Positions 1 through 63,352 of a stretch of 63,352 nt of DNA are shown in pieces. The DNA is from Pseudomonadota bacterium (GTDB lineage Bacteria; Pseudomonadota; Gammaproteobacteria; Xanthomonadales; Xanthomonadaceae): assembly GCA_018241125.1 (NCBI GenBank), contig JAFEEL010000021.1, forward strand, positions 1 to 63,352. The letters are read 5' to 3'. Made by a program: the position numbers and the translations under genes. Positions within the stretch are counted from its first letter, which is position 1, and each line of letters opens with the position of its first letter. The notes beneath the pieces were generated by a model, which made no database searches, was not told where the DNA came from, and saw nothing but the letters and a program-made list of their open reading frames with translations.

Positions 1-1
1 C

Positions 2-118
2 GCCGAAGAGCTGCAAGCCGTGGAGGACAAGCTAAACAATCGACCACGCAAACGTCTGGGCTACTTGACGCCAGCCGAGGTATTCTTCAACTACGACCAC
101 GTTGCACTTCAAAGTTGA
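2..118 (+). pseudogene. IS30-family transposase, C-terminal end (cut by window start)
   Basis: The first bases encode the last 38 residues of a transposase and stop at TGA 116-118. The segment LNNRPRKRLGYLTPAEVF is the hallmark C-terminus of IS30-family DDE transposases. The bases after it, GTTGCACTTCAAAGTTGAAT, resemble the terminal inverted repeat of IS30/IS1655-like elements, so the right end of the element probably lies near base 125-130. The rest of the gene is outside the window, so it may be intact there; only this end can be judged. Confidence 0.85.
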
Positions 119-495
119 ATCCGCCCAGACATCGGCGCATAACGCTCGATTGCCTGATTACGTCCTGGATATTTCTCAATAAGGCATTCGGTTTGGAATG
201 TGTTTGCGAGCCAGCCTGTTCGGCTATTGCCACGACCCGGTGCGATGAACTGACGGGCTTCTACTTGAACGCATGGGACTGTCGTACCATCGAGGTCACG
301 CATGACTTTGCGCGCGCCGGCGGCCAAGCACAATTCACAGAACTGGCTCCATAGCGTGCCGACGAGCCTTTCGAACTGCCCGCCTTCTCGGCGCCCTCCA
401 GCAGGGACGTTGGCGCGGATCTCGGATGCTTCAAAGGCTTCCATCTGTTGGCAGATTTCAGCTACGGCCGCATTGAGCTTCGGTGCTTTCATCAT
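109..495 (-). pseudogene. Truncated gene interrupted by the IS30-type end
   Basis: An open frame of 128 codons reads leftward from ATG 495 and runs straight into the terminal repeat of the IS30-type element. Its last five codons (GRIQL, stop) come from the IS end, so the original gene was probably longer and has lost its C-terminal part. The remaining protein has a GGQFERLVGTLW segment and ends its own sequence with NQAIERYAPM. These faintly recall N-terminal regions of some type II restriction endonucleases, but I do not recognise the family with confidence and assign no function. The upstream gap to the next gene is about 50 bases. Confidence 0.45.
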
Positions 496-547
496 GATCG
501 ATCAAGTCCTGCAAGCTGGAATATAAAGTTGTGCGAGAAGTCATGGT

Positions 548-1450
548 TCAGCCCAGTCGCCGCTTCAGCGCTGTGGCGAAGCGCGTCGCCGCGCCGGCGT
601 CGTGGTCGAGGAACACCGAGGGTTCGGCCAGCTCCAGTTCCAGCACGCATGGAGAGCCATCGGCGGTGAGGATCAGGTCCACGCGCGCATAGGCCAGCGG
701 GTAGTCGGCATCGAGCAGGCTCGGCAACGACGCGATCACGCGGTCGGCCAGCTCACGCTCATCTGAGCCGGGCACGCGCGGGGTGATGTGCTCGGCGGCG
801 AACAGTGCGCGCGTCGGGCCGGCATCGGCCAGCAGCAACGGGCCCTTGCGGATGGCGTGGCTGAACTGGCCGTCGAAATACAGCAGTGCGGTTTCGCCGT
901 GGTCGTCCACCGCCGGCAAATACGGCTGCAGCAACACGCCGCGGTCGGCGGTCAGCAGGCGCGCGAGGTGCTCACGCATCGCTTCGATGGCATCGCGGCG
1001 ATGGCGACGGGCATCGCGCGAGCCGGCACCGACGGTCGGCTTGATGACGATCTCCGCCGCATCGGGATGATCGGCGAGGAACTGCGCGACAATCATCGCC
1101 GCATCGTCGCCGGGCAGGGCGAAATCGCTGGGCACGATCGGGATGCCGATGGCTTCCAGTTGCGCGAGGTAGCGCTTGTCGGTGTTCCAGCGCACCACGT
1201 CCAGCGGGTTGAGCAGGCGCGTGAGCTTGTCCACGCGCTCGCACCAACCGATGAACTCGGCAAAGCGCGTGGTGTAGTCCCAGGTCGAGCGCAGCAGCAC
1301 GAGGTCGTAACGCGACCATGCCACGCTCGGGTCGTCCCAGGCGCGCACGTCCGCGGCTATGGATTGCGCGTGCAAGGCGCGCAGCAGCGCCGGCATGTCC
1401 TCGTCGAGGGCGTGCGCGGCGATGGCGGTGGCGAGCGCAATGCGGGGCAT
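548..1450 (-). CDS. ATP-grasp domain protein
   Basis: A 300-residue protein with the layout of glutathione-synthetase/RimK-like ATP-grasp enzymes, which join a carboxylate to an amine or thiol through an acyl-phosphate. Recognisable parts are an N-terminal pre-ATP-grasp fold with [11 protein letters not shown] near residue 55, [15 protein letters not shown] near 85, the nucleotide-binding strand [15 protein letters not shown] near 155, and a C-terminal metal-binding strand with DLILTADG and [10 protein letters not shown] longer open frame reaches 1567, but ATG 1450 begins the conserved fold and the extension is low-complexity, so I use 1450. It is divergent from pgk with about 100 bases between them. 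The substrate cannot be read from the sequence; similar proteins are often annotated as DcsG-like or hypothetical. Confidence 0.8.
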
Positions 1451-1488
1451 GTGCGGATTGTCGCACGCACACCGTCGATCCGCCCGGT

Positions 1489-1517
1489 TTGTCAGTATCG
1501 CGGCCAGCGCCGACAAT
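1489..1517 (+). promoter_or_regulatory. Candidate sigma-70 promoter for pgk
   Basis: TTGTCA at 1489-1494 and GACAAT at 1512-1517 are separated by 17 bases and lie 33 bases before the pgk start, in the divergent gap with the ATP-grasp gene. The match to the sigma-70 consensus is moderate. Confidence 0.45.
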
Positions 1518-1550
1518 AACCGCCCCGCATCGCCGCCGAACGCGAACACC

Positions 1551-2732
1551 ATGACCATCCTGCGCATGACCGACCTCGACCTTCAGGCCAAGCGCGTGCT
1601 GATCCGCGAGGATCTGAACGTGCCACTCACCGACGGTCGCATCACCTCCGAACAGCGCATCCGCGCCGCACTGCCGACCCTGCAACTGGCGCTGGCCAAG
1701 GGCGCGGCGGTGCTGGTGACCTCACATCTGGGCCGTCCGAAGGAAGGCGTTTGGAGTCAGGCCGATTCGCTGGCGCCGGTGGCGCAGCGGTTGTCCGAAC
1801 TGCTCGGCATCGAGGTGCCGCTGATCCGTGATTGGGTGGATGGCGTGGACGTGCGACCCGGGCAGATCGTGCTGCTGGAAAACTGCCGCATGAACGTGGG
1901 CGAGGGCAAGGACGACGAGGCGCTGGCAAAAAAATATGCCGCGCTGTGCGACGTGTTCGTGATGGACGCCTTCGGCACCGCGCACCGCGCGCAGGCCTCC
2001 ACCCACGGCGTGATCCGCTTCGCATCGGTGGCATGCGGCGGGCCGCTGCTGATGGCCGAGATCGACGCGCTGGGCAAGGCGCTCGATCATCCGGCGCGGC
2101 CATTGCTGGCGATCGTGGCCGGTTCCAAGGTGTCCACCAAGCTCGAACTGCTCGGCAACCTCGTCGGCAAGGTCGATCAGCTCATCGTCGGCGGCGGCAT
2201 CGCCAACACCTTCCTCGCCGCACAAGGCTTGCCGGTCGGCACGTCGTTGTGCGAGCACGACCTGATCGCCACCGCGCGGCAGATCATGGCCGACGCCGCC
2301 GCGCGCGGCGCGCAGATCCCGCTGCCGACCGACGTGGTGGTCGCGCCACGGTTCGCCGCCGATGCGCCGGCGACAGTGAAGGCGGTGGTCGAGGTGGGCG
2401 CGGACGACATGATCCTCGACATCGGCCCGCAGACCGCCGCGCAATACGCAGCAATGATTGCCAAAGCCGGCACCGTGGTGTGGAACGGGCCGGTGGGTGT
2501 GTTCGAGTTCGATGCGTTCGGCCACGGCACGCAGGCGCTGGCGCAGGCGATCGCCGATTCGTCGGCGTTTTCCATCGCCGGCGGCGGCGACACGCTGGCG
2601 GCGGTGGACAAGTACGGGATCGCCGAAAAGGTGTCGTACATTTCCACCGGCGGCGGCGCATTCCTGGAGTTCCTCGAAGGCAAGACGTTGCCGGCGGTGG
2701 CGGCGCTGGCCGCGCGGGCGGCGAGCACATGA
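1551..2732 (+). CDS. pgk: Phosphoglycerate kinase
   Basis: Cytosolic glycolytic enzyme that transfers phosphate from 1,3-bisphosphoglycerate to ADP. The 393 residues fit the family. Visible motifs are REDLNVPL near residue 20, SHLGRPK (phosphoglycerate-binding region), [15 protein letters not shown] and the C-terminal nucleotide-binding stretch GGGDTLAAV followed by [10 protein letters not shown]. The usual LLENVRF is LLENCRMN here, a mild variation. ATG 1551 is chosen because it begins the conserved N-terminus; ATG 1566, five codons in, is possible. The stop overlaps the start of the HAD phosphatase gene by 4 bases, so the two are translationally coupled. Confidence 0.95.
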
Positions 2733-3403
2733 TGGTTGCCGCGATGGGCGAAGCGCCCGAAACCTTGCTGTTCGACCTCGACGGTACCCTGATCGACTCG
2801 GCGCTCGGCATCGGTCGCTGCGTGGCGCACGCGATGGAAGCACTCGGTGAACCGATCCCGGATGCCGATGCGCTGCGGCGCTGGATCGGCCCGCCGCTGC
2901 GCACCAGCTTCGGCCCGTTATTGAACGACGCGCAGCGCACCGAACGGGCGGTGGAGCTGTACCGCGAACGCTTTGATGAAATCGGCTGGTCCGAGCACAC
3001 CATTTACCCGGGCATCGAAACGGCGCTGCGTGCATTGCACGCCGCCGGTCATCACCTCGCGGTGGTCACCGCGAAAAACCAGCCGCACGCCGAACGCATC
3101 GTCGCGCACCTGCCGTTCGCCGATCTGTTCGAGATCGTGGTCGGTGCCAGTTACGACGGTCGTCTCGGCGAAAAGCCCGAGTTGATCGGCGTGGCGCTCG
3201 ATCACCTGCGGCAGGATCCGACCCGTTGCTGGATGGTCGGCGATCGGCACATGGACATCGACGGCGCGCGACACCACGGCATGCGCTGCGTCGGCGTGTT
3301 GTGGGGCTTCGGCGGCGCGGAGGAACTACGCGAAGCCACGCGCTTGTGCGCGCGGCCCGATGAACTGCCCGATGTGTTCGCGGCGTCGGCGGTGGGGGTG
3401 TGA
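2729..3403 (+). CDS. gph: HAD-family hydrolase, phosphoglycolate phosphatase-like
   Basis: A 224-residue haloacid-dehalogenase-superfamily phosphatase. Motif I is [11 protein letters not shown], motif II is VTAKNQPHA, the motif III lysine is in GEKPELI, and motif IV is [12 protein letters not shown]. The helical cap between motif I and II carries [16 protein letters not shown], typical of the Gph/PpaX/5'-nucleotidase subgroup. The phosphorylated substrate cannot be fixed from sequence; phosphoglycolate is the common family assignment, and coupling to pgk fits a role in clearing three- or two-carbon phosphates. The ATG at 2729 sits inside the pgk stop (ATGA); a second ATG follows directly at 2732. 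Convergent with coq7 downstream. Confidence 0.8.
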
Positions 3404-3496
3404 GGAAGCCGGCGCAACCCGCCAACGACGATCAGGCGGGTATCGGTATCGGCAAGAGCCGCGCGCAGGTCGCGGGCCGTCGCCGCGCGATCGGCA

Positions 3497-4144
3497 TCAC
3501 AGCCGGTACGCCACCGCCTTCATCACTGCGCTGGCTGCACGCATCGCGCGCTTGATCGGGGCCGGCAATGCGCGCGCGCCGGCGGCTTGCGCGTGGTCGG
3601 CGTGGCGGGCTTCGTCGACCTGCATCGCCTTGACGATGGCGCGGCTGCGCGCATCGGGCGCGGGCAGGGTTTGCAGGTGGTCTTGCAGGTGCGCTTCGAC
3701 CTGACGCTCGGTTTCCACCACGAAGCCCAGGTTCCAGCCGTCGCCGCGCAACCCGGCGGCCAAGCCGATGGCGTAACTGCCGGCATACCACAGCGGGTTG
3801 AACAGGCTCGGGCGGCTGCCCAGTTGTTGCAGGCGATCGCCGCACCACGACAGGTGATCGGTTTCCTCCCCGGCCGCTGCCAGCAACTGCGTGCGCGTGG
3901 CGGCGTCGCGGGCGACCGCGGCCTGCCCGAAATACAGCGCCTGCGCGCAAACCTCGCCGACGTGGTTGACGCGCATCAAGCCTGCGGCGTGGCGGCGCTG
4001 GGCGTCGTCAAGTTCCTCGGCGGGCATGCCGGCGGATGGATTGGGTCGTTGCGCTGGCGGGCGGGCGATGAACGACGTGGCCAGCGCGTGTTCGACTTCG
4101 ATCAGCAGGCGGTCGATGCGGCTCAGTTGGCGCGATGCGGTCAT
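3497..4144 (-). CDS. coq7: 2-polyprenyl-3-methyl-6-methoxy-1,4-benzoquinol hydroxylase (Coq7)
   Basis: A 215-residue di-iron carboxylate enzyme for a late hydroxylation in ubiquinone biosynthesis at the inner membrane. Iron-ligand motifs are visible: the first glutamate in [26 protein letters not shown], an internal glutamate in [11 protein letters not shown], and DEARHADHA near the C-terminus. The N-terminal 40 residues are variable. Start ATG 4144 overlaps the stop of the upstream Fe-S protein gene by 4 bases. Xanthomonadales typically use Coq7 where enterobacteria use UbiF, which supports the taxonomic reading. Confidence 0.92.
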
Positions 4145-5307
4145 GGCGTGGGCGAATCGGCAAGGTGTTCGGCGAGGAATTCCAGCGGATGGTGCACTAC
4201 CATTTTCGCACCGCCCGCCAGCAAGTGCAGGCGGCAACCGACGTTGGCCGACAGCAGCACGGTCGCGCCACTGGCGACGAAGGCATCCAGCAACGGCTGG
4301 CGCAAGCTCGCCGCGCGCGCCGGTTGGTCGAGCATGTGGGTGCCGGCCGCGCCGCAGCAGCCGGTGTCTGGCAGTTCCACCAGCTCCAGATCCGGGATGC
4401 GCGCCAGCAAGGCGCGCAGGGCGCGGTCGCTCTGGACCACCGCCCGTTGCGTGCACGGCAGGTGCAACGCCACGCGCGCCCCTGCCGGGCGAAAGCGCAG
4501 ATGTTGGGCGTGTTCCAGTAAAAACTGCGCGGCATCGCGCACCGGCGCGTGGCCTTCGAGCGCGTGGGCGATCGCCTCGTGGCAGCCGGTTGCGCTGCTC
4601 AGCACCGGTACGCCGCTGGCGAAGGCGGCGCGGTTGCGGGCCGCGAGCCGTTGCCCTTGCGCTGCGTTGCCGGCGTGCGCGTGCAGCGTCCCGCAGCAAG
4701 TCTGTGCCGATGGGGTGGTCGCGATCACCCCGGCCGCCGCGCACAGCCGCGCCAACGCAGCGTGCGCGGGCGCGTCGTAACGCCGAGCCACGCAGCCGGT
4801 GAAGATCGCGGCAGTGCGCGTTGGTGCATCCGTGTTCGGCACAATCGCGGCGTGCAGCGTGGATCGCGCGGGAGGCCGTGGCAGGATTTTCGGCAGCAAT
4901 GGATACAACGCGCGATACCCGCCGAGCAGGCGATAGAGCAGGGCCGGGCGTGCGCACAGCCATTCCAGCGCGCGTTGGCGCAGCGCCGCGCCACGACGTT
5001 GGCGTTGCATCTGCCGGGTGCGTTCGAGCAACGCCCCATACTGCACGCCGGCCGGGCACACCGCCTCGCAGCGCCGGCAGCCCAGGCAGCGATCCAGATG
5101 CGCGTCGGTGAGCGGATCGACCGGCAGGCTGCCATCGGCCAGCGCGCGCGCCAGCGCGATGCGCCCGCGCGGGGACTCGGTTTCAGCACGGTCGAGGCGA
5201 TAGGTCGGGCAATGCGGCAGGCACAGACCGCATTGCACGCACTGGTCGGCCAGCGCGATCAGCGCGTCGCTGCGGTCGCCGGGATGGCCGGGTACGGCGG
5301 GGGGCAT
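4141..5307 (-). CDS. glcF: Fe-S oxidoreductase, GlcF-like (glycolate oxidase iron-sulfur subunit family)
   Basis: A 388-residue protein with two N-terminal 4Fe-4S motifs, [12 protein letters not shown] near residue 23 and [12 protein letters not shown] near 74, followed by two cysteine-rich (CCG) domains. The first has GCVARRYD and TCCGTLHAH; the second has [19 protein letters not shown] and NVGCRLHLL. This is the arrangement of GlcF, the electron-transfer subunit of glycolate oxidase, and of related heterodisulfide-reductase-type proteins. No glcD or glcE subunits lie nearby, so the partner and the glycolate substrate are unproven. It is translationally coupled to coq7 and divergent from rplM. 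Confidence 0.8.
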
Positions 5308-5339
5308 GCGCCCGATGCTAGCACGCCATTTCGACCCGG

Positions 5340-5368
5340 TTGCCTTGGCCGAAAATCCCCGCTATCAT
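5340..5368 (+). promoter_or_regulatory. Promoter of the rplM-rpsI operon
   Basis: TTGCCT at 5340-5345 and TATCAT at 5363-5368 are spaced by 17 bases. The -10 matches consensus at five of six positions. The site lies 42 bases before the rplM start, in the divergent gap with the glcF-like gene. Confidence 0.65.
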
Positions 5369-5410
5369 TTCGCCTCTTTGCTACCCTCTTTTCGATCCGG
5401 TGGAGCTGTC

Positions 5411-5839
5411 ATGAAGACGTTCAGCGCCAAGTCGGAGACCGTGAAGCGCGACTGGTACCTGGTGGACGCCTCGGGCAAGACCCTCGGCCGCCTGTGCTCG
5501 GAGCTGGCTTCGCGTCTTCGCGGCAAGCACAAGCCCGAGTTCACCCCGCACGTGGATACCGGCGATTATCTGGTGGTGGTCAACGCCGAGAAGATTGCCG
5601 TCACCGGCAAGAAGCTCGACGACAAGACCTACCATCGCTTCACCGGCTACGTGGGCAACATGAAGTCCGAAACGCTCGGTCAGGTGCTCGCGCGCAAGCC
5701 CGAGCGCGCCATCGAGATCGGCGTCAAGGGCATGCTGCCCAAGAACCCGCTCGGCCGGCAGATGTTCCGCAAGCTCAAGGTCTACAAGGGCAGCGAGCAT
5801 CCGCACACCGCGCAGCAACCGCAAGTTCTGGATTTGTAA
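5411..5839 (+). CDS. rplM: 50S ribosomal protein L13
   Basis: A 142-residue L13, a large-subunit protein that binds 23S rRNA early in assembly. The sequence opens [20 protein letters not shown] and contains the family core [20 protein letters not shown], the [12 protein letters not shown] strand and [11 protein letters not shown]. The length equals the usual 142. ATG 5411 is preceded by a GGTGGAG ribosome-binding site; a longer frame back to 5306 runs through the promoter and is not used. Three bases separate it from rpsI, the standard rplM-rpsI operon. Confidence 0.97.
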
Positions 5840-5842
5840 TCT

Positions 5843-6238
5843 ATGGCCACGCAACCCAACTACGGCACCGGCCGTCGCAAGTCCTCCACCGCCCGCGTGT
5901 TCCTGCGCAGCGGCGGCAGCGGCAAGATCGTCGTCAACGAGCGCCCGCTCGACGAATACTTCGGCCGCGAGACCGCGCGCATGATCGTGCGCCAGCCGCT
6001 CGAACTCACCCGCCACACCGAGACCTTCGACATCCAGGTCACGGTCGCCGGCGGCGGCGGCACCGGTCAGGCCGGCGCGATTCGCCTCGGTATCGCCCGT
6101 GCACTGGTGGAATACGACGAGACGCTGAAGTCCGACCTGCGCAAGGCCGGTTTCGTGACCCGCGACGCCCGTGAGGTCGAGCGCAAGAAGGTCGGCCTGC
6201 ACAAAGCCCGTCGCGCCACCCAGTTCTCCAAGCGTTGA
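5843..6238 (+). CDS. rpsI: 30S ribosomal protein S9
   Basis: A 131-residue S9, whose C-terminal tail reaches the P-site tRNA. The family features are [14 protein letters not shown] at the N-terminus, the NERPLDEYF segment, the [19 protein letters not shown] loop and the strictly conserved basic end ATQFSKR. It is the second gene of the rplM-rpsI operon. A long hairpin follows the stop. Confidence 0.97.
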
Positions 6239-6250
6239 TCCGCGTTCCCC

Positions 6251-6282
6251 GGAAGATCCCGCACATCCGTGTGCGGACTTCC
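6251..6282 (+). terminator. Hairpin after rpsI
   Basis: GGAAG (6251-6255) pairs with CTTCC (6278-6282), and inside it CCGCACA pairs with TGTGCGG around a TCCG loop. There is no T-tract, so it may be a processing or pausing hairpin rather than a strong intrinsic terminator. It separates rpsI from tRNA-Gln. Confidence 0.45.
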
Positions 6283-6331
6283 AGGGCAAGCGCGGGTTCT
6301 GCCCGCAGCCGTCGCGTTTCGCCAGCTCCAC

Positions 6332-6406
6332 AGCCCCGTCGCCAAGCGGTAAGGCACCTGACTCTGACTCAGGCATTCGGTGGTTCGAATCCATCCGGGG
6401 CTGCCA
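6332..6406 (+). tRNA. tRNA-Gln (anticodon CTG)
   Basis: A complete cloverleaf. The acceptor stem is AGCCCCG (6332-6338) with CGGGGCT (6396-6402). The anticodon stem CCTGA/TCAGG encloses the loop CTCTGAC, giving anticodon CTG, which reads CAG. The T-arm carries GGTTCGAATCC, the discriminator base is G and the terminal CCA is encoded. The weak A1-T72 first pair is a known feature of glutamine tRNAs. It lies downstream of rplM-rpsI and is followed by a GC-rich hairpin. Confidence 0.95.
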
Positions 6407-6435
6407 TCGCGCAGCACGCGACACCGCAGCACCCC

Positions 6436-6457
6436 AAGCCCGCCACCCGGCGGGCTT
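6436..6457 (+). terminator. Terminator-like hairpin after tRNA-Gln
   Basis: AAGCCCGCC (6436-6444) is a perfect inverted match of GGCGGGCTT (6449-6457) with a 4-base loop. It is followed by the short T/G-rich stretch GTCGTTGTG. The group II intron-like sequence begins a few bases later, the position expected for class C introns, which insert after terminators. Confidence 0.65.
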
Positions 6458-6463
6458 GTCGTT

Positions 6464-6680
6464 GTGCGCCCAGCATGGGCGCGATCTTGGAGGTGGAAGT
6501 CCTCCCGTAAGTTGGCCACAGTAGACGAAGCGAAACGCAACTGCGAGAGGGCGACTGATCGTGGGGAGGAAGCGTGGAGCGAAACCGCGGCCTCAACTTC
6601 TCGAACCGCCCGATACGGGCCCGCATGCCGGGTGGTGTGAGAGGGGGCCGGTCAGATTTTCTGACCGCCCCTATCCCGAT
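6464..6680 (+). other. Remnant of a class C group II intron (no ORF)
   Basis: This stretch reads like a shortened class C bacterial group II intron. It opens with GTGCGCCC, contains the domain I-like phrases AGGTGGAAGTCCT and GTAGACGAAGCGAA, and ends with the domain V/VI signature. The latter comprises GAACCGCCCG, a GCCC turn, CGGGTGGTGTGAGAGG, and then a GC-rich stem (GGTCAG/CTGACC) ending CCCTATCCCGAT. Only about 217 bases remain and no reverse transcriptase is encoded, so it is an ORF-less, internally deleted copy. The match is from remembered family patterns, not alignment. It occupies most of the 388-base gap between tRNA-Gln and padR; the remainder holds only the palindrome at 6735. Confidence 0.65.
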
Positions 6681-6734
6681 ATGGCAGATCGCTTTCGCCG
6701 GCGATGCCCCGCCCATGACTTCCTGCACGCTCGC

Positions 6735-6753
6735 TAGTACGAACTTCGTACTA
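6735..6753. promoter_or_regulatory. Perfect palindrome upstream of padR, likely operator
   Basis: TAGTACGAA (6735-6743), one central C, then TTCGTACTA (6745-6753): a perfect 9+1+9 palindrome 41 bases before the padR GTG start. PadR-family repressors commonly autoregulate through such palindromes, so this is the likely operator of the padR-HAAS operon. Confidence 0.65.
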
Positions 6754-6794
6754 ATGTGAAGTCATCGCCATAGCGCAATCTTCAGCACCCGGCC

Positions 6795-7172
6795 GTGGAC
6801 ACACCCGACTCCGACACCGATAGCCACCTGCGCAAGTTCCAGAAGGAACTCAGCGCCGGCACGGTGTCGCTGGTGCTGCTGGCGGTGCTGGCCGGTGCGG
6901 ACGCACCGCTGTACGGCTACCAGATCGCCAAGCGCTTGCAGCAATCGGGCGGGGCGCTGTTCAGCGACAAGCAGAGCGCGCTGTACCCGGTGCTGCGCAA
7001 CCTGCACGCCGCCGGCCTGCTCGACAGCCACGTCGAGCCGTCGATCAGCGGGCCGCCGCGCCGCTATTACCGCATCACCGCGCTGGGTCGCGCGGTTTTC
7101 AGCGACTGGGCGGCGACCTGGGACGACACCCGCCGCTGCGTCGATTCCGTACTCAAGGATGCCACGCCATGA
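6795..7172 (+). CDS. PadR-family transcriptional regulator
   Basis: A 125-residue winged-helix repressor of the small PadR type. Visible features are the recognition-helix region YGYQIAKRLQQSGG, the turn KQSALYPVLRNLHAAGLL, the wing GPPRRYYRITALGRA and a C-terminal dimerisation helix WAATWDDTRRCVDSVL. The frame starts with GTG 6795, in the GGCC GTG GAC ACA context. The stop overlaps the start of the HAAS/sensor protein by 4 bases, a pairing typical of PadR regulators and their membrane-protein targets. The palindrome at 6735-6753 is the probable autoregulatory site. The inducing signal is unknown. Confidence 0.85.
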   Translation: MDTPDSDTDSHLRKFQKELSAGTVSLVLLAVLAGADAPLYGYQIAKRLQQSGGALFSDKQSALYPVLRNLHAAGLLDSHVEPSISGPPRRYYRITALGRAVFSDWAATWDDTRRCVDSVLKDATP

Positions 7173-8098
7173 ACGCCCCGCAAGGCCCCGCCCAACCCGG
7201 CACCGGCAAGCCGTTGCCGCACACCATTCCCGAATACCTGGCGCAGTTGCGTGCCGCGCTCAAGGGGGCCGATCCGGCGCTGATCCAGGACGCGCTGTAC
7301 GACGCCGAGGAATATCTGCGCTCGGAACTGGCCGAACGCCGCGGCGAAAGTGAAGCGGCGGTGATCGCCTCGGTCGCCGCCAGTTACGGTGCGCCGGACG
7401 AAGTGGCCGATATCTATCGCGATACCGAAGTGAAGGTGACGCGTGCGCTGCGTCCGCCGCCGGCTCCACCACGTGCGGGCGCGTTCGGAAAACTGTTCGG
7501 GGTGATGGTCGATCCGCGCACGTACGCGGCGATGCTCTACCTGCTGCTGTCGCTGGCCACCGGCATCTTCTATTTCACCTGGGCGGTGACTGGATTGAGC
7601 CTGTCGCTGGGCCTGTCGGTGCTGATCGTCGGCCTGCCGTTCATCGTGCTGTTCTTCGGCTCGGTGCGCGTGCTGTCGATCGTGGAAGGGCGGATCGTCG
7701 AGACGATGCTCGGCGAGCGCATGCCACGCCGGCCGGTCTACACCGAACAGGGACAGTCGTGGACGGCGCGCATCGTCGGCATGTTCACCGACCCGCGCAG
7801 TTGGTCGACGCTGTTCTACATGCTGCTGATGCTGCCGCTGGGTATGGTTTATTTCACGTGCAGCGTGACCGTGCTGGCGCTGGCGTTGAGTTTCGTGTTC
7901 GCGCCACTGGCTGCCTTGTTCGGGCACTTTGACGTGGTGTTGGGCGGCTACGACGGCCCGCTGCCGTTCTGGAGCGCGCCACTGCTGGTGCCGCTGGGGC
8001 TGGCTTTGCTGCTGGGCTGGATGCACGCAGCGCGCGGCATCGGCCACCTGCACGGGCTGATGGCCAAGCACTTGCTGGTGCGGGCGAGGGTGGAGTAG
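7169..8098 (+). CDS. HAAS/sensor-domain membrane protein
   Basis: A 309-residue integral membrane protein. Residues about 15 to 85 form an alpha-helical region (LRAALKGADPALIQDAL and YGAPDEVADIYRDTE) that looks like the HAAS signalling domain usually encoded next to padR. It is followed by a tandem arrangement, PRTYAAMLYLLLSL and later PRSWSTLFYMLLML, each opening a pair of hydrophobic helices, as in the Sensor family. It is translationally coupled to padR. The family is poorly characterised; a role in envelope-stress sensing is inference only. Confidence 0.7.
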   Translation: MNAPQGPAQPGTGKPLPHTIPEYLAQLRAALKGADPALIQDALYDAEEYLRSELAERRGESEAAVIASVAASYGAPDEVADIYRDTEVKVTRALRPPPAPPRAGAFGKLFGVMVDPRTYAAMLYLLLSLATGIFYFTWAVTGLSLSLGLSVLIVGLPFIVLFFGSVRVLSIVEGRIVETMLGERMPRRPVYTEQGQSWTARIVGMFTDPRSWSTLFYMLLMLPLGMVYFTCSVTVLALALSFVFAPLAALFGHFDVVLGGYDGPLPFWSAPLLVPLGLALLLGWMHAARGIGHLHGLMAKHLLVRARVE

Positions 8099-8135
8099 AC
8101 CTGCAAGGGAGACTTCTGCACCCTTGACACGGGTT

Positions 8136-8143
8136 GCTACTAT
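8136..8143 (+). promoter_or_regulatory. Extended -10 element for the M16 operon
   Basis: TGCTACTAT (TACTAT at 8138-8143, with an upstream TGC) ends six bases before ATG 8150, so transcription would start near the A of the start codon and the mRNA would be leaderless or nearly so. A TTGACA at 8124-8129 is too close to serve as its -35. Confidence 0.4.
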
Positions 8144-8149
8144 CCTTCC

Positions 8150-10393
8150 ATGCCGCATAGTGCCACCCTCGGGAGCGTGTTCGCCGCCATGGCTGCCGGT
8201 TTGCTTTCCCTCGCCGCTGTGGCGGCACCGGCCGATGCGTGGAAGCTGCCGGTCGAAATCAAGAAGCTCGACAACGGCCTGACCGTGGTCGTCTCCGCAG
8301 ATCACAGCTCGCCCACGGTGGGCATCGCGGTGATCTACAAGGTCGGCATTCGCACCGAGCCGCGCGGGCGCACCGGCTTCGCGCACTTGTTCGAGCACCT
8401 GATGTTCGAGGGCACTCCGGATGCGCCGCAGGGCGTGTTCGATCGGGTGGTGACCGACGGCGGTGGCGACAACAACGGCTCGACCCATCCGGATTTCACC
8501 AGCTACATCGAACGCGCACCCGCCTCGGCGCTGGAAGCGTTGCTGTGGCTGGAAGCCGATCGCATGAAAACACTGGCCTTCACCCAACACGCGCTCGACG
8601 GCCAGCGCGACGTGGTCAAGGAAGAAATCCGCGTCAACGTGCTCAACCAGCCCTATGGCGGCTTTGCGCAAACCGATCTGCCGGCGCTGGCGTTTTCCAG
8701 ATGGGAGAACGCACACGATGGCTATGGCAGTTTCGACGATCTGGACAAGGCCACGCTGGCCGACGTGCGCGCATTCCATCGTGATTTCTACGGGCCCAAC
8801 GATGCGGTGCTGGCGATTGCCGGCGACGTGAGCCCGGCGCAGGGTTTTGCGCTGGCGCAAAAATACTTCGGCGCGATTCCGTCCCGCGCGACCCCGCCGG
8901 CACCAAACGTCGACGAGCCGGCGCACACCGGCGAAAAGCGCACCGTCGAGGGCGACGGCTTGGCCAAGCTGCCGGCGCTGGCGATCGGCTGGAAGATGCC
9001 GCCGCGCGGCAGCCACGATCAGGCGGCGATGATCGTGCTGGGCGAACTGCTGGCCGGCGGCGGTGATGCCTCGCGGCTGTATCAGGCGCTGGTGAAGGGG
9101 TCGGCGCTGGCCGTGCAGGTGGAGGATTTCACCGGCAGCGCCTCGCCGTGGGAATACGCCGGGCCGACCCTGTACACGCTGGTGGTGACCCACAAGGTCG
9201 ACGCCAAGGCCGATGCGGTGCTGGCGGCGATCGACGCGCAGATTGCACGCATCGTGAAAGAGGGTGTGGATCCGGCGACGCTGCAAGGGGTGAAGACGCG
9301 CCTGCTCGCCGATTGGTACGACGATCTGGAGCCGTTCATGGATCGCGCCGAGCATTTGGCGATCCTGCAGGCGACCTGGGGCGATGCCGGCGTGGCCAAC
9401 AAGGTTCCCGACTGGATCGATGCCGTGACCTCTGCCGATGTGCAACGTGTGGCGGCCACATGGATGACCCGCGACAATCGCAGCAGCATCGAGCGCGTGC
9501 CCGATTTCATGCTCAAGGCAAACGACCCGGCGCGCTCGGATCGGCGCGTGAAGGCCAAACCGGCGCCCGCACCGCCCAAACCGCACAGCGGCACGGTGAC
9601 GGTCGGCGCGCCGCAGGAAGTGCCGGCGCTGAAACCAGAAGCGGTGCCGAAGCAGGATGCGGTTTCGAAGCCTGAAGCGGCTCCGAAGCAAAAGACAACA
9701 CCGAAGCAAACGCCGACAAAACCTGATGCTGGCGCTCCGGCCCCTGTGGGAGGGCCTTCCAGGCCCGATGCTGGGGTGCCGGTAGCTGTGGGAGGGCCTT
9801 CCAGACCCGATGCTGGGGTGCCGGTAGCTGTGGGAGGGCCTTCCAGACCCGATGCTGGGGTGCCGATAGCTGTGGGAGGGCCTTCCAGGCCCGATGCTGG
9901 GGTGCCGGTAGCTGTGGGAGGGCCTTCCAGGCCCGATGCTGGGGTGCCGGTAGCTGTGGGGGGGCCTTCCAGACCCGATGCTGGGGTGCCGGTATCTGTG
10001 GGAGGGCCTTCCAGGCCCGATGCTGGGGTGCCGGTAGCTGTGGGAGGGCCTTCCAGACCCGATGCTGGGTTGTTGCCAGAGTCATCGTCGCGGCTGGATT
10101 TTCAACAGCCGAAGGCTGGTCAAGCCGCTCCCACCCAAGCCGCTCCTACCAAAGCCGCTCCCACACAAGCCGCACCGACACAAGCCATTCCAACACACGC
10201 GGCTCCCGATAAATCCAGACCTGCCCAGAGTACGCCGCCAGCGCCATCGCCTGTCGCGGTCAAGCCGGTACCCAAGCCCTCCGCAGTGAAGCCAACGACA
10301 GTGCCGGTGCCGACGCCAGTGTCCAGCCCTGCTGCTTCGCCAGCGTCGCCGGCCTCTCCAGCGCACGACGCGGGCGACGGGAAACCTCGGTAG
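8150..10393 (+). CDS. M16 zinc metallopeptidase (catalytic partner) with repeat-built C-terminal tail
   Basis: A 747-residue exported or periplasmic insulinase/pitrilysin-family peptidase. Residues 1-30 form a signal peptide ending AAPADA. The inverted zinc motif HLFEH lies at residues 79-83, with the downstream glutamates in KEEIRVNVLNQPYGG. The M16 core ends near residue 470. The last 230 residues are low-complexity: a KPEAVPKQDA-type segment, then eight copies of GGPSRPDAG at 14-residue spacing, then AAPTKAAPT-type repeats and a Pro/Ala/Val tail. This tail is encoded by REP-like interspersed DNA (9725-10160). Its TAG stop directly abuts the ATG of the second M16 gene, so the two form an active/inactive pair. 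The physiological substrate is unknown. Confidence 0.85.
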   Translation: MPHSATLGSVFAAMAAGLLSLAAVAAPADAWKLPVEIKKLDNGLTVVVSADHSSPTVGIAVIYKVGIRTEPRGRTGFAHLFEHLMFEGTPDAPQGVFDRVVTDGGGDNNGSTHPDFTSYIERAPASALEALLWLEADRMKTLAFTQHALDGQRDVVKEEIRVNVLNQPYGGFAQTDLPALAFSRWENAHDGYGSFDDLDKATLADVRAFHRDFYGPNDAVLAIAGDVSPAQGFALAQKYFGAIPSRATPPAPNVDEPAHTGEKRTVEGDGLAKLPALAIGWKMPPRGSHDQAAMIVLGELLAGGGDASRLYQALVKGSALAVQVEDFTGSASPWEYAGPTLYTLVVTHKVDAKADAVLAAIDAQIARIVKEGVDPATLQGVKTRLLADWYDDLEPFMDRAEHLAILQATWGDAGVANKVPDWIDAVTSADVQRVAATWMTRDNRSSIERVPDFMLKANDPARSDRRVKAKPAPAPPKPHSGTVTVGAPQEVPALKPEAVPKQDAVSKPEAAPKQKTTPKQTPTKPDAGAPAPVGGPSRPDAGVPVAVGGPSRPDAGVPVAVGGPSRPDAGVPIAVGGPSRPDAGVPVAVGGPSRPDAGVPVAVGGPSRPDAGVPVSVGGPSRPDAGVPVAVGGPSRPDAGLLPESSSRLDFQQPKAGQAAPTQAAPTKAAPTQAAPTQAIPTHAAPDKSRPAQSTPPAPSPVAVKPVPKPSAVKPTTVPVPTPVSSPAASPASPASPAHDAGDGKPR
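9725..10070 (+). repeat. Intragenic array of 42-base REP-like units
   Basis: Eight units of 42 bases, each containing TGTGGGAGGGCCTTCCAG, CCCGATGCTGG and GTGCCGGTAGC. In several copies GGGCCT and AGGCCC can form a 6-bp hairpin around TCC. Copies differ at only a few positions, which implies recent tandem expansion. Because 42 is divisible by three, the array stays in frame and encodes VPVAVGGPSRPDAG. Confidence 0.9.
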
Positions 10394-12592
10394 ATGGCGC
10401 TGCTGTGGCCACTGGTGTGGTTGTTCGCGTTGGTGCAGCCGCAGGGCATGCTTGCGGCTTCGTCATCGCCGCCGCCGTTTCAACAGCCGGCGGATGGTCA
10501 AGCCGCTCCCACCAACGCCGCTCCCACCAACGCCGCTCCCACAAAAGCCGCCCCCACAAAAGCCGCTCCCACAGAAGCCGCTGCCACCAAAGCCGCTACC
10601 ACCAAAGCCGCTACCACCAAAGCCGCTCCGGCCGTTGTGGGAGGGCCTTCTAGGCCCGATGCTGGATTATCGCCAGTGTCATCGTCGCGGCTGGCTTTTC
10701 AACAGCCGAAGGCTGGTCAAGCCGCTCCCACAAAAACCGCTCCCACAAAAGCCGGCGCGGAAAAAGCCGCTGCCACAGGAGTCACTCCAGCCCAGATCGA
10801 GCCAGCCAAGATCGAGCCAGCCAAGATCGAGCCAACTCGCCCGCCGACTGCGGCGGTGACGGCGCAATCGCCCGCGCCGGCACTCGCAGTCACTCCAGCA
10901 CTGCCGTCGGCGCCCAGGGTGCCGCCAGCTCCGCCGACTCAGGTCCCGGCAACAACCGCGCCATTGCCGGCCCCTGCGGCGCCCACGCTGGCGCCGGTCA
11001 CCACGGAACACACGACCGTGCCGGCCCCTGCGGCACCCACGTCGTCGCCGGTCACCACGGAACACACGACTGTGCCGGCCCCTGCGGCACCCACGCCGTC
11101 GCCGGTCACCACGGAACACACGACTGTGCCGGCCCCTGCGGCACCCACGTCGTCGCCGGTCACTGCCGCACCCACATCAACGCCTACCGCCACCACACCA
11201 CCGCACGCGGTCGCGTCGGCGCCACCCCAAGCACCCGGGAAACCCGCGATGGATGCCCTTCCCAAGGATTTGCCGCCGTATGCCGCCGATCAGCCGCTGC
11301 CGGCGCTGCACATCGACCAACGCCGCCTCGGCAACGGTCTGACGGTATGGGTGGTGCCGCGCAACGACGGCCCGCCGAAGGTGCATTTCGTGCTCGCGGT
11401 GCGCGGTGGGCTGGCCGACGATCCAGCGCAGCAACCCGGGTTCTCCACGCTACTGGCCGAGCTGTTGAAGGAGGGCACGAGTGCGCGCGACGCCAACACC
11501 ATCGCCCAGGACTTGCAGTCCTATGGCGGCGATCTGCACGTTGATGCCGGTCTGGACGGGATCACGCTGTCGGCTTCGGCGTTGTCGGTCAACGCCGCCA
11601 AGGCGATCACCCTGCTCTCGGAAGTGGCCTTGAGCCCGGCTTTCCCGCCGGCGGAGATCGCGCAGGGCAAGCTGCGCGCCCTGCAGGCGCTGCTGGCCGC
11701 GCAGGCCGACCCGGACTGGCAGGCGCGGCGGGCGCTGGCACCGTTGGTGTTCCCCGGGCATCCGTACGGCTACGTGCTGCCTACGCGCGCCTCATTGCTG
11801 GGCGTGACTGCCGAGCAATTGCACGCAGAGCACGACCGCCGCTTCCGCCCGGACGAGGCGCTGCTGGTGGTGACCGGCCGCATCGACACGGATACCGCGA
11901 TGCGCTTGGCCGACGCGGTATTCGGCGATTGGAGCGCGGACGGCAAGCCCTCGGTGGGGGTCGGCCCGGCGCCGGCGACTGCGCCGCCAGCGCGGATGTT
12001 CATCTCGCGCAGCGACAGCGTACAGTCGGTGATCCGCCTCGGGCGGCCCGCGGTGGCGGCCACGTCGCCTGACTACTACCCGCTGCTGGTCACCAATGCG
12101 ATCCTCGGCGAGGGCTTTCGCAGTCGCTTGAATCTCGACCTGCGCGAAGACAAGGGCTACACCTACGGCGCTGGCAGCGTGTTTTCCGCCGAGCGCTCCG
12201 GCGGCTCGCTGGTGGGCTATGCCAGCGTGCGCAATGCGGTGACCGGCGCGGCGATCGGGCGCTTTCTGGCCGACTACGCGCAACTGGGCGATGCGCCGGT
12301 GGACGCGGCCGAACTGGCGCAGACCCGCCATTACCTCGTCGGCCGCTACCTGCTGCACAACCAGCCGCAGGCGCAGGTGGCCAGCGCGCTGGCCGGCGAC
12401 TGGCTGGCCGGGTTGTCGGCGCAGGCGTTCACCGACTACGTGCCAAAGGTGGAGGCGGTGACCGCCGCTCAGGTGCAGGCGACGGCGCGCACGTATTTTG
12501 CGCCGAAGGATGCATCCATTGTCGTGGTCGGCGATCCGGGCGTGCTGGGGCAGTTGCAGCCCTACGGCGATTTCACGCAGGTATCGAAATAG
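10394..12592 (+). CDS. M16-family protein lacking the zinc motif (non-catalytic partner)
   Basis: A 732-residue protein whose C-terminal 430 residues are an M16 fold: LGNGLTVWVVPRNDGPPK, then PGFSTLLAELLKEGTSARD where HxxEH would be, VVTGRID, and LREDKGYTYGAGSVFSAER. The zinc histidines are absent, so it is probably the regulatory/non-catalytic subunit of a heterodimer with the upstream peptidase. The N-terminus has a hydrophobic signal-like segment (residues 1-22). Residues 25 to 275 are low-complexity: AAPTKAAPT repeats, a copy of GGPSRPDAG, an SSRLAFQQPKAGQ segment and four 16-residue TTVPAPAAPTSSPVTTEH-type repeats. These linkers are written in interspersed repeat DNA. Downstream genes are on the opposite strand. 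Confidence 0.82.
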   Translation: MALLWPLVWLFALVQPQGMLAASSSPPPFQQPADGQAAPTNAAPTNAAPTKAAPTKAAPTEAAATKAATTKAATTKAAPAVVGGPSRPDAGLSPVSSSRLAFQQPKAGQAAPTKTAPTKAGAEKAAATGVTPAQIEPAKIEPAKIEPTRPPTAAVTAQSPAPALAVTPALPSAPRVPPAPPTQVPATTAPLPAPAAPTLAPVTTEHTTVPAPAAPTSSPVTTEHTTVPAPAAPTPSPVTTEHTTVPAPAAPTSSPVTAAPTSTPTATTPPHAVASAPPQAPGKPAMDALPKDLPPYAADQPLPALHIDQRRLGNGLTVWVVPRNDGPPKVHFVLAVRGGLADDPAQQPGFSTLLAELLKEGTSARDANTIAQDLQSYGGDLHVDAGLDGITLSASALSVNAAKAITLLSEVALSPAFPPAEIAQGKLRALQALLAAQADPDWQARRALAPLVFPGHPYGYVLPTRASLLGVTAEQLHAEHDRRFRPDEALLVVTGRIDTDTAMRLADAVFGDWSADGKPSVGVGPAPATAPPARMFISRSDSVQSVIRLGRPAVAATSPDYYPLLVTNAILGEGFRSRLNLDLREDKGYTYGAGSVFSAERSGGSLVGYASVRNAVTGAAIGRFLADYAQLGDAPVDAAELAQTRHYLVGRYLLHNQPQAQVASALAGDWLAGLSAQAFTDYVPKVEAVTAAQVQATARTYFAPKDASIVVVGDPGVLGQLQPYGDFTQVSK
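10477..10760 (+). repeat. REP-like units inside the second M16 gene
   Basis: Degenerate tandem copies of AAGCCGCTCCCAC (the reverse complement of GTGGGAGCGGCTT) run from 10499 to about 10625. Then come a GTGGGAGGGCCTTC unit, a TCATCGTCGCGGCTGG unit, and the 21-base core TTTTCAACAGCCGAAGGCTGG at 10696-10716. The same order of units occurs at the end of the upstream M16 gene (core at 10099-10119). Confidence 0.85.
10966..11165 (+). repeat. Four 48-base in-frame tandem repeats
   Basis: Units of 48 bases containing CCGGCCCCTGCGGC, GCCGGTCACCACGGAACACA and CGACTGTG repeat about four times and encode APAAPTSSPVTTEHTTVP. Copies are nearly identical, consistent with slippage or recombination within the linker. 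Confidence 0.85.
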
Positions 12593-12613
12593 CGTTGTGC
12601 CGGCGCGGCCGAC

Positions 12614-13564
12614 TCACGGCGTGGGCGGCTTGCGTTCCATGTGGTCGAGGCGATGGTCCATCTCGGCGCGGAACTCTCCCAGTTCGCGCAACAGCGTCTC
12701 AATGTTGACCTCGTTTTTGAGGTTCACCTTGAAGTCGGTATCGCCTCGGGCGCGATCCTTCAACCCCTGGCGGTTCTGGCTCATCACGATCAGCGGACCC
12801 TGCAACACCGCCATGATCGCCAGCACGAGATTGAAAAACTGGTACGGGTAGGCATCCGGCGCCGGTTTTTCCCAATTCTTCTTGTCCAGCCAGTGATGCT
12901 GATCCATCCAGTTCCATGCCCACGACGTGTGGTGGAAGAACCACGCCCACACCGCATCTTCGTTGAACGCGAACCAAGCGATGCACAGCACGAACAGCAG
13001 GATGATGTAAGTCCAACTGCCGTTGAGCTTGGCCACCGCATCGGCCAGTCGATCCGACCAAGTCAGATGTTCGTCGAACTCGGCATCCACGTTCTTGGCT
13101 GCGCGTGCCGACAGCAAGGAGTTGGTCTCGCGCAGGCGCTCGCTCATCGTGCGCAAGATCGCCATCGCCGCGCGCGGGCGGTGGTCGAGGTAGTCTTCCA
13201 AGGTGGAGCGCTGCAACTCCAGCAGTACGGTCGGGCTAGTTGCCTGCGCACTGGCGCTGCGCGGTTTGTCGTCGAACATCGCCAGTTCGCCGAAGAACTC
13301 GCCGCGCGAAAGATCCTTGAGCGAGATCCGCCGCGAGTCCTCGCCCGGCAGGTGGATGTTCACGTCGCCATCGGCGATGATGAACATCGATTCGCCTTCG
13401 TCGCCGAGGGCGAAAATCGCTTGCCCGGCGCGGTATTGACGCGCGACGAGGGTCTTGGCGAGGGCGACGAGGTCTTCCTTGACCAGCCCCTCGAACATGG
13501 GAATCGAGCGCAGCAATTCGGTGGCGTCCACGCAGCCCTCCACGGCGACGACGGTGCCTGCCAT
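12614..13564 (-). CDS. Cyclic-nucleotide-binding domain protein with DUF1003
   Basis: A 316-residue membrane protein. Residues about 14-130 are a cNMP-binding fold, with LLRSIPMFEGLVKEDL at its start, GDEGESMFIIADGDVNI in the middle and the phosphate-binding cassette FFGELAMFDDKPRSASAQA. The segment near 160-180 is a linker. Residues about 180-300 are DUF1003, with transmembrane helices around SWTYIILLFVLCIAWFAF and FFNLVLAIMAVLQGPLIVMS, then the conserved cytosolic tail NRQGLKDRARGDTDFKVNLK. It probably senses a cyclic nucleotide (cAMP-type by motif) at the membrane, but the output is unknown. Convergent with the M16 pair. Confidence 0.82.
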   Translation of the reverse strand: MAGTVVAVEGCVDATELLRSIPMFEGLVKEDLVALAKTLVARQYRAGQAIFALGDEGESMFIIADGDVNIHLPGEDSRRISLKDLSRGEFFGELAMFDDKPRSASAQATSPTVLLELQRSTLEDYLDHRPRAAMAILRTMSERLRETNSLLSARAAKNVDAEFDEHLTWSDRLADAVAKLNGSWTYIILLFVLCIAWFAFNEDAVWAWFFHHTSWAWNWMDQHHWLDKKNWEKPAPDAYPYQFFNLVLAIMAVLQGPLIVMSQNRQGLKDRARGDTDFKVNLKNEVNIETLLRELGEFRAEMDHRLDHMERKPPTP

Positions 13565-13614
13565 CCCTCATTCACAATCGGCGCGCCCCGTCCCCGCGCC
13601 GATCGGCCCACACT

Positions 13615-14376
13615 TTACACCGGCGCGTCCTCGCCCATCGCCCACGCCACCTTGTGCGGGTCGAAGCCCGATTCGATGGTCGGCTTGACGATGCGAAAAT
13701 ACGGCGACACGTCGAAGTCGCGCGGTGCGAACAAGCTGTAGTGGCGAATCTGCAACAGCTCGTGGCGCTTGTAGCGATTGCCCGGTTGCTCGTCGTCGAG
13801 CACCACCTGCGGCAGGATCGGGTAGTGCACCGACTGGTAGGCTTGCGCGATCAGGCTCGAGCAGATCGCGCGGGTCGGGTCGCCGCTGCCCAGCGCCAGC
13901 GCCCGGCGCTTGTAGCGGTCCGGCAGGGGCGGGTTGCGCACGAGGTAGCGCATCAGGTCGAACACGTTTTTCAAGTCGTAGCGATCGCCGATGCGTGCGC
14001 GCGCGTGCGCCACCACCGCTTCGATTTCGCTCGCAGTCAGCCCCACCGGGCGGCAGATGCGGGTGTGGAAGCCGGCGTACTTGTCCAGCGCGATCACCTG
14101 CACGCCGCGGGTAACGTCGGCTTCCAGCAGTTGCGGCGTTGGGTTGGCGGCGTCGCGCTCGTGCACGCACAAGGCCGCGTGCGACCAGGTGGACTGGGTG
14201 AGATAGCGGATCGCCGCGGAAAAGCGGCTGTTGCCGTCCACCAGCAGCACGTCGCCCACGCGCAAGGCCGCGGCGACCGCTTCGGGTGTGGCGGTGGAGG
14301 GATTGCGCGCACGCACCAGCGGCGCCGACAGGTACAGCGCCAGACGGCGTCCGATGCGTTCGCGGATTCCAGGCAT
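13615..14376 (-). CDS. YiiX/YebB-like NlpC/P60-superfamily cysteine hydrolase
   Basis: A 253-residue protein of the permuted papain-like (NlpC/P60, YiiX-type) group. The conserved histidine is in STWSHAALCVHERD near residue 75, and the nucleophile cysteine is in AICSSLIAQAYQ near 180; the order His before Cys marks the circular permutation. Such enzymes act on peptides or lipid-linked amides, and the substrate here is unknown. ATG 14376 is preceded by GGGAGG at 6-base spacing and is preferred over GTG 14409. The upstream bases, including this ribosome-binding site, resemble one of the interspersed REP-like units. Divergent from yqgE. Confidence 0.75.
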   Translation of the reverse strand: MPGIRERIGRRLALYLSAPLVRARNPSTATPEAVAAALRVGDVLLVDGNSRFSAAIRYLTQSTWSHAALCVHERDAANPTPQLLEADVTRGVQVIALDKYAGFHTRICRPVGLTASEIEAVVAHARARIGDRYDLKNVFDLMRYLVRNPPLPDRYKRRALALGSGDPTRAICSSLIAQAYQSVHYPILPQVVLDDEQPGNRYKRHELLQIRHYSLFAPRDFDVSPYFRIVKPTIESGFDPHKVAWAMGEDAPV

Positions 14377-14473
14377 GCCCGGCCTCCCAAGCCCGATGCT
14401 GCGCAGCACGATGGCAGTAATTCTCCCTAGGGTAGTGGCGAGTGCGGCGATCCGCCAGCGTCTGCCGGCGCGC

Positions 14474-14479
14474 TAGAAT
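14474..14479 (+). promoter_or_regulatory. -10 box for yqgE-ruvX-pyrB, leaderless type
   Basis: TAGAAT (five of six to consensus) ends 6 bases before ATG 14486, implying a leaderless or near-leaderless transcript. No convincing -35 is seen. Confidence 0.4.
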
Positions 14480-14485
14480 GCCGGC

Positions 14486-15046
14486 ATGGCCCGCGACTTT
14501 TTTTCCAACCAGTTCCTGATCGCCGTCCCGGCGATGGACGACCCGCACTTCGCGCGCGGGGTGACGCTGGTATGCGAGCACAACGAGCACGGCGCGATGG
14601 GCCTGCTGGTCAATCGGCCTTCGGAATACACGCTGGGCGAAATCTTCGAGCAGATGCAGATCGACGCCGCCGCGCCGGGCGTCGCCACCGAGACGGTGGT
14701 GGTCGGCGGGCCGGTATTGCCCGACCGCGGTTTCGTGCTGCACGACGGTGGCGACGACTGGCCATCCACCCTGCGCGTGGCACCCGGATTGGCGGTGACC
14801 ACTTCCCGCGAAATCCTTGCGGCGATGGCGCGCGGGCAGGGGCCAAGCCGGAGCTTGGTGGCGTTGGGTTACGCCAGTTGGGGTGCCGGCCAGCTCGAAC
14901 AGGAACTGGCCGACAACGCCTGGCTGACCGCACCGGCCGATCAGGCGATCGTCTTCGAGCTGCCGTTCGGACAGCGCTGGCAGGCCGCGGCGCGCCGCGT
15001 GGGCGTGGATCTGGGGCAGTTCCCGGGCTACGTCGGCCACGCATGA
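14486..15046 (+). CDS. yqgE: YqgE/AlgH family protein (UPF0301)
   Basis: A 186-residue YqgE/AlgH protein. Family marks are FFSNQFLIAVPAMDDPHFARG at the N-terminus (a phrase of 21 residues recognised across the family), then LVCEHNEHGAMGLLVNRP and VVGGPVLPDRGFVLH. The molecular role is unclear; AlgH influences alginate gene expression in Pseudomonas. The frame stops at TGA 15044-15046, overlapping the ruvX ATG, in the common yqgE-ruvX-pyrB order. Confidence 0.9.
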   Translation: MARDFFSNQFLIAVPAMDDPHFARGVTLVCEHNEHGAMGLLVNRPSEYTLGEIFEQMQIDAAAPGVATETVVVGGPVLPDRGFVLHDGGDDWPSTLRVAPGLAVTTSREILAAMARGQGPSRSLVALGYASWGAGQLEQELADNAWLTAPADQAIVFELPFGQRWQAAARRVGVDLGQFPGYVGHA

Positions 15047-15600
15047 CCATCGCCACCGTGCTGGGATTCGATGTCGGCGCCAAGCGCATCGGCGTGGCGG
15101 TGGGCAACGGCTTGACCGGCACCGCCCGCGATATCGCGGTGGTGGACATGCGCGAGGAAGTCGCCGACTGGGCTGCGGTGGACAAGCTGGTGCGCGAATG
15201 GCGACCGCAGGCACTGGTCGTCGGCGACCCGCGCAGCCTCGGCGACGACGGCCGCCAAGCCGATTTCACCCAGCCTTCGCGCCAACGCGCGCAGCGCTTC
15301 GCGCGCACCGCTGCGCAGCGCTACGGTGTGGACGTGTGGATGGTGGACGAGCGCATGAGCTCGCTGGACGCCGCCGCGCGGTTCGCGCACGGCCGCGCCG
15401 CCGGCGCGCGCCGGCGCGGCGAAGCGAAAAATCTCGACGCGCTGGCCGCCGCGATCATCCTTGAACGCTGGCTGGGCGCGCCGGGCGACGCCGATCGGGT
15501 GGTGCTGGAGGATGTCGAACACAAGCCCGCGAGCACGGTCGTGTCGTCCACGCACGCGGCGACCGATCCGCCTGCTTCCAATTCCACGCAAACCCCATGA
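15043..15600 (+). CDS. ruvX: Holliday-junction resolvase-like protein RuvX (YqgF)
   Basis: A 185-residue RNase H-fold protein. The family motifs are LGFDVGAKRIGVAVGN, VVGDPRSLGDDG, VDERMSSLDAAARF and the final acidic region NLDALAAAIILERWL. YqgF/RuvX is implicated in 16S rRNA 5'-end maturation and possibly in Holliday-junction cleavage. The family is usually about 140-155 residues; this copy has a roughly 35-residue polar tail rich in Ser, Thr, Pro and Asp. Both ends overlap neighbours by ATGA (yqgE upstream, pyrB downstream). Confidence 0.9.
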   Translation: MTIATVLGFDVGAKRIGVAVGNGLTGTARDIAVVDMREEVADWAAVDKLVREWRPQALVVGDPRSLGDDGRQADFTQPSRQRAQRFARTAAQRYGVDVWMVDERMSSLDAAARFAHGRAAGARRRGEAKNLDALAAAIILERWLGAPGDADRVVLEDVEHKPASTVVSSTHAATDPPASNSTQTP

Positions 15601-16592
15601 GCGAACCCGCGTACCCCGACCTGCAACTTCGCGCAGACGGCACGCTGTGCCACCTGCTCAGCCTCGATGGCTTGCCGCGCGCCACGCTCGAACGCCTGCT
15701 CGACGCCGCGCAAGCGATTCGGCCGCAGGCGCTGGGTGGCACCGCGTTGCGCCAGAAGCTGGCCGGGCACAGCGTGTGCAACCTGTTCTTCGAGCCATCC
15801 ACGCGCACCCGCAGCGCCTTCCACTTCGCCGCCACGCGCTTGGGCGCCGACGTGCTCAGTTTCGACGTGTCCACCTCGTCCACCGGCAAGGGCGAGACAC
15901 CGCTGGATACCTTGCGCAATCTGGAAGCGATGGGCGTGGATTGCTTCGTGGTGCGCGCGCGCGAAGACGGCGCGGTCGCCGCGCTGGCCGCCGGCGCCAA
16001 ACCCTCCACGCACCTGATCAATGCCGGCGACGGCCGCCACCAGCATCCCACGCAAGGCCTGCTGGACATGCTCACCCTGCGGCAGGCCAAGGGCGCGGAT
16101 TTTTCACGACTCAGCGCGCTGATCGTCGGCGACATCCGCCACTCGCGTGTCGCCCGCTCGGACATTGCCGCCTTGCGCACGCTGGGTTGCCGCGACATCC
16201 GCGTCTGCGCACCGGCGAGCCTGCTGCCGGATGCGCACGAACTGCACGGCTGCACCGTCGGTCACGACCTCGACGCCCTGCTCGACGGCGTGGACGCGCT
16301 GATGATGCTGCGTCTGCAACGCGAGCGCATGGTCGAGGGGCTGGTGCCGTCGCTGGAGCAGTACTTCGTTGACTACGGCCTCGACGAACGCCGACTGGCG
16401 TGCGCCAAACCCGATGCCGTCGTGCTGCACCCCGGGCCGATGAACCGCGGCGTGGAAATCAGTGACGCGGTGGCTGATGGCCCGCAGTCGCTGATCCTGC
16501 AACAGGTATCGAACGGCGTGGCGGTACGCATGGCGGTGATGCTGGAGTTGCTGGGGGACGCACGGAACCGGCAAGACTGGGTGAGCGCGTAG
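15597..16592 (+). CDS. pyrB: Aspartate carbamoyltransferase catalytic chain
   Basis: A 331-residue cytosolic enzyme that condenses carbamoyl phosphate and aspartate in pyrimidine synthesis. Carbamoyl-phosphate-binding motifs are FFEPSTRTRSAFHFAATRLG near residue 62 and STSSTGKGETPLDTLRNLEA. The aspartate side has DGRHQHPTQGLLDMLTL, and HPGPMNRGVEIS is at the C-terminal 240s loop. No pyrI or pyrC-like gene follows; the next gene is convergent dnaE. Coupled to ruvX through an ATGA overlap. Confidence 0.95.
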   Translation: MSEPAYPDLQLRADGTLCHLLSLDGLPRATLERLLDAAQAIRPQALGGTALRQKLAGHSVCNLFFEPSTRTRSAFHFAATRLGADVLSFDVSTSSTGKGETPLDTLRNLEAMGVDCFVVRAREDGAVAALAAGAKPSTHLINAGDGRHQHPTQGLLDMLTLRQAKGADFSRLSALIVGDIRHSRVARSDIAALRTLGCRDIRVCAPASLLPDAHELHGCTVGHDLDALLDGVDALMMLRLQRERMVEGLVPSLEQYFVDYGLDERRLACAKPDAVVLHPGPMNRGVEISDAVADGPQSLILQQVSNGVAVRMAVMLELLGDARNRQDWVSA

Positions 16593-16689
16593 GCTGAGTT
16601 GAGGCCATGCGGCCGAAACCCGGCACGACGCGGAACCGGTGATTTGCGGCCGATCGCGCCGCGAATGTCGAATCGGCGTGATGGGTTTG

Positions 16690-16710
16690 CCAGCCTTCGG
16701 CTGTTGAAAA
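16690..16710 (-). repeat. Interspersed repeat core in the pyrB-dnaE gap
   Basis: Read on the minus strand this is TTTTCAACAGCCGAAGGCTGG, identical over 21 bases to the cores inside both M16 genes (10099-10119 and 10696-10716). The surrounding 220-base convergent gap also has a CAACGCAAGG/CCTTGCAACG region but no gene. Confidence 0.85.
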
Positions 16711-16812
16711 CCGCTGCGCGCAACCCATCCTGCGTTGCTGGATCGGGTCGGCAGACCGGGAACCCAGGCAAGCGCATCTGCACGGCCTTGCAACGCAAGG
16801 CGCTCCGTTGGC

Positions 16813-19800
16813 TTAGCCTGGCTTGTGCAAAAGCACCGCCACCTCGCTCACCCCCGGCAGGGCGCGCAGCTTGCCCAGCAGCGGGGGCTCGACGCGCACC
16901 GATTGCGTGCCGATCATTTCGATGCTGCCGATGACGTTGGGCAAGCGCAGGCGCAGGCGCAGGGGTGTGCCGCCGGGGCGGTGGGCGGCGAGGGTTTGTT
17001 CGAGGCGCTCGAGCGTTCCCGGCTCGCGCAGGTCGGCGGTCAGCGACAACCGGCGTGCCTGTTGCGCGCACAGGTGCGCGAAGTCCCAGACGCGCGCGGC
17101 GCGCAGCGAGAAGCCGCCGCTGAACTCGTCTTCGCGCAGGCCACCTTCGATCAACAAGATGCGGCCGCGACCGAGCAGGGCGGCGTATTCGCTGAAGGCT
17201 TCGCGGAAGAACGCGACCTCGATTTGCCCGTAGCCATCCTCGAATTGCACGAATGCCTGATCGGCGCCGCGTTTACGCAGCAGCCCCACCATGCCTGCCA
17301 GCAGCACCTTGGCCTCGCCGCGGCGGTCGCGGCCGGCTTGCCACAAGCGCTCCAGATCGCGCAGCGTCGCGCCATCGGTCAAGCTGGCAAGCTCCGCGCG
17401 ATACGGGTCGAGCGGATGCCCGGACAGGTAGTGGCCGAGCGCGGCGTATTCGTTGGCGAGGGTCTGTTCGAGCGGGGCCGCGTGGGTCTCCGGCAATGCG
17501 ATGCGCGCCGAGTCCGCTGCAGTGGCCAGCGCCGGATCGCCGAACAGCGATACCTGCCCGGCTGCACGCTCGCGCGCCTGCTGCTCGGCGGCCTTGATCG
17601 CCTCGGGCAGTTGCAGCAGCAAGCTGGCGCGATTGCTCGCCAGCCCATCCATCGCCCCGGCATTGATCAATGCTTCGAGCGTGCGCCGATTCATGCCGGC
17701 GGCGCTCACGCGCATGCAGAAGTCGAGCAGGTCGCGGAACGGGCCGCCGCTTTCGCGTGCCTGCACGATGGCCTCGCAGGCCCCTTGCCCGACGCCCTTG
17801 ATCGCGCCCAAGCCATAGCGGATCTGCTTGCCAGGCAGCGGCTGGAAGTGGAACGGCGACTGGTTGACGTGCGGCGGCAGGATGGTCAGCCCGGTCGCGC
17901 GCACGTCCTGCAACAGCCCGACCAGCTTGTCGGTGCTGTCCATGTCGGCCGACAAGGTGGCGGCCATGAACTGCGCGGGGTAATGCACCTTCAACCATGC
18001 CGTCTGGTAGGCGACCAGCGAATAGGCGGCGGCGTGTGATTTGTTGAAGCCGTAGCCGGCGAACTTCTCCATCTGGTCGAAGATCGCGTCGGCGCGACGC
18101 TCGTCCAGCCCGTTCTGCGCCGCGCCTTCGCGGAAGATCGCGCGGTGCCTGGCCATCTCGGCGGCGATCTTCTTGCCCATCGCCCGGCGCAGCAGGTCGG
18201 CGCCGCCGAGCGAATAACCGCCGACGATCTGCGCCATCTGCATGACTTGTTCCTGATAGACCATGATGCCGTAGGTCTCGCGCAGGACCGGCTCGACGCG
18301 CGCATCCGGATACTCGATCGGCTCCTTGCCGTGCTTGCGTGCGCAGAAACTCGGGATCAGATCCATCGGGCCGGGGCGGAACAGCGCATTGAGCGCGACC
18401 AGATCGCCGAAGCGATCGGGTTTGGCTTCGCGCAACAGTTGCTGCATGCCGCGGCCTTCGAACTGGAACACCGCACCGGTGCGCGCCTCGCGGAACAGCT
18501 TGAAGACTTCCGGATCGTCCAGCGGGATCGCTGCGATATCGAGCCTCGGCTCGGAGATCCCGGTCGTGGAATTTCCGCATTGCGTTTTTCCGCCTTCTGC
18601 GCTTCCGCTCACCGCTCTTCCGCTCACCGCTTCACTGCTCACCGCTTCACTGCTCACCGCTTTCCCGAGTCCCGGCTTGTCGAGTCCCGAGTCCCGGCTT
18701 GTCGAGTCCCGAGTCCCGAGTCCCGATTCTTTGCTTGCTGCTCGCTGCTCCCTGCTCGCTGCTCCCTGCTCCCTGCTCCCGGCATTGACCGCCTTCACCG
18801 CCCAATCGATGATGGTCAGCGTGCGCAGGCCGAGGAAGTCGAACTTCACCAGGCCCACGGCCTCGATGTCGTCCTTGTCGAATTGCGTCACCGCGCCGCG
18901 CGCGCCTTCTTCGGCGAACAGCGCGGCGAAATCGGTCAGCGGGCTGGGCGCGATCACCACGCCGCCGGCGTGCTTGCCGGCATTGCGCACGAGGTCTTCG
19001 AGCTTGTGCGCCAGATCGACCAGCGCACGCACGTCTTCGTCGTCCTCGTAGGCCTGTTTGAGCTCGGGCACGATGCGCTCGGGGTCCTTGCGTGCCTTTT
19101 CGCTGCGCCCGAGGGCATCGTCCAGCGACAGCGGATCGGCTGGCCGCAGCGGAATCAGCTTGGCGATGCGATCGATTTGCCCGTGCGGCATGCCCAGCAC
19201 GCGCCCGGCGTCGCGCAACACCGCCTTGGCCGCCATGGTGCCGTAGGTGATGATCTGGCTGACGCGGTCGTGGCCGTACTTGCCGGCGACGTACTCGATC
19301 ACCTCGTCGCGGCGCTCCATGCAGAAGTCGATGTCGAAGTCGGGCATCGACACGCGCTCGGGATTGAGGAAACGCTCGAACAGCAGCTCGTAACGCAGCG
19401 GGTCGAGGTCGGTGATGCCCAGCGCAAAGGCGACCAGTGAACCCGCACCCGAGCCGCGCCCCGGGCCGACCGGGATGTCGTTGCGCTTGGCCCAGTTGAT
19501 GAAGTCGGCCACGATCAGGAAGTAGCCCGGGAAATCCATCCGCACGATCACGTCCAGTTCGAGATCGAGCCGCTGCCGATAATCGGCGACGGTCTTGTCG
19601 TCGGCCGGCGGATGCCTGGCCAGGCGCTCGCGCAAGCCATCGTGCGCTTGCGCGCGCAGCCACGACTCGACGGTCTGGTCGGACGGCACCGGGAATGCTG
19701 GCAGGTAGTTCTTGCCGAACTCCAGCTCGATGTTGCAGCGTCGCGCCAGTTCGACGCTGTTCTCCAACGCCTCGGGCAAGTCTGCAAACAACTCGCACAT

Positions 19801-20562
19801 CTCGTCTTCGGCTTTCAGGTATTGCTCGGGGCTGTAGTCGCGTGGGCGGCGCGGGTCGTTGAGCACCCAGCCGCCGGCGATGCACACGCGCGCCTCGTGC
19901 GCCTCGAAATCATCGCGATCCAGAAAGCGCACGTCGTTGCTGGCCACCAGCGGCAGGTCGCGACGCGCGGCCAGTTGCAGCGCGGCGGCGTTGAATGCCT
20001 GCTCGCGCTCGCGCCCGGTGCGGGTGAGCTCCAGATACAGCCGATCGTCGAAGTGGCGCTGCAGTTCGCTCAGCGCGTGCTCGGCGGCGTCGAGGTGGCC
20101 GTCGCCGGCCAGCTTGCCGACGTGGCTCTGGCGACCGGCCAGCACGATCAGGCCACGCGCCTCGCGGTGCAGCCATTCGGGCGCGATGGCGACGAAGTCG
20201 CCGTGGTGGCCTTCCAGATAGGCGCGCGAAATCAAGCGCGACAGCCCGAGGTAACCGCTGCGATCGGTACACAACAAGGTCAGGCGCGATACTTCGTTGC
20301 CCTGCGCCAGAAACACGTCGGCACCGGCGATGGGTTTGATGCCCATCTTCTCGGCGGCGCGGTAGAACTTCACCAGGCCGAATACGTTGGACAGGTCGGT
20401 CAACGCCAGCGCCGGCAGTTGCAACTGCACGGCGCGGCCGACCAGATTGGCGCGCGCGGCTTTGTGCGGATCGCCGTATTCGGGCTTGTCCGGCAAGCGG
20501 GCGGTCGAATCGCGCAGCGAATACTCGCTGTGCACGTGCAGGTGGACGAAGCGCGGGGTCAT
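16813..20562 (-). CDS. dnaE: DNA polymerase III alpha subunit, with an extra repeat-encoded loop
   Basis: The replicative polymerase, 1249 residues. The N-terminal PHP domain starts FVHLHVHSEYSLRDS. The palm carries MPDFDIDFCMERRDEVI around residues 400-415 (two catalytic aspartates) and VKFDFLGLRTLTIIDWA near 570 (third aspartate), followed by LFRPGPMDLIPSF, fingers, helix-hairpin-helix (GIGAIKGVG-like LGAIKGVG) and OB/C-terminal domains. Residues about 593-671 are an insertion not present in ordinary DnaE: E. coli has about ten residues between the palm helix and the LDIAAIPLDD strand, this protein has about 79. The insert is encoded by short tandem repeats at 18545-18785. It accounts for the excess over the usual 1150-1200 residues. 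Confidence 0.95.
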   Translation of the reverse strand: MTPRFVHLHVHSEYSLRDSTARLPDKPEYGDPHKAARANLVGRAVQLQLPALALTDLSNVFGLVKFYRAAEKMGIKPIAGADVFLAQGNEVSRLTLLCTDRSGYLGLSRLISRAYLEGHHGDFVAIAPEWLHREARGLIVLAGRQSHVGKLAGDGHLDAAEHALSELQRHFDDRLYLELTRTGREREQAFNAAALQLAARRDLPLVASNDVRFLDRDDFEAHEARVCIAGGWVLNDPRRPRDYSPEQYLKAEDEMCELFADLPEALENSVELARRCNIELEFGKNYLPAFPVPSDQTVESWLRAQAHDGLRERLARHPPADDKTVADYRQRLDLELDVIVRMDFPGYFLIVADFINWAKRNDIPVGPGRGSGAGSLVAFALGITDLDPLRYELLFERFLNPERVSMPDFDIDFCMERRDEVIEYVAGKYGHDRVSQIITYGTMAAKAVLRDAGRVLGMPHGQIDRIAKLIPLRPADPLSLDDALGRSEKARKDPERIVPELKQAYEDDEDVRALVDLAHKLEDLVRNAGKHAGGVVIAPSPLTDFAALFAEEGARGAVTQFDKDDIEAVGLVKFDFLGLRTLTIIDWAVKAVNAGSREQGAASREQRAASKESGLGTRDSTSRDSGLDKPGLGKAVSSEAVSSEAVSGRAVSGSAEGGKTQCGNSTTGISEPRLDIAAIPLDDPEVFKLFREARTGAVFQFEGRGMQQLLREAKPDRFGDLVALNALFRPGPMDLIPSFCARKHGKEPIEYPDARVEPVLRETYGIMVYQEQVMQMAQIVGGYSLGGADLLRRAMGKKIAAEMARHRAIFREGAAQNGLDERRADAIFDQMEKFAGYGFNKSHAAAYSLVAYQTAWLKVHYPAQFMAATLSADMDSTDKLVGLLQDVRATGLTILPPHVNQSPFHFQPLPGKQIRYGLGAIKGVGQGACEAIVQARESGGPFRDLLDFCMRVSAAGMNRRTLEALINAGAMDGLASNRASLLLQLPEAIKAAEQQARERAAGQVSLFGDPALATAADSARIALPETHAAPLEQTLANEYAALGHYLSGHPLDPYRAELASLTDGATLRDLERLWQAGRDRRGEAKVLLAGMVGLLRKRGADQAFVQFEDGYGQIEVAFFREAFSEYAALLGRGRILLIEGGLREDEFSGGFSLRAARVWDFAHLCAQQARRLSLTADLREPGTLERLEQTLAAHRPGGTPLRLRLRLPNVIGSIEMIGTQSVRVEPPLLGKLRALPGVSEVAVLLHKPG
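18545..18785 (-). repeat. Short tandem repeats inserted in dnaE
   Basis: On the plus strand the block holds three runs: CACCGCTTCACTG-type units (18610-18660), 7-base CGAGTCC units with a CGGCTTGT variant (18665-18730), and 7-base CTGCTCC/CTGCTCG units (18735-18780). They read in frame as GSREQGAASREQ, GLGTRDS and AVSSEAVSGRAVSG. No stop or frameshift is introduced. Confidence 0.9.
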
Positions 20563-20590
20563 GCCGAGGGGCCTTGCGAACGTTCAGGAA

Positions 20591-20738
20591 TCGCTGAACA
20601 AATCCATCGTGGATTTGTCAGCGAGCGCCCAGTCCGGTACATGCCCGGACTGGGCTCACACGGCTCTATCACTTGCGTGATGGATCCGTGGCCACGCCAT
20701 CCATGGCGTGGGGGAAACGCTGATAAATCAGCGTTTCC
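20591..20738. repeat. Five-hairpin palindromic element between dnaE and rnhB
   Basis: Five consecutive inverted repeats in 148 bases: 20591-20624 (CAAATCCA/TGGATTTG core), 20627-20655 (GCCCAGTCCGG/CCGGACTGGGC, perfect), 20665-20684 (TCTATCAC/GTGATGGA), 20692-20711 (CCACGCCAT/ATGGCGTGG, perfect) and 20713-20738 (GGAAACGCTGAT/ATCAGCGTTTCC, perfect 12 bp). There is no open reading frame of note. It has the look of a composite mobile repeat or a structured RNA. Confidence 0.85.
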
Positions 20739-20794
20739 TTCAAGCCTAGGCCGGTGCGACGAAACCGACAAGGCTTGACAGGCGCGCGTTGTGG

Positions 20795-21403
20795 TCAGAA
20801 GTCGAACTCGGTATTGGCGTAGGTCGCCGCCAGCACCGGCGCGAAGCTGCGGCGGTGGATCGCGCATGGCCCCAGATCGCGCAGCGCCGCCAGATGCTCG
20901 GGCGTGGGGTAGCCCTTGTGCACCGCAAACCCGTAGCCCGGGTACTGCGCGTCGAGTGCGTGCATCACGCGGTCGCGGTGCACCTTGGCGAGGATCGACG
21001 CGGCGCCGATGGCGCGCACGCGGGCATCGCCGCGGACGATGGCTTGCGCGGGGCAACGCAGGTGCGCTGGCAGGCGGTTGCCGTCGATCAGCGCTAGTTC
21101 CGGTTCGATCTCCAGCGCCGCCAGCGCACGGCGCATGCCGTCCATCGTGGCCTGGAAAATGTTGATGCGATCGATCATCGCCGCGTCGATTTCGATCACT
21201 GCGTGCGCCAGCGATTTGCTGCCGATGATTGGCGCCAGTTGCTCGCGGCGTGCCGGCGAGAGCGCCTTGGAGTCGCCCAATCCGTGGATGCGTCGCTTGG
21301 GGTCGAGGATCACCGCGGCCACCACCACCGGGCCGGCCAGCGGCCCGCGCCCGGCCTCGTCGACGCCGGCGATGAGCCGTCCGGCGATTGGCGGCAGTTT
21401 CAT
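20795..21403 (-). CDS. rnhB: Ribonuclease HII
   Basis: A 202-residue type 2 RNase H that removes ribonucleotides and RNA from RNA-DNA hybrids. Visible motifs are [19 protein letters not shown] (the first catalytic Asp and Glu), [22 protein letters not shown] (third acidic residue) and [14 protein letters not shown] (fourth). Start ATG 21403 overlaps the lpxB stop by 4 bases, matching the lpxB-rnhB-dnaE order of many gammaproteobacteria. Confidence 0.95.
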
Positions 21404-22809
21404 GGTCGTGGCTGCCCGAGCAAGCCGTCGATGGCATCGGCGGCGAGCGTGGATGCGTCGCGGCGCAGGTGCTCGTGCAGTTCGGCAAAGCGCGCGCTGA
21501 CCGCTTCGACCCGTGCCGGATCGTCGAGCCAATCCAAAATCGCCGCGCACAGTGTGGTCGGCGTGCAGGCATCCTGCATCAGCTCGGGCACCAGCGCGGC
21601 ACCTGCCAACTGCGGGTATTGCACGTGCAGGGCCGGGGCCATCGGCAGCGCCGCGTGCAGCACGTTGGGCAGGCTGTACTGGCCGATCTTGAGCAGCCGG
21701 AAACCACGCACGATGGCCTGCGTGCTGCGCGCCACGCGGTAGGCCACCACCATGGGACGTTTGGCGAGCATGGCTTCCAGCGCCGCGGTGCCGGAGGCGA
21801 GCAGGACGGCGTCGCTGGCGATCAGCGCCGCGTGCGCGCGGCCATCGACCAGATGCATGACCGAGCGCAGCCCTTCGGCACCCGGTTCGGCGGCCACGCG
21901 TTCGAGTTGTCGGGTGAACGCTTCGCGGCAGGCGGCATTGGCCATCGGTGCGACGAAGTGCAGCTTCGGGCGCTCGCGCAGCGCCAGCGCGCAGGCGCGC
22001 AGGAAATCCATCCCCAGCCGCTTGATCTCGCCCAGGCGGCTGCCCGGCAGCACCGCAATCAGCGTGCCGGCGTTTGCCAATGCCAGTGCATGGCGGGCGG
22101 CATCGCGATCGGGCTGCAGCACAAACGCATCCGCCAGCGGATGTCCGACGAAGTGTGCGGTGACGCCATGCCGTGCGTAGATCGCCGGCTCCATCGGGAA
22201 CAGGCACAGCACGATATCGGCGCTGCGCCGGATCTTTTCCATGCGCCCTTCGCGCCACGCCCACACCGACGGGCTGACGTAGTGCGCGGTGCGGATGCCG
22301 CGCTGCTTGAGCGCACGTTCCACTCCGAGATTGAAGTCGGGCGCGTCGATGCCGATGAACACGTCGGGTCGCCATGCCAGCAGGCGTTGGCGCAAACGGC
22401 GACGCAAACGCAACAAGCGCGGCAAATGGCGAACCACTTCGCCCAAGCCCATCACCGCCAGCTCGCTGCAATCGTGCCAGGCTTCCACCCCCGCCGCGCG
22501 CATCTGCGATCCACCCACCCCGACGATTTGGGCATCGGGATGGCGGCGCTTGATCTGCGCGATCAAGCCCGCGCCGAGCTGGTCGCCGGAGGCTTCGCCG
22601 GCGATCAGGGCGAAGCGGGGAAACGAAGGGCCGTGAATCGTGAGACGTGATTCGTGAATCGTCGGGGCGTGAATCGTGAGTCGTGAATCGTGAATCGTCG
22701 GGCTGTGAATCGTGAGTCGTGAATCGTGAATCGTGGAAGCACTGATCGGCTTCGCTGGCGTGGCATCGCCGCTTTGGTCTTTGCCGTGCTTTGGCTTTTC
22801 ACCATTCAC
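21400..22809 (-). CDS. lpxB: Lipid-A-disaccharide synthase with a repeat-encoded N-terminal leader
   Basis: GT19 enzyme at the inner membrane that joins UDP-2,3-diacylglucosamine and lipid X. The enzyme proper begins [19 protein letters not shown], usually within the first few residues of LpxB. Other marks are [37 protein letters not shown] and VGHPLADAF. Here about 65 residues precede it, including three THIS-like repeats ([10 protein letters not shown]) written in 7-base tandem DNA. No in-frame ATG, GTG or TTG exists between the leader and the enzyme core that I can find, so GTG 22809 is the only visible start. The 469-residue product is longer than the usual 380-390. The start lies 40 bases after the lpxA stop. 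Confidence 0.9.
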
Positions 22810-22830
22810 GAATCACCATTCACGATTCAC
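22625..22830 (-). repeat. Heptameric tandem repeats at the lpxA-lpxB junction
   Basis: Imperfect 7-base units of the form GATTCAC/GACTCAC (plus strand GTGAATC/GTGAGTC) run in clusters from 22630 to 22735 inside lpxB and again from about 22800 to 22832 around its start codon. The coding part reads [36 protein letters not shown]. Confidence 0.9.
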
Positions 22831-22849
22831 GGCTTCACCTACCGCGGCT

Positions 22850-23623
22850 TCACCGCAACAACGACCGCTCGCTGCGGGCGATGAAGTCCAGCATCTGCAG
22901 CACGTCGGCTGCATCGGCATGTTCGAGTGCGAGTTGTTCGCGTGTTTGCGCCTGCGGTTTGCCGGACACGTACAAGGCGCGGTAGGCGCGTTTGATCGCG
23001 GCGATGCGCTCGGCGTCGAAGCCGCGCCGGCGCAGGCCTTCGGAGTTGATGCCGCGCGGCTTGGCGTAGTTGCCGGCGACCATCACGAACGGTGGCACGT
23101 CGGCATTGACCAGACTGCCCATGCCGATGAAGGCGTGTTCGCCGATGCGGCAGAACTGGTGGATGCCCGAGAAGCCGCCGAGGATGGCGAAATCGCCGAT
23201 GTGCACATGCCCGGCCAGGGTGGCGTTGTTGGCGAACACCGTCTGGTTGCCGACGATGCAATCGTGCGCGATGTGCACGTAGGCCATGATCCAGTTGTCG
23301 TCGCCGATCCGCGTACTGCCGCCGCCGTCGCCGGTGCCGCGATTGATGGTGCAGAACTCGCGGATGGTATTGCGTTGGCCGATCACCAGTTCGCTGCGTT
23401 CGCCGTGGTATTTCTTGTCCTGCGGATCGCCGCCGATGGCTGCGTGCGCGTGGATGCGGGTGCCCGCGCCGATGCGGGTCGGCCCGGAAATCACCACGTG
23501 ACTGGCGATATCGCAATCGTCGCCGATCTCGACCTGCGCGCCGATCACCGCGTACGGGCCGACCGCCACGTTGTTGCCGATGCGTGCCGCGGGATCGACG
23601 ATGGCGGTCGGATGGATGCCCAT
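22850..23623 (-). CDS. lpxA: UDP-N-acetylglucosamine O-acyltransferase
   Basis: A 257-residue left-handed beta-helix acyltransferase that starts lipid A synthesis using acyl-ACP. Hexapeptide repeats run through the first 190 residues (for example [14 protein letters not shown] and GDNCDIA-type strands). The catalytic histidine is in [19 protein letters not shown] near residue 120, and [19 protein letters not shown] is the acyl-chain ruler region. The C-terminal helical domain begins [20 protein letters not shown]. Seven bases separate it from fabZ upstream. Confidence 0.96.
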
Positions 23624-23630
23624 GCGCCGC

Positions 23631-24098
23631 TCAGGCCTTGCGCGCGCACAGGATCTCGGCGCTGGCCGCTTCCTTGCCGTCCACCAGTGCGCGGCAGGCG
23701 TATTGCGCCATGTTGCGCAGCGTGCGCTTGAGTTCGACTTCGAACACCAGCTGGTCGCCGGGGACGACCACCCGGCTGAAGCGCGCGTTGTCCACTTTGA
23801 CCAGATAGAAAATCGGCTGCTCTCCGTCGCCGTCGTTCTGCGGCACCGACACTTGCGTGAGCAGGCCGGCGGCTTGCGCCATGCCTTCGATGATCAGCAC
23901 CCCGGGCATCACCGGGTGGCCGGGGAAGTGGCCGGTGAAGCACGGTTCGTTGCAGGTGACGTTCTTGAGCGCGCGCAGCCACTTGCCCGCTTCGAAATCC
24001 AGCACGCGATCGACCAGCAGGAACGGGTAGCGATGCGGCAGCATCGCCATGATCGCCTGGATGTCGCGGGTATGCGGGGCGGGGGCGGCTTCGTTCAT
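23631..24098 (-). CDS. fabZ: 3-hydroxyacyl-ACP dehydratase FabZ
   Basis: A 155-residue hot-dog-fold dehydratase of fatty acid elongation. The family signature is [14 protein letters not shown], followed by [21 protein letters not shown], which carries the catalytic His (in GHFPGHP) and Glu (in IEGMAQ), and [14 protein letters not shown] 24098 overlaps the lpxD stop by 4 bases. Its place between lpxD and lpxA is the usual gammaproteobacterial order and links hydroxyacyl-ACP use between fatty acid and lipid A synthesis. Confidence 0.96.
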
Positions 24099-25117
24099 CG
24101 TTTCGGATCCTTGCTCAGCGCGTTCACGCTGCGCGCCATCTCGTCGAGTTGCTTGAAGCGTGTGGCGTTGCGACGCCAGCTGCGGTGATCTTGCAACAGC
24201 GTTCCGGAAGCATACTCGCCCGGTTGCGTGATGGATTGCAGCACCACGCCGGCGGCATGCACCACCACGTTGTCGCAGATCTCGATGTGGCCGTTGATGC
24301 CCACCGCTCCGGCGATGAGGCAGTTGTGCCCGATTTTCGTTGAACCGGCCACGCCCACGCAGCCGGCCATCGCGGTGTGCGCGCCGATGCGTACGTTGTG
24401 CGCGATCTGGATCTGGTTGTCCAGACGAACGTCTTCTTCCAGCACGGTGTCTTCCAGTGCGCCGCGATCGATCGTGGTGTTGGCGCCGATTTCGCAATCG
24501 TCGCCGATCACCACGCCGCCGCGCTGCGGCACCTTGATCCAGCGGCCGCCGTCGCGCGCCAGCCCGAAGCCGTCGGCGCCCAGCACCGCGCCGGGGTGGA
24601 TCAACACGCGATGTCCCAGATGCACCCGCATCACCAGGGTGACTCGCGCGACCAGTTCGCTACCGGCGCCGACGACGCAATCCTCGCCGATCACGCAGCC
24701 CGGGCCGATGATGGCGCCGGCCGCGATCACGCTGCGCGCGCCGATGCTGACGAAGGCGCCGATGTGCGCGGACGGGTCGATGCGGGCGCTGGCGGCGATG
24801 TCGGCGCTGCCGTGGATGCCGGGCGCTGGCGCCACTCGTGGATCGAACAGCGCGGCGATCTTCGCGAAGGCGACGTAAGGGTCGGATGCGATCAATGCCG
24901 GACAGGGTGCGCTTTCGACCTCGGCGGCGCGCAGCACCACCGCACCCGCCCGTGTGCTGGCCAGTTCGCCGCGATAACGCGGGTTGGCGAGAAAGGTCAG
25001 TTGGTCTGGCCCGGCCGCCGCGAGGGTGCCCACGCCGGAGACGCGCACCTGCCCGTCACCGCGCAGCGCCAGCCCGAAGCGCTGGGCGAGGCTGGCCAGG
25101 GTGTGCGCTGTGGCCAT
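24095..25117 (-). CDS. lpxD: UDP-3-O-(3-hydroxyacyl)glucosamine N-acyltransferase
   Basis: A 340-residue trimeric hexapeptide-repeat enzyme that adds the second acyl chain in lipid A synthesis. The N-terminal uridine-binding domain covers about 100 residues and includes AGPDQLTFLANPRYRGEL. The left-handed beta-helix follows, with the catalytic histidine in IAHNVRIGAHTAMAGCVGVAG near residue 240, and the C-terminal helix has RNATRFKQLDEMARSV. It lies 27 bases after bamA and is coupled to fabZ. Confidence 0.96.
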   Translation of the reverse strand: MATAHTLASLAQRFGLALRGDGQVRVSGVGTLAAAGPDQLTFLANPRYRGELASTRAGAVVLRAAEVESAPCPALIASDPYVAFAKIAALFDPRVAPAPGIHGSADIAASARIDPSAHIGAFVSIGARSVIAAGAIIGPGCVIGEDCVVGAGSELVARVTLVMRVHLGHRVLIHPGAVLGADGFGLARDGGRWIKVPQRGGVVIGDDCEIGANTTIDRGALEDTVLEEDVRLDNQIQIAHNVRIGAHTAMAGCVGVAGSTKIGHNCLIAGAVGINGHIEICDNVVVHAAGVVLQSITQPGEYASGTLLQDHRSWRRNATRFKQLDEMARSVNALSKDPKR

Positions 25118-25144
25118 CGAAGAAATCGTGCCCGGTCGCGGCGC

Positions 25145-27469
25145 TTAGAACGATGTGCCGAACGTGAACTGCAGGTGCTCCTGCTGGTCGCCCTTCTCGT
25201 GGCGGAACGGCTGCGCGTAGCTGATGATCACCGGTCCGATCGGCGCACGCCACTGCAACGCCACACCGTAGGAGGCGCGGAAGCTGCTGAAGCTGAAGTT
25301 GCTCGGCTTGGTGAACACATTGCCGAAATCCACGAAGGTGGAGATGCGCGCCGACTCGGTGTCGAGCAGTTTGGGGAAGAAGGTTTCGATCGAGCCGGTG
25401 GTCTTGAGCGCGCCACCCAGCGGCTGCAGGTAGGCCGAGCCAGTGACGGTCGCCGTCGGGCCGACGGTGTTGTCGCGGAAGCCGCGGATCGAGGTCACGC
25501 CGCCGGTGTAGAAGTTCTCGAAGAACGGCAGCCCGAGTTTGCCGGCATTGCCGTAGCCGGCGCCGTAACCTATATCGGCGGCGGTGCGCAGCACCAACCA
25601 CGGGCGCAGCGGCCAGTAGCGCTCGAACGAATACGAAAGCTTGTAGTACTCCTGCGTGGAGCCGGGCAGGTTGACGAACAGATCCAGGCGCTGGAAGGTA
25701 CCGGCGGTGGGCGCGAAGAAGCTGTTGCGGGTATCCTTGGCCCAGAACACCTCCGCGTTCCAGCCCTTGAAGGTGTAATGCCCGACCGCGTTGAGGTAAT
25801 CGATGATCACCTGTGGCGTCATTCCGAACAGCGGGATGATCTTCTGCGTCTTCTCGCCGAAACTGATGCCGACCGTGTCGGACTCGGTGATCGGCACGCC
25901 GAAGGTGACGCCGGCGCCGAGCGCATTGCTCGAGTACTGGGCGACGTTGTAGTTGGCGAAGTTGTACTTGTTGTAAATCAGGTTGTACCCGACCGATACC
26001 CCGCTCGGGGTGAAATACGGGTTGGTGTAGCTGGCACTGATCGACTTCTGGAAGCGGCTGTTGGAGATCGACACGCCCAGCCGGTTGCCGGAGCCCAGGA
26101 AGTTGCTCTCGTTCAGGCCCACCGAGGTGATCAGGCCGGCGAGCTGCGAATAACCCAGCGAGAAGGTGAACTGGCCGGAGTTGCGCTCCTTCACGGTAAC
26201 CACCAGGTCGATCTGGTCGGGACTGCCGGGCACCGCCGGGGTGTCCACGTCCACCGAGTCGAAGTAACCCAGTCGTTGCAGGCGCACGCGCGAACGGTCG
26301 ACCGCCGCCTGCGAGAACCAGGTGCCCTCGAACTGGCGCATCTCGCGGCGCATCACCGAGTCGGCGGTACGCGTGTTGCCCTTGAACACGATGCGCCGCA
26401 CCATCACACGCGGCCCGGGAATCACCTGGAAGTCGATGCCGACGGTGTGCTTTTCCTTGTCGACGTTGGGGGCGGGATTGATCTTGGCGAAGGCGTAGCC
26501 GATGTTCGACAGCAGCAAGGTCATGGCATCGACGGTGGCTTCCAGCTTGCGCCGCGAGAACACTTCTCCGGGCTTGATGATGATCAGCTTGCGCAGGTCG
26601 GCGGCCGGCACGATGGTATCGCCGGACACGTCCACGCTGGTGACCTTGTAGATGTCGCCCTCGACGATGTTGGCGGTGACGAACATGTCGCGCCGATCGG
26701 GGCTGATGGCGACCTGGGTCGAGTTGATGTTGAAGTCGATGTAACCGCGGTCGAGGTAATACGAGTTGAGCTTCTCCAGATCGCCGGAGAGTTTCTCGCG
26801 CGAGTACTGGTCGTTGTGCGAATACCACGACAGCCAGTTGCTCGTGCCCGACTCCCAGTTGTCCAGCAGCTGCTTGTCGGTATAGACCTTGTTGCCGACG
26901 ACGTTGATGTTGCGGATCTTGGCGGTCTTGCCCTCGACGATGTTGATGGTCACGTCCACGCGGTTGCGGTCGAGCACGGTCACCGTGGGGGTGATGGCCA
27001 CGTTGTAGCGACCGCGGTCGTCGTACTGGCGGTTGAGTTCCTGGGTGACGCGATCCAGGCTCAGGCGATCGAAGGTCTCGCCCTCGGCCAAGCCGATCTG
27101 CTTGAGGCCCTTGAGCAGGTCGTCGGTCTTGATCTCCTTGTTGCCCTTGACCGTGAGCTTGTTGATCGCCGGGCGCTCGGTGACTTTCACCACCAGGATG
27201 TCGCCCTGACGGTCGAGTTCGATGTCGCTGAAAAACCCGGTCTTGAACAGGGCGCGGATGGCGCTGGCGGCCTTGGCCGAATCGACGGTGTCGCCGCGCT
27301 CGATGGTCAGGTAGGTGAAGACCGTGCCCGAGGCGATGCGCTGCAACCCGTCGACGCGGATGTCGGCGACCCGGAACGGTGCGAAGTTCTGCGCGTGGGC
27401 GACCGGCGCGAGGGCGAGGGCGGTGGCCAGGGCCAGGGCGAGCAAGCGGGGGGCGGCGGTACGCGTCAT
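25145..27469 (-). CDS. bamA: Outer membrane protein assembly factor BamA
   Basis: A 774-residue Omp85 protein, the core of the beta-barrel assembly machine. Residues 1-26 are a signal peptide ending APVAHA. Five POTRA domains follow from FRVADIRVDGLQRIASGTV to about residue 420 (for example NINVVGNKVYTDKQLL and RRIVFKGNTRTADSVMRREM). The C-terminal 16-strand barrel contains the Omp85 VRGFRD-type loop as SIRGFRDNTVGP and ends with the aromatic residue in FTFGTSF. It follows rseP on the same strand with a 60-base gap. Confidence 0.97.
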   Translation of the reverse strand: MTRTAAPRLLALALATALALAPVAHAQNFAPFRVADIRVDGLQRIASGTVFTYLTIERGDTVDSAKAASAIRALFKTGFFSDIELDRQGDILVVKVTERPAINKLTVKGNKEIKTDDLLKGLKQIGLAEGETFDRLSLDRVTQELNRQYDDRGRYNVAITPTVTVLDRNRVDVTINIVEGKTAKIRNINVVGNKVYTDKQLLDNWESGTSNWLSWYSHNDQYSREKLSGDLEKLNSYYLDRGYIDFNINSTQVAISPDRRDMFVTANIVEGDIYKVTSVDVSGDTIVPAADLRKLIIIKPGEVFSRRKLEATVDAMTLLLSNIGYAFAKINPAPNVDKEKHTVGIDFQVIPGPRVMVRRIVFKGNTRTADSVMRREMRQFEGTWFSQAAVDRSRVRLQRLGYFDSVDVDTPAVPGSPDQIDLVVTVKERNSGQFTFSLGYSQLAGLITSVGLNESNFLGSGNRLGVSISNSRFQKSISASYTNPYFTPSGVSVGYNLIYNKYNFANYNVAQYSSNALGAGVTFGVPITESDTVGISFGEKTQKIIPLFGMTPQVIIDYLNAVGHYTFKGWNAEVFWAKDTRNSFFAPTAGTFQRLDLFVNLPGSTQEYYKLSYSFERYWPLRPWLVLRTAADIGYGAGYGNAGKLGLPFFENFYTGGVTSIRGFRDNTVGPTATVTGSAYLQPLGGALKTTGSIETFFPKLLDTESARISTFVDFGNVFTKPSNFSFSSFRASYGVALQWRAPIGPVIISYAQPFRHEKGDQQEHLQFTFGTSF

Positions 27470-27529
27470 CGGTGCATCCGGTTGGCCGCGGAGGTTGGCG
27501 CCGCGGGGGTCTGGGTTTTCACGGGAACT

Positions 27530-28879
27530 TCAAGGCGCTGGACGCAGCAGGTCGTTGTAGAACGCCACGCACATCAGCCCGCCGAGCAGCACGAGGCCGA
27601 CGAATTGCCCGACCGCCAGCGTGCGATCGCTGAGCGGACGGCCTTTCACCAGCTCTATAAGGTAATACAGCAGGTGCCCGCCGTCCAAGATCGGGATCGG
27701 CAGCAGGTTGATCAGGCCCAGCCCGAGCGAGAGCAGGGCGAGGAAAAACAGGAACCAGGCCACCCCGTTGCGCGCCGCAGCGTCGGCGGTGGTGGCGATG
27801 GTCACCACGCTGTGCAGGCCGCTGGTGGCCCCTTCGGTGAATACCCGTTTGAGCATGGTGGCGTTGGCGATGACCTGCCGGCGCATCTCGCGGGCGCTGG
27901 CGGCGATGGCATCGACCGGGCCGTAGCGGCGCAGGCCGTCGAAGGTCGCGGTCACCGGTTGCGCGGCGATGCCGATCAGCAGGCGGGAATGGCCGTCCCC
28001 CGGGTCGCCGGGCTTGGGAACGATCGACACATCCAGACGCTGGCCGTTGCGGTCGATGACCAACCTCAGTGGCACGCCGGCGTGTGCCTGCCGGTGCACG
28101 GCAGCGAGCAGATCGACGAAGAACGGCGTTGGGATGCCGTCGACGGACACGATGCGATCGCCCGCACGCAGCACTCCGGCCGCCGCGCCGCCGGGCGACA
28201 GTTGCCCGACCACCGCCGGCAACTCGCCCTGTTTCGGGAACAGGCCCATCTGCGTCATCGCCTGAGCGTCGTCCAGCCCGCTGGGCAGCCGTTGCAGGGG
28301 CAGCGTGCGCAGGGCATGGCCGCCGTCTTCGCGGGCCACCTCGACCTCCACCGGCTGGCGATCCATGGCCGCGGTGGCCAGCGCCAGGCCGGCGTCGGTC
28401 CAGGTGTCCACGCGCTCGCTGCCGATGCGCAGCAGGCGGTCGCCTGGCTGGAATCCGGCTTCCGCAGCCAGTCCGCCGACGTGGCCGACCAGCGGCTGGT
28501 AATCGGGCAGGCCGATGACGAACATGCCCCAGAACAGCACGAAGGCCAGCAGGAAGTTGAACGCCGGCCCAGCGGCGGCGATCAGCATCCGCTGCCAGAC
28601 CGGCTTGCGGTTGTGGGCGCGATGCAGATCCTCGGCGGGCACTTCGTACTCGCGCTCGTCGAGCATCTTCACGTAGCCGCCCAGCGGGATCAACGACACC
28701 ACGTATTCGGTGCCGTCCTTGCCTTCGTGCTTGAGCAGCGGCTTGCCGAAACCCACGGAAAAACGCTGTACGTGCACGCCGAACCAGCGCGCGACGAGGA
28801 AATGGCCGTACTCGTGGAAGGTCACGAGGATGCCGATGCTCACGATCAGCCACCCGATCGAGCCGAACACGGTGCTCAT
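27530..28879 (-). CDS. rseP: RseP/YaeL-type site-2 protease
   Basis: A 449-residue inner-membrane zinc metalloprotease that cleaves anti-sigma factors and remnant signal peptides inside the membrane. The zinc motif is [12 protein letters not shown] near residue 22 in the first membrane helix. Two PDZ regions lie between about 110 and 310 ([16 protein letters not shown] and [19 protein letters not shown]). The third ligand motif is [15 protein letters not shown] near 400. ATG 28879 overlaps the dxr stop, as in the usual dxr-rseP-bamA order. Confidence 0.96.
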
Positions 28880-30063
28880 GCGTTGGCTCCGGCCAGCCGC
28901 CGCACCTGCGTGCCGGCCTGCCGGCGCGCGGCCGCGTCGGCCGCCAGCAGGGCATCCAGATCGGCCGCCGGGGCGATGTCGCAGGCGTCCAGGGTCGCGG
29001 CGATCGCTGCGGGGATGTCAAGAAAGCCGATGTGTCCGTGGAGAAACGCGTCGACCGCGACCTCATTGGCGGCGTTGAGCGTGGCCGGCGCGGTGCCGCC
29101 GGCGTTCAGCGCCGCGTAGGCCAGATCCAGGCAGGCGAAGGTGGCGCGGTCGGGGGGCTGGAACGTCAAGGCGCCCAGCGCGCCCAGATCGGGTGCGGCC
29201 ACGCCCGATGCCACCCGCTCGGGCCAGGCCAGCCCGCAGGCCAGGGTGGTGCGCATGTCCGGCCGGCCAAGCTGCGCCAGCACCGAGCCATCGGCTTGTT
29301 CGACCAGCGAATGGATGATGCTCTGGGGGTGGACGAGCACGTCGATGCGCGCGGCCGGCATGCCGAACAGCCAATGCGCCTCGATGACCTCCAGACCCTT
29401 GTTCATCAGCGTCGCCGAATCGACCGAAATCTTGCGTCCCATCGACCAGTTTGGATGACGGCAGGCCTGCTCGGCAGTTACCCCCGCCAGTTCGGCACGG
29501 CTGCGGTTCAGGAACGGGCCGCCGGAAGCGGTGAGGATCAGCTTGGCCACCTTGGCCAGATCGGCGGGCTGGCCGTTCAGGCACTGGAAGATCGCGTTGT
29601 GTTCGCTGTCGATCGGGATGATTTGCGTGCTGTTTGCCCGACATTCGCGCATCAACAAGTCACCGGCCAGCACCACCGATTCCTTGTTGGCTAGCAGCAG
29701 GCGCTTGCCGGCGCGCGCCGCAGCCAGGGTGGAGGCGATGCCGGCAGCGCCGACGATGGCGGCGATCACGGTATCGGATTCGGCATCGGCGGCCGCCTCG
29801 GCCAGTGCCTGCGGCCCGGCGTGCGCCTGCGTGGGCAGGCCGGCGGCGGCCAGACCGTCGCGCAGGGCGGCATATTTTCCGGCTTGCCCGATCACCGCGT
29901 GCTGCGGTCGATGCCGGCGGCACAGCGCGACCAGTTCGTCCACCCGCGCGTGCGCGCTCAGCACCGATACCGCGAAGCGATCCGGATGGCGCGCGATCAC
30001 GTCCAGCGCACTGGCGCCGATCGAGCCGGTCGCGCCCAGCAGTGCGATGCGCCTCACGGCCAA
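28876..30063 (-). CDS. dxr: 1-deoxy-D-xylulose-5-phosphate reductoisomerase
   Basis: A 395-residue NADPH enzyme that makes 2-C-methylerythritol 4-phosphate in the non-mevalonate isoprenoid pathway. The Rossmann motif [16 protein letters not shown] opens the protein. [50 protein letters not shown] and [16 protein letters not shown] are the conserved metal and substrate regions. The frame begins with TTG 30063; a GTG two codons later (30057) is equally plausible, and no strong ribosome-binding site decides. It lies 33 bases after cdsA and is coupled to rseP. Confidence 0.95.
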
Positions 30064-30096
30064 TGCTCGCGGCGGCGGTCGATCACGTACGCCGCC

Positions 30097-30933
30097 TCAC
30101 AGACCCAGCCAGCCCTTGCCGATCCACAGCACCGGCAATGCCGCCAGCAGGCTGTCGATGCGATCGAGCACGCCGCCGTGGCCGGGGAACAAGGTGCCGG
30201 AGTCCTTCAGCCCGGAATGGCGTTTCATCAGGCTCTCGAACAGGTCGCCGATCACCGATGCGGCCACCGTGACCAGCGCCAGTGCCGCCATCGTCTGCCA
30301 CTGCGCCGGCTTGACGTGAACCCAGTCCATCGCCAGCAGTCCTACCGCCAGCCCGCTGGCGATGCCGCCCCACAGGCCCATCCAGGTCTTGCCGGGGCTG
30401 ATGGCCGGCACCAGCTTGCGCTTGCCCAGGGTGGATCCGAGCGCGTAGGCGCCGCTGTCGGCGGCCCAGACGATCAGCAGTGCCAGCAGCAGCCAGCGCG
30501 GCCCGAGCGGGTCGGGATGGGCGAGCGTGCCATCGCCCTTGTGCAACAGCACCAGTGCGCACCACGCCGGGACGATGGCCAGTGTGCCGGCGACCAGCTT
30601 GCCGGCGCGCGCCAGCACTCCCGCGTCGCGCCCCAGCCCCGGGCGCAGCAGCCAGACCAATGCCGCCAGCCACCACGCCACCCCGATCAGGCTGACCAAG
30701 GTGAACAGCGGCAGCGCGCGCGCCCACAGCAGGCCGGTCATCAACACGCAGTTGGCGATCAAGTAGAGGCCGCGCCACGTCTTGCGCTCGATGCCCACCA
30801 GATGCGACCACTCCCACAGCCCGCCGAGGAACAACGCCGCCGCCAGCGCTGCCACGTAGGGCGTGGGCAAGTACAGCGTCGCCAGCACCACCAGCGGCGC
30901 CAGCACCGCAGCGGTGACGATGCGCTGGATCAT
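30097..30933 (-). CDS. cdsA: Phosphatidate cytidylyltransferase
   Basis: A 278-residue polytopic membrane enzyme that forms CDP-diacylglycerol from CTP and phosphatidate. Hydrophobic helices run throughout. The signature lies at the C-terminus: SVIGDLFESLMKRHSGLKDSG followed by LFPGHGGVLDRIDSLLAA. Another family mark is LGKRKLVPAISPGKTWMG. ATG 30933 overlaps the uppS stop by 4 bases. Confidence 0.93.
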   Translation of the reverse strand: MIQRIVTAAVLAPLVVLATLYLPTPYVAALAAALFLGGLWEWSHLVGIERKTWRGLYLIANCVLMTGLLWARALPLFTLVSLIGVAWWLAALVWLLRPGLGRDAGVLARAGKLVAGTLAIVPAWCALVLLHKGDGTLAHPDPLGPRWLLLALLIVWAADSGAYALGSTLGKRKLVPAISPGKTWMGLWGGIASGLAVGLLAMDWVHVKPAQWQTMAALALVTVAASVIGDLFESLMKRHSGLKDSGTLFPGHGGVLDRIDSLLAALPVLWIGKGWLGL

Positions 30934-31718
30934 GCGCCGCCGACCTGTGCGACTTGCGCGCCGGTGCGCCCGAAACGACGCTCGCGTGCCGCAAAGTCCA
31001 CCAGTGCCCGATCCAGTTCGGCCACGTCCAGATCCGGCCAGAGCGTGTCGGTGAACCATAGTTCGGTGTAGGCCATCTGCCAGAGCAGGAAGTTGCTGAT
31101 GCGCCGATCGCCGCCAGTGCGGATGAACAAATCCGGTGCCGGCTGCTCGGCCAGTTCGACGTGCTGCGCGAACAGCGCCTCGTCGATCGTCGATGGATCG
31201 AGTTGCCCGCGCACCGCCGCCTGCGCCAGCGTCCGCGCCGCTTGCACGATGTCCCACCGACCGCCGTAGCTGATCGCCACGTTCAGATGCAAGGCGGTAT
31301 TGCCAGCGGTGCGTCGCTCGGCGCTGTCCATGCGCTTGCCGATCGCCGCCGACAGGTGCGCCCGCTCGCCGATGAAACGCAGGCGTACGCCGTGCTCGTG
31401 CAGTTCGTCCACTTCGCGGTCGAGCGAGCGCATGAACAAGTTCATCAGCGCGCCGACTTCCTCCTGCGGGCGCTTCCAGTTCTCGCTGGAAAAAGCGAAC
31501 AAGGTCAGCGCGCGGATGCCGCGTTCGAGGCAAAAGCGCACGCACAGGCGCACGGTCTTGGCGCCGGCACGGTGGCCGAAGGTACGCGGCCGGCCACGGC
31601 GCTGCGCCCAGCGGCCGTTGCCGTCCATCACGATGGCGATGTGCTGCGGTACGCGCCCGCCGCCCGCGGCGGTCGGTTCCGGGGCGGGCGGCGGATGGCT
31701 GGCTGGTGGCGCGGGCAT
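30930..31718 (-). CDS. uppS: Undecaprenyl-diphosphate synthase
   Basis: A cis-prenyltransferase (about 262 residues) that makes the lipid carrier for peptidoglycan and O-antigen. The pyrophosphate-binding motif is HIAIVMDGNGRWAQRRG; later marks are LTLFAFSSENWKRPQ, AISYGGRWDIVQA and DLFIRTGGDRRISNFLLWQ, and the C-terminal RFGRTGAQVA tail follows. I use ATG 31718; a TTG at 31745 would add nine residues and sits directly after the frr stop. The first 24 residues are a Pro/Ala-rich leader without family counterpart. Confidence 0.93.
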   Translation of the reverse strand: MPAPPASHPPPAPEPTAAGGGRVPQHIAIVMDGNGRWAQRRGRPRTFGHRAGAKTVRLCVRFCLERGIRALTLFAFSSENWKRPQEEVGALMNLFMRSLDREVDELHEHGVRLRFIGERAHLSAAIGKRMDSAERRTAGNTALHLNVAISYGGRWDIVQAARTLAQAAVRGQLDPSTIDEALFAQHVELAEQPAPDLFIRTGGDRRISNFLLWQMAYTELWFTDTLWPDLDVAELDRALVDFAARERRFGRTGAQVAQVGGA

Positions 31719-31747
31719 CGGCCGCAGGGCGACAGGGGACGGCAAGG

Positions 31748-32305
31748 TCAGATCGCCAGCAGTTCGAGTTCCTTGGCCTTGACCACCTCGTCGACGTCCT
31801 TGATCGCCTTGTCGGTGATCTTCTGGATGTCATCCCCGGCGCGCTTTTCCTCGTCCTCGGTGATCGACTTGTCCTTGAGCAGTTCCTTGACGTGATGCAT
31901 GGCATCGCGGCGCACGTTGCGGATCGCCACCTTGGTGTTTTCGCCCTCGTGGGCGACGTGCTTGCCCAGTTCGCGGCGGCGTTCTTCGGTCAGCGCCGGC
32001 AGGTTGATGCGGATCACCGTGCCGGCGGTGTTCGGGGTCAGGCCCAGATCGGAGGCGAGGATGGCCTTCTCGACCGCGCCGACCATGCCTTTTTCCCACG
32101 GGGTGATCTGGATCGTGCGGGCGTCGGTGATGGCGACGCTGGCCACCTGCGCCAGCGGGGTGTCGTTGCCGTAGTAGCTGACTTTCAGGTGATCGACCAG
32201 GGCCGCGCTGGCGCGCCCGGTGCGCACCTTGGTCAGGTCGTGGCGCAGCACCTCCACGCACTTGTGCATGCGTGCGGTCGCGTCGGTCTTGATCTGGCTG
32301 AGCAT
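31748..32305 (-). CDS. frr: Ribosome recycling factor
   Basis: A 185-residue tRNA-shaped factor that splits the post-termination ribosome with EF-G. Hallmarks are the N-terminal helix with RMHKCVEVLRHDLTKVRTGRA, the hinge with YYGNDTPLAQVASVA, TIQITPWEKGMVGAVEKAIL, and INLPALTEERRREL. The length equals the family norm. Normally it follows pyrH directly; here about 9 kb of accessory genes lie between them, so a local promoter (32333-32341) is relevant. Confidence 0.97.
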   Translation of the reverse strand: MLSQIKTDATARMHKCVEVLRHDLTKVRTGRASAALVDHLKVSYYGNDTPLAQVASVAITDARTIQITPWEKGMVGAVEKAILASDLGLTPNTAGTVIRINLPALTEERRRELGKHVAHEGENTKVAIRNVRRDAMHHVKELLKDKSITEDEEKRAGDDIQKITDKAIKDVDEVVKAKELELLAI

Positions 32306-32332
32306 GGGCCGTTCGCCGTGGCGGAAACCGCC

Positions 32333-32341
32333 ATCATACCA
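32333..32341 (-). promoter_or_regulatory. Candidate extended -10 promoter for frr
   Basis: Read on the minus strand, TGGTATGAT is an extended -10 (TG, one base, TATGAT) about 28 bases before the frr ATG. A hairpin GCCGCCA/TGGCGGC at 32348-32366 lies just upstream, after the TonB-receptor stop. A private promoter would decouple frr from the accessory block. Confidence 0.5.
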
Positions 32342-32383
32342 GCGCGCGCCGCCAGCCCGTGGCGGCTGCGCCGGCGCCTGCGG

Positions 32384-35296
32384 TCAGAACGTCTGCCGGT
32401 AGGTGAAGTACCAGAACCGGCCCGGCACGTCGTAGTCCGGGATGAACGACGTCGAGCCACTGTAAGACCATGCATGCGGTGGCTGCCGATCGAATGCGTT
32501 GCGCACGCCCAGGGACAGCACGGCGTTCCAGGGCGCCTTCCAGCGCCCCTCCAGATCGATGTAGGTGACCGAGCCCAATCGGTTGCGCGGATCGGGGAAG
32601 GGCGTGCCCGAACCAAATCCGGAGGACATGTGATTGGGATCGGAGCAGTGCGATTGCACCAGTGAAGGGTCGTGCAAGCGATCACCGAGGTTCGCGATGT
32701 AGTTGCAGTATTCAAATATCGGTGAAAAATAGCGGCCCGTGACCGTGGCGCCCCAGCGGCCGCGTTGCCAGTCGAGCGTGGCAACCGAGCGCATGCGCCA
32801 CACCACGCCGTAAACCGGATCGTTGCTGCCCACCACGTTGCCCTCGGCGAACGAGCCGTCGGCCAGCGTCGATCCGCTGGCGGGTTTGCCGATCTCGCCG
32901 TAATAACCGACCCACGCGGTTTCCCAGCGCAGATTGAAATCGCCCCAATCGGTTTGCCGCTTCCAGGCCAGCGCAAAATCCACGCCGTCGGTTTGCAGCC
33001 CGCCGAACAGGTTGCGCTCCGAGGTCGTCACGTATTGCAGCGTGCCGTCCGGGTAGCGGGCGATGCGCGCGCAGGCGTTCGGGTCGCCGTGCTGATAGCA
33101 CGCGTCGATGTACCACTGTCCGCCCGGATCGGCGATCGCATTGCGCAGCTTGATCCGGTACCAGTCCACGCTCACATCCAGTCCGGGCAGCCAGCGCGGG
33201 CTGAACAATACGCCCGCGGTCAGGGTGCTGGTGGTCTCGGGTTTGAGGGTGGCGTTGCTGGTGGAGATCGTGTCGACTTCGATCGGCGGTGGCACGTCGG
33301 CCGGCACCCCGGCTGCCGCGCAACGCGCCGCGACATCGGCTGGCGGCTGGTAGTCGTCCTGCACGGCGCAGTCGTCGAAGTAGCCGTTGCCGTAGTGCTG
33401 ATAGACCGTCCCGCCGAACGCCTCCAGCACGCTGGGCGCGCGGAAGCCCTGGGTATGGGTCGCGCGCACCAGCAGGTCGGTGAACGGTCGCCACTTGAGC
33501 GCCACGCGCGTATTGGCGGTGCCGCCGAACAGCGAGTAATGCGACCAGCGCGTGGCCACGTTCAGATCGAGCTGGCGCGCCAGCGGGCGGTTGGCCAGCA
33601 AGGGTGCGTCGAACTCCACGAACGCCTCGTTCACCGCGTAGGAACCCCGGGTCGGCTCGTAGCTGACGCCGGTGCCGTTGGCGCGATCGGTGGCCACCAG
33701 CAGGCCGGGATCGTCGCGGCCGTGCTCGATGCGCCGTTCGATGCCGATGGCCATGCCCAGCGGCCCGGCGGGCAATGTGAAAGGCTGGCCGTCGGCGTGC
33801 AGGGCGAACAAGTCCGAGCGCGTGCTGGTGCGGTTGTGCACGTTCACGTCCACGTAATCGAGCATGGCCGGCGTGAGCCGCTCCGGGCCGCCGAACAGGT
33901 CGATCGGCACGCAGCCGGCGATCACGTGGCCGGGACTGCCGCAGCGCGGTGTGCCACTGGCGTCGATGTACGACGGGCCGACCGCCAGCCGCAGCTTTTC
34001 GTTGTCGGCATAAGGCCCGCTGAACTCGGTTTGCGCCGCGCGCGTGCTGATCGCGTCGGCCGTCCAGTTCCAGTCATGCCCGGCGAGCGTGAAACTGCCG
34101 TCGAGGCCCACGTGCAGCCGCGAAGTATTCACCGCCTGTTCGAAGCGACGCACATCGGCGCCGACAAAGCGCATGTGCACGGCGACGTCCGCACCGAACG
34201 GGTTGTAGATGCTGTCCGGGGAGACGGTGTAAGCCTGCTCGCCAGTGAACTGGGCGGTGGAGAAGTGGATGGTCGGCGGCGCCAGTTGTTGCGAGGACGT
34301 GCGGCGATCGACGATGGCATCGGCGACCAAGGCCAGCGATGGCGTCAGTTCACGGCGAAACTGCGCGAACCCGGCGCGGCGCTCCTGCGGGGTTTGCAGG
34401 TAGCTGTAGGCCTGATAGTTGAAGCTGCTGTCGGTCGCTGAATGAAAACGGCGGAAATCGTCCGGCGACGTGCCCGTCCGCCCCGGGATCAGCACGACAT
34501 TGCCCAGCCCGTCCACGGTGAACACGCCGTACGGGGTGGTCGAGGAGCCGGTCGCCCCCAGCGGCAAACCCAGTGCCGGTACCGCTGAGATGGTTCGCGC
34601 CGAGGCCATGATCGGATCGTCCTTGCCCGCCTCCAGCCCGATCGACCAGCGCGTGGCTTCGCCGTCGTGCCCGAAGGCGAAGTCGATGTTGCTGCGCGTG
34701 CCGTCGCCATGCTCGTTGACGCCGGCGTACACGCCCAGTTGCGGGTGATCGACCTTGGGGCGGGTGACGATGTTGATCACGCCGCCGATGGCGTCCGAAC
34801 CGTACACCGCCGAGGCGCCGTCCTTGAGTACGTCGATGTGATCGACCATCGACAACGGGATCGCCGACAGGTCCACCGCGCCGTCGAGTGCCGATACCCA
34901 GCGTTGACCATTGACCAGCACCAGCGTGCGGTTCGCGCCGAGGCTGCGCAGATTGACGCGCAGTTGACCGGGGGCTTCGCTACCGTTGTTGATGTTGCGA
35001 TTCAGGGTTGGCCCATTGGCGACGATCAGCGATTGCGCCACGTCGGCGACGCTGGTCAGGCCGGTGTGCGCGATCTGCTCGCGGGTGATGGTCTGCACCG
35101 GTTGCGCGGTGGCGGTGTCCACGCCGCGCACGTGGGTGCCGGTGACGATCACCGGCGCGAGGTTCTTGGCTTTGGCGGCAGCCGCCGACTCCGGCGCGGC
35201 TGCCGGTGGATCGTCGCCGGCCCATGCCAGTTGCGCGCAGGTCACACACAACACGATGCCGGGAACCCAAGGTTGCAAGGGTGCGAAGCGGTTCAT
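32384..35296 (-). CDS. TonB-dependent outer-membrane receptor
   Basis: A 970-residue receptor. Residues 1 to about 27 are a signal peptide (VLCVTCAQLAWA). The plug domain begins with the VIVTGTHVRGVD segment and carries LRSLGANRTLVLVNGQRW and IDVLKDGASAVYGSDAIGGVIN. The long beta-barrel region ends in the aromatic-rich terminus WYFTYRQTF. It belongs to the large iron-complex/Oar-like receptors expanded in Xanthomonadales; the ligand is unknown. ATG 35296 is chosen because TAGGGAGGAG lies at ideal spacing; an in-frame start at 35356 overlaps the kinase gene. It follows the kinase by 40 bases on the same strand, so it may be part of that regulatory block. Confidence 0.88.
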   Translation of the reverse strand: MNRFAPLQPWVPGIVLCVTCAQLAWAGDDPPAAAPESAAAAKAKNLAPVIVTGTHVRGVDTATAQPVQTITREQIAHTGLTSVADVAQSLIVANGPTLNRNINNGSEAPGQLRVNLRSLGANRTLVLVNGQRWVSALDGAVDLSAIPLSMVDHIDVLKDGASAVYGSDAIGGVINIVTRPKVDHPQLGVYAGVNEHGDGTRSNIDFAFGHDGEATRWSIGLEAGKDDPIMASARTISAVPALGLPLGATGSSTTPYGVFTVDGLGNVVLIPGRTGTSPDDFRRFHSATDSSFNYQAYSYLQTPQERRAGFAQFRRELTPSLALVADAIVDRRTSSQQLAPPTIHFSTAQFTGEQAYTVSPDSIYNPFGADVAVHMRFVGADVRRFEQAVNTSRLHVGLDGSFTLAGHDWNWTADAISTRAAQTEFSGPYADNEKLRLAVGPSYIDASGTPRCGSPGHVIAGCVPIDLFGGPERLTPAMLDYVDVNVHNRTSTRSDLFALHADGQPFTLPAGPLGMAIGIERRIEHGRDDPGLLVATDRANGTGVSYEPTRGSYAVNEAFVEFDAPLLANRPLARQLDLNVATRWSHYSLFGGTANTRVALKWRPFTDLLVRATHTQGFRAPSVLEAFGGTVYQHYGNGYFDDCAVQDDYQPPADVAARCAAAGVPADVPPPIEVDTISTSNATLKPETTSTLTAGVLFSPRWLPGLDVSVDWYRIKLRNAIADPGGQWYIDACYQHGDPNACARIARYPDGTLQYVTTSERNLFGGLQTDGVDFALAWKRQTDWGDFNLRWETAWVGYYGEIGKPASGSTLADGSFAEGNVVGSNDPVYGVVWRMRSVATLDWQRGRWGATVTGRYFSPIFEYCNYIANLGDRLHDPSLVQSHCSDPNHMSSGFGSGTPFPDPRNRLGSVTYIDLEGRWKAPWNAVLSLGVRNAFDRQPPHAWSYSGSTSFIPDYDVPGRFWYFTYRQTF

Positions 35297-35336
35297 GGTG
35301 CTCCTCCCTACGTTGCGCGGGTGTTGTCGTTCGTGT

Positions 35337-38300
35337 TCAGCGCTGGGTACGCTCAAGCGTGATGGCCAGCACGGCGTGATGCACGTCCGGCTCGGGTGGG
35401 CCGACCAAGGTCAGCGCCAGCAGCGGACGTTCCGGATGCGGATTGGGCAAACGCAGCAGGCCCACGATCCCCAGTTGCTGGTAAGCGTTGAGATCGCGGG
35501 CATCGTTGCCCCAGGCGACGAACTGCATGCGCGAATCGCCCTGGGTATTGCGCCAGTAGCCTGCGGGCCGCTCACCGAACCCGAGCGCGATCGTCGCTTG
35601 GCTGCCGTCGGCGTAGTCCAGGCGGATCTGGCCGGGTGGCTTGCTGGCATCGATGCCGAAGTAGTTGGGAACGCCGATCAACAGGTCGACCGCGGCGATT
35701 GGGTCGGACGCGGCATGGGTCGGCCCGTTGCCGCCGATGGCAAAGCGGGCGTTCAGTGACCGCGCCAGATCGATGCCGCCGCGCACGTCGAAATCGATTC
35801 CCAGATAGCGCTGCCGGCCCTGCGGCAGCCAGGCGAAGTCACCGCCGCCGTGGAAGGCGGTATCCAGCGGCGCACGCAGGCCGAACGAATACGCGGCCGT
35901 CAGGTCGAGTTGATCGGTCGTCAGCCCTGAGTCGCGCGGCGGGATGCCGCCGCCGGGCAGCACTCGGACGCTGACCGGGAGCGATGGCGCCGCCGTGTTC
36001 AGCGGCCCGGGATCGCGCGCCCGCATCGCAGCGCGCTCTGCGGCGGTCGGTGGGGGCGTGGCGGTGGAGCCAGACGCGGTCGATGACAGTTCACGAAGAT
36101 CGACTTCGCGGGCGATTTCCGCAACCGGGCGCGAGTCGGGCGTGAGGTCCCAAACCAGCAAACGACCGCGCAGGCTGCGGGCCAGCAGGCGGTTGCCGTC
36201 GGGCGAAAATGCCAGCGTCGCCACCACGTCCGGGCGCGGCAGGGCGACGCGCAGGCTCGTCATGCGGATGTTTTGGTGAAGATCGAACAACACCGCGCCG
36301 TCGCGCAGTCCGCGCGCGTACCAGCGGCCGTCGCTGCTCACCGCGCCGGCATACATGTTGGTGTCGTCGATGAGTTCTGGCAGCGCGTGGAAAGAGCCGT
36401 CGGCTGCGACGATCTGGGTCGGGTCTGAATTGCTGATGATCGCCACGTCGGTGGAGCGCGGCAGTGGCACGAGGGCATGCACGTCGGTGACCGGCAGCGG
36501 TGTGGTGTGCTCTCCGCCGGTTGCGGGGAAGCGGCGCAACTCAAACATCTGTTTGCCGTTTTCCAGATGATGGAAGGCAATGACGGTCGCTTGGCGATCG
36601 TCGAACACGACGGTAGCCAACGTTCCTTTGCGTGAGTCCTCGCCGTAGCCGCGGGGGCGGTACGATCCGAGCGGCCCGGCGACGGCCTTCAGGGTCTTGC
36701 CATCGCGAACGCTGGCATCGCTGCGGTTCCACGCGGCTAAGCGACTGCCGTCCGGACTGAACGCCAGACCGTGGAGCATGCCCGGCAATGGCGTCGGGCC
36801 GGCCAGCAGTGCGCCATCGGCGAGGCGATAGATCACAGCAACCTCGCTGGTCAAATGGTCGCCCGTGGCCAACGATTGCGGCCAGGCGACGACGACCCGC
36901 AGGCCATCCGGACTCACGTCGGCATACGTCGGGGTGTTCGGCAGGGCAATCGGCGAGAACAGCGGGCGACCGCTGGTCGCATCGAAGGCAAACAGCGTCG
37001 GGCCGGCGAGCACGACCACGCGGCGACCGTCGGGGGTGAGTTCGGCAAAGCTGGGCGGCTGTGGCAGTTCGATGCGGGCGCCTCGCGCTCGCTCGGTGCG
37101 CGCGTCCACGACCCGCACGCCGCCGCCTTCGACCTCCGCCAGCCAGCGCCCGTCGAAGTGCACCGTGCCCGGTGCCATCGGCGCGGCGTGCCCGCTCTTG
37201 AGTGCCGGTGGGGGTGTCCGTTCCAGGCGCAGGTGCTGCACGTTCACGCTGGCCAGCAGGCCTTGCGTGGGTGCCCACGCGAAGGCCTGCGCCGACAGCG
37301 GGCTGCGCGCGTTGACGAAAGCGGTCAGGGGAAGCGCATCGCTGCGATCATTTACATTTTCGGTCGGAGCGACCTGCCAGAGCGCTTCGTTGTCGGTGTT
37401 GCCGGCAACCAACACGGTGCGGTGCGCGCGATCGACCTCCACCCGTTGCGGCGACGGCGCGCCACTGAGCGACCCATTGCCGGCGAACGGTGGTGCCAGC
37501 AGGCGACCTTCGGGCCACGACCACAGATAGACGCCGCCGCCGTCGGCCGCCGCAGCGAGCCATCCGTCGTCGCCGCTGAATGCCAAGTATCGGATCGGGA
37601 GGCTCGGCGCTGGCGCGGGGCGGCTGACCGTCAAGTTTCGCAAGTCCACCACCACGATTGCTCCGGCGCTGTCGCCCAACGCCAGCCACTGCGAATTGCC
37701 GCTATAGCGCCATGCGGCGATCGCGCCGAAGTCGCCAAGGTCGACCGTCGCGCGGGCTTTCAGGGTGTGTGCGTCCACCAGCATCACCGCGTGCTCGCGG
37801 GTGTCCTGCGCGAACACGCTTCCGTCCGGGGCCAGCAGCCGCGACGGTGTGCCCTTCCACGGGGGCGGTGCGGCCAGCGCCCCTTGCGGACTCCAAGGCT
37901 CGGCGGCCCACAGCTGCACGCGGCCGTCCTTGTCGGTCAGCAATGCGAAGCGACCGTCCTGCCCGTAGGTGACGTCGTCGAGCTGCGCGGCTTGCGGCGG
38001 GTCGCGCCATGCACCGCGCGCCGCATCCAGACGGCGCATCACCGATGCCGCCGGCAGCGGTGCGTCGCTGGTGAACGCCATCTGGGTCATGAGCACGGTG
38101 CGGTTGTCGGCCAGAAACTGCAGCGACTGCTGCGCAAACACGCGATCGTCCGGGCCGCCGCTGCCGTGCGGCAGGGCCCAGGACTGGTGGCCGCTGGCGA
38201 CGTCGTAGCCGCGCACGCCGGACTGCTCGGTGCTCAGGGCCAGACGCGTGCCGTCCGGACTGAACGCGATCGCGGCGGCCAGTGGCGGCACCGGCCACGC

Positions 38301-39665
38301 ATCGATCAGGCGTGGGTTGTTGTTTTCGAGGATGCCCAGCCGCTTGCGTGCACCCTCGAGGCGCTGCGGATCACTCCGCTGTTCCATCTCGCGTATGTTC
38401 GCCAGCAGCAGCGGTGCCGCGCGCCAGCCGTCGGGGGACTCCATGTAGCGTAACGCCGCGTCGTCGCGCGCGTTCCACAGATTGCGGCTGGCGGTGGCGG
38501 CGTTGTTGCGTGCGTTGCGCCATTGCATGCTGGTGGTCACCAGCCCGGCGGCCAGTGCGACGAACGCCAGTGCTGCGGTGGCGGCCAATTTCGGCTCGCG
38601 CCGCGCCCAGCGCGCCAGTCGGGTGACCGCGTTCAACGGCCGGGCGTGCACCGGGCGGCCTTCCACGAAGCGCGACAGGTCGTCGGCCAGTGCGCGGGCG
38701 CTGGGGTAACGGCGACCGGCTTCGCGCACGAGGCAATGGCCGATGATCGCCGCCAGATCGCGATGCAGCATCGGCACGAAATCGCGCGGATCGGGTGGAT
38801 TGCCGGATGCGACCAGTCGCAAGGTGGCCTCGGGGGTGGCGCCCAGGAAGGGCGCCCGCCCGGTGACCAGCTCGAACAAGATCGCCCCCAGACCCCAGAT
38901 ATCGGTTGCCGGAGTGACTTTTTGTGCCCGTGCGATGGCCTGCTCGGGGGCCATGTAGCTGGGCGTTCCGGACACTTCGTCCAAGGTGGCCGAGCGCCCG
39001 TGTTCGAGCCGCCGCGCCAGACCGAAGTCGGCCACGTACGGGGTACCGGCCTCGTCGAGCAGCACATTGGCGGGCTTGAGGTCCAGGTGCAAGACGCCCA
39101 GCTTGTGCGCGTAGTCGACCGCCTCGGCGACGGTGCGCAGTACCTGCGCGGCGCGCAGGGCGGGCATGCGGCCATCGCGCTGGAGCACGCTGGCCAGCGA
39201 GCCGCCGATGACCAGGCGCATCGAGAAATAGTGCATTTCGTCGGCACTGCCGACTTCGTAGATCGCCACGATGTTGGGGTGTTGCATGCGCGCGGCGCTC
39301 TGCGCTTCGTTGCGAAAGCGCTCGATGAACTCGCGCGATGCCCACGGCCCGGCGGCCAACAGCTTGACCGCCACCTCGCGATCCAGGCTGGTCTGGTGCG
39401 CTCGGTAGACCACCCCCATGCCACCCTTGCCGATCATCTCGCGCAACTCGTAGTCGCCGAAATGGCATTGCGCTGGATCGGACAGGTCGAGTTCGAGCGA
39501 TTCGGACGGGAGGATGGCCAGATGGCCGCCTTCCATCACGGCCGACTCGGCATTCAGGCTGCCGAACAACAGATCCGCCAATGCCGCGGCGGGCGCGCGC
39601 AGGCTCTCCAGCGGCTGCGAGGGGCCGCTGTCGATGCGCAGGGTGTCGTCCGATTTGGCGTTCAT
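35337..39665 (-). CDS. Giant Ser/Thr protein kinase with WD40-like sensor region
   Basis: A 1442-residue membrane kinase. The Hanks-type domain covers about residues 70-345: glycine loop IGKGGMGVVYRAH at 79, lysine K101 in EVAVKLLAAG, catalytic loop HLDLKPANVLLD near 195 (Leu replaces the usual Arg of HRD), DFG in VADFGLARRL and APE in YMAPEQA. A transmembrane helix (AATAALAFVALAAGLV) lies near 355-375. About 800 extracytoplasmic residues follow, with many FSPDGTRLAL-type blades (WD40/YVTN propeller). The last 170 residues contain WLPQGRQRYLGIDFDVRGGI and FGERPAGYW, resembling a carbohydrate-binding-like domain seen in planctomycete kinases. The start overlaps the stop of the degenerate sigma gene by 4 bases. 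The signal is unknown. Confidence 0.88.
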   Translation of the reverse strand: MNAKSDDTLRIDSGPSQPLESLRAPAAALADLLFGSLNAESAVMEGGHLAILPSESLELDLSDPAQCHFGDYELREMIGKGGMGVVYRAHQTSLDREVAVKLLAAGPWASREFIERFRNEAQSAARMQHPNIVAIYEVGSADEMHYFSMRLVIGGSLASVLQRDGRMPALRAAQVLRTVAEAVDYAHKLGVLHLDLKPANVLLDEAGTPYVADFGLARRLEHGRSATLDEVSGTPSYMAPEQAIARAQKVTPATDIWGLGAILFELVTGRAPFLGATPEATLRLVASGNPPDPRDFVPMLHRDLAAIIGHCLVREAGRRYPSARALADDLSRFVEGRPVHARPLNAVTRLARWARREPKLAATAALAFVALAAGLVTTSMQWRNARNNAATASRNLWNARDDAALRYMESPDGWRAAPLLLANIREMEQRSDPQRLEGARKRLGILENNNPRLIDAWPVPPLAAAIAFSPDGTRLALSTEQSGVRGYDVASGHQSWALPHGSGGPDDRVFAQQSLQFLADNRTVLMTQMAFTSDAPLPAASVMRRLDAARGAWRDPPQAAQLDDVTYGQDGRFALLTDKDGRVQLWAAEPWSPQGALAAPPPWKGTPSRLLAPDGSVFAQDTREHAVMLVDAHTLKARATVDLGDFGAIAAWRYSGNSQWLALGDSAGAIVVVDLRNLTVSRPAPAPSLPIRYLAFSGDDGWLAAAADGGGVYLWSWPEGRLLAPPFAGNGSLSGAPSPQRVEVDRAHRTVLVAGNTDNEALWQVAPTENVNDRSDALPLTAFVNARSPLSAQAFAWAPTQGLLASVNVQHLRLERTPPPALKSGHAAPMAPGTVHFDGRWLAEVEGGGVRVVDARTERARGARIELPQPPSFAELTPDGRRVVVLAGPTLFAFDATSGRPLFSPIALPNTPTYADVSPDGLRVVVAWPQSLATGDHLTSEVAVIYRLADGALLAGPTPLPGMLHGLAFSPDGSRLAAWNRSDASVRDGKTLKAVAGPLGSYRPRGYGEDSRKGTLATVVFDDRQATVIAFHHLENGKQMFELRRFPATGGEHTTPLPVTDVHALVPLPRSTDVAIISNSDPTQIVAADGSFHALPELIDDTNMYAGAVSSDGRWYARGLRDGAVLFDLHQNIRMTSLRVALPRPDVVATLAFSPDGNRLLARSLRGRLLVWDLTPDSRPVAEIAREVDLRELSSTASGSTATPPPTAAERAAMRARDPGPLNTAAPSLPVSVRVLPGGGIPPRDSGLTTDQLDLTAAYSFGLRAPLDTAFHGGGDFAWLPQGRQRYLGIDFDVRGGIDLARSLNARFAIGGNGPTHAASDPIAAVDLLIGVPNYFGIDASKPPGQIRLDYADGSQATIALGFGERPAGYWRNTQGDSRMQFVAWGNDARDLNAYQQLGIVGLLRLPNPHPERPLLALTLVGPPEPDVHHAVLAITLERTQR

Positions 39666-40375
39666 GGCCGATCCCGCAGCGCCGCGTACAGGATGGTTTG
39701 CTCGCGTGCCAAATCTTGCGTGTCGGCCACGGTATCGGCCAGTTCGCCCCCGGCGATCTCGCGCAGCCGCTGGCGCAGGCGCTTGAGGGCGACGACCAGC
39801 GCGATCGGCTGCATGTGCAGGCGCTGGCCGATGTTTTCCAGCACGCCCGGCGCCGGGTCGCGGGCGATGAACTCGCACAGCGCCTGATACATCGGCAGAT
39901 GTCCGGTTTGCGCCGCCTCGGTGTGCAGGCGCTGCAGGGCATGGGCGAGCAACTCCACTGCGAAGGCGCGCTGGTATGCCTGCTCGGGCGACGCCAGTTG
40001 CGCCACCTCCGCCTGATAGCGGGGTTCCAGATCGCTCGGCGGCGTCCAGTGGTCGCCGTCGCCGTCGCCGGCGGCGAGCTTCCCCCGCCAGTCCTGCCCG
40101 AGGAGCCGATTCAGGCGCGACCACAGGTAGGCGCGCAACGACTGCCCCTGCGCCGGGCGGGCGGCTGCCGGCTGCGCCAGTTCGCGCAGGAACAACCGGC
40201 ACAAATCGATCGCGATCGCCGGCGCGTGCCCGCAACGGCGGAAACAGGCGTAGATCGGGAAGCTGTAAGCGCGCGCAAGGGTCAGCAGCGGATCTTCGGC
40301 GCCCGCCGTCTGGCCGGTCGTGCCGTGCAGGACGATCGACCACCGCGTGTGCGCAAAACTGCCCGCTGATTGCAT
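39662..40375 (-). CDS. Degenerate ECF sigma-factor-like protein
   Basis: A 237-residue protein distantly similar to the ECF factor encoded next to it. Both begin with a T(R/Q)WS(I/L)V motif, continue with a region-2-like ARAYSFPIYACFRRCGHAP, and end with a region-4-like IGQRLHMQPIALVVALKRLRQRLREI. The core-binding and -10 recognition stretch EDLTQAFFAEF of the neighbour is replaced by IDLCRLFLREL, so sigma activity is doubtful. It is translationally coupled to the kinase (ATGA). It may be a regulator or adaptor of the kinase, or a decaying duplicate. No homologue with known function is recognised. Confidence 0.6.
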   Translation of the reverse strand: MQSAGSFAHTRWSIVLHGTTGQTAGAEDPLLTLARAYSFPIYACFRRCGHAPAIAIDLCRLFLRELAQPAAARPAQGQSLRAYLWSRLNRLLGQDWRGKLAAGDGDGDHWTPPSDLEPRYQAEVAQLASPEQAYQRAFAVELLAHALQRLHTEAAQTGHLPMYQALCEFIARDPAPGVLENIGQRLHMQPIALVVALKRLRQRLREIAGGELADTVADTQDLAREQTILYAALRDRP

Positions 40376-40464
40376 GTGACGCCCCCGTTTCCGGCCGTTC
40401 CCCGTTCTACCAGCCTGATACAGGAATCGGCGGCCTCGATGACGGCGCCGTCGCTGCGGTTACG

Positions 40465-41172
40465 TTACTCCATTACGCCGGCCAGCGCAGCGCGCAGATC
40501 GCGCAGCTCCGCGTCCAGATCCGCACGTGCGTGGGTGGTGTGGGCCAACTGCGCCAGAACGTGCTCGCGCAGGCGACGGCGCATGCGGTGCACGGTTGCC
40601 GCCAAGGTGTTGGGCCGCACGTTCATCTCGCGGGCCAGCACTGCGTAGTCGGCCTCGGCGGGCGGTTCGATCAGGAACTCCCGCAGCCTCGAGAACACGT
40701 CGAGCTTACCGGCGGCCTGGGCTTCGGCGCGCAGCGCACGCAGGGCCGCATCGATCACCGTCAGCGCCCAGCGGCGTTCGAAGACACGATCGGGCGAGTC
40801 GCGTTCTGCGGCCCGCAGGCCGTCGTCGGTTCCCGGAGCTTCCAGCGAGGTCATGTGCGCCGCGCCGCCGCGCTTGATGGCTCTGGCCGCTTGTGTGGAG
40901 TTGATCAGAAAATGCTTGAGCGATGTCAGCAGGTAGGTGCGAAAGCGGCGGCGGCCGGGTTCGGCGCCTGCGTGCAAGGCGGTCGCCACGAACTCGGCGA
41001 AAAACGCTTGCGTCAGATCCTCGGCATCCTCGACGCCGGCGTGCGCGCGGATATAGGCCAGCACCGGGGGGCGATAGGTGCGACACAGATCGTCCAGCGC
41101 CGCGCGCGCATCGTGTTCGCCGCTGCCGGCGCGGCGCACCAGACTCCATTGCGTGGACGCGAAGCGTGTCAT
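40465..41172 (-). CDS. ECF-type RNA polymerase sigma factor
   Basis: A 235-residue sigma-70 family factor of the type common in Planctomycetes, Acidobacteria and myxobacteria. The opening FASTQWSLVRRAGSGEHDAR, then LCRTYRPPVLAYIRAHAGVEDAEDLTQAFFAEF (given here as two adjoining parts: LCRTYRPPVLAYIRAH and VEDAEDLTQAFFAEF), is region 2. Region 4 has YAVLAREMNVRPNTLAATVHRMRRRLREHV. No anti-sigma gene is adjacent; instead the next genes downstream are the degenerate sigma and the Ser/Thr kinase, as in kinase-controlled ECF groups. It starts 75 bases after the pyrH stop. Confidence 0.85.
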   Translation of the reverse strand: MTRFASTQWSLVRRAGSGEHDARAALDDLCRTYRPPVLAYIRAHAGVEDAEDLTQAFFAEFVATALHAGAEPGRRRFRTYLLTSLKHFLINSTQAARAIKRGGAAHMTSLEAPGTDDGLRAAERDSPDRVFERRWALTVIDAALRALRAEAQAAGKLDVFSRLREFLIEPPAEADYAVLAREMNVRPNTLAATVHRMRRRLREHVLAQLAHTTHARADLDAELRDLRAALAGVME

Positions 41173-41247
41173 GGCGCAGATTGCGATGGGCCAATGTGCA
41201 GCCGTGCATCCGTCAGTGTAACGGCGTTGCCGCCGCCGGCGCGCCGG

Positions 41248-41985
41248 TCAACCGCGATTGACCAGCGTTCCGATCGCCTCGCCGTGCAGGATGCGCGCCA
41301 GATTGCCGGCGCGGGTCATGTCGTAGATGCGCAGCGGCAGGTCGTGGTCGCGGCACAGGGCGATGGCGGCGGTGTCCATCACCTGCAGGTTGTTGGCGAT
41401 CACCTGCTCGTAGCCCAGCCGGTCGTAGCGCACCGCGTCGGCGAACTTTTTCGGGTCCTTGTCGTACACGCCATCGACCTTGGTGGCCTTGAGCAGCAGG
41501 TCGGCGCCGACTTCCACCGCCCGCAGCGCGGCGGCCGAATCGGTGGTGAAGAACGGGTTGCCGGTGCCGGCGGCGAAGATCACGATGCGGCCTTTTTCCA
41601 GATGGCGGATGGCGCGGCGGCGGATGAAGTCCTCGCACACCTCGTTGATCTTCAACGCGCTCATCACCCGCACCTTGGCGCCGAGTTTTTCCAGCGCGTC
41701 CTGCATCGCTAGCGCGTTCATCACCGTGGCCAGCATGCCCATGTGGTCGCCGGTCACCCGATCCATGCCGCCGGCAGCCAGGCCCGCGCCACGGAAGATG
41801 TTGCCGCCGCCGATCACCAGTCCGATCTCGATGCCGGCCTGCTGCGCCTCGATGATTTCCCGCGCCAGCCGACCCAGCACCTCCGGGTCGATGCCGTAAT
41901 CCTCGCGGCCCATCAGGGCCTCGCCGGAGAGCTTGAGCAGGATGCGGCGAAAATGCGGCTTGAGCACGGCGACGGTCGCGGTCAT
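41248..41985 (-). CDS. pyrH: UMP kinase
   Basis: A 245-residue hexameric amino-acid-kinase-fold enzyme that phosphorylates UMP. Motifs are [13 protein letters not shown] at the N-terminus, [49 protein letters not shown] and [21 protein letters not shown] 41985 has a CGAGGA ribosome-binding site at good spacing, and the in-frame start at 42006 has none. It is followed downstream by the accessory ECF/kinase block instead of frr. Confidence 0.96.
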
Positions 41986-42061
41986 GCAAATCCTCGGGGC
42001 AGGCAAACGGGCGAATTCTAGCCGTTTGCACCAGCCCCGTGTGATCGCCGTGGCATTTCGA

Positions 42062-43012
42062 TCAGTGCGCGAACTCGATCTTGTGCTCGGGCGTGGCGAA
42101 GCCCACGGTGATCGCGCCTTCGCCGATGTTCACCATGCCGGTAAGGCCCATCACCGTCTCACCCATGCGCACGCCTTGCGCTTCGCAGGCGCGGGCGAGC
42201 ACGTCGTAGCCGGGGAGTGAACGCAAGGTGTCCAGCTCGCCGCCGTAGCTGAGGTTGAGGTAGGGCGCAAGCAGGCCTTTCTTGACGCGATCCGCCGCGT
42301 AAGTCAGCAGCATGCGAGTGGAGTTCTCGAAACCTTTGGCTTTGCCGACGGCGGCTGTTTCGTTGCGGTGGGCGCACAGGATTGGCTTGATGTCGAGCAG
42401 GGTGCCCAACGTCGCCTTCATCCAGGTAACGCTGCGATCGCCGCGCTTCATTGCGCGTGCGCGCAGGTATTTCACGTCGCGCACCACGGCGAAGCCGTAG
42501 GTGTTTTTGGACAGATCCATCAAGCGGTCGTAGATCGGGTTGTAGTCGATCCCCGCCTCGATCATGCGCACGCCTTCGAGTACGGTGATGGCCTGCCCGG
42601 CGAACAAGGTCTGGCTGTCGATCACACGCATCTGGAAGATGCCTTTCAGTCCGGCATCCTTGCGGATCGGATGGTAATAACGAAGGATTTCGCGGCTGGC
42701 GGCAACGGTGTTTTCGTACACTGGGCTGCGCGAGGACATGATGCACATGCAGAACACGAAGTCGTAGTCGATGACCAGCTTCGACAGAAACAATTCGCGG
42801 ATCTGTTCGACTGAAAACGGCGTGGACTCGGCGGCGTGGCCCTTGTCACCCAAGTGCTGACGGTAGAAGCGCAGGCTCGCCGCGGCGTCGCGCTCGTCAT
42901 TGAACACGGCATCGCCCATGTGCACCTTGATCGGCTCAAGAATCACCTTGTGCTCGTCGAGCCACTCGCGCGGCAAGTCGCAAGTCGAATCCACCACCAT
43001 TCCGATACGCAT
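42062..43012 (-). CDS. DegV family fatty-acid-binding protein
   Basis: A 316-residue two-domain DegV protein. The family pattern [13 protein letters not shown] opens it, with [11 protein letters not shown] next, [18 protein letters not shown] in the lipid-contact region, [13 protein letters not shown] and FGVSLAYG-like [16 protein letters not shown] in the second domain. DegV proteins bind a fatty acid and can act as acyl-carrier partners of FakA kinases; no fakA is seen here. AAGGGGG precedes ATG 43012. It sits between tsf and pyrH, which are usually adjacent. Confidence 0.85.
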
Positions 43013-43150
43013 TTCGTTTCCCCCTTGCGCCGAGCCCCGTGGGCGGCATTTGGCTGGTCAACGTCGGCCGGACTGCGTACAGCGTTGGCTATTCATTTCA
43101 CGAAAGCTGGCGCTTGTCCAGTGGGGCAGGCAAGGGAGCGTGATCGAGGT

Positions 43151-43184
43151 CAACAAAAAAGGCCGCCGGTTTCCCGGCGGCCTT
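43151..43184 (-). terminator. Intrinsic terminator after tsf
   Basis: On the minus strand AAGGCCGCCGG pairs perfectly with CCGGCGGCCTT (43159-43169 and 43174-43184, 4-base loop) and is followed by TTTTTTGTTG. It closes the rpsB-tsf unit before degV. Confidence 0.92.
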
Positions 43185-43208
43185 GCGTGTTGCGGTGCAG
43201 CGGAGCTT

Positions 43209-44081
43209 CTACGCCAAACCGGCCTGCTTCATCACCTCGGCGGCGAAGTCCTCTTCCTTCTTCTCCACCCCTTCGCCCACGGCAATGCGGGTGAAGCCCA
43301 GCACCTGTGCGCCGGCCTTCTTGAGCACCGCCTCGACCGTGCTGGCGTTGTCGATCACGTAGGCTTGCCCGGTCAGGCACATCTCGGCCAGCATCTTGTT
43401 GACCTTGCCGCCGATCATCTTTTCGAGAATTTCGACCGGCTTGCCGGAGTCTTTGACCTGCGCCAGAGCAATTTCCTTCTCTTTGGCCACGATCTCGGCC
43501 GGCACCATGTCAGGGGAGACGTAGGGCGGATTCATTGCCGCCACGTGCATCGCCAAACCCTTGGCCAGCTCGGCGTCGCCGCCCTTGACTTCCACCAGCA
43601 CGCCGATGCGCCCGCCGTGCACGTAGGCGCCGACGTGGTGGGCGCTGTCCATCCGCACCACGCGGCGCACCTGGATGTTCTCGCCGATCTTGGCGACCAG
43701 CCACTGGCGGCCTTCCTCGACGGTCTTGCCGTATTCGGTCTGCGCGGTCTTGAGCGCTTCGGCGTCCTGCGCGCCGCTACTCAGCGCGGTGCGCGCGACG
43801 ACGTCGGAGAACTGGATGAAGTTGGAATCCTTGGCGACGAAATCGGTCTCGGAGTTGACCTCCACCAGCACTGCTTTGCCACCGTCGCGGGCGAGCACGA
43901 TGCGCCCTTCGGCGGCCACGCGCCCGGCCTTCTTGTCGGCCTTGGCAAGGCCCGTGATGCGCAGGTGCTCCATCGCCGCTTCGATGTCGCCTCCCTTTTC
44001 GGACAGCGCCTTCTTGCATTCCATCATGCCGGCGCCGGAGCGCTCGCGCAGTTCTTTCACCAGACTGGCGGTGATTTCCAT
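43209..44081 (-). CDS. tsf: Elongation factor Ts
   Basis: A 290-residue nucleotide-exchange factor for EF-Tu. The N-terminal domain carries [19 protein letters not shown] and the core motif [15 protein letters not shown]; the second half has [15 protein letters not shown] and the coiled-coil region. The length fits the family (280-295). It is downstream of rpsB with a 209-base gap that contains a REP-like hairpin, and it ends at a strong intrinsic terminator. Confidence 0.97.
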
Positions 44082-44097
44082 CGTGTTACCTCATGTG

Positions 44098-44128
44098 GTG
44101 GGAGGGCGCTGGCGCCCTGCGGGATTGA
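44098..44128. repeat. REP-like hairpin between rpsB and tsf
   Basis: GTGGGAGGGCGCTGGCGCCCTGCGGGA contains a perfect GGGCGC/GCGCCC stem and starts with the same GTGGGAGGGC as the 42-base units in the M16 gene. It may modulate rpsB-tsf message stability or termination. Confidence 0.75.
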
Positions 44129-44290
44129 TTCGCGACTCCCTGCAAGTGGGGCTGGCCGGGCCAGTTCTCAATCGCAGGTCGTGCGCAGACTGCGGATGCC
44201 GCGATGTTTGCGGCGGCGCGGCTTCGGCTGGGCGAATCGCGTCGCGCCGGGATTGCAGTCGCCCGGCGCTTGCGATCACTGTGGCCGGGA

Positions 44291-45184
44291 TTACTTGGCC
44301 CGGTCGGTCTGCGGACGACGCGGGCCGCCCGGACGGGGCTTGCCCGGCGGACGACGGTCGCCGCGATCGTTGCGGTCGCCACGCTCGCGCTCGCCACCCG
44401 GGCGACGCTCACCGGCACGCTTGGCCTTGTCGTCACGCGGCACCGGGTTGCCGTCGGCGTCGAGCTCGACGAACTCGTCCTCACTGCGGCCCACGATCGG
44501 CGCGGCGGCCTTGCCTTCGAGCACCGCGTCGGCGGCAGCGCGGGCGTACAGCTGCACGGCGCGGATGGCGTCGTCGTTGCCGGGGATGGCGTAATCGACC
44601 AACGACGGATCGTAGTTGGTATCCACCACGGCGACGACCGGGATGCCGAGCTTGCGTGCTTCCTTGACGGCGATGTCCTCGTGGCCGATGTCGATCACGA
44701 ACAGCGCGTCGGGCAGACGATCCAGGCCTTTGATGCCGCCCAGCGAGGCGTCCAGCTTGTCGCGTTCGCGGCGCAGGGTCAGCACTTCATGTTTGACCAG
44801 CTTCTCGAATGTGCCGTCGGTCTCGGCGGCCTCGAGTTCCTTCAATCGTGCGACGGACTTTTTCACGGTGGCGAAATTGGTCAGCGTGCCGCCGAGCCAG
44901 CGCTGGGTCATGTACGGCATGCCGCAGCGGGTGGCTTCTTCCTTGACCGCCTCGCGCGCCGAGCGCTTGGTGCCGATGAACAAAATTTGCCCGCGCTTTT
45001 GCGCGATCGCCGACAGGAAGTTCATCGCGTCGGTGAACAGCGGGACGGTCTTTTCGAGGTTGATGATGTGGATCTTGCCGCGCGCGCCGAAAATGTACGG
45101 CGCCATGCGGGGGTTCCAGTAGCGGGTTTGGTGGCCGAAATGCACGCCGGCTTCCAGCATCTGGCGCATGGTGACTTGGGGCAT
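44291..45184 (-). CDS. rpsB: 30S ribosomal protein S2, with a long basic tail
   Basis: A 297-residue S2. The family core is clear: [78 protein letters not shown] and PIPGND-like [15 protein letters not shown]2 is usually about 240-260 residues; here roughly 50 extra residues rich in Arg, Gly, Asp and Pro follow [11 protein letters not shown]. The tail keeps the same high-GC codon use. GGAG lies before ATG 45184. Normally divergent from map; here an IS and a marR operon separate them. Confidence 0.95.
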
Positions 45185-45387
45185 GGGAAAACTCCGAGGT
45201 GATGGAACCCGCGCCGGCAATGGGTAGGCGCTGCGCCCTGACCTTGCGGCGGACGCTGGATTCCGGGGTTGGGCCTCCCTGTCGTCGCTGCCGCCGAACC
45301 CGCTGACGCGGGCACCCCGGGGCAGGGGATGCATGACAGGTGTGGATTCGACGGTTACGTCCGTCGTGGCGACAGTAAAGCTTTGGA

Positions 45388-45416
45388 AGTATGCGGCATT
45401 TCAATGTTGCCAGCAA
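45388..45416 (-). promoter_or_regulatory. Candidate rpsB promoter
   Basis: On the minus strand TTGCTG and CATACT are spaced by 17 bases (45416 to 45388), leaving a leader of about 200 bases before rpsB. The remaining 45185-45387 stretch has no gene and is probably the S2-regulated leader. The IS end at 45428 lies just upstream and leaves the promoter intact. Confidence 0.45.
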
Positions 45417-45427
45417 GCGGCAGCCTC

Positions 45428-46805
45428 TTCCAACGACACCTGAGCCTAGAAGGGGCGACGTGATTCCAACGACAAATGAGCCTGGCGCCCGGAGACGGGG
45501 CATCGTTCAAGGATGCTCGTGTCCCTCAATACCGAACCCCTGCAAACGCTCAATGCCCTGCGCTGCTTCCTGGAGGGCAGTGGGGCTGTCGAGTTCACGG
45601 CACCTGCCGGCACCGGCCAGCGCGACTGGATTGCCCGCACGCTGCACGGATTCCACTATCGAACGCTGGATCGGGTCAATCGCGGCCCGGTGCTGTGGCG
45701 TTCCTGCGCAAGGTGACCGGGGTGTCGCGGGCGCAGATGACCCGCCTGGTGGCCCAGTGGACGGCCTCCGGCACCCTGCCGGATCGCCGGGGGCCGCCGC
45801 AGGCCCCGTTCCCACGCCGCTTTACCGAGGCCGATGTGGCCGCTCTGGTGAAGCTCGACCGCCTGCATGGCCAACTCTCCGGCCCGGCCACCCGCAAGCT
45901 CGCCGAGCGCGCGTTTACGGTCTTTGCCGATCCGGCGTATGAACGCCTGACCACGATCTCGGTGGCCCATCTGTACAACCTGCGCCGCAGCGCCGGCTAC
46001 CGCCGGCAGCGCGGGCACGTGGAACCCACGCGCCCCACCCAGGTGGCCATCGGCCAACGCCGACGCCCCCAGCCCAACGGCCAGCCGGGCTTCCTGCGCG
46101 TGGATTCCGTGCACCAGGGCGACTTCGATGGCGCCAAGGGGATTTATCTCATCAACCTCGTCGATGCCGTCACCCAGTTCGAAGTCGTCTGCGCCGTCTC
46201 ACGCATCAGCGAGGCCTTCCTCATTCCGGTGCTCCATGCCGCCTTGGACGCCTTCCCCTTCGCCATTCAGGGCTTCCACTCCGACAACGGTTCCGAGTAC
46301 GTCAACCACCGCGTCGCCGCCATGCTCGGCAAGCTCAACGTCGAGTTCACCAAAAGCCGTGCCCGTCACACCAACGACAATGCCTTGGTCGAGAGCAAGA
46401 ACGCCTCGATCATCCGCAAACACCTCGGCTACAGCCACATCCCCCAACAGTTCGCCGATGCGGTCAACGCCTTCACCACCGGCGTGCTCACCCCGTACTT
46501 GAACTTCCACCGACCCTGCTTCTTCCCCGACATCATCCTCGATGACCACGGCCGGCAACGTCGCCGCTACCCCTTGCAGGCCATCAACACTCCCCATGAA
46601 AAGCTCAAATCGCTGCCCTCCGCAGCGCTGTACCTCAAGCCGGGCATCACCTTGCAACACCTCGACCAGCTCGCCCACGCCATGACCGACAGCCAGGCCG
46701 CCGAACTGCTCAACCAGCAACGTAAAGCCCTCTTCGCCAGGATCTTCCAATCAACTGCTGCCTGACCCCGTATCCGGTTTCCTCAGGCTCATTTCTGGTT
46801 TGGAA
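45428..46805 (+). mobile_element. Insertion sequence with DDE integrase-core transposase
   Basis: The right end, read inward, is TTCCAAACCAGAAATGAGCC (46805 leftwards). The left side has two related copies, TTCCAACGACACCTGAGCCT (45428-45447) and TTCCAACGACAAATGAGCCT (45464-45483), 36 bases apart. The shared core is AAATGAGCCTG. No clear target duplication is seen. The element lies between rpsB and marR. Confidence 0.75.
45513..46765 (+). pseudogene. Transposase, frameshifted near codon 62
   Basis: An rve-type transposase with the catalytic triad in RVDSVHQGDFDG, FHSDNGSEY and NALVESKNASII. The N-terminal frame from ATG 45513 (MLVSLNTEPLQTLNALRCFL) ends at a stop at 45716, while the rest reads in another frame from about 45700 (FLRKVTGVSRAQMTRLVAQW). 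Adding one base at GTGGCGTTCCTGCG near 45698 joins them into one natural protein of about 417 residues, so a single-base deletion is the simplest explanation. The sequence has no evident slippery heptamer. The family is uncertain; it resembles ISNCY-type elements with an integrase core. Confidence 0.75.
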
Positions 46806-46882
46806 TGTGCTGCTGCTGGCTGCGGCAGCGGTACGGCAAGTGCCGGCGTGCGGCTTGGTACTGTTGAGTATGTAAATAATGA

Positions 46883-46911
46883 TTGACAGTATGTTATAAG
46901 TACTACATCAT
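46883..46911 (+). promoter_or_regulatory. marR promoter with overlapping operator-like palindrome
   Basis: TTGACA at 46883-46888 and CATCAT at 46906-46911 are spaced by 17 bases; ATG 46918 follows 6 bases later. Between them ATGTTATAAGTACTACAT (46891-46908) is an imperfect palindrome with ATGT/ACAT ends, well placed for MarR autorepression. Confidence 0.55.
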
Positions 46912-46917
46912 GCTCGC

Positions 46918-47406
46918 ATGACGAACGTCGACTCAGTGTCTGCTCTCCAATCCCGCCAGCCGTCTCTCCCCGGGCTATTGCGCGCGGCGCGGGCAACTTA
47001 CGGACGGGCGATTCGTACCGCGCTCGAGCATGCCGGATTCGCCGACATCCCCGGAAATGGCTTGCACGTGATCGCTGCAGTGGCACGCGCGGAGCAAGCG
47101 ATGGCGCACCTGATCACGACGCTGACGATGTCCAAGCAGGCGACCGGGCAGCTGGTCGATGTTCTTGTTGCCCGTGGTTATGTCGAACGCGTGGCCGATC
47201 CCGGCGATCGCCGGCGTCTGCGCGTGCAGGCAAGCGCCCGCGGGCGGGCGGCCGCCGCCGTCATTGGCGCGGCGGTGGCGACCGTCGATGCGGAACTGGC
47301 GCGACGGCTGCCCGCCAACGTCATCGAGCATGCGCGCACGATGCTGCTGGAGTTGGCGCGAATGCGCGCGGAACCATCTGGATCGACGAACGAGGAGTCG
47401 GTGTGA
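46918..47406 (+). CDS. MarR-family transcriptional regulator
   Basis: A 162-residue winged-helix dimer. Dimerisation helices open and close the protein (LLRAARATYGRAIRTALEHAG and the C-terminal ARTMLLELARMRAE). The recognition helix is LTMSKQATGQLVDVLVARGYV, and the wing is VADPGDRRRLRVQASARGR with the conserved D-x-R-R pattern. MarR proteins usually repress a neighbouring resistance or detoxification gene and release DNA on binding a phenolic or lipophilic ligand. The next gene, the VOC-pentapeptide fusion, starts within or next to its stop. Confidence 0.88.
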   Translation: MTNVDSVSALQSRQPSLPGLLRAARATYGRAIRTALEHAGFADIPGNGLHVIAAVARAEQAMAHLITTLTMSKQATGQLVDVLVARGYVERVADPGDRRRLRVQASARGRAAAAVIGAAVATVDAELARRLPANVIEHARTMLLELARMRAEPSGSTNEESV

Positions 47407-48452
47407 TGAACTTGCAGGCGGTGGAAATGAAGGCGTTCGTGCCGGCGCGAGACCTTGCCGTGTCGAAGGCGTTCTACGAGGCGCTGGGTTTTTTGGTGCC
47501 GTGGTTTGACGACGACCTGGCATACGTTCGTCACGACGAGACCGCGTTCTTTTTGCAGCGGTTCTACCTGCCCGAACATGCCGGAAACTTCATGATGCAT
47601 CTGCTGGTGGAGGACGCCGATGCCTGGCACGTGCACGTGTTGGCCAGTGGCGTGGTGGAGCGTTTCGGTGTGCGCTTGGGCGCACCCGCCGACCGTCCGT
47701 GGCGCATCCGTGATTTCACCCTGACCGACCCGACGGGCGTGCTGTGGCGGATCGGCCACAATCTGCCGCTCCCGATGCCCCCGCCACCGCGTTTGAACTA
47801 TCTGGCGCCGGTGTTGCATGTGGCCGACTTGCGCAGTGCAGTGGCTTGCTACCGCGATCGCCTCGGCTTCGACGTCGAGTTCGTGCACGCCGGGTTTTAT
47901 GCATCGGTGATGCGCGATGGCTGCCGTATCCACTTGCATGCCGCCGCGCCGACAGCGGCGGAAGCCAAGCCGTCCGCAACTCGGACTCCGGTCGGCGAAG
48001 CGTCCATCGACGTATGCATCGGAACAGCCGATGCCGGCGCACTCGCCGCATGCTTCACGAGCACTGGCGCGACGATCAGTCTGCCGCTGCGCTCGATGCC
48101 GTACGGCGACGAATTCCAGGTGCGTGATCCAGACGGGCACGTGCTGGCCTTCGTAGGGCATGCGGCTGACGAGAGACAGCCAGTCGTGCAGCAGTCGGAC
48201 ATACCGCACGAGCCGCCCTTGGCCTTCGAACACCGGTCACTGCCAGGGTGCGTGTTTCGAGACGTAAACCTGCGCGCGGCGCGTTTCGATGATGTCAGCT
48301 TGGTGGCTGCATCATTTGCCAACGTGTCGTTTGCAGGGGCCACGTTCCGTGATGTCGACTTCAGCGGTGCCGCCATCGCCGACGCGAATGTCGATGGCAT
48401 GACCATCGACGGGGTCGCCATTGCCGATCTGCTGCGTGCGCGCAATCCCTGA
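47406..48452 (+). CDS. VOC-VOC-pentapeptide-repeat fusion protein
   Basis: A 348-residue protein with three parts. Residues about 5-118 form a VOC (glyoxalase/bleomycin-resistance) module, FVPARDLAVSKAFYEALGFL to DPTGVLWRIGH. Residues about 128-250 form a second, VLHVADLRSAVACYRDRLGF to DPDGHVLAFVGH. Residues about 280-342 are twelve consecutive pentapeptides from CVFRD to VAIAD with F, L, I or V at each centre. VOC domains bind or modify small molecules; pentapeptide helices can mimic DNA. The fusion suggests drug sequestration or gyrase protection, but this is inference. ATG 47406 follows GAGGAG by eight bases; GTG 47403 would add one residue. It is likely co-regulated by MarR. Confidence 0.8.
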   Translation: MNLQAVEMKAFVPARDLAVSKAFYEALGFLVPWFDDDLAYVRHDETAFFLQRFYLPEHAGNFMMHLLVEDADAWHVHVLASGVVERFGVRLGAPADRPWRIRDFTLTDPTGVLWRIGHNLPLPMPPPPRLNYLAPVLHVADLRSAVACYRDRLGFDVEFVHAGFYASVMRDGCRIHLHAAAPTAAEAKPSATRTPVGEASIDVCIGTADAGALAACFTSTGATISLPLRSMPYGDEFQVRDPDGHVLAFVGHAADERQPVVQQSDIPHEPPLAFEHRSLPGCVFRDVNLRAARFDDVSLVAASFANVSFAGATFRDVDFSGAAIADANVDGMTIDGVAIADLLRARNP

Positions 48453-48497
48453 CGTTCGCGATCGTATGCAGGGGGTGCGGGGACGGCGCGCATGCCG

Positions 48498-48503
48498 CAT
48501 AAT
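48498..48503 (+). promoter_or_regulatory. -10 box for map, near-leaderless
   Basis: CATAAT ends nine bases before ATG 48513. It lies downstream of the alternative start at 48492, which argues for 48513 as the true start. Confidence 0.4.
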
Positions 48504-48512
48504 CGCCAGCAC

Positions 48513-49289
48513 ATGCCCGTCACCATCAAAACCCCCGACGAGATCGCCAGGATGCGCATCGCCGGCCGCCTCGCGGCCGAAGTGCTGCAGGTGGTCGCGC
48601 CCCACGTCAAGGCCGGGGTGAGCACCGCGCAGCTCGACCGCATCTGTTTCGAGCACATCGTCAACGTGCAAAAAGCCATCCCGGCCAACGTCGGCTACCG
48701 CGGCTTCCCGGCGACCGTGTGCACGTCGGTCAACAACGTGATCTGCCACGGCATCCCCAGCGACGCGAAAGTCCTCAAGGACGGCGACATCATCAACATC
48801 GACGTCACCGTCATCAAGGACGGCCTGCACGGCGACACCAGCCGCATGTACGTGGTCGGCAATGCGCCCACGCTGGCGCGGCGGCTGGTGGACGTGACCC
48901 GCGAGGCGATGTTCCGCGGCATCCGCACGGTGCGCCCCGGCGCGACGCTGGGCGACGTCGGCCACGCCATCCAGAGTTATGTGGAGGCCGAGCGTTTTTC
49001 GGTGGTGCGCGAATACTGCGGGCACGGCATCGGCCGCGTCTACCACGAAGATCCGCAGGTGCTGCATTACGGCCGCCCCGGCGAGGGTCTGCGTTTGCAG
49101 AAGAACATGACCTTCACCATCGAGCCGATGGTCAATGCCGGCGCACGCCACACGCGCTTGCTGCCCGACGGCTGGACGGTGGTCACCAAGGATCGCTCGC
49201 TGTCGGCGCAATGGGAGCACACCGTGCTGGTCACCGACGATGGCGTGGAACTGCTGACCCGCGTGCCGGGCGACGACAACGACCTGTAG
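48513..49289 (+). CDS. map: Methionine aminopeptidase, type I
   Basis: A 258-residue dinuclear metalloprotease that removes the initiator methionine. The usual start VTIKTPDEIARMRIAGRLAA fits ATG 48513. Metal ligands are in IINIDVTVIKDGLHGDTSRMY (two Asp), CGHGIGRVYHEDP (His), TIEPMVNAG (Glu) and WEHTVLV (Glu). TSVNNVICHGIP carries the substrate-contact His. It is followed two bases later by glnD. In many gammaproteobacteria map is divergent from rpsB; here 3.3 kb separates them. Confidence 0.95.
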   Translation: MPVTIKTPDEIARMRIAGRLAAEVLQVVAPHVKAGVSTAQLDRICFEHIVNVQKAIPANVGYRGFPATVCTSVNNVICHGIPSDAKVLKDGDIINIDVTVIKDGLHGDTSRMYVVGNAPTLARRLVDVTREAMFRGIRTVRPGATLGDVGHAIQSYVEAERFSVVREYCGHGIGRVYHEDPQVLHYGRPGEGLRLQKNMTFTIEPMVNAGARHTRLLPDGWTVVTKDRSLSAQWEHTVLVTDDGVELLTRVPGDDNDL

Positions 49290-49290
49290 C

Positions 49291-51912
49291 GTGGTCGCCG
49301 TGGACGCCGCGTCGCCCGCACCGCCCGCGTTGACTGCTGACCCGATCGACGATGCCGCGTGGGCGCAACAGATGCGCGAGCGGCTGGCGTTGGCGCTGGT
49401 CGAACGCGCCGCGCGCTTCGATGCCGGCGAAGCGGTGGAAACGTTGCTGCGCGCGCGCGCCGACGCGGTGGACGCGGCAGTGGCGCAGGCATGGATGCGC
49501 GCCTGCGCGGGCCAGTCCGGATTGCATCTGTTCGCCACCGGCGGTTATGCGCGGCGCGAACTGTTCCCGTATTCGGACATCGACCTGCTGGTGTTGACCG
49601 ATGCCGCACCCGATGCGCCGCAGGAAGCGGCGCTGGCGCGCTTTTTCGCGCTGCTGTGGGATGCGCGCCTGAAGACCGGGCACGCGGTGCGCACCCCGGC
49701 GCAGTGCACGGCCGCGGCTGCCGGCGAGATCGCCACGGTCACCGCGATGCTCGATGCACGTTTGTTGCACGGCGCGGCGAGCGCGCAGGCGGTACTGCGC
49801 GATGCCATCGCGCCTTCCGTGGTGTGGTCGCCGGCGGACTATTTTGCCGGCAAGCGCGACGAACAACGCCAGCGCCACGCGCGCTTCAACGACACCGCCA
49901 ACAATCTGGAACCCAACATCAAGGACGGCCCCGGCGGCCTGCGCGACTTGCAGACGCTGCGCTGGCTGGCGCAGCGCGTGCTCGGCGCGGCCGATCTGGC
50001 AGCGTTGGTTGAACTGGGCCAGCTGGGCGTGGACGAAAACGCCGCGCTGGAGCGCGAGTGGAAGGCGCTGGCGCGTATCCGCTTCGCCCTGCATCTGGTC
50101 GCCGGTCGTGCAGAGGAGCGGCTGCTGTTCGATCACCAACGGGCACTGGCTGCGCGCCTGGGCTTCGTCGACGAACGCCGCGACAACCTCGCGGTCGAGC
50201 AGCTCATGCAGGGTTTTTTTCGCAGCGCGGCGATCGTGCTGCGCATCAACGAACGCTTGCTGCAACGCTTCGAGGAACAGATCGAAGGCCCGGTCGCGGC
50301 GGTCGCGCTGGCGCCGGGGTTCGTGTCCTTGCGCGGTTATCTGGCGTTCGCCGACGCCGGCGCGCCCAGCCCTTCGCAATGTCTGGATCTGTTCGCGGCA
50401 TGGGCCGGGCACCCGCAGTTGCGCGGCCTGCACTCGGAATCCGCGCGCCGGTTGGCCGAGGCGTTGCCGCGGTTCCCCGACTACGAACATGCCGGGCCCG
50501 AATTGCGCACGGGCTTCATGGCCCTGCTGCGGTGCGCCGATGCGGTGACCACACTCACCCGGATGGCGCGATTGGGCGTGCTGGCGCGCTACCTGCCGGG
50601 CTTTGCGCAGGTGTCCGGGCGCATGCAGTACGACTTGTTCCACGTGTTCACCGTCGATCAGCACACGCTGGCGGTGCTGCGCAACATGCAAGGCTTCGCC
50701 TGCGGCGTTGCGGACGGGCGTTTCGCCAGCGCGCACGAAGTCTGGCCACGCTTGCGCAAGCCCGAACTGCTGCTGTTGGCCGGGCTGTTCCACGACATCG
50801 CCAAGGGCCGCGGCGGCAGTCACGCCGAGTTGGGCGCGGTGGACGCACTTGCATTCTGCGCCGCGCACGGCGTGCCGCAGGCCGATGCCGACCTCGTCGC
50901 GTGGCTGGTACGCGAGCACCTGACCATGTCGGTGACCGGGCAGAAGCAGGACATCGCCGATCCGGAAGTGGTCAACCGCTTCGCCGCGCGCGTGGCCGAC
51001 CGCGAGCGTCTGGATTACTTGTACCTGTTGACCTGCGCCGACATCGCCGGCACCAGCCCGAAGCTGTGGAATGCGTGGAAGGATCGGCTGTTCGCCGACC
51101 TGTACGCGGCCACGCGCTTCGCGTTGCGGCGCGGGCTGGAGCACCCGGTGCACGCCGCCGAGCGGATCGCCGAAACCCGTGGTGCGGCATATGTGCTGTT
51201 GTGCGAGCAGGGCGTGTCCGAAGTCGCGGTGCGGCGCGTGTGGCAGACGCTGCCGGAAGAAGTGTTCCTGCGCTATCGCCCTGCGCAAGTCGCATGGCAC
51301 ACCGCCGAACTGGTCGCGCACCGTGAGCACGGCGACGACCTGGTGGCGGTGCGCGCCGGCGGGCAGGGCGACTGGATGGAAGTGTTCGTGCACGCGCGCG
51401 ACCGCGACGGCGTGTTCGCCGCGGTGGTGGCCACGCTGGATCGGTTGGGGCTGGGCGTGTTGCAGGCGCGCGCGCTGCCGACCCGCGACAGGCGCGCGTA
51501 TGACAGCTTCCAGGTGCTGCCGACGCAGCCTGAACGCGTTCCGGCGCCGGCGGAGGTGGCCAAGGCCTTGCGCGCCGCGCTGCTGGCGCCGGACAAGATC
51601 AAACCGACGCGGCGGACGCTGCCGCGCACGCTGCGGCATTTCGCGATCGCCCCGCAGGTGGAGTTCGTGCATGTCGGTGCGCTCACGCGCATGACCCTGG
51701 TCGCCAGCGACCGCCCCGGACTGCTCGCCGCCATCGCGCAGGTGCTGCGCGATGCCCGCCTGCGCGTGCATGATGCGCGCATCGCCACCTTCGGCGAGCG
51801 GGCCGAGGACTTCTTCGTGCTCAGCGACGCCGGCAATCGCGCACTGGACGAACCCACGCAAGACACCCTGCGCGCGGCCCTGATCGCGCGCATCGACGGA
51901 GACAACGGATGA
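49291..51912 (+). CDS. glnD: [Protein-PII] uridylyltransferase
   Basis: An 873-residue bifunctional sensor of glutamine that adds and removes UMP on PII proteins. The nucleotidyltransferase motif is [20 protein letters not shown] at residues 81-100. The HD hydrolase domain has [17 protein letters not shown] with His-Asp near residue 501. Two ACT domains lie near 690-760 ([20 protein letters not shown]) and 790-865 ([16 protein letters not shown]). The start is GTG 49291, one base after the map stop. The stop overlaps dapD by 4 bases. Confidence 0.95.
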
Positions 51913-52736
51913 ATACCCCGACGCAGCAGGCCATCGACTCCGCATGGGAACGCCGTACCGCATTGGACGAAGGCGATCTGGCTGCGCTCAAGCCGACACT
52001 GGAAGGCGTGCTGGCGCAACTTGAAGCCGGCAGCCTGCGCGTGGCCGAAGCGGACGCCGGCACGTGGCGGGTCAATCAGTGGCTCAAGAAGGCGGTGCTG
52101 CTGTATTTCCGCGCCAGCGGCAACGTCGTGCAGGACGGCGCGCCGGCGCCGTTCTGGGACAAGGTGCCGCAGCGCTTCGCCGGTTTCGACGCGGCGGCGT
52201 TCCGTGAGCTGGGTGCGCGCATCGTGCCCGGCGCGGTGGTGCGACGCGGTGCGCATATCGGCCGCGACGTGGTGCTGATGCCGAGCTTCGTCAACATCGG
52301 CGCCTTCGTGGGTGCCGGCACGATGGTCGATACCTGGGCCACAGTCGGCTCGTGCGCGCAGATCGGCGCCAACTGCCACCTGTCCGGCGGCGCCGGCATT
52401 GGCGGCGTGCTCGAACCGCTGCAGGCCGCGCCGACCATCATCGAGGACGATTGCTTCATCGGCGCGCGCTCGGAAGTGGTGGAAGGGGTGATCGTCGAAC
52501 GCGGCAGCGTGATCGGCATGGGCGTGTTTCTCGGCCAGTCCACGCGCATCTACGATCGCGCGACCAAGACCGTGAGCTACGGTCGCGTGCCTGCCGGCAG
52601 CGTGGTGGTGTCCGGCTCGCTGCCCGCCGCCGATGGCTCGCATTCGCTGTACTGCGCGGTGATCGTCAAGCAGGTCGATGCGAAAACGCGCGCCAAGACC
52701 TCCGTCAACGAACTGCTGCGCGGGGCGGCGGAATGA
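51909..52736 (+). CDS. dapD: 2,3,4,5-tetrahydropyridine-2,6-dicarboxylate N-succinyltransferase
   Basis: A 275-residue hexapeptide-repeat acyltransferase in the succinylase branch of lysine and diaminopimelate synthesis. Family marks are [41 protein letters not shown], the [21 protein letters not shown] loop and [20 protein letters not shown]. Overlaps glnD upstream and a small membrane-protein gene downstream. It works with dapE, encoded three genes on. Confidence 0.96.
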
Positions 52737-53200
52737 AAACGATCTCGGCATCGACGTTTTTCATGAAGCGGGTTTTTCCGTTCCTCATGTTGGTGCCCGT
52801 CGCCGGTGCGTTCGCTGCCATTACGCATGTGCCGCCTGGCCGGTCGTTCAATGCGATGGTGTTGCTGCCGCTGCTGTTCGTGGCCGTGATCGTCGTGGTC
52901 ATCTATCGCAAGATGATCTGGGACTTGGCCGATGAGGTGAAGGATGGCGGCAGCTACCTGCTGGTGCGCCGCGGCAGCATCGAGGTGCGCGTGCAACTGG
53001 CCGAGATCATCAACGTAAGCATGTCGCAGTACACCAACCCGCCGCGGCTGTCGCTGCGCCTGGCCAAGCCCTGCAAACTGGGCGATGAAATCGTGTTCAT
53101 GCCCACGCGTCAGGGCCTGGGATTGAACCCGTTCACGCGCAACCCGGTCGCGGAGGATCTCATGCAACGCGTGGATCGCGCGCGCCGGGAGCAACGATGA
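52733..53200 (+). CDS. Small membrane protein of unknown function
   Basis: A 155-residue protein with two hydrophobic helices, [16 protein letters not shown] and [19 protein letters not shown], then a soluble region of about 90 residues ([20 protein letters not shown] and [16 protein letters not shown]) that looks like a small PH-like beta domain. I do not recognise a named family. It is linked on both sides by ATGA overlaps to dapD and the ArsC-like gene, so it is expressed with the lysine genes. Confidence 0.7.
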
Positions 53201-53556
53201 CGACGCTTTACGGATTGCCCAACTGCGACACCTGCAAGAAGGCGCGTAACTGGCTGGCGCGCTTTGGCATCGCCCACGAGTTCATCGATTACCGCGCGCA
53301 GCGGCAGGATGCCACCGTGCTGGCTGGATGGGCGAAGCAGGCTGGCGGCTGGGAGGCGTTGGTCAACAAATCCTCGACCACATGGCGACAACTGCCGGCC
53401 AACCGCAAGTCGCCCGGCTCGGCTCCGGAGTGGCAATTGCTGCTCAAGGAATACCCGCAACTGATCCGCCGCCCGGTGCTGGTGACCGACGACGGCACGA
53501 TGACGCAGGGGTTCTCCGACAACGCTTACAAGCTGCGCTTCGGGGTTGGCAAGTGA
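53197..53556 (+). CDS. ArsC/Spx-family reductase-like protein (YffB type)
   Basis: A 119-residue thioredoxin-fold protein. The CxxC motif is [12 protein letters not shown] near residue 9-13, followed by the family marks [19 protein letters not shown], and RPVLVTDDG. The pattern matches YffB, which is encoded next to dapE in E. coli, rather than a true arsenate reductase; the basic residues needed for arsenate binding are not all evident. Overlaps both neighbours by 4 bases. Confidence 0.85.
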
Positions 53557-54725
53557 GTGCGGTCGTGGCGCTGACGGAAGAACTCATTCGCCGGCGCTCG
53601 GTCACGCCCGACGATGCCGGTTGTCAGGATCTGATTGCACAACGATTGGCGAAGGCCGGGTTTGTCTGCACGCGGCTCGATTTCGGTGTGGTGAAAAATC
53701 TGTGGGCCACGCATGGCGGGTCGGGTGCGCCCGGCAACGATCCGGTTCTGGTGTTCCTCGGCCACACCGATGTGGTGCCGCCGGGGCCGCGCGAGGCGTG
53801 GGCGTCCGATCCGTTCGTGCCTGTGGTACGCGACGGCATGCTGTACGGGCGCGGCGCGGCGGACATGAAATCCGGCGTGGCGGCGATGGTGTGCGCGCTG
53901 GAAGCGTTCGTCGCCGCACACCCGCATCACGCCGGTACGGTCGGTCTGCTGCTGACCTCGGACGAGGAGGGCGATGCCATCGACGGTGTGCGCCGGGTTG
54001 CCGCGCATTTTCGCGATACCGGCCAGCGCATCGACTGGTGCGTGACCGGCGAGCCGTCGTCGATGCAGCGGCTGGGCGACCTGATCCGCGTCGGTCGCCG
54101 CGGCACGCTGTCGGGCACGTTGACGGTGCGCGGCGTGCAGGGTCACGTCGCCTATCCCGAGCGCGCGCGCAACCCGATCCATCAGGCGCTGCCGGCGCTG
54201 GCCGAACTGGCGGCGCGAAAGTGGGACGATGGTTTTGCGCTCGATACCAACCACCCGTTTCCACCCAGCAGCCTGCAAATCTCCAACATCCACGCCGGTA
54301 CCGGCGCCAACAACGTGATCCCCGGTGCCTGCGAAGTGGTGTTCAACTTCCGCTACAACCCGCACTGGCAAGCCGAACAACTCGAACGCGCCACGCACGC
54401 GATCCTGGATGCGCACGGTCTGGAGTACGACCTGCGCTGGCACCGCGGCGGAGAACCCTTCCTCACCGCCGATGGGCGTCTGCGGCAGGTGGTGCGCGAG
54501 GTGTTGCGCGAGCACTGCGGCGGCGTGCCGGAAGAGAGCACCGGCGGCGGCACCTCGGATGCGCGCTTCATCGCCCCGCTGGGCGCGGAAGTCATCGAGT
54601 TCGGGCCGATCAACGCGTCCATCCACAAGATCGACGAACATGTGTGCATCGCCGATCTGGAACGCTTGCCGGGCATTTTTCAAGCGATGATGGAGCGGTT
54701 GCTGGCGACCAGTGCAGCGGGTTGA
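53553..54725 (+). CDS. dapE: Succinyl-diaminopimelate desuccinylase
   Basis: A 390-residue di-zinc M20 hydrolase that yields LL-diaminopimelate for lysine and peptidoglycan. Metal and catalytic residues are in [34 protein letters not shown] and the late [13 protein letters not shown]. The dimerisation domain includes [19 protein letters not shown]. The start is GTG 53553 inside the stop of the upstream gene (GTGA). The repeat arrays begin 36 bases after the stop. Confidence 0.95.
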
Positions 54726-54760
54726 ATTGTCGCAGTACGCAGTGGCACTTCCTTTGCACC

Positions 54761-55119
54761 GTTCGTGCTGAGCCGTCGATGCGCGCGCAGCGCGAGGCAG
54801 ATAGCGTCTGGAGATTCCCGTTCGTGGTGAGGAGCCGTCGAGGCGCGCGCAGCGCGAGGCAGGCGGCGTCTGGAGATTCCCGTTCGTGGTGAGGAGCCGT
54901 CGATGCGCGCGCAGCGCGAGGCAGATGGCGTCTGGAGAACCCCGTTCGTGGTGAGGAGCCGTCGATGCGCGCGCAGCGCGAGGCAGATGGCGTCTGGAGA
55001 TTCCTGTTCGTGGTGATGAGCGGTCGAAGCGCGCGCAGCGCGAGGCAGGCGGCGTCTGGAGATTCCTGTTCGTGGTGATGAGCGGTCGAAGCGCGCGCAG
55101 CGCGAGGCAGGCGGCGTCT
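54761..55119 (+). repeat. Six tandem 62-base repeats
   Basis: Units begin at 54761, 54820, 54882, 54944, 55006 and 55068. Each reads GTTCGTGGTGAGGAGCCGTC, then a CGCGCGCAGCGCGAGGCAG core and GGCGTCTGGAGATTCC. The first unit lacks three bases. GTTCGTGNTGAG is a motif of widespread proteobacterial palindromic repeats. Short frames across the array are artefacts of the repetition. Together with the next array this fills the 720-base gap between dapE and the acylase gene, in which I see no gene. Confidence 0.92.
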
Positions 55120-55154
55120 CGAACCACGGTTTCAATCATGGCCAAAAGCGTGGT

Positions 55155-55435
55155 TCGATCGCGGCCTCGACCCTGCGGGTCTCGATCCGCGCCTCACCAC
55201 GAACGGAAACTCGATCGCGGCATCGATCCGGATGAAGTCAGGGTCTGCCTCCGCGCCTCTCCACGAACGGAAACTCGATCGCGGCATCGATCCGGATGAA
55301 GCCCGGGTCTGCCTCCGCGCCTCGCCACGAACGGAAACTCGATCGCGGCCTCGACCCTGCGGGTCTCGATCCGCGCCTCACCACGAACGGAAACTCGATC
55401 GCGGCCTCGACCCTTCGGGTCTCGATCCACGTCAC
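55155..55435 (-). repeat. Opposed array of 56-64 base repeats
   Basis: Units start at 55198, 55262, 55326 and 55382, with a partial unit at 55155. Each carries CTCACCACGAACGGAAACTC, the reverse complement of the GTTCGTGGTGAG motif of the preceding array, followed by GATCGCGGC and either ATCGATCCGGATGAAG or CTCGACCCTGCGGGTCTCG. The two arrays therefore face each other. Confidence 0.88.
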
Positions 55436-55445
55436 CCGCGAGCGG

Positions 55446-57938
55446 TCAGCGACCGGGCATCAGTCGCAGCGTGTATTTTGTCGCGCCCGGCAGGAACGGC
55501 GTCGGCTCGCCGCGCACCCAGGCTTCGTGGCCCGCGCCCCAGAACGGTGACAGCGGGTTGCCCGATTGCCCGGCGGGCATTTCGATGATGCCGTCGGCCT
55601 CGTGCCCGGGTGCGACCACCATGCGCTCGGAGGCGCCGAAATCCGGCGCGGCCACGCGCGGCATGTCGGTATCGCCGGGCAGTTCGTCCGGCGGCATGCA
55701 CAGCCAGCGCTTGAAAATCGATGGCAGCGCCTGCGCCAGCGGATGACAGATCGCGGCGGTATTGCGCTCGCCCCAGCGGCGCTGCGCCAGTGGCCCGCGC
55801 TTGGCCAACTCGTCGCGCACCTGCGCGGCGGCATCCTCCAGCAGCGCATCCCAACCCGTGGTGCCGTGGCAAAGCATGACCGCGTGCGTGTTCGCGCAAT
55901 CGGCGAAGCGGCGGGGCAACAGGTTGTCCGGTCGCTGCATCAGCAGCGGCCACGCCACGCCTTCCAGTTGCGGCAGGCTGGGCATGAGGAAGTCCTTGCC
56001 CAATGCGACTTCTGCGGGCGCCAGCAATCCGTCGCGGATGCGCGCGAGCACTTCGATCCTCCACGCGCGCACGAGGCGGTAGCTCACGGAATCTGGAGCA
56101 GCGCGGCCGTCCCAGTGCGCGGCGGCGGTCGCCAACTGACGCAGGGCCGGGGTCTTGGCGCGTGCTGACTCGTCCTGCAACAGCTTCCACCAGCGTTGCA
56201 GGAACAGCGCGCGGTCGTCGAGCTGGATGGCGAGCAAATCTTTTTCGGTGAAGCGATTCCTGGCGAACAAGTCGTCGCGCATCTGCTGGGCGCGCGCGCC
56301 CAGCGCGTAGCCGCCGTCGCCGATGACGCGCAAATCCTCGCCGTCGACCACGCGGTTGTTGGCCGTCCACAGGCGGCCCGATGGCGGATTGCGAATGACC
56401 GGATTGGCGTCGAGCCAGCCCGTCCCTGCGCCTTCCCAGGTCGGGCAGGGCGCGCCGTCAGCGGCATCGCTTGCAGGCGCTGCCGTGGCGGGCGGGGTCG
56501 CACTGGGCGCATTGGGAGCTTCGATTTCCGGCACGGCGCGGTCGCAGTGCATGGACGCGAACGCGCGCGGGATGCGCCCGCCAATGGTCCATGCGATATG
56601 CCCGTCACGATCGCCAAGCAGCACGTTCTGCGCCGGAATACCGGCCTGATTGGCCACCTTCAGGGCCGCGTCGAGGTCACCGACCGTGGCCATGTCCATC
56701 GGCCGCAGGGTCAGCGCGCCGGGCAGGTGCGCGGTCCATTCTTCCGACAGTTGCGCATCCGCACCGGCGACATCGGGCCGGCGCACGCCATGATCGCTTT
56801 GCGTCACCCGCAGCACGACCGGCGCACCGCCTTTGACGAGTATTGTTTCGTCGAACGTGTGCACGCTGGCGTCGGAACGGGTGCATGCGGTGGCTTTGGG
56901 GTCGGCGCAATCGCGCGCCCAATCCATCCAGTCGCCGTAGCTGTTGGTGAATCCCCATGCGACGTGGGTGTTGCTGCCGACGATCACGCCGGGGATGCCC
57001 GGCAGGGTGAAGCCGCTCACGTCCACCTTGCCGTCGGGCGCCTTGGCGTCAGGATAGAGCAGACGCGCACGAAACCAGGTGCCCGGTGCGCGCAGGCCCA
57101 GGTGCATGTCGTCGGCGACGATGGCGCGGCCGTCAGCGGTGAGGCTGCCGCCGACGGCGAGATTGCCGCTGCCGACGGCCGGTTTTTCCGACAGCGTCTT
57201 GGCGGTGGCCGAGTCGGGCATCGGCAGCTGGCGAAGATCCAGAGTTGCCGCATCGGGCAACACCGCGTCGCCGCGCGGCAAGCCTTGCAAGGGCGCATCC
57301 CAACTCGTGCCGTCGCGTGAAAGCAGCGCCCACAGCGCCGGCGGCACGTGCTGCTCGATCCGCCACAGCGCCAGTTCCCGTTGATCGTCGCCGCCTTGCA
57401 GGTCGAAATACATCGCGTAACCGACCAGTGGCGTGTCGGCCAGTTGCCATGGCTTTGGCTTCACGCCCAGCAGCACGTACGGCCACGGGCGCACCGCCAG
57501 ATCATTCAAGCCGGCGTTGACGCCTTCGGTATAGGCGCGCAGTTGCGGCAGTTTGTCGCCGGCGATGAGCGCGATGTTGGCCTGCACGCGGGCGCGGAAA
57601 CGGTGCACGCGGTGCTTCTTGTCCAGATCCAGCGCCAGCGGCCCGAACAGCTCGGACAACTCGCCGGCCGCCGAGCGGCGCATCAAATCCATCTCGAAAT
57701 AGCGTTCCTGCGCGTGCACGAAGCCCAAAGCGCGCATCGCGTCGGTTGCGTTGGCCGCGTGGATGGTGACCACGCCCAGCCCATCGCGTTCGATCGTCAC
57801 CGGCGCCGACAAGCCGGGCAACGCGAGCTGGCCGTCGAGCCGGGCCACGCTGCCGCGCAGCAGCCACCAGCCGCCGATGCACGCGAGCACGAACAACACC
57901 AGCAGCGCCAGCGCGCCGCGCTTGAGCCATCGGAGCAT
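55446..57938 (-). CDS. Penicillin acylase family protein (Ntn amidohydrolase)
   Basis: An 830-residue N-terminal-nucleophile hydrolase precursor. A membrane or signal segment (ALALLVLFVLACIGGWWLL) opens it. The alpha part has VTIERDGLGVVTIHAANATD and GFVHAQERYFEMDLMRR. The likely autocatalytic serine is in AVGSGNLAVGG near residue 255, followed by GRAIVADDMHLGLRAPGTW of the beta chain, and VGSNTHVAWGFTNSYGDWMD. Relatives cleave penicillins or acyl-homoserine lactones; the substrate here is unknown. A GGGGAGG site precedes ATG 57938. It is divergent from prfB. Confidence 0.88.
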   Translation of the reverse strand: MLRWLKRGALALLVLFVLACIGGWWLLRGSVARLDGQLALPGLSAPVTIERDGLGVVTIHAANATDAMRALGFVHAQERYFEMDLMRRSAAGELSELFGPLALDLDKKHRVHRFRARVQANIALIAGDKLPQLRAYTEGVNAGLNDLAVRPWPYVLLGVKPKPWQLADTPLVGYAMYFDLQGGDDQRELALWRIEQHVPPALWALLSRDGTSWDAPLQGLPRGDAVLPDAATLDLRQLPMPDSATAKTLSEKPAVGSGNLAVGGSLTADGRAIVADDMHLGLRAPGTWFRARLLYPDAKAPDGKVDVSGFTLPGIPGVIVGSNTHVAWGFTNSYGDWMDWARDCADPKATACTRSDASVHTFDETILVKGGAPVVLRVTQSDHGVRRPDVAGADAQLSEEWTAHLPGALTLRPMDMATVGDLDAALKVANQAGIPAQNVLLGDRDGHIAWTIGGRIPRAFASMHCDRAVPEIEAPNAPSATPPATAAPASDAADGAPCPTWEGAGTGWLDANPVIRNPPSGRLWTANNRVVDGEDLRVIGDGGYALGARAQQMRDDLFARNRFTEKDLLAIQLDDRALFLQRWWKLLQDESARAKTPALRQLATAAAHWDGRAAPDSVSYRLVRAWRIEVLARIRDGLLAPAEVALGKDFLMPSLPQLEGVAWPLLMQRPDNLLPRRFADCANTHAVMLCHGTTGWDALLEDAAAQVRDELAKRGPLAQRRWGERNTAAICHPLAQALPSIFKRWLCMPPDELPGDTDMPRVAAPDFGASERMVVAPGHEADGIIEMPAGQSGNPLSPFWGAGHEAWVRGEPTPFLPGATKYTLRLMPGR

Positions 57939-58085
57939 GCATCGCCTCCCCTGCGGGTAAGGAAGCTTAGCCGATGCGCAGTTGCTCTGGTGCGCGCGCA
58001 GGCCACCGACGCCCAGCGTGCCGGCGCAGGCGTGCGCATCTTGCTACCATGCGCGCCCTGCCTGCGAACCGCCAACCGCACCGCC

Positions 58086-59214
58086 ATGATCGAGACCAAC
58101 CCGATCCGTTTCCGCATCGCCGACCTTCGAGCCCGACTCGCGTCGCTCCGGGGGTATCTTTGACTTCGACGTCAAGGTCGAACGTCTGGAAGAAGTAAGC
58201 CGGGAACTCGAAGACCCCAGCATCTGGAACACGCCCGACAAGGCGCAGGCGCTGGGCAAGGAACGCGCCGCGCTGGATAAAGTGGTTGGCGGTGTCCGCG
58301 CCATCACCGACGGGCTGGACGGTGCCGCCGAACTGCTGGAGCTGGCCGAGGCCGAGGCCGACGACGACACCGCGCAGGCGGTGGCGGCGGATGTCGAAGT
58401 GCAGGCAAAGCACGTCGAGCAGCTCGAGTTCCAGCGCATGTTCGCGGGCAAGATGGACTCGGCCAATGCCTTCGTGGACATCCAGGCCGGGGCCGGCGGC
58501 ACCGAAGCGCAGGACTGGGCGGAGATGCTGCTGCGCATGTACCTGCGCTGGTGCGAGGCCAAGGGCTGGAAGACCGAACTGCTGGAAGCCAGTGCCGGCG
58601 ACGTGGCGGGCCTGAAGTCGGCCAGTTTCGCGGTGCAGGGCGATTACGCCTACGGCTGGCTGAAGACCGAGATCGGCGTGCACCGACTGGTGCGCAAGTC
58701 GCCGTTCGATTCCGACAACCGCCGTCACACCAGCTTCACCTCGGTGTTCGTCGCGCCGGAAGTCGATGACGACATCGACATCGAGATCAATCCCGCCGAC
58801 CTCAAGACCGACGTCTATCGTTCGTCGGGCGCCGGCGGCCAGCACGTCAACAAGACCGAATCGGCGGTGCGCATCACCCATGTTCCCAGTGGCATCGTGG
58901 TCGCCTGCCAGACCCAGCGCAGCCAGCACGCCAATCGTGACCACGCGATGAAGATGCTCAAGGCCAAGCTGTACGAGATGGAAGTGCAAAAGCGCAACGC
59001 CGAGAAAGACAAACTGGAAGCCACCAAGTCCGACATCGGCTGGGGCAGCCAGATCCGCAACTACGTGCTTGACCAGTCGCGCATCAAGGATCTGCGCACC
59101 GGCATCGAGCGCTCGGATACGCAAAAGGTGCTCGACGGCGATCTGGACGAGTTCATCGAGGCCAGCCTGAAGGCGGGTCTGGAAGCGGGGGCCAAGCGCA
59201 GCGATGCGGTGTGA
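58086..59214 (+). CDS. prfB: Peptide chain release factor 2 (programmed +1 frameshift)
   Basis: RF2 recognises UGA and UAA. The gene is read in two frames: codons 1-25 from ATG 58086 end at TGA 58161-58163, and the main frame continues from GAC 58162 to 59214, giving 375 residues. The site has the classical autoregulatory layout, CGGGGGTATCTTTGAC, with an internal Shine-Dalgarno-like run before CTT TGA C. The anticodon-like tripeptide is in [12 protein letters not shown], and the catalytic motif is [12 protein letters not shown]. Join positions are 58086..58160 and 58162..59214. Confidence 0.96.
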
Positions 59215-59216
59215 GC

Positions 59217-59735
59217 CGGGAGCCGGGAGCCGGGAGCCGGGAGCCGGGAGCCGGGAGCCGGGAGCAGGGAGCAGGGAGCAGGGAGCAGGGAGCGGTCAGT
59301 AAAGCCCCTCTCCCATCGGGAGAGGGGTTGGGGTGAGGGGCGGATGCCGTCGTGCAGACTGATTTTCCGCATGTTGCTCGCCCCTCATCCGGCGCTGCGC
59401 GCCACCTTCTCCCGGAGGGAGCAGGGAGCAGGAAGCAGGGAGAAGGAAGCAGGGAGCAGGAAGCAGGGAGCAGGAAGCAGGGAGCAGGAAGCAGGGAGCA
59501 GGAAGCAAAGCCCCTCTCCCATCGGGAGAGGGGTTGGGGTGAGGGGCGGATGCCGTCGTGCAGACTGATTTTCCGCTTGTTGCTCGCCCCTCATCCGGCG
59601 CTGCGCACCACCTTCTCCCGGAGGGAGAAGGAAGCCGGAAGCAGGGAGCAGGGAGCATCGAGCAGGAAGCAGGGAGCAGGGAGCATCGAGCAGGAAGCAG
59701 GGAGCAGGGAGCATTGAGCAGGGAGCATCCAATCA
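59217..59735. repeat. Heptamer arrays and two 117-base REP-like copies between prfB and lysS
   Basis: Seven-base GGGAGCC then GGGAGCA units (59217-59293) are followed by a 117-base element at 59304-59420, further heptamers (GGAGCAG, GAAGCAG) to 59508, a second copy of the element at 59510-59626, and a last heptamer run to 59735. The 117-base element opens with CCCCTCTCCC ATC GGGAGAGGGG, a perfect 10-bp stem, and ends CTTCTCCCGGAGGGA; the two copies are nearly identical. No gene is seen in 59215-59793. Confidence 0.92.
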
Positions 59736-59793
59736 CAGTGCGTTCGCGATTACGCAGACGTGACGAACACGAAACATCATCGACAACCACGCC

Positions 59794-61302
<1,509 letters not shown>

Positions 61303-61472
61303 CGCGGGGCGGAGGCTGCAATGGAGTAGGCAGCCCGCGGAGCCTGGTCGTAGCAGCTGTATCGAATCGGTGCGATTGCATCGATTCGTGGCCTGTGTGA
61401 GGCTTGCGCATCCGGGTTCGGCCACGCTGGCCAGGCGTGCATCGGGCCAACGGCGTGCGATCGGGGGTGGCG

Positions 61473-63352
61473 ATGCACCTGAATCTGCGCAAGAAGCTCG
61501 TTCTTTGGCTGTTAGTCGCCAGCGTGCTGGTGGGCGCGGCCACGATGCTGGTCGTGCGTTCGATCCTGAACCGCATCGAAATCGATCTGATCCGCAAGGA
61601 GGCGGCAGAGCATGTGGTCGCCCGCGGCGAACAGGCGGCGGCGCGCATGCAGGCCGACATCGTCCTCGCGCGGAGCATGGCCGCATCCAAGCCGATCGTC
61701 GGTTGGGTCGCCCATCCCGACGATCCTGCAACGGTGGCGCCGGCGCTGGAGGCATTGCGCGGCTACATCGACTTGTTCTCCGATCGCAACGTCTTCATCG
61801 CGTCGCGCGTATCCGGCCGCCTTTATCACCTCGACAATGCCGCGCTCGATCGCGCCGGCGACTCCATGCCGCCACCGCAGCGCACGTTGTCTGCCAGCCA
61901 TCCTGACGATCGTTGGTTCTTCAGTACCCTGGCCCAGACGCTCCCGTATCAGCTCACCGTCGATCACAACGACAAGCTCGATGTCTCCCGGCTGTGGGTC
62001 AACGTGGGGGTGCGACAGGATGGCAAGGCGATAGGCGTCGTCGGCACCAGTATCTTGATGCCCCGCTACGCCGTGTCTTTGCTCAAAAGCCATGTCTCGG
62101 GCGTTCCGGGCATGTTCCTCGATGCAAGCGGCGCCATCGTCGGCCAACCCGATGCGTCGCACGTTGCCAACGGATCACGGATGGATTCGGCTTCCGGGCC
62201 CGGCACCATCTGGGATCGGATTCCCGATCCCGATCAGCGCGCGGCCCTGCGGCAGGCGATGCGCTCGGTATCCGCCACCGATGGCGGAGGCAGTCAGACG
62301 GTGGTGATCGATCTGGAAGGGGTACGCCGCGTCGTTGCGGTCACCTACCTGCCGTTGTTCCGTTGGTATGGCATCGTGGTTTTCGATACCACCAACGGCT
62401 CTGCGGTCGGCCACTACCTGCCGCTGATCGCGGCGATGTTTGCCGGAACGGTGGTTTTTCTCGTGGTGTTGCTGGCGGCGGGGCGGCGCCTCGTCATCGC
62501 GCCGGTGGATGAGCTGGTGGGCGCTACCCGCAGGGTTGCCGAAGGCGATTACACGGTACGTCTGCCGGAGGGCCGCGACGACGAAATCGGCGAGCTGATG
62601 GCCTCGTTCAATCGCATGACGGCGCGCATTGCACAAGCGCAGCGTTCCGAACTGATCGCCGCCGAGCGCTGGTACCGGGAGATCCTCGAATCGGCGCCCG
62701 ACGGCATGCTGGTGGTCGACGAGCAGGGCGCGATCGTGCTTGCCAACCAGCAAATCGACACCATCTTCGGTTACGCGCGCGGCGAACTGCTGGGGGTGCA
62801 GGTCGAGCGCCTCGTCCCGGTCGAAGTGCGCGACCGTCACGCCGGCTTGCGCGAAGAATTCATCCGCAGTGAAGCCGTCCGGCGGCACGCGTTGGATCGC
62901 GGCGCCGTTCGTGCCGTGCGCAAGGACGGCAGCGAGTTTCTGGTCGAAATCGGCTTGTCGAGGCTGCCGGCCTTCGGCTCCCACGGCGTGAGCGTGTGCG
63001 CCTCGGTGCGCGATATCAGCGCGCGCCGTCAGGCCGAAGAACACCTGGCGATGCTCGAAGAGCGCAGCCGGCTGATCCTGGCGTCGGTAAGCGACAGCAT
63101 CGTCGGGCAGGACGCCGATGGACATATCGTGTTCGCCAACGTCGCGGCGCTGCGCATGTTCGGCTACACCGAGCAGGAGATGATCGGGCAGTCGCTGCAC
63201 GATCTGGCCCACCACAGCCGCGCCGATGGCAGCGTGTATCCGCTCGAGGCATGCCCGATCTACCGGACCGGCAGGGACGGGATCGTGCGCACTGTCGATG
63301 ACGAGGTGCTCTGGCGCAAGGATGGAAGTTCCTTTGCGGCCGAGTATTCGGC
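61473..63352 (+). CDS. Membrane sensor with HAMP and PAS domains (cut by window end)
   Basis: The first 626 codons of a signalling protein. A transmembrane helix (LVLWLLVASVLVGAATMLVV) lies at residues about 9-28, a periplasmic Cache-like sensor region follows to about 310, the second helix is FAGTVVFLVVLLAAG near 322-336, and HAMP (RVAEGDYTVRLPEGRDDEIG) covers 337-390. A first PAS domain starts at about 400 (WYREILESAPDGMLVVDEQG) and a second at about 530 (LILASVSDSIVGQDADGHIV). The output domain (histidine kinase or GGDEF/EAL) is beyond the window. The start ATG 61473 follows GGGGGTGG at close spacing. In Xanthomonas the rpf signalling genes follow lysS, so a sensor in this place is fitting. 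Confidence 0.85.
   Translation, partial: MHLNLRKKLVLWLLVASVLVGAATMLVVRSILNRIEIDLIRKEAAEHVVARGEQAAARMQADIVLARSMAASKPIVGWVAHPDDPATVAPALEALRGYIDLFSDRNVFIASRVSGRLYHLDNAALDRAGDSMPPPQRTLSASHPDDRWFFSTLAQTLPYQLTVDHNDKLDVSRLWVNVGVRQDGKAIGVVGTSILMPRYAVSLLKSHVSGVPGMFLDASGAIVGQPDASHVANGSRMDSASGPGTIWDRIPDPDQRAALRQAMRSVSATDGGGSQTVVIDLEGVRRVVAVTYLPLFRWYGIVVFDTTNGSAVGHYLPLIAAMFAGTVVFLVVLLAAGRRLVIAPVDELVGATRRVAEGDYTVRLPEGRDDEIGELMASFNRMTARIAQAQRSELIAAERWYREILESAPDGMLVVDEQGAIVLANQQIDTIFGYARGELLGVQVERLVPVEVRDRHAGLREEFIRSEAVRRHALDRGAVRAVRKDGSEFLVEIGLSRLPAFGSHGVSVCASVRDISARRQAEEHLAMLEERSRLILASVSDSIVGQDADGHIVFANVAALRMFGYTEQEMIGQSLHDLAHHSRADGSVYPLEACPIYRTGRDGIVRTVDDEVLWRKDGSSFAAEYS

Follow-up and report, generated by a model that had tools for sequence, protein, structure and literature searches.

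The window analyzed here, a 63,352-nucleotide stretch of DNA from a relative of Lysobacter, carries four genes between pyrH and frr, all on the minus strand like the two flanking genes: an ECF-type sigma factor (σA), a degenerate sigma paralogue (σB), a membrane kinase and a TonB-dependent receptor. Both this arrangement and the spacing of 40 bases between kinase and receptor, already described in an earlier sequence-only reading of this DNA, were confirmed by the coordinates. From pyrH to frr the features are:

41248-42006, minus strand: pyrH, upstream flank, 75 bp from σA (TIGR02075)
40465-41172, minus strand: σA, ECF-type sigma factor, 235 aa (TIGR02937; region 2.2 alignment)
39662-40375, minus strand: σB, degenerate sigma paralogue, 237 aa (paralogy to σA, 35-row alignment, motif loss)
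35337-39665, minus strand: membrane Ser/Thr (Hanks-type) kinase, 1442 aa (PF00069, 167.6 bits)
38814-39452, minus strand: kinase catalytic domain, residues 72-284 (Pfam; HLDLKPAN catalytic loop and DFG)
38532-38588, minus strand: single predicted transmembrane helix of the kinase, residues 360-378 (hydropathy scan)
35337-38504, minus strand: presumed extracytoplasmic part of the kinase, WD40-like propeller repeats and C-terminal domain (Pfam and PDB matches)
35297-35336, minus strand: 40-bp kinase-receptor gap with the ribosome-site-like GGGAGGAGC (sequence reading)
32384-35296, minus strand: TonB-dependent receptor, 970 aa (PF07715 and PF00593, plug and barrel)
31748-32305, minus strand: frr, downstream flank, 78 bp from the receptor (TIGR00496)

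Pfam or NCBIfam cut-offs were passed by pyrH, frr, the kinase domain and the TonB plug and barrel, and σA reached 40.3 bits against the ECF superfamily model TIGR02937, just below its cut-off of 42.9. The σB stop and the kinase start share 4 bp, and the receptor ATG at 35296 is preceded by GGGAGGAGC. In each of three genomes compared all four genes are intact, with dN/dS values of 0.23-0.60. A sigma-70 promoter match is absent from the 40-bp gap; across positions 31600-43200 no σ70-type promoter was found (1.1 expected), and terminators numbered 5 against 6.6 expected.

The description of pyrH and frr as adjacent in most gammaproteobacteria requires a qualification. Within the order, 87 of 100 relatives carried both on one contig; the gap was shorter than 300 bp in 53 of these, 0.6-1.6 kb in 27 and 3.6-9.1 kb in three, and the two genes lay far apart in the remaining four. 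Twelve gaps of 1.0-3.6 kb were sampled, nine of which contained a gene start reading like a cation-efflux (CDF) protein and one a YebC-like gene; gene calls gave no content for two. One of the CDF genes and the YebC-like gene were also identified individually. A σA gene with pyrH at most about 1.6 kb upstream was present in 13 of 79 fetched loci, and σA modules also occur elsewhere, so that a one-off insertion was rejected as a reading of the block. The pyrH-frr gap is a recurrent, not exclusive, home of the module.

The σA-σB-kinase triplet was found in the window, in a paralogous locus (C21) and in related genomes, and such modules recur in Lysobacterales. Sequence comparison shows that σA, σB and a Hanks kinase with one membrane pass and an extensive propeller portion form a recurrent module, and that some kinase lineages have a receptor from a single TonB family as the gene directly after it. 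The four genes stand in the window's order in Pseudoxanthomonas daejeonensis DSM 17801 as well. Judged by sequence, the four-gene block is not a chance neighbourhood. More widely, σA-type genes adjoin a kinase in many loci, though not in all, from Lysobacterales to Verrucomicrobia.

In region 2.2, the window σA retains Q and the DAED motif, which binds RNA polymerase. Position 51 was acidic in 83/85 and D52 present in 85/85 σA rows, a set biased by its search pattern; D52 and Q55 were also invariant in a 14-row σA alignment. The sigma rows had initially been filtered by the motif T[RQH]WS, which dropped 24 of them; 20 were restored later (11 σA, 9 σB), leaving the conclusions unchanged, and values of 100% for T7/S10 and the invariance of TRWS are due to this filter. 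The nearest threonine of region 2.2, Thr 54, is variable (T in 61/85 rows, A in 20/85, and A in the two nearest orthologues), and a conserved phospho-threonine in this region was therefore rejected for σA. TIGR02999, which we take to stand for ECF43, matched one of 14 σA rows (E 0.0018). With DAED kept, the threonine not conserved and the TIGR02999 match poor, membership of σA in ECF43 was likewise rejected.

The neighbouring σB is a clear paralogue of σA (31% identity, E 5.8e-17), in line with its description as sigma-like in the sequence-only reading, which had, however, passed over its character as a conserved partner with lost region 2.2 contacts. At the limits used σB had no match in Pfam or NCBIfam, one of 35 σB rows touched Sigma70_r2 (E 0.091), and no sequence relative was found in the PDB at E 0.01. 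The contacts to RNA polymerase have decayed (position 51 acidic in 3/44 rows, Q55 kept in 4/44). Region 4 is conserved, with many invariant residues in nine unfiltered rows. σB accompanies all 15 receptor modules and 15 of the 22 others, and is missing from 7 of 39 modules; in the three genomes its dN/dS was 0.29-0.60 versus 0.23-0.35 for σA. From these alignments, σB is a conserved and probably RNA-polymerase-blind partner.

A single hydrophobic segment, the predicted helix, was detected in the kinase. Two Pfam propeller families matched all 31 kinase homologues, the window protein falling below their curated cut-offs, and PF00400 was present in 28 of 31. The outer part had its best PDB match in PkwA (137 bits), and the window protein resembles PkwA-type WD40 kinases in combining a Hanks kinase with a WD40 propeller; a sigma factor linked to PkwA is not known. 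For the C-terminal domain of about 245 aa no Pfam name was found.

The sequence-only reading had proposed to check whether the receptor accompanies the kinase in relatives, and named its absence there as a refutation; the comparison did not bear this refutation out. Of the 37 modules whose downstream DNA extends for 1 kb or more, 15 have a TonB receptor directly after the kinase, seven of them with a 4-bp overlap of the two genes. The other 22 have no receptor next to the kinase (two of them, L067 and L109, were so counted with only 1.0-1.4 kb of downstream DNA), and the receptor thus represents one class of output and does not define the module. In a tree with 21 unlinked rows, 14 of the 15 linked receptors formed one clade (99% SH-aLRT) together with one unlinked member, a receptor (G070, L159) located away from any such kinase. 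Furthermore, kinase-domain and receptor distances were correlated (r 0.66, 0 of 2000 permutations). Congruence between the receptor tree and the kinase tree is incomplete. The N-terminus of the window receptor is signal-peptide-like. A search of 14 linked receptors for STN with an E limit of 1 (the split receptor of L099 being left out) gave no match; its positive control, the receptor at C66, scored 39.8 bits.

TonB receptors decide uptake in Gram-negative bacteria, and the textbook switch by which a dedicated sigma factor controls them consists of FecR and an STN-bearing receptor. Like FecI-FecR-FecA, the block brings together the genes of an ECF sigma factor and a TonB receptor, in what would be a single operon; unlike it, the block contains neither a FecR gene, as the sequence-only reading had observed, nor an STN domain, and has a kinase instead. 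The same genome carries a textbook FecI-FecR-STN-TonB locus at C66, the sole FecR match of the assembly, and the window block therefore represents a different wiring. To this extent the proposal of a distinct type of surface signalling is supported; in the form given it is not, kinase control of ECF factors being already known and most modules (22/37) lacking the receptor.

Kinase control has been established for EcfP/PknT in Vibrio and EcfK/PknS in Xanthomonas (PMC8999054, PMC8103513, PMC13147305), and a kinase neighbour without an anti-sigma factor is described as a hallmark of kinase-controlled ECF groups (PMC8999054). As in these ECF43 systems, the window sigma factor adjoins a transmembrane Ser/Thr kinase and no anti-sigma gene. 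In ECF43, DAED is replaced by uncharged residues and the motif contains a conserved phospho-threonine, whereas σA has DAED and a variable Thr 54; σA is thus not an ECF43 copy, and the EcfP mechanism does not transfer to it simply. The window module further differs in its additional σB, the TonB receptor as next gene and the propeller part. A kinase neighbour is shared with ECF59, ECF61, ECF62, ECF217 and ECF283, kinase-linked groups predicted by synteny; DAED or a similar acidic motif is kept outside ECF43, and in the passages on these groups by which they were compared, neither a σB nor a TonB receptor is mentioned (PMC8999054). σB itself may resemble the sigma-like domain of PhyR, whose polymerase contacts are degenerate, but is not fused to any other recognised domain; as in SigO-RsoA, two sigma-like proteins are encoded together, but there σ2 and σ4 are split over two proteins, whereas σA and σB each span both and region 2.2 of σB decays (PMC8103513). 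A literature search, judged by title or the start of the abstract, found no paper on a kinase-ECF-TonB receptor operon. The general idea of a kinase-controlled ECF factor is not new; its coupling to a TonB receptor was not found in the literature searched.

We favor the reading that the four genes form a single operon and encode a sigma switch operated by the kinase, whose output is the uptake receptor, and assign it a probability of roughly 0.45. The propeller part of the kinase would lie in the periplasm, where it would read a cue from this compartment or from the outer membrane; phosphorylation by the kinase would reach σA, σB or both, σA would thereby be freed or activated, and transcription of its own operon by σA would raise receptor output. 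σB would most likely have a regulatory role as a mimic of a sigma factor, either holding σA or docking it on the kinase, and so may occupy the anti-sigma position that FecR has in classical surface signalling. In favour of this reading are the recurrent triplets, the receptors that follow the kinase and group in one clade, the correlated distances, the intact genes, the retention of σB and the established kinase control of other ECF factors. Against it count the DAED motif and variable Thr 54 of σA, the incomplete congruence of the trees, the 22 modules with no receptor next, the unlinked member of the receptor clade and the absence of the candidate promoter motif from the window. The full version, in which this pseudo-sigma replaces the anti-sigma factor, holding or presenting σA until phosphorylation by the propeller kinase frees it and turns the receptor on, is an unlikely extension.

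About equally improbable is that σB has no regulatory role, being either an ordinary second sigma factor or a diverged duplicate under mildly relaxed constraint, with the kinase controlling σA alone; its dN/dS above that of σA and its absence from seven modules would fit, but its retention in every receptor module and most others, its invariant region 4 residues and the overlap of its stop with the kinase start in the window argue against this. The receptor could itself be the sensor, touching the outer part of the kinase when loaded, as FecA touches FecR. Linkage of the module to one receptor clade is consistent with this, but 14 linked receptors gave no STN match, 22 of 37 modules carry this type of kinase with no receptor after it, and in L069 (Rhodanobacter sp. 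B05) and L095 the kinase outer parts have fallen to 24-27% identity with the window, with receptors still at 58-60%, which argues against tight receptor-ectodomain pairing; we consider this the least likely alternative. It is also unlikely that σA is constitutively active, the kinase having other targets and the operon being a loose co-localisation. Such a reading draws on the DAED motif kept by σA and on a CATAAT box, resembling the housekeeping -10 box, that precedes σA in 15 of the 57 regions; against it stand the recurrence of the kinase beside σA-type genes as far as Verrucomicrobia and the marker value of a kinase neighbour without an anti-sigma factor (PMC8999054).

If the kinase-run switch is correct, receptor, kinase, intact sigma factor and degenerate sigma factor would together constitute a second way to switch on TonB receptors, and with σB as anti-sigma substitute, a class of surface signalling that has neither FecR nor STN and is switched by a sigma mimic. 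The module would, moreover, be a clear case for studying how kinase-linked ECF factors that keep the polymerase-binding motif are held off, and P. daejeonensis DSM 17801 makes the system directly testable.

A candidate σA promoter motif, TTTGTGGCA, was found elsewhere and is absent near the window σA. An 8-mer word search upstream of σA returned TTTGTGGC 11 times against shuffle maxima of 8-14; since shuffles reach equal word counts, the enrichment of TTTGTGGCA was picked after the fact, and its support as a candidate promoter comes from a genome scan. At L180, the gene behind the motif encodes a TPR/glycosyltransferase-41 protein, and prfA is the upstream gene.

The block between pyrH and frr consists of four genes on the same minus strand as these two flanking genes, and both coordinates and profile matches agree with the gene order proposed in the sequence-only reading:
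40465-41172, minus strand, ECF-type sigma factor (σA)
39662-40375, minus strand, degenerate sigma paralogue (σB)
35337-39665, minus strand, membrane Ser/Thr kinase with WD40-like propellers
32384-35296, minus strand, TonB receptor

Intergenic distances are short (pyrH-σA, 75 bp; σA-σB, 89 bp; kinase-receptor, 40 bp; receptor-frr, 78 bp), the σB and kinase genes overlap by 4 bp, and a composition scan of the window did not set the block apart by G+C. Elsewhere in the window, positions 58001-60000 have an unusually high AT skew of 0.24. The kinase possesses the catalytic set VAVK, HLDLKPAN and DFG, with HLD replacing HRD in the catalytic loop as in 19 of the 22 kinases compared, and a single hydrophobic helix followed by 1055 residues of WD40-like repeats with an unnamed domain at the end. 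Profile searches of the block identified neither a FecR-type anti-sigma factor nor an STN domain. This differs from the classical FecI-FecR-STN-TonB system encoded on contig C66 of the same genome, where sigma factor, FecR and STN-bearing receptor are consecutive.

The σA-σB-kinase set is a recurrent module. A σA match was present in 19 genomes, including the window's own, in a search of 100 relatives, and the best 80 of 397 matches in a scan of named genomes, corresponding to 79 loci, came first from Lysobacterales, then from Verrucomicrobia and Acidobacteria. At these loci σA adjoins 39 of the 40 annotated large-propeller kinases, and σB is present at 32 of those 39. The single exception is the second kinase of a tandem pair at L081 (11347-20375), where one σA-σB pair precedes two large-propeller kinases from different kinase clades. 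The window's genome itself encodes a second triplet of identical architecture (contig C21), a shorter one with a different sensor and a shortened σB (C8), and single σA-kinase pairs (C4 and C61). Behind the C21 triplet (L009, G000:C21:18869-24672) come genes for two small proteins and then a pair of barrel-like outer-membrane genes, one of which was checked with Pfam, and no TonB receptor is located there.

Kinase and TonB receptor, whose failure to co-occur in relatives would have spoken against the sequence-only reading, do occur together in part of the modules. Among 43 kinases sorted by their next gene (loci from the best 80 of 397 matches, plus the window, L046 and the C21 locus), 15 were followed by a receptor and 22 were not, while six had less than 1 kb of downstream DNA, leaving 37 with at least 1 kb. 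Modules with a receptor occur, among others, in Rhodanobacter sp. B05, a Luteimonas MAG and Pseudoxanthomonas daejeonensis. In the kinase tree, one starred clade of 19 rows is wholly receptor-free (17 without, two unreadable). Pfam analysis of five modules from this clade identified an outer-membrane barrel above cut-off in two and a weak one in two, the scan of the fifth taking in only a small unnamed protein; the module therefore appears to come with two or more classes of output. In the receptor tree, compared with 21 unlinked rows from 18 of the best matches in the receptor search, 14 of the 15 linked receptors and one unlinked member form a single clade (99% support); the remaining one (L119) sits on a long branch whose placement is uncertain. 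Receptor distances correlated with those of the kinase domain (r 0.66, 0/2000 permutations) and less strongly with those of the kinase outer part (r 0.47, 0/2000 permutations). This correlation is partly shared ancestry, and reshuffling is visible between the two trees. At L099 (16577-19514) the linked receptor gene is broken across two reading frames.

The pyrH-frr gap is a repeated site of the module, though not its only one. Of the 79 loci from the best 80 of 397 matches, 13 have pyrH upstream of σA, and in six of these 13 frr was also located on the downstream side; L086 and L137 have only σA between the two genes, L082 has σA and σB without the kinase, and the σA reading frame of L083 is interrupted. 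Only two of the 87 relatives that have both genes on one contig contain the 9-kb module within the gap, namely the window's genome and the related genome G003. In another relative, G001, 83 kb separate pyrH from frr, a stretch that includes the module together with phage-like genes; the genes between pyrH and the module there (L157, L158) look phage-like by eye. Of twelve sampled gaps, ten could be assigned a gene: nine contained a CDF-like cation-efflux gene (L143, L144, L145, L147, L148, L150, L151, L153, L154) and one a YebC-like gene. In Lysobacterales the gap thus appears to be permissive for insertions.

σA aligns weakly with the ECF factor SigE, region 2.2 being covered. In an alignment of 85 σA and 44 σB rows (74 and 35 in an earlier version), position 51 is acidic in 83/85 σA versus 3/44 σB, position 52 is D in 85/85 σA versus D or E in 32/44 σB, and position 55 is Q in 85/85 σA versus 4/44 σB (Arg in 24), σA conservation here being biased by collection patterns that included part of the region 2.2 motif; σB rows were collected by adjacency. 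D52 and Q55 were also present in all 14 σA rows taken from whole-protein searches. The KRG(G) motif past region 2 of σA (K 70/74, R 71/74, G 73/74) is lost in σB, many region 4 residues are conserved in σB, and σB is under purifying selection, less strong than that on σA. Conserved and probably polymerase-blind, σB would be the most natural candidate for holding σA off. Two candidate phosphosites are common to both proteins: S/T126-P in the linker (S or T in 69/85 σA and 37/44 σB) and an N-terminal T/S-x-W-S/T with an invariant W.

For ECF43 sigma factors, regulation by a kinase is already established (PMC8999054). Membership of σA in ECF43 was ruled out by motif and by model, and σA therefore probably belongs with the kinase-linked groups retaining DAED, whose mechanism is called uncharacterised in a review (PMC8999054). 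A second, separate kinase-ECF-receptor neighbourhood is found in another family of the order (L171, 3809-10157), where a TonB receptor gene diverges from the genes of a Ser/Thr kinase and a true TIGR02999 ECF factor.

Upstream of σA, TTGTGGCA occurred in 11 of 57 regions (100 shuffles: mean 0.27, max 2; a post hoc comparison, as the motif was picked after data inspection), 33-44 bp ahead of a fixed point eight residues before T-x-W-S; it lies shortly upstream of σA at L066, L071, L075, L078, L081, L082, L084, L087 and L095. Across seven genomes selected for carrying the motif, TTGTGGCA was otherwise rare, and 10 of 20 TTTGTGGCANNNTS sites lay directly ahead of a σA gene, the reversed pattern giving seven matches as a control. 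The motif may represent an autoregulatory σA promoter. Two further sites (L180, L188), each in a different genome, precede a gene of TPR/glycosyltransferase-41 type that comes after prfA, the L188 gene being typed from its start alone. A motif search did not find TTGTGGCA at the window's σA; CATAAT occurs instead in 15 of the 57 σA upstream regions (shuffles: mean 1.6, max 7).
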